Origin: a virus
Reading direction: 5' to 3' (one strand)
Length of the DNA stretch: 23,166 nt
Virus record (IMG/VR): IMGVR_UViG_3300027908_000001
Coordinates: 1-23,166 of that record
The notes beneath the pieces are model-generated. The model ran no database searches, was not told the DNA's origin, and saw only the letters and a program-made list of their open reading frames with translations. The position numbers were made by a program, and so were the translations under genes. The stretch's first letter is position 1. The number at the start of each line of letters is the position of its first letter. Of the stretch, positions 1 to 23,166 are shown piece by piece.

Positions 1-63
1 GCCCGCTTACCGTCCATCTCTGCGACTTACGTCGCCAGCATTTGGTCGGTGCGCTGCGGCAAA
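1..63. other. window edge, no gene seen
   Basis: No convincing coding frame or tRNA. The minus strand contains a small hairpin GCGAC-GTAA-GTCGC (22-35) with a GNRA-type loop. It may belong to a further structured RNA or tRNA cut by the window edge. Confidence 0.3.
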
Positions 64-154
64 TGGCGGAAGGGGTGAGAGTCGAACTCACAGCCCGCTT
101 GCGCGGACCACCGTTTTCGAGACGGGATGACTTAGCCAATGTGCGAACCCTTCC
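64..154 (-). tRNA. tRNA-Ser (anticodon CGA), CCA encoded
   Basis: Read on the minus strand, this 91-nt stretch folds as a class II tRNA. The seven-base acceptor stem is GGAAGGG/CCCTTCC, followed by discriminator G and an encoded CCA. The anticodon loop is CTCGAAA on a CCGT/ACGG stem, giving anticodon CGA, which reads the serine codon UCG. A long variable arm (GTCCGCGCAAGCGGGC) is typical of tRNA-Ser. The T arm is GTGAG-TTCGACT-CTCAC. It lies at the 3' end of a long gene-free stretch and would be the last element of that transcript. Phages often carry tRNAs to supplement codons that are rarer in the host. No second tRNA is visible in the remaining 63 bases to the window edge. Confidence 0.93.
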
Positions 155-287
155 ACTGAAATTGTGCGGGGCCGGTTTTACGCGGCTCCCGCATTTTGGG
201 AAATTTTTTTGCTCGGTGTCGTCGTTCGCTCCCCCGAAGTAAATCGGGCTCATCGCGGACCAGTTTCCGAGGGCGCAATTTGGGCAT
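132..287 (-). CDS. possible 51-residue basic protein overlapping the tRNA
   Basis: A short minus-strand frame starts at ATG 287, preceded by AGGTGAAGG, a plausible ribosome binding site about 4 to 8 bases upstream. It encodes 51 residues rich in Arg and Lys (MPKLRPRKLVRDEPDLL...). The last codons run into the 5' half of the tRNA-Ser gene, and the stop TAA falls in its D loop. Overlap of a real gene with a tRNA on the same strand is unusual. The surrounding stretch also looks like structured RNA, so this may be a chance frame. No family recognised. Confidence 0.22.
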   Translation of the reverse strand: MPKLRPRKLVRDEPDLLRGSERRHRAKKFPKMREPRKTGPAQFQWKGSHIG

Positions 288-423
288 CGCGCCTTCACCT
301 GCCGTTGTGTCCCGGCCATATTTGACCGGGTTTGGTTCACTTCGAGTCTTCTGGCCTATCGGCCTGCTCAAAGACCGGACAAACGCTCCGGTGGTCCGTG
401 TCGCCGACGGACCGCGGTTACTA
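155..423 (-). other. gene-free stretch with tandem stem-loops upstream of tRNA
   Basis: Apart from the doubtful 51-residue frame, no gene is seen here. Several inverted repeats follow one another: ACCGGA/TCCGGT (374-392) abuts GGTCCGT/ACGGACC (393-413). Others are GGCC-TATC-GGCC (353-364), CCCGG/CCGGG (311-330) and GGCGC/GCGCC (272-293). The density of paired segments suggests structured RNA, possibly continuous with the elements at 424-660 and 699-1021, and processed upstream of the tRNA. No known class is identified by eye. Confidence 0.35.
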
Positions 424-460
424 CAAAAATCAAAAACCCCACTCTTTTCGGAGCGGGGTT
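424..460 (-). terminator. Rho-independent terminator (minus strand)
   Basis: The minus strand reads AACCCCGCTC-CGAAAA-GAGTGGGGTT, a ten-base-pair stem with one G-U pair. It is followed directly by TTTGATTTTT. This is a textbook intrinsic terminator for minus-strand transcription. It closes the structured segment to its right, although the tRNA lies beyond it, so read-through or a further promoter is needed for the tRNA. Confidence 0.78.
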
Positions 461-660
461 CGTCTAACCGAAAATGACTATACCCCTACCCCGTTCCCTC
501 CGCTGGCGTTTCGAGTGCCAGTGACATGCAATCATTCACCGGCTGATTCCGCCAACTGACGGAATACGAAAACGACCTGCCCCCGCGCTCAGCGGTCGGT
601 CGCTTGCTCAAATGTTGTCGTGTTATTCTCACTGTGTTTTCCTGTAACTCTCGTCACAAT
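461..660 (-). ncRNA. candidate structured RNA ending at the 424-460 terminator
   Basis: No protein gene fits here. On the minus strand the stretch contains ATTCCG/CGGAAT (546-565), CTGGC/GCCAG (503-521), GTGA/TCAC (521-538) and ends at the strong terminator at 424-460. A TTGACC at about 671-676 could be part of a promoter, but no good -10 follows, so the 5' end is unknown. It may be an independent small RNA or the 3' domain of one long RNA that includes 699-1021. No family is recognised. Confidence 0.3.
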
Positions 661-698
661 ACGCCTAGACGGGTCAACGCGCAAGTGAAAAATGAAAC

Positions 699-1021
699 TA
701 TTTTCGGAAAAGAATCAGGCCCCGAACTTTCGCCCGGAGCCTGACCCTCACCAAACCTCATCCCGCTTGCGAGCGCTTACGCAGGACTCAACGTTCGTCG
801 CCATCTCACGCGGGGCAATCCCGGATGTCCAGCCCCACGCTGCATCGTCCTCGGGCCGGTCCCCTACTGTGCTCGCTAGAGCGTCCGATGGGGCGCGGAC
901 GAAACGCGCGGCCTTGCGGCTGAAACCCCATCACCAACCCCGAAGGCTGGCTCCTCGTTCCGAAGAACAAGCAGGACTCGGTACTATGAACGAACTACAC
1001 TACTGAGGGCATGTGCCCTCG
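699..1021 (-). ncRNA. candidate structured non-coding RNA, about 320 nt
   Basis: This gene-free stretch is rich in well-formed helices on the minus strand. In order they are: GAGGGC-ACAT-GCCCTC (1005-1020); a seven-pair stem closed by C(TTCG)G (954-971); a second stem closed by C(TTCG)G (934-950); a GATGGGG/CCCCATC helix (887-893 with 926-932) enclosing smaller hairpins, one with a GCAA loop; a nine-pair GCGTGGGGC/GCCCCGCGT helix (808-840); and finally a 13-pair hairpin with a GAAA loop (715-744) followed by TTCTTTT, which looks like a terminator. Two C(UUCG)G loops and GNRA loops are hallmarks of folded RNA. It sits directly downstream of the 303-residue gene and upstream of tRNA-Ser. Class unknown. 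Large phage RNAs such as GOLLD or ROOL occupy similar positions. Confidence 0.48.
702..744 (-). terminator. terminator-like GAAA hairpin
   Basis: On the minus strand TCAGGCTCCGGGC and GTTCGGGGCCTGA pair over 13 positions, with G-U pairs, around a GAAA loop. A U-rich run (TTCTTTTCC) follows immediately. It either terminates the structured RNA at 699-1021 or forms an internal domain of a longer one. The U run is interrupted by C, so efficiency is uncertain. Confidence 0.5.
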
Positions 1022-1034
1022 AACAGCCTCCACT

Positions 1035-1946
1035 TTACGGCAACGCGTCCACTTCGTCAAGCACTTCTTTGGGCGGTTGGCAGAAGCCAGAGAAGGCGCG
1101 CGGCAAGACCGGAGCCGATACCGCGCGCTCCTTCTTCGTGACATCGATGCCCGCTTCCCTCAGTCCCGCAGCGTCGCTGTAGTACACCTCCAAGACCGCC
1201 AGCACTTTGCCGCGCTTGAATTCCGTCTCCACAACTTTGCTCTCGCGCGCCTGACCCCAGCCAGTACCAAGGTTAAGCGCCGGTGCCGCGTTGTTGACCG
1301 CCATTACTGGCTCGCTGGCGCACCGCAACATGCCCATGGAGTGAACCGTCTTGCTCTGCATGCCATCGACGCTGCTGTGAGTGGACATCGTGAACGTACC
1401 GGTGTTGTCGCCGCACTTGTAGTACGGGCCATTGAAGTCCCAATATGGAACAGGACGAGGCCGATATGGACGCCATGGACGCCACGGCACTGGCAATGGC
1501 CAATAGTCACCGTGGTAGTGGTCGTGGTGAACTTCCTTGATGACCTCTTTGATTACCACCTTCGGCTCGGGCTTCTCGGCAATGACCATGACGCCTATCA
1601 CGCCTGCGCCCTCTGGTTGACCTTTCGAGGCCGCATACGATTTCGACTTGGCCTTGAAGATAAACTCATTTACTTGGTCGAGAGAAACACGCCAGCCCTC
1701 GAACTCCGTGGCACAAAAACCCTCGACTATGTAGCCGCGGGATTTTTCCGTTGCCTTGTTCCCGTCAATAATCCCGAGTCCATCAATCGCCGGAATGACC
1801 AGCACCTTAGTGGCGCTATTATTTCGGAATTTCAGGGTGAATCGAGACCCTTTTCTACCCTCGATTAACGTGAGGCCGGATTGACCATACTCTTCGGTGG
1901 GGCGACCGTTTACGCAGACTTGCAACTCAAACAGACCTGACTTCAT
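1035..1946 (-). CDS. unknown protein with N-terminal conserved domain and His/Pro-rich linker
   Basis: The start at 1946 is chosen over an upstream ATG at 1982 because AAAGGAG lies five bases before it. The 303-residue product has three parts. Residues 1 to about 125 look like a compact beta-rich domain (VNGRPTEEYGQSG, LTLIEGRKGSRF, VLVIPAIDGLGIIDG, GVIGVMVI). I associate this pattern with widespread uncharacterised bacterial proteins, but I cannot name a family. Residues about 138-170 form a linker rich in His, then Pro, Trp and Arg (HHDHYHGDYWPLP). The C-terminal part (about 175-303) has scattered cysteines and no recognised fold. No signal peptide or membrane segment is seen. It follows the HNH gene after about 70 bases that contain two small hairpins with TTG loops. 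A structural or host-interaction role is possible but unsupported. Confidence 0.8.
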   Translation of the reverse strand: MKSGLFELQVCVNGRPTEEYGQSGLTLIEGRKGSRFTLKFRNNSATKVLVIPAIDGLGIIDGNKATEKSRGYIVEGFCATEFEGWRVSLDQVNEFIFKAKSKSYAASKGQPEGAGVIGVMVIAEKPEPKVVIKEVIKEVHHDHYHGDYWPLPVPWRPWRPYRPRPVPYWDFNGPYYKCGDNTGTFTMSTHSSVDGMQSKTVHSMGMLRCASEPVMAVNNAAPALNLGTGWGQARESKVVETEFKRGKVLAVLEVYYSDAAGLREAGIDVTKKERAVSAPVLPRAFSGFCQPPKEVLDEVDALP

Positions 1947-2015
1947 AACTGCTCCTTTGCCGCACAATGCGGACTTTTTCATGTCAGAGACACAATGTCT
2001 AAGACTGTAGGTACT

Positions 2016-2738
2016 TTACGCCCCACCGATAATTTTGTCAATCGGTTTTTGCTGTCCAGCAATAGCGCCGCAATATTTCACAAAGAGAGGCTCAGGCAGG
2101 TCTCCCTTCATCATGTTTACAATTTTATGTACCCACTGTACGTTGTCCTCGGTATACCCTCCATCTGCATCTATTCGGTCGAGCGACGCCGTCCTCTGTC
2201 CCCTCGCGGTATGCAGCATGATTGGCACGCCTGAAATGGCACAAAGCTTTCCCTGAGAGAGATAGAGATTCCATAGGAAATCACAGGAAAGATTGAACTC
2301 CAGATATCGCAATCTTGCACCCCGACGGAGACTGCTCATGTAGCCTTTGCTTAATGATTCTTTGGATGCGGTGAAAGAGCAATTTGGACAGCTTGTTACA
2401 TCTCCGCTCATCAATACCGCCCGACAGGCTCTTATTTCTTTACCGCATTTGCACCGGCAAACCCAGTGACTTCTTCCCCAATTTTCCGAGGCGCATTCCG
2501 CTCTGCCAATTACTGTCAATAGGCCAAATCTTCTACCAGAGAAAGAAGCCAGAATGACCCCAGTGGCTTCCTTTTTGGTTCTAGTATTTATGCCATGATG
2601 GCGCAAAATCTCCGAGATGTACCTTCTCGGGGTGTGCAATAACTTTGAAATGTAGTCTAGCGTCCGTAGTTCTACGAGATAGAGATGCTTGATTTCTTCA
2701 AGCCTTTGGTCGGCGCGGTCGTATACTGTAGTGGGCAT
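2016..2738 (-). CDS. free-standing HNH endonuclease (probable homing endonuclease)
   Basis: This 240-residue protein has a helical N-terminus (about 10-52) that could be a DNA-binding helix-turn-helix. A zinc-binding segment follows with CxC at 94-96 and CxxC at 117-120. The C-terminal HNH core is at about 166-211 (CAISG..., then LDRIDADGGYTEDNVQWVHK), where the Asp-Arg-Ile-Asp and Asn-Val-Gln-Trp-Val-His elements match HNH homing nucleases of phages. Such enzymes cut a defined site in a sister genome and spread by repair. Base composition is clearly more AT-rich than its neighbours, as expected of a recent arrival. It has its own ribosome binding site (AGGAG) inside a hairpin rather than the usual overlap with the gene upstream. 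It appears intact. Confidence 0.88.
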   Translation of the reverse strand: MPTTVYDRADQRLEEIKHLYLVELRTLDYISKLLHTPRRYISEILRHHGINTRTKKEATGVILASFSGRRFGLLTVIGRAECASENWGRSHWVCRCKCGKEIRACRAVLMSGDVTSCPNCSFTASKESLSKGYMSSLRRGARLRYLEFNLSCDFLWNLYLSQGKLCAISGVPIMLHTARGQRTASLDRIDADGGYTEDNVQWVHKIVNMMKGDLPEPLFVKYCGAIAGQQKPIDKIIGGA

Positions 2739-2775
2739 AACATAAGTCTCCTGTGACTTGTTTGGGTGTTATGCC
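2734..2775 (-). promoter_or_regulatory. hairpin burying the HNH start codon and ribosome binding site
   Basis: Nine bases (GGCATAACA/TGTTATGCC, 2734-2742 and 2767-2775) form a perfect inverted repeat, and the HNH ATG (2736-2738) is inside the stem. The loop holds a second stem, AAGTC/GACTT (2744-2748 and 2755-2759), around ACAGGA, part of the Shine-Dalgarno site. Folding would block translation, so this looks like an expression brake on the nuclease. Confidence 0.55.
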
Positions 2776-2791
2776 TCACTACTGAGGACTT

Positions 2792-2866
2792 TCAGTGCCA
2801 GCGTCCCAGTTCCGCCAGCACCGACACTTTACGGCCTGTGCCGCAGAAAATCAAGTGGAATCTCAC
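2792..2866 (-). CDS. possible 24-residue peptide gene
   Basis: A 24-codon frame begins with GTG at 2866, overlapping the stop of the upstream zinc-type gene as GTGA, the same coupling used by many genes here. The peptide (MRFHLIFCGTGRKV...) is basic and ends at TGA 2792. It fills most of the gap before the HNH gene. No family, and the length is short, so this is tentative. Confidence 0.25.
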   Translation of the reverse strand: MRFHLIFCGTGRKVSVLAELGRWH

Positions 2867-3051
2867 GGCATCGGTTTTTGAGGAGCATACTTCCATTGGC
2901 CCTTCATGGATTTCCGGCAGGCCGCACACAGGCGTGTCGGCTTGTGCTCAAACGCATTGACCCGCATCGGCAGGCGCAGATAAACCGACTTGACGTATCC
3001 TGAACAGTTGCCGCTCAGGTTCGGGTTTTCGCAAACCAGTTTTTCATCCAT
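2863..3051 (-). CDS. small cysteine-rich protein, possibly zinc-binding
   Basis: The gene encodes about 62 residues. I place the start at 3051, because AAGGAG lies ten bases upstream of that ATG, whereas the in-frame ATG at 3060 would lie only one base from it. The 3051 ATG also overlaps the previous gene's stop (ATGGATGA). The product begins MDEKLVCENPN and carries four cysteines arranged as two well-separated pairs, with LCAACRKS near the C-terminus. Such spacing suggests a zinc-stabilised mini-domain. It is part of a run of small coupled genes below the NAD genes. Function unknown. Confidence 0.66.
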   Translation of the reverse strand: MDEKLVCENPNLSGNCSGYVKSVYLRLPMRVNAFEHKPTRLCAACRKSMKGQWKYAPQKPMP

Positions 3052-3235
3052 GATACCCATACTCCTTACACTTCGATTCCATTATCGGCACCGCCTTTCC
3101 CTCCATAGACCCCTTGGCATGCTGCCAGCAGACCGGCAGTCGTGAGGATGGAAGCATCAGCGTGGCCCGGCGCTTACAGCCTTCTCGATTGACGATGTTG
3201 CGGCGAGCATAGCCGAGTTGCGCATGGCATGTCAC
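3044..3235 (-). CDS. small unknown protein (63 residues)
   Basis: The start ATG at 3235 overlaps the stop of the preceding gene by four bases (ATGA). The product is basic, with cysteines at the N-terminus and in a CKRRATLMLPSSRLPVCWQHAKG segment, where Cys-x-Cys/His spacing could bind zinc. No family is recognised. It is translationally coupled to both neighbours, which supports it being real. Confidence 0.66.
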   Translation of the reverse strand: MTCHAQLGYARRNIVNREGCKRRATLMLPSSRLPVCWQHAKGSMEGKAVPIMESKCKEYGYHG

Positions 3236-3450
3236 TGGCGTTCAGACTCCAATTCCAGCTTCCGCAGGCACTTCTTGCAATCCGTCCGCCCAATGTCGTC
3301 CGTCTCCGGCGTGAAGCTCGCTACCGCCAGAATAATCGGCTGCCCGCAGAGTGTCAGGTTGGAATCGTGCGTCGCGTGCCATCTGGTCCAGTCGAACTCT
3401 CTGCGAACCATCCGTCGAGCCCATCGCACCGCATGGGATTCAGTATTCAC
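3232..3450 (-). CDS. small zinc-ribbon-like protein (72 residues)
   Basis: Starts with GTG at 3450, inside the end of the 58-residue gene upstream. The pattern HATHDSNLTLCGQPI followed by RTDCKKCLRKLE near the C-terminus resembles small phage proteins with one His/Cys pair and one CxxC knuckle. That suggests a single zinc site, probably for nucleic acid or protein contacts. Function unknown. The four-base overlap with the next gene indicates co-translation. Confidence 0.68.
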   Translation of the reverse strand: MNTESHAVRWARRMVRREFDWTRWHATHDSNLTLCGQPIILAVASFTPETDDIGRTDCKKCLRKLELESERQ

Positions 3451-3616
3451 AAGGTTTTACATTCGGCGGTTGAAAAAGCGGACACCAGTTGGCGCGATTC
3501 CCCCATATGATTTTTACAACCGCCATTCGACTGAATCCGGCTCGACGATAAAACTGAATCCAGAGGCGCATCAGGCCCGGCTGCCGGTAGGCGTTGATGC
3601 TCCACTGATAATTCAT
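3440..3616 (-). CDS. small unknown protein (58 residues) coupled to nadV-like gene
   Basis: ATG at 3616 overlaps the stop of the nicotinamide phosphoribosyltransferase-like gene as ATGA. The frame then runs 58 codons to TGA at 3440, overlapping the GTG start of the next gene. The product is basic and aromatic (MNYQWSINAYRQPG...), with WCP and a C-terminal CEY. No domain recognised. It fills an otherwise empty gap and follows the coupling pattern of the operon, so it is likely translated. Confidence 0.58.
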   Translation of the reverse strand: MNYQWSINAYRQPGLMRLWIQFYRRAGFSRMAVVKIIWGNRANWCPLFQPPNVKPCEY

Positions 3617-5067
3617 GCCGCCGCCAGCCGCGCCCGGATGTTGGCAAGCGTGTCGTCCACGATGAGGTTGCCGTCATCGAAGACCGTGCGCAGTTCGCCT
3701 TCCCGCTCCTGTTCGGGTGTGCATTTGTCGTACAACACGAACTTGCCGCCTTCCTTCCGAACGCAGAGCAGGCCGGTCGCCGACTTTTTCATGCCGTCAT
3801 CGGTAATCGGGTCTTTGAAGATGTCCATAGCTTGGCCGTTGATTTGCACCCATGTGGCTTTGATGGCCGTTCCGAACGTGTCGCGGGTGTTGAATTGGAA
3901 TGTGAAGCTGCCCACGCCTAGGACAACTTGCGAGGCGAATCCCTTGGCCTTGAGACGTTCGGAGATTTCCTTGGCGCGAGAGAGGTTGATGGAATCGCCA
4001 TAGATGGCACCGACGTGGCTATCCAGAACGCGGTATCCTTTGGCGTTGGTCGTGCCGCCGAATACATCCCAGAGACATTCGACGACGCCTTTGCGGTCGG
4101 CCTCGCTAATGCCGTGCGGGTTGCCGCAGATGATTTGCACTGGGTCCCCACTGTCAGGCCGAATTACGAGCTTGCCATCGCGAGCCATGATTTCCGATTT
4201 CAGGGATGGCAGTATCTTGGTCAATACCGAAAACAAATCCCACGTGTCACTGACCACCGAGAGAATGCCTTTCGGATGAACTTCCGTCAGCAATCGCTTG
4301 AATGTATCGAACTCGCCATCCTTCCGCCCACTGCACATTACGCTGTGCTCGGTTGCGGCCACGCTGCCGCCGACCAACTCCTTCTCGCAATCGGCGTTGT
4401 AGTATTGCTCCAGCCCGTCGATGGCCGGGATGGTATCGGTACCAGTGAAGCTAAGGAGGTGACCCATGCCGGACAATACCGCGCTCTCGAACGAACTCAT
4501 GCCGCGGAAGCTGAAATCATGCGCCTGCCATTGGACGAATTCTGGTGGCATGCCGGTTTCTTCGGCGTAGTGGTTCAGGAGCTTGCGGTACTCATGGGCC
4601 AGCGTTGCCGAGGTGCATGCTTGCCAGATGCTACAGGACATGAGCGTCTCGAAGAAGTTGGTGAGCCAGTAGAATTCATCGAAGGTATTGACGATAGTAA
4701 GGCAGGGCACGCGCATTGGCACAAGACTGCCCTCGGGCAACGCTTTGATGCGAATCGGCAGGTAGCCGAGGTCGTGCAGCGATGCCACATGCTCATAAGT
4801 CGGCAGCGGCCCGATGGAGTTCTTGATGCGCCGCTCATAAGCCTTCATCACTTTGTACTTGGATTGACAGAAGAAATTGCGCTGCATGTCTTCCATTAAA
4901 TAAGCCTTGATGAAATATTGCAGGCCGAAGAACACCATCTCCTCGATGCCTTGCAGCCGTGACTTTCTGGCGGTGTAATTGCTGTAAACCCTTTGGGTGC
5001 CCGGGGGATACTGGAACGGATGAGAAATTTTGTAAAAATCGGTCCTGAGAAATGGCATCATATCCAT
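3613..5067 (-). CDS. nadV: nicotinamide phosphoribosyltransferase-like protein (NadV/NAMPT family; possible Namat)
   Basis: The 484-residue product has the usual length and landmarks of NAMPT/NadV. These are HDFSFRGMSS (183-192, substrate-binding Arg), TGTDT (208-212), TEHSVM with catalytic-type His241, IRPDSGDP (302-309, phosphoribosyl site), and a C-terminal NGQAMDIFKDPITDD segment. Known enzymes join nicotinamide to PRPP to give NMN. In the phage NARP1 pathway a homologue (Namat) joins nicotinamide to ADP-ribose pyrophosphate and so makes NAD+ in one step. The start at 5067 overlaps the end of the PRPP-synthetase-like gene, so the two are translationally coupled. No NMN adenylyltransferase is seen in this window, which is why the Namat reading is attractive. 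Sequence reading alone cannot decide between them. Confidence 0.93.
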   Translation of the reverse strand: MDMMPFLRTDFYKISHPFQYPPGTQRVYSNYTARKSRLQGIEEMVFFGLQYFIKAYLMEDMQRNFFCQSKYKVMKAYERRIKNSIGPLPTYEHVASLHDLGYLPIRIKALPEGSLVPMRVPCLTIVNTFDEFYWLTNFFETLMSCSIWQACTSATLAHEYRKLLNHYAEETGMPPEFVQWQAHDFSFRGMSSFESAVLSGMGHLLSFTGTDTIPAIDGLEQYYNADCEKELVGGSVAATEHSVMCSGRKDGEFDTFKRLLTEVHPKGILSVVSDTWDLFSVLTKILPSLKSEIMARDGKLVIRPDSGDPVQIICGNPHGISEADRKGVVECLWDVFGGTTNAKGYRVLDSHVGAIYGDSINLSRAKEISERLKAKGFASQVVLGVGSFTFQFNTRDTFGTAIKATWVQINGQAMDIFKDPITDDGMKKSATGLLCVRKEGGKFVLYDKCTPEQEREGELRTVFDDGNLIVDDTLANIRARLAAA

Positions 5068-5867
5068 AGCGGGAATCTTCCTTCGAGGTTGATGGTGGTC
5101 ACGAAACCTTTGGCATCCGGGTGATTGGCGTAGCTGTCGGTCGTGATGATGTGCTGATAGTAGCGTCCGAGGTCATCGAAGCCTCGGGAGAAAATGCCGT
5201 GGCTGACGATGAGCGTCAGATGTTTCGGTTTGATTTGGTCGCCGATGGCCATGAACGTCGCGCCGCCGTCGCAGATGTCGTCGATGACCACGCAGTTGCG
5301 GCCGGTGCAAACATCCGGCTCGACCACCTTCAACTTGACGTGACCATCCGTGTCCCGTTTCTTGAAGCAGTACGTCACTTCCTTGATGCGCGGATTCCAT
5401 TCCAGATACTTGGTCACCTTCTTGACCGCCCCGGCGTCCGGGCATATCAGCACGGCGTTGTCTTTTTCGTAGGCTTGCACCAAGGCGATGTTGGAAACGT
5501 TTTGGGAACGGCTGATGAGTTGTAGCGCCACTTCGCTGTGGACATCGAACAATAACACCTTCTCGAATCCGCAGGAGTTTATGAGGTCGGCCACGACTTT
5601 CAGGTCGATGCTGTCACCCGCCTGCATGACGCGGTCGTAGCGCGCGCCCATGAGATAGGGGATAACGAGTTCTCGCTTGTACGCGAACACGTTGTCCAGC
5701 GCGTTGGAGACCTGCAACAGGTGCATCATCTCCAGACTGGACCGTATCGGGCAGATGACGCGCACGTCGTCGCCGTCGGAGATGCCGGAAATTCGGACGT
5801 GAGGTTGGTTATCGGGAAAGAGGATGAAGCTTACGCCGCGCTGCTTGCCGACATCGATGGTTCTCAT
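5058..5867 (-). CDS. prs: ribose-phosphate pyrophosphokinase-like protein (Prs family; possible Adps)
   Basis: The 269-residue protein is shorter than cellular PRPP synthetases (about 315). It keeps the family frame: IPYLMGARYDR (69-79), the FDVHS metal/ATP region (107-111), CPDAGAVKK (142-150) and the PRPP-site motif VVIDDICDGGATF (193-205). Cellular enzymes make PRPP from ribose 5-phosphate and ATP. Phage homologues in NARP1 (Adps) instead pyrophosphorylate ADP-ribose. In canonical Prs the segment after ARQDR reads REPISAK; here the region is MQAGDSIDLK, as in other phage members. It forms a coupled pair with the downstream nadV-like gene. A candidate promoter places transcription start almost at the ATG, and no Shine-Dalgarno is seen. 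Confidence 0.9.
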   Translation of the reverse strand: MRTIDVGKQRGVSFILFPDNQPHVRISGISDGDDVRVICPIRSSLEMMHLLQVSNALDNVFAYKRELVIPYLMGARYDRVMQAGDSIDLKVVADLINSCGFEKVLLFDVHSEVALQLISRSQNVSNIALVQAYEKDNAVLICPDAGAVKKVTKYLEWNPRIKEVTYCFKKRDTDGHVKLKVVEPDVCTGRNCVVIDDICDGGATFMAIGDQIKPKHLTLIVSHGIFSRGFDDLGRYYQHIITTDSYANHPDAKGFVTTINLEGRFPLWI

Positions 5868-5875
5868 GAGAGATA

Positions 5876-5904
5876 CCCATACGCGAAACGCGGTAGGCTG
5901 TCAA
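5876..5904 (-). promoter_or_regulatory. candidate promoter for the NAD gene pair
   Basis: A perfect -35 box TTGACA (5904-5899) is followed after 17 bases by TATGGG (5881-5876), a weak -10. The ATG of the Prs-like gene begins only eight bases later, so the transcript would be leaderless or nearly so. The same layout occurs at 23014-23042. Confidence 0.45.
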
Positions 5905-5911
5905 CAGGTTT

Positions 5912-6025
5912 TTACAGGGGCTCGCCGCACTCAAACGGATGGCGGCGGTAAATGCGCCCGTAGATGACACGGATGGCCGGGCAAACCAGCCAGACTATCA
6001 GGGCCATAAGGTAGGCCAAAGTCAA
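5912..6025 (-). CDS. tiny membrane peptide (37 residues)
   Basis: A TTG start at 6025 overlaps the stop of the phosphatase-like gene as TTGA. The 37-residue product (MTLAYLMALIVWLVCPAIRV...) is one hydrophobic helix at residues 3-20 followed by a basic tail with a Cys near the end (FECGEPL). That fits a single-pass inner-membrane peptide with its tail inside the cell. No Shine-Dalgarno is evident, so it would depend on re-initiation. TTG starts with TTGA overlaps recur in this window (7585). Function unknown, and the gene is tentative. Confidence 0.42.
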   Translation of the reverse strand: MTLAYLMALIVWLVCPAIRVIYGRIYRRHPFECGEPL

Positions 6026-6441
6026 ACTGGGTAGGCTTTTGGGGGAGAAGTATCGCATGACGGTTTCTGGAACAGACCGCTCTTTTCAATCATGTGCTTG
6101 AGCATTGCCTGTAGCTCGGGGTGGAAAGGATTCATGAATCGGTCCTCGCCGACGTTGAAGCAGTAGAGGCGTCGCTCCTCGGCCCCATCTTTATAACCGC
6201 GTGTGGAATTCGGTGTTAGCACCCATTTTGTGTGATACTTCTCCGGCACGAACTTCGCGAACTCCGGAGTCATGACGATAATGATGTCCGCCCATTCATA
6301 GAGCATCTCGCGTGTCTCTTGGGTGTTGGACTCCACCCCGCAGGCCAGTACATCGTGTTGGCCGTAGTTGCTGTAGTGGAGCAGGTACTTCAGGGCCACG
6401 CTGCGTACCTGACCGCCGCGGCAAATGGTGAGGATTTTCAC
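6022..6441 (-). CDS. low-molecular-weight protein tyrosine phosphatase-like protein
   Basis: I place the start at GTG 6441, overlapping the previous stop as GTGA. This gives MKILTICRGGQVRS, the usual N-terminus of the family; a GTG at 6450 is also possible. The Cys7-x5-Arg13-Ser14 P-loop is intact. A WADIIIVMTPE segment follows, as in small predicted tyrosine phosphatases, and the C-terminal DRFMNPFHPELQAML resembles their 'D-x-x-x-MDPEL' helix carrying the general acid region. At 139 residues it is of family length. It would remove phosphate from phosphotyrosine or a small molecule in the cytoplasm. It sits just upstream of the NAD pair, separated by the tiny membrane gene. The substrate is unknown. 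Confidence 0.75.
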   Translation of the reverse strand: MKILTICRGGQVRSVALKYLLHYSNYGQHDVLACGVESNTQETREMLYEWADIIIVMTPEFAKFVPEKYHTKWVLTPNSTRGYKDGAEERRLYCFNVGEDRFMNPFHPELQAMLKHMIEKSGLFQKPSCDTSPPKAYPV

Positions 6442-6722
6442 TTGAACCACCTGCGGAACCAGCTTGGCTTGAGCGGCGCGCTGATTCGGACCGGCTGCGC
6501 GAAGGTCAGGTAAACCTCAAACCAATTGCTGCCGAAATCGTAGTGATACCCTATCGGCATGCAGCGGATGTCCTCGCAGGCACCGCGTTCGATGCGCGGG
6601 AATATCGGGCAGAGCTTCATCACCGTAAAAACATCCATACGCTCGTCAGTGATGACCAAATAGGCCCGCTGATAGTCGGTGAGCTTGTTTGGGAAAATCT
6701 CGGTGCATTGAAGGATTTTCAT
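6438..6722 (-). CDS. unknown protein (94 residues)
   Basis: ATG at 6722 overlaps the stop of the metallophosphoesterase gene (TAATG), and its own stop overlaps the next GTG start. The product (MKILQCTEIFPNKL...) is mixed alpha/beta with three cysteines and a basic aromatic C-terminus (WFRRWFK). It contains LVITDERMDVFTVMKLCP. No family recognised. Position between two phosphatase-type genes suggests a shared pathway, but nothing in the sequence shows its role. Confidence 0.7.
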   Translation of the reverse strand: MKILQCTEIFPNKLTDYQRAYLVITDERMDVFTVMKLCPIFPRIERGACEDIRCMPIGYHYDFGSNWFEVYLTFAQPVRISAPLKPSWFRRWFK

Positions 6723-7585
6723 TAGCCGCCTATTTTGTAGTACCGGCCATTGGCCACGAATCCATGATGGTCATGCGGAATTACCAGCGTCGGATGAAAC
6801 CGTTTCTCATGGATGTAGCCGAACGTGAACGCTTGTTGCCAGCCCGGTGTCGGCGCGTACTCCAGCGAAGTCAGGCAGAGGCAACCGTTGTTCAGCCAAC
6901 AGTGACCGCCGCGGCTATCAGCCCAGCTATAAGTTTGCGCTCGATGGTCGTGACCGCACAGACCGGAGGACCCGCGTTCGATGGCCATGATGCGGGCGAC
7001 GTTGGCCGGGAACGCCGCTGACTTGGCGGCGCGGTACCCGTGTTCGATGATGAACCCGGCCATGTCGTAGCGGCTACCGTAAGGAATTGTGTGGATATTG
7101 AATTCAGCCAAACCGAGCAGCGACTCAATCTCCAAGCACTTCAAAGACGATAGTTTACTGCCGTCGGCCCAAAGGAAGCGCCGGAGCCGGTCCTCATGAT
7201 TACCCTGCACGAAGAACCGACGGGCTGTCGGGTTGGCTTTCACCCGTCGAGCGAACCACGCCTTGCCAGCGCTTAGTTCGTCCTGCAGGTTGAACACCCG
7301 GGACGGATTCTGGTCGAAATGGCTGCACGAGTAGAAGTCGATGATGTCGCCGTTATAGACCTCGATGGTCGGTTTGAAGTCAGCGAAGAAGGTTTCCACG
7401 GCATCCAGCACCGGGAAATCTGCGAACGGGATATGCACGTCATTGACAATCACCACTCGGTCGCCTTCCTTGAGCCCGGCGATTTTGTGGGTGGTGTAAT
7501 CCTGCGGCTTGATGAACAGACTGGCGGCCTTCAGGAGCGATGAACTCATGGAATCTTCCACGACTGCGGAGGCATTCACTTTCAA
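6722..7585 (-). CDS. calcineurin-like metallophosphoesterase
   Basis: All the dinuclear metal-site motifs of this superfamily are present in order: DVH (49-51), NGD (78-80), GNHED (128-132), EHG (181-183) and GHDH (211-214). At 287 residues it resembles phage and bacterial single-domain phosphoesterases or Mre11-type nucleases without the capping domains. The reaction would be hydrolysis of a phosphomonoester, phosphodiester or nucleotide, with Mn or similar metals. I use a TTG start at 7585: it overlaps the previous stop (TTGA) and has GAGAG seven bases upstream. GTG at 7579 is the alternative. Neighbouring phosphatase and NAD genes make a nucleotide substrate plausible, but this is inference. 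Confidence 0.87.
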   Translation of the reverse strand: MKVNASAVVEDSMSSSLLKAASLFIKPQDYTTHKIAGLKEGDRVVIVNDVHIPFADFPVLDAVETFFADFKPTIEVYNGDIIDFYSCSHFDQNPSRVFNLQDELSAGKAWFARRVKANPTARRFFVQGNHEDRLRRFLWADGSKLSSLKCLEIESLLGLAEFNIHTIPYGSRYDMAGFIIEHGYRAAKSAAFPANVARIMAIERGSSGLCGHDHRAQTYSWADSRGGHCWLNNGCLCLTSLEYAPTPGWQQAFTFGYIHEKRFHPTLVIPHDHHGFVANGRYYKIGG

Positions 7586-7878
7586 ATTCGGCTCTCTTTC
7601 GCGGCGGCGAGTTGTTCCTTGACCTCTCGAATGGTGTCTGGATGTCCGAAGAATGTTTTCCGCTGACCGCGGTATGCGCCCTTGAATCGGTAATCGGATA
7701 GCACGGTCGAAATTGGTTTTGTGGTGATAGACCCTTCGGATGAACCAATGGCCTTGGCAAGTTCCTCCACATCCACCAGTTCGCCTTTTTTTATTTTCTT
7801 GGCAAACTCCAGCGCCTTGCGCGCGGCAGGAGGTAGGGCTGTGACGGTCTCGACGTATGCGATGGCTGACATTCTCAT
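7582..7878 (-). CDS. unknown basic protein (98 residues)
   Basis: ATG at 7878 overlaps the previous stop (ATGA). The product is lysine-rich and largely helical. The segment VDVEELAKAIGSSEGSITTK resembles a winged or helix-turn-helix fold, and RGQRKTFFGHPDTIREVKEQL follows. That suggests a small DNA-binding regulator, but no family is recognised and the helix-turn-helix reading is by eye only. Confidence 0.7.
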   Translation of the reverse strand: MRMSAIAYVETVTALPPAARKALEFAKKIKKGELVDVEELAKAIGSSEGSITTKPISTVLSDYRFKGAYRGQRKTFFGHPDTIREVKEQLAAAKESRI

Positions 7879-8201
7879 GCGTGCTGTTCTCCGGGCGGTT
7901 CTTCCTTACCGTGGTCCGTATTCCATTCCGAGTTGATTCGGCTGGCGTCGGCGGCGCAGACCATCAGCTTGAAGGTCACGCCGCATTTCCAGTCATCCGG
8001 TTTCCCCACGAACTCCACGTTCAAGATGCGGTACCCGTGCGGGGCCAGTTCATTGAGGAAGTGGATGGACTCTTTCCAGAGCACGAACAGTTTGGTGACC
8101 AGTTCGTCTTCGGTCAGATGGGATAGCTTCTTGCCGAGTTGGGATGGCAGGGAAGTGTAAGCCGACGCGGCGACATCGAGCGATATGGCGGCAGCGCTCA
8201 T
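7875..8201 (-). CDS. unknown protein (108 residues)
   Basis: The start ATG at 8201 overlaps a stop codon of a headless upstream frame (ATGA), consistent with that frame being the remains of a gene. The product (MSAAAISLDVAASAY...) has a helical N-terminal half with SHLTEDELVTKLFVLW, then a predicted beta segment YRILNVEFVGKPDDWKCGVTFKL. No signal peptide or membrane helix. No family is recognised. Confidence 0.7.
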   Translation of the reverse strand: MSAAAISLDVAASAYTSLPSQLGKKLSHLTEDELVTKLFVLWKESIHFLNELAPHGYRILNVEFVGKPDDWKCGVTFKLMVCAADASRINSEWNTDHGKEEPPGEQHA

Positions 8202-8323
8202 GTGGAACGATTTACGACAACTGCATTGTGGCGGGTCCCCACCCCCATAAAATCCATCATGCCGCGCCCGCTATACGCCCTGAGCCGCTGAAATGCAAGT
8301 GGAAGTTTCGGTGTGTCTGGGAC
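8198..8323 (-). pseudogene. headless 3' gene fragment next to tnpB
   Basis: After an in-frame TAA at 8324-8326 the minus strand stays open for 41 codons (…FQRLRAYSGRGMMDFMGVG…) and ends at TGA 8198. That stop overlaps the ATG of the next gene in the way real genes here do. There is no start with a ribosome binding site; the first ATG pair lies 20 codons from the end. I read it as the 3' end of a gene cut by the TnpB insertion, whose 5' end may be at 9648. A short independent gene starting at the ATG pair is the alternative. Confidence 0.33.
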
Positions 8324-8329
8324 TTACGC

Positions 8330-8560
8330 GGTCGGTAGGTCTTGCTTACGCTTATGCGCGACCGCGGATGTCGTTATCAATGTGACCCTGCGCCTGATTT
8401 TCATCAAGCGGCTTCTCGTTGCTGACGGCCTCGAACGCCGCCACTGGGCGAGCTACTTGCCCGGTGTCCTCGGGAACTACCCGGGTTGCCCCGGGATACT
8501 TGTGTGTGGGATGGACCCACTGAATATCGTTTGGCACGACACGGCCTGCGGGCATCGCGT
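8330..8560 (-). ncRNA. candidate omega RNA (TnpB guide RNA scaffold)
   Basis: In TnpB elements the guide RNA scaffold usually covers the 3' end of tnpB and the element's right end. The 3' part of this tnpB is GC-rich with strong hairpins on the minus strand, including CCCGGGGCAACCCGGG at about 8483-8500. The encoded tail beyond the RuvC-III motif is not conserved-looking protein. The exact 3' end, where the guide would begin, cannot be fixed by eye. Confidence 0.3.
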
Positions 8561-9626
8561 TGAGCGTTCCGAGCGACAGCATGTTGACGGCTCCGATAAC
8601 GTCGCGCGGAGCTATCGTGCCGCACTTACTGCATGTGAACACTCGACCATTCTGCCTGCATCGTTCTCCACAAACGGGACACGTTTGCGAACTGAACGCT
8701 TCGCTGCGGACCAAGGTGCCCGCAGTTTTGTACTGAAGTTGTTTGGTGATGCGACCGCAGCAGGCCGAACTGACTTGCTGGGCGTTGACACGGCCCATCT
8801 TAACAGCGGCTCCGTTGAATGGCTGGCCGATATGACAGATTGCGCCGGGAAAGGTATCAGCAACGAGACGCGTGGCTTTGTGGGTGATATCCTTGATGCG
8901 TGAGTTGGATTTATCCAATAACCGGTGTTTGCGGCGTTCAATACGGAGCCACCGGCGCGAGCGCTTCTTGGTCTTTGATTGCCGCGAACGTAGCGATGAC
9001 AATCGCTTATTACGCCATTGAATCGTGGCCTTGGCTTCATGGCCGGAAATCATTAGAACTTTCTTGCCATCTGTTGCGGCGACAAGCGTGTTCACTCCAA
9101 GGTCGATGCCGATGTCCATCTTAGGCGCTGGTTGGGCGATGTCGCATTGGCAAACTAGAATCACCTTGCCGTATAAGAGCGTAACTTCCACAAGTCTACC
9201 GGGTAACACAATACCACGCGGCATATTGATGCGCAACTTTCCTGCCGAACCACAGGGCAGCAACAAACGACCATTGCAAATACGCGCTGACTGATTAGTG
9301 AACGGAACATCCCGATAGTGTAAAATACGGTTTGGGTAGTTAGCGTGTAGGCCTTTCTTACGCGCAGCCGATGTTCCCTTAATCGAATCGCAAAAATCCT
9401 TTACGATTTGCTGAACAGATTGTGCCCTTAGATGTGGATATTTCTTTTTCGACCAATGCATAAGACGGTTTTCGGTGGGCCACTTCCACATCGCACGCCT
9501 CAGGCGTGCATGGCGCTTGACCATGTCATTCCATAATCTCGCCGCCTCAGTTCGAGCCGATGTGAACGTTGCCCATTGCGTGGCGGTGTGAGGCAACCAG
9601 CCAATTTCAACTGAGCGGTATTGCAT
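8352..9626 (-). CDS. tnpB: IS605 OrfB / TnpB RNA-guided nuclease-family protein
   Basis: The 424-residue protein has the TnpB layout. An N-terminal helical/wedge region is followed by RuvC-I DIGIDLGVNTL (171-181, Asp175), a basic bridge region (about 205-245), a zinc finger (CPVCG at 316-320 and CSKCG at 332-336) and RuvC-III RDVIGAVNM (341-349, Asp342). TnpB proteins use an omega RNA to cut DNA beside a short target motif and so maintain their element. The RuvC-II segment reads AICHIGQPFNG (262-272), where a Glu is normally expected, so the catalytic triad is not clearly complete. Some TnpB subgroups shift this Glu. Length is normal and there is no frameshift. It starts 12 bases after the preceding gene stop, with a weak ribosome binding site. 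Confidence 0.9.
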   Translation of the reverse strand: MQYRSVEIGWLPHTATQWATFTSARTEAARLWNDMVKRHARLRRAMWKWPTENRLMHWSKKKYPHLRAQSVQQIVKDFCDSIKGTSAARKKGLHANYPNRILHYRDVPFTNQSARICNGRLLLPCGSAGKLRINMPRGIVLPGRLVEVTLLYGKVILVCQCDIAQPAPKMDIGIDLGVNTLVAATDGKKVLMISGHEAKATIQWRNKRLSSLRSRQSKTKKRSRRWLRIERRKHRLLDKSNSRIKDITHKATRLVADTFPGAICHIGQPFNGAAVKMGRVNAQQVSSACCGRITKQLQYKTAGTLVRSEAFSSQTCPVCGERCRQNGRVFTCSKCGTIAPRDVIGAVNMLSLGTLNAMPAGRVVPNDIQWVHPTHKYPGATRVVPEDTGQVARPVAAFEAVSNEKPLDENQAQGHIDNDIRGRA

Positions 9627-9648
9627 CTTTCATCGCTTTATTGGACAT
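9607..9648 (-). pseudogene. orphan start with strong RBS running into tnpB (5' gene fragment?)
   Basis: A perfect AGGAGG (9653-9658) lies four bases before ATG 9648, inside the end of the 767-residue gene. The frame MSNKAMKDAIPLS stops after 13 codons, once it has entered tnpB. Such a good start for such a short frame suggests the beginning of a gene now interrupted by the tnpB element. A leader peptide that feeds ribosomes into tnpB is the alternative. Confidence 0.35.
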
Positions 9649-11941
9649 CTTGCCTCCTAGTATCCGAGTCTCTCACAGTATTTGCAATATATTTCTCCTT
9701 GAAGTCGTGGCTCGCACCTTGCTCGTAAACACTTCTATCGGGCGTGCTCAATTCCTTGAGCGTCGGGTCACTCGGGAAGCGTCCGAACTCGTCCGGCTGG
9801 GCGTCGAGCATCGGGTCGGCAGCGGTGCCGTCGAGATGTTTCAAGGCGAACGGATTCGGTATCAGCTTGTCGTACCGGACCGGTATGGCCTTGCGGAGCG
9901 TAATGTCCCGCTTGGATAGCGTGCGCTCCGGTCCGTGACCGTTGCCATCGCGGTCGCACTCGCGGCCTGTCAACCAGTGACCGGATTCATGGACGACTTT
10001 CAGGACGACCGTGCGCGTCTTGCGGAACGCTTTCTTGAACGTGACCTCCTCGACCGGGTAAGCCTTGGCCAGTACACCGTGTTCCAGAAGTGTCTTGGCA
10101 CCGGCAATGGCGTTCGTATCGGACTTGAACGGGTACCGGCGTCCTCGGTCGTTGAAGTAGAATCCGCCAGCGCCATCCGGTTTCACGTCTACGTGAAAGC
10201 TGGTCGAACCGTAATGGATGCTGACGCGCTTGCCGTCGGGCTGTGGGATGACGGAGAACTTGTCCTTGGGCGCATCGGCCACGGCGGTGCCGCCGGATGT
10301 CCAGCGGCCATGGTCGTCGCGCGGTTCGTCGGCGGATTTAGATAAGCCTTCCGAGTAATAACCGATTAGGTCCGGATGCGCCGCATGCCAATCAATCATT
10401 TCCTGACGATTACACGGGTAGAGCCTTCCGTGTTTTACATAGTCATCCCAGATGCGCGTCAGCATCCTCGTTCTCATGAAATTCAGTTGACCATTGCGCA
10501 CGTAAACCATGTAGAGCCCGTCATTTCCATGGTCATCCAACTTCGACATAAAAACTGTCTTGGACTGACTCGGGCCGTAGTGGTCGTCACGGTAGAACTG
10601 GATGTCATCCGTATCCCCCGACGCCTTGGCCACGTACTCGGCAATCGTATTGGCGTTCTTCACAAGCTCGCCATTGTCCGGATTGATTTGACGGGCGCGG
10701 TCGTCATAGATGACCCCTATGTCGGGCGTCTTTTCGTTGGTAATCGGAATGGTGCCGGGCAATCCTTGGGCGATGAGCCAGTCACGGATGTAGGGGATGT
10801 TCGCCGGGTCTGTGGCGCGAGCCGTGAAGATAACTACCGGTGTACCCGCGGCGATGCAGGAGCGAAGTTCATCCATGGCCGTGCGCTTCGAGTCGTCGGT
10901 GAACGGTTTTTGCAGCGGCGGCCCCAGCTTGTCTGGCGCGAACTCTCCCGGCAATATTTGCGCGAGTGTGCCGTCAAAATCAAAAGCGACCGTGTGCTTG
11001 GCGTCCGACTTACTGACCGGCTCCCCGGTCAATATCGGCTTCCATTCCGTCGCCCAATCTGGCAGGAGTGCGGATTTCTGGACAGCGTAAGGCCGTTCGG
11101 CTGGCGGTATGTTCTTGTTGCTGCCGTCCGTGTTGAAGTTCTGCGGACCGAAGTTTACCCAAGAATTCTGGCCGCGCGTCTCCGTGGTCAGCGCCCGCTG
11201 CGCCAGAGGCGAGAACATCTGGCTGTGCTTGAGCCATGCGTTCTCTTCGCCACGCGGACCGAACTGGAATCCCTCGGATGCATGTCCGAAGGTATCGTGG
11301 ATTGCCCTAAATTTATCGTTAATGGATAGCCCGTGTTCATCCTTTTCTGCAAGAAACTTGTTCGGCTCGCTGCCGCCTTGGAAGAAAAACAAGTGCTTGT
11401 TATCCAGAAGGTCCTTGCACATCTCCTTCGAGTTGGCATACGGCTGGCCGGGTTTCGTCCATGACTCGTACTGGATGCCCATCTTCTTCTCGGCGAAATC
11501 CCATTGCTGCTGAATCTCCTTGCCGAGTTGGCGATAGGCCGCTTCGGTTTCCGGACTGTGGTCGTCCACCGGCATGGCTTCGTAGGCCGCGGCGATACGC
11601 TTGGCGCGGTCGGGGTCCAGCGGGGCGTAGACGTTGATGGCGGGCGGCGCGATGCCTACTTCTTGGCAGTAACTGGCTGCGCCTTTTCGGATGGCGTCGT
11701 TTCCGCCTTCGTTGACGTGGGCGACACTGGCGGCGATTTGTAATGGAGCCCGCCCGGCTTCCAGCCCTGCGGCGGTCGACGGAACTCCGGTTCCTTCATG
11801 TCCTCGTTCTTCATGACTCTCTCCTTGTACTACAGTTCCACTGGTTTGTCCAGCGGTAAATTCACCGCCACCGGTCGTGCCTGCCGGGACGCGCGGGTGT
11901 TCGGATTCTACGAACTTGCTGATAACAGCGGCATCATTCAT
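9638..11941 (-). CDS. large multidomain phage protein with HAD phosphatase domain
   Basis: The 767-residue product opens with HPRVPAGTTGGGEFTAG (15-31), a short module also at the start of the intein-containing protein. Residues about 90-300 form a domain seen in other phage proteins by its IHDTFGHASEGF and GEENAW signatures (214-236), then LTTETRGQNSWVNFGP (251-266). Its activity is unknown to me. Residues about 315-440 form a HAD-type domain: nucleophile motif DFDGTL (321-326), IFTAR (371-375) and YDDRA (412-416), suggesting phosphoester hydrolysis. A second module EPRDDHGRWTSGG (539-551) marks another linker, followed by a beta-rich C-terminal region with HESGHWLTG. The start ATG lies just after the upstream stop. 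Possibly virion-packaged; that is inference. Confidence 0.85.
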   Translation of the reverse strand: MNDAAVISKFVESEHPRVPAGTTGGGEFTAGQTSGTVVQGESHEERGHEGTGVPSTAAGLEAGRAPLQIAASVAHVNEGGNDAIRKGAASYCQEVGIAPPAINVYAPLDPDRAKRIAAAYEAMPVDDHSPETEAAYRQLGKEIQQQWDFAEKKMGIQYESWTKPGQPYANSKEMCKDLLDNKHLFFFQGGSEPNKFLAEKDEHGLSINDKFRAIHDTFGHASEGFQFGPRGEENAWLKHSQMFSPLAQRALTTETRGQNSWVNFGPQNFNTDGSNKNIPPAERPYAVQKSALLPDWATEWKPILTGEPVSKSDAKHTVAFDFDGTLAQILPGEFAPDKLGPPLQKPFTDDSKRTAMDELRSCIAAGTPVVIFTARATDPANIPYIRDWLIAQGLPGTIPITNEKTPDIGVIYDDRARQINPDNGELVKNANTIAEYVAKASGDTDDIQFYRDDHYGPSQSKTVFMSKLDDHGNDGLYMVYVRNGQLNFMRTRMLTRIWDDYVKHGRLYPCNRQEMIDWHAAHPDLIGYYSEGLSKSADEPRDDHGRWTSGGTAVADAPKDKFSVIPQPDGKRVSIHYGSTSFHVDVKPDGAGGFYFNDRGRRYPFKSDTNAIAGAKTLLEHGVLAKAYPVEEVTFKKAFRKTRTVVLKVVHESGHWLTGRECDRDGNGHGPERTLSKRDITLRKAIPVRYDKLIPNPFALKHLDGTAADPMLDAQPDEFGRFPSDPTLKELSTPDRSVYEQGASHDFKEKYIANTVRDSDTRRQDVQ

Positions 11942-11944
11942 TGA

Positions 11945-12262
11945 TTACGAACTCTTTTGGTGCAGGATAAACGTCCAGACAATATTGCCGAGTAACACCG
12001 CGGCGATGCCCATCAGCCAGTCCCGATTCTGCTTGGATATGTCAGCCCTTGTCTCCAGAGCGACCACCCGGTTGCATAATGCGGCGTCGGCGTCTTTGTT
12101 GGAGCCGATGGCTATCCAGAGCCTAGCCCGCTCGTTCTCGCCGTCGGTTATGCCCTGTTGGAGGCGCGTCTCGGTTTCCTTTAGGTCGGTCAGGTTCGCC
12201 GGTCGCTCGGCGCGGGCCAGCGGTGTAAAACATAGTATGATGGCCAACAGAAATCCCCGCAT
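11945..12262 (-). CDS. small membrane protein with signal/anchor and C-terminal helix
   Basis: The start at 12262 follows an ideal AAGGAGGT with six bases' spacing, the strongest ribosome binding site in the window. The 105-residue product starts with a hydrophobic segment MRGFLLAIILCFTPLARA that looks like a signal peptide with cleavage after ARA. A charged, helical middle (TDLKETETRLQQG...) follows, and then a C-terminal membrane helix WLMGIAAVLLGNIVWTFIL with a short basic tail. This layout, with a heptad-like middle and a C-terminal anchor, resembles small holin-associated proteins (XhlA-like) or other phage envelope proteins. I cannot assign it. The strong site implies high expression. 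Confidence 0.78.
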   Translation of the reverse strand: MRGFLLAIILCFTPLARAERPANLTDLKETETRLQQGITDGENERARLWIAIGSNKDADAALCNRVVALETRADISKQNRDWLMGIAAVLLGNIVWTFILHQKSS

Positions 12263-12275
12263 AAAAACTACCTCC

Positions 12276-12641
12276 TTAGCGCCGGTCCGCCACTTTGACG
12301 TATGGCACTCGCGCCGCGTTCTTGCTCTGGAACGCCGCGCGCGCCCGCGCCTTGGCCATGCGGTCTGACCCGAGGATGTCCCGGCGCATCGCGTTCTTGT
12401 CGACCTGACCGCCGCGCTCGGACCGGGCCTTTTCGATGGCTGTCTCGTTGGCCTTGCGTTTCTCCAGCTTGGCCATGGTTTCGGACGAAAGACTGAATCG
12501 TGAGCCGTCCGCATCGTCGTCACGCTCCACGGCCTTGGCGACTGTGTTGGCTAAACGTGGGTTGGTGAGCGCCGATACGACCGGTCGGCCTTCGATGAAC
12601 GATTTGATGATTTCTTGTTCGCGGGTCATTGCTTTATCCAT
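12276..12641 (-). CDS. unknown charged helical protein (121 residues)
   Basis: I start the gene at ATG 12641, because the longer in-frame extension would lie wholly inside the upstream gene and has unnatural composition. The product (MDKAMTREQEIIKSFIEG...) is highly charged and mostly helical, rich in Ala, Lys, Arg and Asp. RGGQVDKNAMRRDILGSDRM lies near the C-terminus. It may be a small virion or scaffold-type component, judged only by composition and by neighbours. No family recognised. Confidence 0.66.
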   Translation of the reverse strand: MDKAMTREQEIIKSFIEGRPVVSALTNPRLANTVAKAVERDDDADGSRFSLSSETMAKLEKRKANETAIEKARSERGGQVDKNAMRRDILGSDRMAKARARAAFQSKNAARVPYVKVADRR

Positions 12642-12654
12642 AAAGTGGCGTGCA

Positions 12655-13203
12655 TTAGTTGTCTCGGAGTTCTTCCGATAACCGGTCTGATTCCATCTGA
12701 TGATGTGTTGCTTGCTTGTCATGGTAGGACCGGTCACTGCGGTCAATAGCGAGCTTGGCCGCGCGCTCGTGAGCATCTTGCGCGTTGGCGTGAAGCTGAA
12801 CGTCATCGCTGGCGTCAGCTTTCGCGGAAGCATCGATGGCCTCGTCAGCGACTCTCTTGTAACGCCTCGCATAGGCCCCGGCGGTCGCTCGGTCGGTGAT
12901 TTCTTCCCGGCCACCGCGTTTCTCGGAACCGTGGCCACCGGCGTCCTTGGCCTTGCTCAAATTCTGTACTTCGCTAATCGTCTTTCCCAACCGCACCGGC
13001 TTCCGCATCTTACGGTTCAAATTCTGCAACCTCTTTTTACGACCGCCCTGCTCCGGAACCATGAGTCCACCGCCTGCCGCCAAGTCGGAAGTCGTTATGG
13101 CCCCGCCAGTCGATGTTGCCGGTGAGCCCGCGCCGCCGTCACCGTCCTTGCGGAGCCGGGCCTTCTTGAATATTTCCAACGTCTTGAGATTCGCGATGCC
13201 CAT
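12655..13203 (-). CDS. unknown modular protein with KDAGGHGSEKRGG motif (182 residues)
   Basis: The N-terminus MGIANLKTLEIFKKARLRK is followed by a Gly/Ser/Thr-rich segment, a basic patch (GGRKKRLQNLNRKMRKP) and then AKDAGGHGSEKRGG at about 85-98. This motif occurs twice in the 369-residue protein. The C-terminal half is helical, with many Ala, His and Asp (ANAQDAHERAAKLAIDRSD). It belongs to a row of low-complexity proteins that are probably virion-associated. Function is unknown; the shared motif suggests a common processing, targeting or binding role. Confidence 0.74.
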   Translation of the reverse strand: MGIANLKTLEIFKKARLRKDGDGGAGSPATSTGGAITTSDLAAGGGLMVPEQGGRKKRLQNLNRKMRKPVRLGKTISEVQNLSKAKDAGGHGSEKRGGREEITDRATAGAYARRYKRVADEAIDASAKADASDDVQLHANAQDAHERAAKLAIDRSDRSYHDKQATHHQMESDRLSEELRDN

Positions 13204-13205
13204 GG

Positions 13206-13715
13206 TTAAACCTTTGCCGCTTTCTTTTTGGCGGAAGTTTTGGGTGTTTTTTCCGCCGAAACTTCGTCGTCATTCTCCTGATTATCTTCCGAATCTTCGC
13301 CGTCCTCGGAAGATTCATCGTCAGATTGCTCAGGCATGGTAAGGCCGCCGATAATCTGTACCCCGCCACCCGCCACTTCCGGCGTTACGTCACGGTGGCT
13401 GGCGTACTTGTCCACCTCGGCTTTCGGGTCAAAATCTTCCGCGTCCGGCAGCATGTGACCGGCGTTCGTGTTGGCGTTGGCCGCAGGCATACCGGCCTTG
13501 GGTTTCTGTCCGGGCTGGCCGCCGGGTTTACCACTCGGCCGATTGGATGGCCGACCGAACTCGGACGGACTACCGCCGCGGCTACCGGGTTTCTTGGCCG
13601 GTGTGCCGCCGCGCGCGTTGTTAATCGGCAACTGCGGCTTGACGTGCGGGAACCCGTTCTGCGCGGGCAACTGTTCCTGCTGGTCCTCAGTCAGATTCTG
13701 GTTAATGTTTGCCAT
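13206..13715 (-). CDS. low-complexity acidic protein (169 residues)
   Basis: GGGAGGT precedes ATG 13715 by six bases, a good ribosome binding site. The product has a Gln/Asn-rich N-terminus, a Gly/Pro/Arg/Lys-rich middle (about 35-75), a short ordered-looking part (DPKAEVDKYASHRDVTPEV...) and a very acidic Ser/Asp/Glu-rich stretch (about 130-153). It ends in a Lys-rich tail. It looks intrinsically disordered. A scaffold-like or capsid-internal role is conceivable from location and charge pattern, but nothing proves it. Confidence 0.74.
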   Translation of the reverse strand: MANINQNLTEDQQEQLPAQNGFPHVKPQLPINNARGGTPAKKPGSRGGSPSEFGRPSNRPSGKPGGQPGQKPKAGMPAANANTNAGHMLPDAEDFDPKAEVDKYASHRDVTPEVAGGGVQIIGGLTMPEQSDDESSEDGEDSEDNQENDDEVSAEKTPKTSAKKKAAKV

Positions 13716-15070
13716 TATCGACCTCCCATTGGCGATGGTGAACCGGCACCGACTTTGCCCATCAGCGGCATGCTCGCGCCGATGCCTTTGCTCGATGCCT
13801 GTTTCTCGGCGGCTTGCTGGTTGTATTGCCCCTGTTCTTCCGCCGGATATTCTTCCTTGGATTCGTAGTGGACACCGCGCGCCTTTTCGTAGGAATAAAT
13901 GATGGTGCGGAACGCCTGCGCCGCTTCGTCGTCATCCTCGGCTCCGATGAAATTGCCCGTACACTTGGCGTGCTCACTCATCGCGCCCGGCAAGAACTGC
14001 GTCGCCCGCTGGACGTTCTCCATGTTATCTTCACCGCCCTGCTCGAATATCACGACATCCGTGCCGTGCTCCGTCTTGACGAATACCCGACTTGGCAGGT
14101 CAGCCTTGTCCAGTACCGCCTGCAACTGTTTCAAATTCTGCGGCCATTGCGCGTCGCTGGTGTCATGCGGCACCGAGATATGGTAGAGCGTATCCTCGCC
14201 CTTCGGGTCCAGCATGATGTTCAGGACCACGTTCTTCTGCGCGGCCAATCCCTTGAGCGCCCCGGCATAGTCGAGCGTATCGGCATCCGGCACCTTGGCA
14301 ATCGCTTCGTACAGCGCGGAATCCGTGTCGCCGTCATCCCCGCTGTCATCGCCAATGGCCGGTAGAGTTGCGGACTTGAGCCCGGCGAACTGGTCGATTT
14401 CACCAGCTACCCGGTTCAGCCAGTCGGCTTGCGGTGTACCGAGGTCGCCTATCGCGCCGCTTACGCCCGACGGCCCGTCATCGTACTGGCTGGCGTGCTC
14501 CTGTGCTGCGACATGCTTGCCGTGCCATTCCAGAAACCCTTTGGCATCATCCGGTTCCACCGTCTTGGTTGAACCATCTTTGCCGTGGACATTCAGACCT
14601 TCTTTGCCGACCGAGACACCGGCGATGTCGTCGATGTTGTGCTCGTCGCCCGAGGCGGTCTTGAAGGTGGTACTTGGTGCGAACCGGCCCCGTGCCCGAC
14701 GCCGTTCCTCTTTCTTGGCTTTCTTGGCCGCCTTGGCAATGGCAGTGCGCTCCCGAATCAGGAACATCTTACTGAGCGTCGTCTTGAAAATGGGGCTGTT
14801 TGGCACAGCCACGCCGTCGACGTTGGCGAGTCGGCTCCGTACCTGATTGTCCGTTCGCTCCGGTGCAAATCGTTCCATGAGGTCCTTGTTGGTTCGGGAC
14901 GCTTCGAGAGTCTGGTCAGTCATCCGCGCCAAATCCTTCGCCGGGTCCATGGGAATCTTGCCGCGCGCCTTCTCTTCAATGAGCGCGTCATTGAGTTGGG
15001 CGTTTTCCACGTCGTCGCCGTGCTGCTTGGCGACTCGTGTGACCGGTCGGAGTGTCGTGAGCGTGAACAT
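13715..15070 (-). CDS. unknown modular protein, probably virion-associated (451 residues)
   Basis: The start at 15070 (MFTLTTLRPVTRVAK) lies two bases after the upstream stop, with AGAAG ahead. A longer frame starts inside the upstream gene and is unlikely. The N-terminal 130 residues are helical and highly charged, with KKAKKEERRRARGRFAPS (about 120-137), another RGRF-type linker. The middle contains DEHNIDDIAGVSVGKEGLNV. The region at about 290-390 looks like an ordered alpha/beta domain (NVVLNIMLDPKGEDTLYHIS, LPSRVFVKTEHGTDVVIF). The C-terminus is Gln/Gly-rich. No catalytic motif is recognised. It stops exactly where the low-complexity gene begins (one-base overlap). Confidence 0.76.
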   Translation of the reverse strand: MFTLTTLRPVTRVAKQHGDDVENAQLNDALIEEKARGKIPMDPAKDLARMTDQTLEASRTNKDLMERFAPERTDNQVRSRLANVDGVAVPNSPIFKTTLSKMFLIRERTAIAKAAKKAKKEERRRARGRFAPSTTFKTASGDEHNIDDIAGVSVGKEGLNVHGKDGSTKTVEPDDAKGFLEWHGKHVAAQEHASQYDDGPSGVSGAIGDLGTPQADWLNRVAGEIDQFAGLKSATLPAIGDDSGDDGDTDSALYEAIAKVPDADTLDYAGALKGLAAQKNVVLNIMLDPKGEDTLYHISVPHDTSDAQWPQNLKQLQAVLDKADLPSRVFVKTEHGTDVVIFEQGGEDNMENVQRATQFLPGAMSEHAKCTGNFIGAEDDDEAAQAFRTIIYSYEKARGVHYESKEEYPAEEQGQYNQQAAEKQASSKGIGASMPLMGKVGAGSPSPMGGR

Positions 15071-15072
15071 GG

Positions 15073-16182
15073 TTACTTCTTTGCTAATTGCTTGTCCCAA
15101 TGGTCGGCGAACAGTTCCGGCAAATGATTCTCCACCGACTTCATCGCCGTGCGGAAATCGACATGCGACTGTTCCTGCACCATCTTGGCCGCGTTGTAGG
15201 CGTTCAGTCCCGCCTTGTCAGTTGGCGATTTTGGAATCTGGTCAGCGAACCCGGCACGGATACCCTTGGCTGCGGCATCGGGATGCATTACGCGGTCCGG
15301 ATATTTGGCGGCCAGCCGCTCGGCGTCATCCACGGTCTGCAGGTGCGGGTTGTTGTGTTGGCTGTACTGCGCCATGTACTGCGCGCCTGCCAACGTGCGG
15401 AAAGGGCCGGTCGCCGCGCCGTACTGTTTGCCGTGAGATTCCTCGGTCGGCGTCGAGTCGTGCTGGAATACTTCATCCCTGCCGCCGGACTTACTGAAGT
15501 GGCCGACGTAATACTTCATCGGCCCCTTCTTCTCGAAACTGGTGGTGAGGCCGTTCTGCACGACATTCAAGCCATGCTGGCCCGCATAATCTTTGGCGGC
15601 TTCGGTTGCGCCTGAGTTGTGGAGAGCAAGGGCATGACCGGCATCGAACGCTTCGCCGCGTTTATTCGAGCCGTGACCTTTGGCGTCTTTCGCCTTGGCC
15701 AGCCTCCTTGCTTCCATCATGGCGGGACTGTTGACTCCCACGCCCCGAATGGCGGAGTTGCCCCAGCGTTTTTGGCTGTCAAACCCATCAGCCGGTATTC
15801 CAGCGATGACCTCCTGCGGATTGGCCTTAGCACCGGGTGGTTTCACCATGTGAATCTTGCCCTCTCCCGACCACGCCGTCTTGTACCCGTCCGCCTTCAA
15901 CTTATTGTAGGTTGCCATGCCATCAGTACGGCTCATGTCAACCGTTTGTTCGGCCGAGCCGCCCCGCTTCTCAGAACCGTGGCCTTTCGCATCCTTAGCC
16001 TTCTCAACCCGGCCAAGCTCTCCGACGCTCTTGCGAATCGGGCGCGACACCTCTGCCGCCGCGGCCTTCTTGCGGATAATCCCGCCGAACAACGACGCCG
16101 ACTTGAAGTTCGGCACGGTCTTGGTCACCGGTACGCTCGGCAATCCCTGAATCCTGCTCAATGCTTTGCTGCTGATACCCAT
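15073..16182 (-). CDS. unknown protein with two KDAKGHGSxKRG modules (369 residues)
   Basis: GGAGA lies seven bases before ATG 16182. The N-terminus (MGISSKALSRIQGLP...) resembles that of the 182-residue protein. AKDAKGHGSEKRGG occurs at 62-75 and AKDAKGHGSNKRG at 164-176. Each copy is followed by an ordered-looking segment of roughly 90 to 190 residues, so the protein reads as two domains, each introduced by the same linker. The C-terminal domain contains KYYVGHFSKSGGRDEVFQ and ends LPELFADHWDKQLAKK. Function unknown. The modular plan resembles virion-associated or capsid-packaged phage proteins. Confidence 0.78.
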   Translation of the reverse strand: MGISSKALSRIQGLPSVPVTKTVPNFKSASLFGGIIRKKAAAAEVSRPIRKSVGELGRVEKAKDAKGHGSEKRGGSAEQTVDMSRTDGMATYNKLKADGYKTAWSGEGKIHMVKPPGAKANPQEVIAGIPADGFDSQKRWGNSAIRGVGVNSPAMMEARRLAKAKDAKGHGSNKRGEAFDAGHALALHNSGATEAAKDYAGQHGLNVVQNGLTTSFEKKGPMKYYVGHFSKSGGRDEVFQHDSTPTEESHGKQYGAATGPFRTLAGAQYMAQYSQHNNPHLQTVDDAERLAAKYPDRVMHPDAAAKGIRAGFADQIPKSPTDKAGLNAYNAAKMVQEQSHVDFRTAMKSVENHLPELFADHWDKQLAKK

Positions 16183-16203
16183 AAATGTTCTCCAATCCTT
16201 ACT

Positions 16204-16383
16204 TTACGGCCCTACGTCGCCGCGTTCAACCTTCAATCGCTTGTATTCCGCCTCGCTCAATTCCATGCGGTCCGCGCTATCATCCGCCAAGTAAATCTCC
16301 AAGTAAAACTTCCCGCCCTCCGTCACCAGCAACGTCGGCTGATGCGTCTTAAGTTCCACTCCATCGATGCGGGTGAACTTCAT
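16204..16383 (-). CDS. small unknown protein (59 residues)
   Basis: ATG 16383 lies three bases after the stop of the ParB-like/intein gene, with AGGGG upstream. The 59 codons end at TAA 16204. The product (MKFTRIDGVELKTHQ...) alternates beta-like segments (PTLLVTEGGKFYLEIYLAD) and a helix (MELSEAEYKRLKVERGD), consistent with a folded mini-domain. It exactly fills the gap between two larger genes and has natural-looking composition. No family recognised. Confidence 0.68.
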   Translation of the reverse strand: MKFTRIDGVELKTHQPTLLVTEGGKFYLEIYLADDSADRMELSEAEYKRLKVERGDVGP

Positions 16384-16386
16384 GGC

Positions 16387-18633
16387 TCATGCCCCTACGA
16401 ACTCCGCAATCGTTTCGGAATCCTTGCCGCAACCGCACGTCGAACAGCCGCACTTCGATTTGCTCACGTCCGCCTGTGGGATACCCCATGCCGTCGCGAA
16501 ATTATTGGCCGCTTTTAAGAGTGGGATTATATCCATATCTACCTTGCGCACTTTCATCGTGAGTGGTTTATCTAACCCTTCGCGATACGACGCACCGACC
16601 GCGGCTGCCCATCTGTGGTGCCCGTCCAAGATATAATTTCCCGGACCTGCTGTAAAAATTGGCTCGCCTAGAATCGCAGGATTTTTACCAGACTCAATCG
16701 CCGCAACCATGCCTGCGACCTTGCCGCCGTTTAATTCTGAATTTCCCTGAATCGCAACTATCCCATTGCGGCGTGTAATTAACGTCCCACGAGGAAGAGT
16801 GAAACAATAGACTTCACCATCATATTCTTCCTTTATTGGCTTAGGCAAGCATGCAAGCGCGGCATTACCCGTTCCTCTAGCGCCAGAAGCGCCCTTACGC
16901 AATCGCACAAACCATTCCGTTCTTTCGCCTCTTTTGGTCATGTAGGTTTCTTGTTCCTGTTTTTGTGCGAAAAACCCACAATGCATAGCGAGACGTTGAG
17001 CGTCGTCCGCAAGCTGTTCGCTTGTAATTCCAAGCCGCGATGCCCCCAATGATTCCCATTTGTCTTTCCCGCCAGTCCAGCCGTCTCCCCTCATAAGGCC
17101 GCGCAATAAAATCCATTGCTGCTCTTTTGGAAGACTAAAAACAAATTCTGGTATTCTCTTGTTGTACGCATGGGTGCCAACGTGTTCTTCCAGCCATGCC
17201 ACATATTGACCGGGTTCCTTTGGGCACCAGAACCATTGCCCATCAGCCGATACGCATTCACGTCCTTTAACGCCTAGAGATTTACAGACTCTTTTTATCT
17301 CATCAATCCATGGAGATTTAATTGACTGTGAAACCATGCCAGCGTGCCCCTCGGCAATATACCAGCCAAGCCATGCCAGCCATGCATCCATAGGAAGAGA
17401 TATTTTTGGTCTCATCTTGGCGCTGCGAATCCTACGTGCAGAATATTCTGCATTCGGGTCTTCGATAACTCTTTGAACTGTTCTACGAATCTTTCCGACC
17501 TCATCCGCCACCCTCTGATAATATCCCTGCTTGCCTCTATGTCCCGGTGCATGGAATCCTTTTTCGCCCACTGCCGATTTACCACAGCCGCATGCACATA
17601 ATCCCGTCGCAAAAGAGAACGCTGCAATCTTCGCTGCTATATCTCGAATTCTATCGTTCCTTTCCTTGTGATATTCTCCGATTCGCAAGCCAACCCTTCG
17701 GCCAGACAATGGATATTCTGGAATGACGAATTCATCTACTTTGACGCCCCCACACATTCCGCCGGGGGCAGAGACCTGCGCGTACATTCGAGAGACATAA
17801 CTAAGGCTAGATGCCTCGCAGAATTTGGGAATCATATCGGATTGTTTGCGAATAAAAAGCCTATGATTCGGCGTGACGGCCAAGTCGAAGACCTGTCCAA
17901 TGAATCTATAAATAGGCCCACTATGACGCATTAACGTCATGCCCGCTAATGGTTGTTCATAATGAATCTGCTGTGACTCAGTATTAAACGATGCTATTTT
18001 GGGCATGGTTCCGTTGGCAGTATGAACTTTTAATTCATCCAGCCCCATCCATCCGTATTCTGTCAATGTCTCCGTAAGCGCATCGTGGCACTGAGTTGCC
18101 TTCAGATAATCGGCGCGCTCCACTTCGTCCGTAACGCTAATGCCTGCGGCGTGAAGGTGCTCCACGAATGGACCAGCCAAATCCACCTCTCCATTTTTAT
18201 CCTTCAGCAATGCATCAGCCTTCGAGCCCGGCGTCGGCACGCCTTTGAGTTGCGGCATCTGGACGCGGGGAACATTTTTTGACTCGACACAAAAAAGTGA
18301 GGTGCCGGGAATGGTTACCTTGCACAAATCGTATACACCGGCTTTTTCCCCTTTGGCCTTGGCTTCATCCACAATGTCTTTGAGTTTACCAAGAAGCGTG
18401 GAAACCTGTCGAACGCTTTTTAGCTGGACATATTTGTTCTCACCCAGCGCCTTGGCCGCGACCAACACGTCGCTGGTGACTATCGGGTCGGACTTGGTGC
18501 CGGTGCCCGTCGATTCGCCGTCTGCGCCCGAAGTGAATTCTCCGCCACCGGTCTGTCCAGCCGGTACCCGTGGATGCTGCTCCTCGGTGAACGCCTTGGC
18601 GAGGTGATGGATGATTTGGACAGCAGGTCGCAT
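16387..18633 (-). CDS. ParB-like domain protein interrupted by an intein (748 residues)
   Basis: The host protein starts with HPRVPAGQTGGGEFTSG (20-36) and has a helical region to about 165. It then carries a ParB-type nuclease-like domain whose halves are separated by the intein. When spliced they read ADYLKATQ-SELNGGKVAGM, then PIFTAGPGNYILDGHHRWAA. DGHHRWAA is the family's signature, and such domains bind or cut DNA or hydrolyse nucleotides. The tail is cysteine-rich (KCGCSTCGCG, 727-736), probably metal-binding. The mature protein would be about 298 residues after removal of residues 182-631. It lies among suspected virion genes, two bases after the small beta-rich gene. The start near 18633 overlaps no gene and has a weak ribosome binding site. 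Confidence 0.88.
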   Translation of the reverse strand: MRPAVQIIHHLAKAFTEEQHPRVPAGQTGGGEFTSGADGESTGTGTKSDPIVTSDVLVAAKALGENKYVQLKSVRQVSTLLGKLKDIVDEAKAKGEKAGVYDLCKVTIPGTSLFCVESKNVPRVQMPQLKGVPTPGSKADALLKDKNGEVDLAGPFVEHLHAAGISVTDEVERADYLKATQCHDALTETLTEYGWMGLDELKVHTANGTMPKIASFNTESQQIHYEQPLAGMTLMRHSGPIYRFIGQVFDLAVTPNHRLFIRKQSDMIPKFCEASSLSYVSRMYAQVSAPGGMCGGVKVDEFVIPEYPLSGRRVGLRIGEYHKERNDRIRDIAAKIAAFSFATGLCACGCGKSAVGEKGFHAPGHRGKQGYYQRVADEVGKIRRTVQRVIEDPNAEYSARRIRSAKMRPKISLPMDAWLAWLGWYIAEGHAGMVSQSIKSPWIDEIKRVCKSLGVKGRECVSADGQWFWCPKEPGQYVAWLEEHVGTHAYNKRIPEFVFSLPKEQQWILLRGLMRGDGWTGGKDKWESLGASRLGITSEQLADDAQRLAMHCGFFAQKQEQETYMTKRGERTEWFVRLRKGASGARGTGNAALACLPKPIKEEYDGEVYCFTLPRGTLITRRNGIVAIQGNSELNGGKVAGMVAAIESGKNPAILGEPIFTAGPGNYILDGHHRWAAAVGASYREGLDKPLTMKVRKVDMDIIPLLKAANNFATAWGIPQADVSKSKCGCSTCGCGKDSETIAEFVGA
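16741..18090 (-). mobile_element. intein with LAGLIDADG homing endonuclease (450 residues)
   Basis: The segment runs from Cys182 to Asn631 of the 748-residue precursor, and Ser632 is the first residue of the C-extein. The N-terminal splicing block begins CHDALTETLTEYGW. Block B is FDLAVTPNHRLF with the TxxH motif. Two LAGLIDADG helices are visible, LGWYIAEGHA (422-431) and LLRGLMRGDG (509-518), so the homing endonuclease looks intact. The C-terminal block ends VYCFTLPRGTLITRRNG...AIQGN, with Gly rather than the common His before the final Asn. A CxCxxC-type cluster (CACGC, 346-350) may bind zinc. Base composition is AT-richer than the flanking extein, a sign of separate origin. Confidence 0.93.
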
Positions 18634-18634
18634 G

Positions 18635-18988
18635 TCAGTTCTCGATGATGCCGAATTCGTAGAGGCAGGAGGCCGTGTGTGCCTTACAGTGAATCGCCGC
18701 TGCGTTCCATCTCGCTACCAAGAATTCTCCCGGCAGAATCACCAATGGGTACGTCGAGCCGTCGCCACCTATACTGATGTAGTTGGTGCCGTCAAGGTTC
18801 TTGATGTAAATCCAGCCAATAGTGCCAATTGCACCCAGCGGAATCGTACCGTCCGATGTCGTAGCAAGCTCCACGCCGACCGACATGTAGGTGCCGGTCA
18901 TCGTGATGGAATCGGAGCCGGATTTCGAGAATTGCGCCCCGTTCTTGGAAGCAGTTATATTGAAGCTGACAGCGATTTCGTTGGCCAT
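18635..18988 (-). CDS. small beta-rich protein, possibly virion component (117 residues)
   Basis: The product (MANEIAVSFNITASKNG...) is dominated by alternating polar/hydrophobic segments and Gly/Thr/Ser turns (SDSITMTGTYMSVGVELAT, IGWIYIKNLDGTNYISIGGDG). That is the pattern of a beta-sandwich, as in capsid decoration, tail or fibre-associated proteins. LPGEFLVARWNA resembles segments of such small phage proteins. No enzyme motif. The upstream region has a hairpin around AACAGGA that may control translation. The assignment as a structural protein is by composition and neighbourhood only. Confidence 0.74.
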   Translation of the reverse strand: MANEIAVSFNITASKNGAQFSKSGSDSITMTGTYMSVGVELATTSDGTIPLGAIGTIGWIYIKNLDGTNYISIGGDGSTYPLVILPGEFLVARWNAAAIHCKAHTASCLYEFGIIEN

Positions 18989-18995
18989 AGCGCGT

Positions 18996-19012
18996 GGTAG
19001 TCCTGTTCTACC
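18996..19012 (-). promoter_or_regulatory. small hairpin upstream of the beta-rich gene
   Basis: The minus strand reads GGTAG-AACAGGA-CTACC, a five-pair stem that puts a Shine-Dalgarno-like AGGA in the loop, about 12 bases before the ATG at 18988. A similar hairpin with an ACAGGA loop precedes the HNH gene. It may be a translational control site or chance. Confidence 0.32.
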
Positions 19013-19050
19013 ATTCGCCGAAAGGGGTCAACGCGGGCAGGACGTGGGTA

Positions 19051-19530
19051 TTACCGCTGCTCGAAGGCTTCCTGCATGGTCCATGGACGAGGATTGGGCA
19101 GTCGGAACAACCAACGTAAATGCTGGTCACGGTCGTTCGGGATGTCCACGTGCGGGCACATCCGCGTGTCTTGAACCTTGAATGTCTCCACGGCGTACTC
19201 CACCGGCCAGCGCCGCGCGAACCATGCACCGGCAACCTCGTCCCGCTGATACAGCCACTTCGTGAACGCCTCGCGGATGCCCTGCTTCCAATTCTTGGGG
19301 TACCGGACCGTCTTGGTGTCCGTGATAACGTCTTTGGCGGCCAAGGCGCGGTCGAGCGACACAATCAATTCGTCGCGCATGTGGTCTATCTCCACGGCGA
19401 ACCGTGCATTTCTACCCAGAGAGCGGAGGCTTATGTATCCCCGAGAATGCAGCGTCTCAATCCGGGCAATCAACTCCTCGGAGCATGGCTCGGTCACCGA
19501 CCATGGGTCAATATCAGGCCACTTCGGCAT
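19051..19530 (-). CDS. unknown protein (159 residues)
   Basis: ATG 19530 lies inside the end of the preceding gene (17-base overlap). The product starts MPKWPDIDPWSVTEPC and is mostly helical, with many aromatic and basic residues. It contains EELIARIETLHSRGYISLRS, then NWKQGIREAFTKWLYQRDE and RWPVEYAVETFKVQ. No catalytic or metal motif is seen. Natural composition and operon context support it as a gene. Function unknown. Confidence 0.7.
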   Translation of the reverse strand: MPKWPDIDPWSVTEPCSEELIARIETLHSRGYISLRSLGRNARFAVEIDHMRDELIVSLDRALAAKDVITDTKTVRYPKNWKQGIREAFTKWLYQRDEVAGAWFARRWPVEYAVETFKVQDTRMCPHVDIPNDRDQHLRWLFRLPNPRPWTMQEAFEQR

Positions 19531-19747
19531 AAGCGTTAGTCATCCCGCGCCGACCGACGGGCTTGTTTTGCTGGCCCGCCGACATGCCGGATTTACGACC
19601 TCCTCCGCAGATGTCGCAGACCGGCTGGCTGTCCTTGATTTTGGTGGCCTTGCGCGTACAGGCGCAGGTCGCAAAACCTTTGTCGATGCGCTCCTGCAGG
19701 AATTGGCTGGTGGTTTTGTGTTGGGCGGGTTTGCGTGGTGTGCTCAT
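19514..19747 (-). CDS. small cysteine-containing basic protein (77 residues)
   Basis: The start overlaps the previous stop (ATGA). The product is strongly basic, with CAC at 28-30 and CDIC at 44-47, a spacing that could hold one zinc ion. The C-terminus is Gly/Arg/Lys-rich (GGGRKSGMSAGQQNK). It may contact nucleic acid or another protein. No family recognised. Confidence 0.68.
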   Translation of the reverse strand: MSTPRKPAQHKTTSQFLQERIDKGFATCACTRKATKIKDSQPVCDICGGGRKSGMSAGQQNKPVGRRGMTNAYAEVA

Positions 19748-19959
19748 GATACCTTGGTTCCTTTTCCTAGTATTTCTTTTCCGTTTTTAATCAAATCTCT
19801 CAGTAATCCCTCGGCGGCACCGGTTGCCATCTTGCTGCCCTGCGTGTATGCTAGTTCCATTGCGCGCTTGAACTCTACCGGTCGCAGGGTGACGGTCTCG
19901 GCAGTGGTCAGCACCGGATTCTTGGCAACCACCTGCTCCCATAGCTTCTCGAAGGTCAC
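19744..19959 (-). CDS. small helical protein (71 residues)
   Basis: ATG 19959 overlaps the stop of the gene upstream by four bases. The product (MTFEKLWEQVVAKNP...) is helical, with RPVEFKRAMELAYTQGSKM and a Lys/Gly-rich C-terminus. No known motif. Reliability rests on overlap at both ends and normal composition. Confidence 0.66.
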   Translation of the reverse strand: MTFEKLWEQVVAKNPVLTTAETVTLRPVEFKRAMELAYTQGSKMATGAAEGLLRDLIKNGKEILGKGTKVS

Positions 19960-20234
19960 GGGTCGGTATGCTCCATCGTGTACGGCAGCGCCGGTCGAGC
20001 CAGTGGATGCCAGAACTTCAATAATACGCCGGGATGGTCGAATATCTCCATGAAAAAACCTTGCCAGCCGCGTTCCTTTCTGCGAACCAGTATCCCCATC
20101 ATCATTTCATTAGGATTTTCCGGCCTGCTTCCAAGCACCCAGACTGGCGTATCCAACTCCGGAATGGCATTGTCGGAAAATGATTTCCAGCCGTAGCCAA
20201 TCAGAGCCGCCTTGTGTCGTTCTTCGTACTTCAT
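19956..20234 (-). CDS. unknown protein (92 residues)
   Basis: I start at ATG 20234, which overlaps the previous stop (ATGA). A longer in-frame extension to 20327 lies inside that gene and has unnatural composition. The product (MKYEERHKAALIGYG...) contains LDTPVWVLGSRPENPNEMMMGILVRRKERG, then FFMEIFDHPGVLLKFWHPL. It looks like a small alpha/beta domain, aromatic-rich at the end. No recognised family. It resembles short phage proteins with 'conserved unknown' status. Confidence 0.68.
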   Translation of the reverse strand: MKYEERHKAALIGYGWKSFSDNAIPELDTPVWVLGSRPENPNEMMMGILVRRKERGWQGFFMEIFDHPGVLLKFWHPLARPALPYTMEHTDP

Positions 20235-20575
20235 GACGAATACCCCGCCAGCCAGCGCTTGTATTTCTCGGCCTTCTTGAGCAGCGCCAGACGCACCGGC
20301 GTCCGGTCGCCATACTTCGCGCGCCACTGTGTCATGAACGCCGCGCAGCGCTCCTTGTAGAGCTTGACGCGGATTTTGTCGAATACGTCAAAATCACTGC
20401 ATCGCGCCGATAATCCCATGTGCAGAAACCAGTTCATGCACCGGCACCACTCTGAGTTGTCCACTGTCATCTTATAGCCGGTTCCCGGCGGGCCAGAACC
20501 CACCTCCCATTCCAGCAGGTCTTTACCCAGCACGAACTTCTGCGCCCTCCAGAAAAGGTGTGACTGTCGATTCAT
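20231..20575 (-). CDS. unknown protein (114 residues)
   Basis: ATG 20575 overlaps the stop of the upstream gene. The product has an aromatic N-terminal part (MNRQSHLFWRAQKFVLGKD...), a Gly/Pro turn, two nearby cysteines (EWCRCMNWF) and a basic helical C-terminal half (RVKLYKERCAAFMTQWRAKYG...). No family or catalytic motif. It is one of seven tightly coupled small genes in this section. Confidence 0.68.
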   Translation of the reverse strand: MNRQSHLFWRAQKFVLGKDLLEWEVGSGPPGTGYKMTVDNSEWCRCMNWFLHMGLSARCSDFDVFDKIRVKLYKERCAAFMTQWRAKYGDRTPVRLALLKKAEKYKRWLAGYSS

Positions 20576-20805
20576 CGTCCCCGGTTCGCTTTCCGTATCA
20601 GCGCAGCATCCTTGCGCGTCACGGCACCGGCCTCGACCAAGGCTTCCAAGTCAGCCCACGGGACGTTCATGAGGAAATCCCAGCGCTGTTCAGTTGTCAG
20701 CGTTTTGATGTCGGCTGCCATTTGATTCACTTTCTTCGCTGTATATCCGGGGTCGGTCTTTTCCCATCCCGCGCCGCTGGCTCCCCTGTTCCTGCTGATG
20801 CCCAA
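20572..20805 (-). CDS. small unknown protein (about 77 residues, TTG start proposed)
   Basis: The reliable part ends KTLTTEQRWDFLMNVPWADLEALVEAG…KANRGR. The far upstream ATG of this frame lies in a Ser/Pro-rich shadow of the preceding gene and is rejected. TTG at 20805 overlaps just past the preceding stop and has AGGA about eight bases upstream. An internal ATG would give only about 49 residues. No family is recognised. The helical C-terminal half is typical of small phage proteins. Confidence 0.55.
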   Translation of the reverse strand: MGISRNRGASGAGWEKTDPGYTAKKVNQMAADIKTLTTEQRWDFLMNVPWADLEALVEAGAVTRKDAALIRKANRGR

Positions 20806-20806
20806 T

Positions 20807-21139
20807 TCAATCCTGTTCTTGAAACTTGATGAGCAAGTCGATGAATCGCTCGTGGACTTGCATCCATCTGATGAAATCCAAGGCGGTGTAGTTGTAGGCG
20901 GCCTTGGTGATGAATTTCGCTTCGGAATGGATTGTGTTGTATGGAGGGGCCAAACGAAAAGTGAATGGTTGGTCAAGCCCGAGGTCTTTTAACGTCAAAG
21001 GACTTGCCACAATCAAGTCCCACAGCAGGCCGACGCCGATGCCGGGTCTGTCAGAGATGTTAATCCGAACCGTGTATGGTATCTCCCACTCCTTGCAGGT
21101 GTCGGCCTGTTCGTGCATGATAATCTCGATGGGGTTCAT
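20807..21139 (-). CDS. unknown protein (110 residues)
   Basis: ATG 21139 overlaps the stop of the ClpN-like gene (ATGA). The product (MNPIEIIMHEQADTCKEW...) reads as beta strands (YTVRINISDRPGIGVGLLWDL, QPFTFRLAPPYN), then a helix with a DFIRWMQVHERFIDLLIKFQ segment. No catalytic motif or family is recognised. Coupling suggests that it is made in proportion to the ClpN-like protein, so a partner role is possible. Confidence 0.7.
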   Translation of the reverse strand: MNPIEIIMHEQADTCKEWEIPYTVRINISDRPGIGVGLLWDLIVASPLTLKDLGLDQPFTFRLAPPYNTIHSEAKFITKAAYNYTALDFIRWMQVHERFIDLLIKFQEQD

Positions 21140-22515
21140 ACGCCCATCCCCACGTTGGTGCCATCGTTGAATTTCAGCACCTTTGAAGCTACATTGCCCT
21201 GCTCGTCGTATTTGATGGTTTCCTCGATGCAGCGGCGTTCTGGAGTTGGTTTATGCTCTACCGGGTAACACGTCGCCACCTTCTCCAAGACGTGAACCTT
21301 GTTTCGTTCCTTGTTGGCGATGCGTTGCGCTTCTTCGTGGGCTTCCTTGAACGTATCGTGACGCGTCTGGGGCTTCATGCCCCGAGGGAAAGAGTTGAAT
21401 ACCATCCACCACTTCTGGAAGTCGTACCGTTGCTCCATGCGCGCGCCGTGCTTGTGAATCTCGTTGCGGACATTTTCCGAGTGCTGCTTGATAGATGCGC
21501 AGACTGAATCGTTGATGTTATGGACGCCGATGTCTCTCATGTCGACAAGGCTCACACGCCAGCGGCTTACTTTACCGAGCGGAACCCGGGTGCCGTCATC
21601 CAGTGAGAATTCCTTGTCCTCTGTTTCCCACCGGCAGTAGTGCATGTTTTCGTTGCAATCGCCATCTGGCACACAAATCTCGAATCTGTCCACGCGTGGC
21701 TTGCCGGTACAAAAATGGGAGTATCCGACCTGATTAGGCCAGCTTCGCAGCTTCCGTAATACGTCCTCCGGACTAGAAGGCGTTCCGGAGCCTCCAAGTA
21801 TCCGGTCGCACTCGGATACTACCTTCATCAATCGCGCCGTGGTTTCGTGGGATTCGCGCAGCCGGTCCGTCTTGCGCTGGAGGATGTCCTTGAGTTCTCG
21901 GATTTCATCGGTAAACCTACCGGCGAAGCGGCGCATGTGACTCACGAAAAGGTCACTGCCCAGATGGAACATTTTAGCTCCAGACTCTTTCCAGAGCGTC
22001 TCGGCAGCTTCCAGTAATCCGTCTGGAGTTTCTTCCGCCGCCGCATGCTCCATCGCCGCAACCACGGTGTCTCCCAATCCCTTGGGGCGAATCTTCTCTC
22101 GGTACTTGTCGGCGCGGACCCCGTGCCTGAAAAGTATCTTGGCGACCATACCTTCGCCGTCCCGAAGAATGCCGAGCATGACATGGTGCGTTCCAACGTA
22201 AGGCGTCCCCATGGACTGCGCCTCCTTGTTGGCCAATGCCAGCACTTTCTTGACGCGCGGCGTGTAGGGGAGTGATTCGCTGGTCATATTGACATCGCCG
22301 AATCCAACCTCCTTCTCAATCTCGGCCTTGAGTTGTTCCGTCTCGATGTCAATGCCTAGCCGAGGCAATGCAACCGAGTGCTGCGTTTTGCCAAGTTCAA
22401 TCAGGCCCAACACCAAATGTTCCGTGCCGACATAATTACAGCCGAGCCGTTTGGCCTCGCACCGGGCTACGGCGAGCAGTTGTTGCACGCGCGGCGTAAA
22501 TTGTCCCATGGTCAT
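21136..22515 (-). CDS. ClpC-type N-domain protein without ATPase
   Basis: The first 145 residues contain two Clp N-terminal repeats: FTPRVQQLLAVARCEAKRLG (6-25) with YVGTEHLVLGLIE (28-40), and YTPRVKKVLALANKEAQ (84-100) with YVGTHHVMLGIL (106-117). They strongly resemble ClpC, where this domain binds adaptors and marked substrates. No Walker A or B follows, so there is no unfoldase activity. Residues about 190-260 look coiled-coil-like (RELKDILQRKTDRLRESHE). The C-terminal region (about 265-459) is an unknown fold with scattered cysteines. At 459 residues it is about half of ClpC. It could compete with or redirect host ClpC, but that is inference. Start ATG 22515 overlaps the preceding stop. 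Confidence 0.87.
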   Translation of the reverse strand: MTMGQFTPRVQQLLAVARCEAKRLGCNYVGTEHLVLGLIELGKTQHSVALPRLGIDIETEQLKAEIEKEVGFGDVNMTSESLPYTPRVKKVLALANKEAQSMGTPYVGTHHVMLGILRDGEGMVAKILFRHGVRADKYREKIRPKGLGDTVVAAMEHAAAEETPDGLLEAAETLWKESGAKMFHLGSDLFVSHMRRFAGRFTDEIRELKDILQRKTDRLRESHETTARLMKVVSECDRILGGSGTPSSPEDVLRKLRSWPNQVGYSHFCTGKPRVDRFEICVPDGDCNENMHYCRWETEDKEFSLDDGTRVPLGKVSRWRVSLVDMRDIGVHNINDSVCASIKQHSENVRNEIHKHGARMEQRYDFQKWWMVFNSFPRGMKPQTRHDTFKEAHEEAQRIANKERNKVHVLEKVATCYPVEHKPTPERRCIEETIKYDEQGNVASKVLKFNDGTNVGMGV

Positions 22516-22772
22516 AATTTCTCCTTCTCCTTAATCTGCGGCGGCGCGGTCGGATTCGTGAGCGTCACCTCCTGAATCAGCCCGCTCATCTTCGTGGCAA
22601 CCTTGCCCAAACACCAGCAGACGACCATGAGTACGAGCACGCCAATCGCGTAGCCGCCCATCTCGTCATAGCTCCACTCCAAGAACACGAATATGCCGTA
22701 GAGGATTTTCAGGACCCATGCGCCGACGCCCATGGTGGCAAATGCCACGCCTATTTTTTTCAGTACGTTCAT
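22512..22772 (-). CDS. small two-helix membrane protein (86 residues)
   Basis: ATG 22772 overlaps the lipoprotein gene's stop (ATGA). The product has two hydrophobic stretches, about residues 7-32 (GVAFATMGVGAWVLKILYGIF) and 39-58 (GGYAIGVLVLMVVCWCLG). A short charged loop joins them and a lysine-rich tail follows. A holin-like or other inner-membrane role would fit the size, but no lysis enzyme is seen in the window. Unassigned. Confidence 0.73.
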   Translation of the reverse strand: MNVLKKIGVAFATMGVGAWVLKILYGIFVFLEWSYDEMGGYAIGVLVLMVVCWCLGKVATKMSGLIQEVTLTNPTAPPQIKEKEKL

Positions 22773-23005
22773 ATTAAAATCGTCCCGGCAGCCGACCCAT
22801 TGCGTTTCGAGGCTGACGCAGGTTCAGCAGCTAATCTGGGCCTATGGAGAAGCGCGATAGCTGGTTGGTGAGATGCCTGCGCCGGTAGGAGGTGGTCAGC
22901 CGCCGGGGTTGATGTAGGAATGCAGGCGGGAGTCGGTATCGGCTCACAGCCGACCAGACACAACAACGATACTACGACCAATTTCCCCCACCCGCTTCCT
23001 TGCAT
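22769..23005 (-). CDS. small lipoprotein
   Basis: The N-terminus WGKLVVVSLLCLVGC is a short signal peptide ending in a lipobox (LVGC), so the mature protein would be anchored by lipid on its first Cys. The mature part is short, about 58 residues, and Pro/Ala-rich (EPIPTPACIPTSTPAAD). It resembles in style the outer-membrane spanin Rz1, though no matching inner-membrane partner is clear. No Shine-Dalgarno precedes ATG 23005, but a TTGACG-N17-TATTTC element ends eight bases upstream. It is coupled to the membrane gene downstream. Confidence 0.6.
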   Translation of the reverse strand: MQGSGWGKLVVVSLLCLVGCEPIPTPACIPTSTPAADHLLPAQASHQPAIALLHRPRLAAEPASASKRNGSAAGTILI

Positions 23006-23013
23006 GGTGGGAT

Positions 23014-23042
23014 GAAATATCAGAAGGGCAGAATCACGTCAA
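23014..23042 (-). promoter_or_regulatory. candidate promoter for the lipoprotein operon
   Basis: TTGACG (23042-23037), a 17-base gap and TATTTC (23019-23014) match a sigma-70-type -35 well and a -10 weakly. The ATG follows after eight bases, so the mRNA would be leaderless or nearly so. It lies in the only clear gap in this part of the gene array. Confidence 0.4.
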
Positions 23043-23052
23043 CAGAAATCGT

Positions 23053-23166
23053 TCACGAAATCTTTTTTATCGCTTCCTTGATAGCCCACAGATGGGATAC
23101 CGCCGCGCCCGCTTCCGTGCCAGAGTAATCCGTATCAATGGCGTTACCGTCGCTATCCCGCAAGGC
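23053..23166 (-). CDS. 3' end of an unknown gene cut by the window edge
   Basis: A frame open from the window edge encodes 37 residues ending …HLWAIKEAIKKIS before TGA at 23053. Gly/Asp/Ala-rich residues (DSDGNAIDTDYSGTEAG) followed by a helix give natural composition. It runs in the same direction as every other gene. Too little is present to assign a function. Confidence 0.55.
   Translation of the reverse strand, partial: ALRDSDGNAIDTDYSGTEAGAAVSHLWAIKEAIKKIS

Follow-up and report, generated by a model that had tools for sequence, protein, structure and literature searches.

The virus record studied here is 197,395 bp long, and the DNA considered (the window) is its opening 23,166 bp. An exact 99-nt repeat is common to both ends of the record, which therefore looks complete, with a circular map. 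It codes for portal, large terminase, DnaB helicase and polymerase-clamp-type proteins, marking it as a tailed phage, and the source is thus a large uncultivated tailed bacterial virus. For features beyond the window, the whole record was read as overlapping 20-kb stretches. Within the window, a gene for a Prs-like protein (adps) adjoins one for a NadV-like protein (namat) on the same strand (Table 1). The ten-base overlap between the two genes that had been reported in an earlier note is confirmed by the ORF coordinates, and the two are likely to be translationally coupled through it. A search of PADLOC-DB (2023) with the pair gave no useful match, and comparison of the other window genes with a first set of relatives gave no synteny match.

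Table 1. Features of the adps–namat locus, in window coordinates
Feature	Position	Strand	Basis
adps, Prs-like ADP-ribose pyrophosphate synthetase homologue, 269 aa, ATG start, first of the pair	5058..5867	-	ORF, Pribosyltran_N, PHROG 619, tree, AF2 model
namat, nicotinamide ADP-ribose transferase homologue, 484 aa, ATG start	3613..5067	-	ORF, NAPRTase + NAMPT_N, clamp, tree, model
10-nt adps/namat frame overlap	5058..5067	-	ORF coordinates
Promoter-like TTGACA-N17-TATGGG (-35 at 5904-5899, -10 at 5881-5876)	5876..5904	-	Comparison of promoter-like sites across the genome
CGCGTTTCGCG, putative operator between -35 and -10	5882..5892	-	One mismatch from genome-wide palindrome CKCGAWTCGMG
Adps catalytic K169-x-R171	5355..5363	-	Invariant in Adps alignment; aligns with E. 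coli Prs K-R-R
Adps phosphate loop DDICDGGATF (residues 196-205), replacing cellular DDxxDTGGT	5253..5282	-	Alignment with Adps homologues and E. coli Prs
Namat selectivity-clamp helix motif GSFTFQFNTRD (residues 386-396)	3880..3912	-	Fits published Namat consensus
Namat Arg37, selectivity-clamp loop, equivalent to SPbetaL1 Namat Arg40	4957..4959	-	Alignment

The pair had also been credited with a promoter-like element of its own. A strict sigma-70 consensus scan upstream of adps called no promoter, and the element was recovered solely by genome-wide comparison of promoter-like sites. Read on the minus strand from 5904 to 5876, the sequence 5' of adps is TTGACA-GCCTAC-CGCGTTTCGCG-TATGGG, with the -10 box lying 8 nt upstream of the ATG. 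The palindrome that CGCGTTTCGCG resembles is found at 17 sites in the genome, in a strict count that excludes the adps site, against about 0.8 expected. Approximately 21 promoter-like sites, that of adps included, carry the palindrome or a close variant between the -35 and -10 boxes or overlapping the -35, against 0.05 expected from 20 shuffles, the site patterns having been set after the matches were seen and the centre of the palindrome relaxed to take in the adps site. Examples lie at 5904-5876 (-), 77043 (-), 154448 (+), 176519 (-) and 144960 (+) of the record, and such sites often have a short A-rich run ahead of TTGAC, with a start codon nearby. The likeliest interpretation is that the palindromes form a family of operators for a phage regulator, and adps–namat seems to form a separate transcription unit under this repeated, palindrome-bearing type of phage promoter.

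Several other window genes can be described briefly. A 142-aa protein (6022-6450, minus strand) with no Pfam or PHROG match has a C-x5-R(S) motif reminiscent of low-molecular-weight phosphatases, and a metallophosphoesterase gene (6722-7585) lies close to it. Also on the minus strand are genes for a TnpB/OrfB-type protein (8352-9626; OrfB_IS605, Cas12f1-like TNB domain) and for a large protein interrupted by a LAGLIDADG insert that resembles an intein (16387-18633).

The NadV-like protein matches the Pfam families NAPRTase (7.6e-41) and NAMPT_N (8.8e-13), and an NCBIfam equivalog model labels it a nicotinate phosphoribosyltransferase. The structure of Namat from phage SPbetaL1, published in 2026, revealed a clamp found only in Namat proteins that consists of a helix motif (GSX-Phi1-X-Phi2-X-Phi3-TRD) and a stacking residue in the beta1-beta2 loop, either an arginine or the residue following a Lys/Tyr; this clamp is required for use of ADP-ribose pyrophosphate (ADPR-PP) but is dispensable for PRPP (PMC12774641). 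Both elements are present in the window protein: F388, F392, T394, R395 and D396 align with F392, Y396, T398, R399 and D400 of SPbetaL1 Namat, with Phe388 and Phe392 at the adenine-stacking positions. Among the SPbetaL1 Namat residues listed as making contact with nicotinamide or NAD+, the sole exception to conservation is Ala362, which is replaced by serine, a change common to most Namat rows of the alignment. Nampt proteins from KVP40, D490, Ccr29, Cupriavidus, Novosphingobium and Rhodococcus have GGGLLQ or a similar sequence at the clamp and lack both clamp aromatics; the window protein has no such motif and lies outside the Nampt clade.

Structural comparison points the same way. Crystallised SPbetaL1 Namat, which shares the clamp and 54% sequence identity with the window protein, provides the best PDB sequence matches (9W5X and 9W5W at 2e-170, against about 1e-72 for human Nampt), and 9W5X is also the best PDB fold match to the predicted structure (TM 0.95, rmsd 1.6), with the clamp segment modelled by AF2 at low confidence (pLDDT under 50 for residues 392-396). 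A tree of 45 rows separates, at 100/100, a Namat clade of 37, which includes the window protein, from a Nampt clade of eight; KVP40, Ccr29 and cellular Nampt fall outside the Namat clade.

Placement in the Namat clade does not by itself fix the donor, however, since the NMN-type enzyme HdNadV of Haemophilus ducreyi (PDB 9KE8/9KEO, the former deposited with NMN) is nested inside it. HdNadV resembles the window Namat in its clade membership, with 48% identity between the two, but differs from it in having lost the clamp: its motif reads GAQTYQRNTRD, the clamp-loop arginine is replaced by glutamate and the clamp aromatics are gone. It also differs in its surroundings, as its home plasmid, pNAD1, has no Adps. 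HdNadV (L045:3828-5315) may be a Namat that has reverted to PRPP use. Clade membership is thus necessary but not sufficient, with the clamp and an Adps partner deciding the matter, and the window pair has both. Tree clustering had been put forward in the earlier note as a way to refute the NARP1 assignment; the window pair does fall with Namat and Adps, but HdNadV makes the clade criterion too weak when used alone.

The Prs-like protein matches Pribosyltran_N in Pfam (2.1e-9) and PHROG 619, annotated 'ribose-phosphate pyrophosphokinase' (1.4e-60), but is below every NCBIfam ribose-phosphate diphosphokinase cut-off (103.6 bits at best versus 113). Percentage identity was dropped as a means of separating Adps from Prs, as the protein is no closer to SPbetaL1 Adps, an assayed enzyme (23% identity), than to E. 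coli Prs (24%). The phosphate loop of Prs holds the 5'-phosphate of ribose-5-phosphate. ADP-ribose bears AMP on this phosphate, so that an altered loop, of the DDICDGGATF type found by alignment in most phage Adps, would fit this substrate. The window protein and phage Adps have in common the blocks PHS(D/E)V-like, PDxGAxKK, KxRDxxxG, DDICDGGxTF and HGIFS(K/R)G; the corresponding E. coli Prs sequences are DLHAEQ, PDIGGVVR, KRRPR, DDMIDTGGTL and THPIFSGN. Two arguments made from the sequence earlier need qualification here: the active-site loop is indeed altered, in its phosphate-binding part, but the catalytic K169 and R171 are retained; and the protein is indeed shorter than cellular enzymes of about 315 residues, but 253-300 residues is usual for Adps and length alone is not diagnostic.

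In a tree of 35 phage and bacterial Adps rows and seven cellular Prs rows (E. coli, Acetoanaerobium and aligned parts of PDB chains, several of these outgroup rows being partial), the two groups are parted by a 100/100 branch with the window protein among the Adps, the branching order of distant Adps being unsettled. The closest relatives are viral (61% identity) and bacterial (56-61%), the latter from Bacteroidota loci, mostly Chitinophagaceae. The AF2 model (pLDDT 88.7) has the Prs fold, with E. coli Prs as its best PDB match (TM 0.81) and no Adps structure among the PDB matches. ADP-ribose is the probable substrate, judging from the clade, motifs and partner of the protein.

The arrangement of the two genes is the one seen in NARP1, with adps and namat adjoining on one strand. 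Eighty viral Adps loci were fetched; a Namat homologue lies no more than 4 kb away in 77 of them, on the same strand in all 77, adps comes first in 72 and the clamp motif in its strict pattern is present in 55. At bacterial Adps loci a Namat homologue was found nearby, always on the same strand, in 50 of 80, a figure limited by flank length. An Adps neighbour alone is not proof of NARP1, as Nampt-like enzymes without the Namat clamp adjoin some Bacteroidota Adps. In loci L153, L154, L157, L164, L167, L174 and L210, and in viral loci L104 and L105, the enzyme beside Adps has GVGGILRNHSRD or GGLLVQNHSRD in place of the clamp. One further locus (L027, identical to L075) encodes an Adps of the window subgroup (51%) with no Namat homologue in its flanks, adjoining DnaB-like and DnaG-like genes.

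A number of these loci carry additional genes. Adps and namat are separated by a macro-domain gene in two independent cases, the closest viral relative and Vibrio phage Pylo (L021:5792-6256, L051:4454-4924), and 10 of the 80 viral Adps loci have such a gene nearby. NADAR-domain genes adjoin Adps–Namat loci L039 (4537-5001) and L040 (2555-3082) and many Bacteroidota loci among L145-L224, being present at about 30 of 80 bacterial Adps loci. In two other viral loci (L093:6587-7624, L144:6198-6467), a RyR-domain gene lies shortly 3' of namat. No macro or NADAR domain was found in the phage described here.

We consider it very probable that adps–namat is a phage NARP1 operon that rebuilds NAD+. Adps would move pyrophosphate from ATP onto ADP-ribose to yield ADPR-PP, and Namat would then use nicotinamide to displace the pyrophosphate, giving NAD+ directly. 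Bacterial defences that cleave NAD+ through TIR, SIR2 or SEFIR effectors release both ADP-ribose and nicotinamide, the two inputs of the pair, suggesting that the phage would rebuild the cofactor during infection. We infer the reactions of the window pair and its anti-defence role from homologues characterised elsewhere, and its expression and timing are presumed. NARP1 pairs from SPbetaL1 and Paenibacillus are active both in vitro and in E. coli, Adps and Namat from mycobacteriophage DyoEdafos are active in vitro (PMC13232231) and the NrsAB proteins of Vibrio phage ICP1 raise NAD+ during infection of a Nezha strain.

Comparison with these named systems brings out what is shared. SPbetaL1 NARP1 (Adps WIT26982.1, Namat WIT26983.1) has the same adps–namat order, but its Adps is divergent, with the loop DDLSSFGGTF. 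ICP1 NrsAB likewise has the same gene order and a clamp-type motif (GSYTYQYVTRD), differing from the window pair in sequence (52% identity for Namat and 28% for Adps) and in its loop, DDICDGAASF. DyoEdafos, like the window phage, encodes Adps, Namat and a RyR-domain protein (PMC13232231); this phage is not in the tree, where the actinobacterial phages Calm and Syleon are among the neighbours of the window Namat. Vibrio phage KVP40 NadV and Caulobacter phage Ccr29 Nampt have the Nampt-family core residues that are also found in the window Namat, but they lack the clamp motif, are only about 30% identical to it and fall in a separate clade.

The RyR-domain protein of the window phage lies outside the window, about 59 kb from the NARP1 pair (record positions 64558-64896, equivalent to L005:7558-7896, minus strand, 112 aa), whereas in DyoEdafos the gene is within the NARP1 operon (PMC13232231). 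It scores 44.9 bits against PF02026, for which the gathering cut-off is 27.4. Its residues H59, W62, H84 and D101 have the spacing of H75, W78, H100 and D117 of RyDEP, an enzyme that converts cyclic-ADPR signals to ADP-ribose, from which NARP1 then makes NAD+ in vitro (PMC13232231). Counterparts of all four published ligand or catalytic residues are thus present, as assigned by spacing and family motif rather than by alignment to the RyDEP sequence, and together with the domain score they place the protein in the RyDEP family. Eight RyDEP homologues have been tested; none cleaved and six of the eight bound 2'/3'cADPR signals, so the phage protein may instead be a signal sponge. A two-locus recycling scheme can be envisaged in which the RyR-domain protein opens or captures the cyclic-ADPR of Thoeris, the NARP1 pair makes NAD+ from the ADP-ribose released and the NARP1 operon is governed by a phage-wide set of palindromic operators, but we regard this scheme as tentative and on balance doubtful.

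The same protein bears on a different view of what the pair is for. NARP1 chemistry might have been kept mainly to offset NAD+ lost to ADP-ribosylation or general metabolism, and not to counter a dedicated NAD+-depleting defence. Active NARP1 is present on bacterial chromosomes, the closest cellular Adps relatives are those of Bacteroidota and NADAR-domain genes lie near many Bacteroidota Adps loci, all of which would suit such a role. According to cited work, however, growth or NAD+ is restored by phage NARP1 in the face of several NAD+-depleting defences, and here the same phage encodes a protein of a family that removes Thoeris signals, making a mainly metabolic role unlikely in our view.

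Classical salvage, in which the Prs-like protein makes PRPP, the NadV-like protein makes NMN and a host adenylyltransferase completes NAD+, is a further alternative. Namat-type enzymes do retain the Nampt catalytic core and form NMN from PRPP in vitro, so that host-assisted NMN production is conceivable, the NCBIfam model name is that of a phosphoribosyltransferase and the NMN-type HdNadV belongs to the same clade. Against this, the clamp residues important for ADPR-PP, but not PRPP, are intact in the window Namat, and the Prs-like protein scores below the diphosphokinase cut-offs and has the Adps phosphate loop. An NMN adenylyltransferase had previously been noted as absent from the window, with the suggestion that a nadR- or nadM-type gene be sought elsewhere in the phage; the absence extends to the whole record, with no match to PF01467 (CTP_transf_like, the NMN adenylyltransferase type) or to PF00293 (NUDIX), often its companion in classical phage NadV/NatV salvage, at E<=1 across its 197,395 bp, in a domain search for which 14 of 14 control genomes were positive. 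Without such a gene the classical NMN route would need a host enzyme, whereas NARP1 needs none, and in Ccr29, unlike the window phage, a gene for a NadM-type NMN adenylyltransferase adjoins that for Nampt. Classical salvage is therefore very unlikely. That the cassette is a functionless, degenerate relic is the least credible reading of all, both frames being full length and overlapping, with all catalytic residues, and preceded by a promoter of the kind that recurs in this phage.

Taken together, these results uphold the earlier assignment of the two proteins to the NARP1 families, through their Pfam matches, the Namat clamp and the grouping of the pair with Namat and Adps in trees split at 100/100 in each case. 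The preference for NARP1 over ordinary salvage is likewise supported, by the clamp, the clades, the structural match, the gene architecture and the lack of adenylyltransferase and NUDIX domains. The pair is a clear addition to the recently described NARP1 family and not another type of system, and places a well-supported example in a large uncultivated phage. For the family as a whole, the Namat clamp offers a means of recognising NARP1 behind the plain annotation 'nicotinate phosphoribosyltransferase', and membership of the NadV clade by itself is insufficient for assigning function. The macro, NADAR and RyR domains encoded beside Adps–Namat suggest that several ADP-ribose-releasing or -binding proteins have become attached to NARP1.
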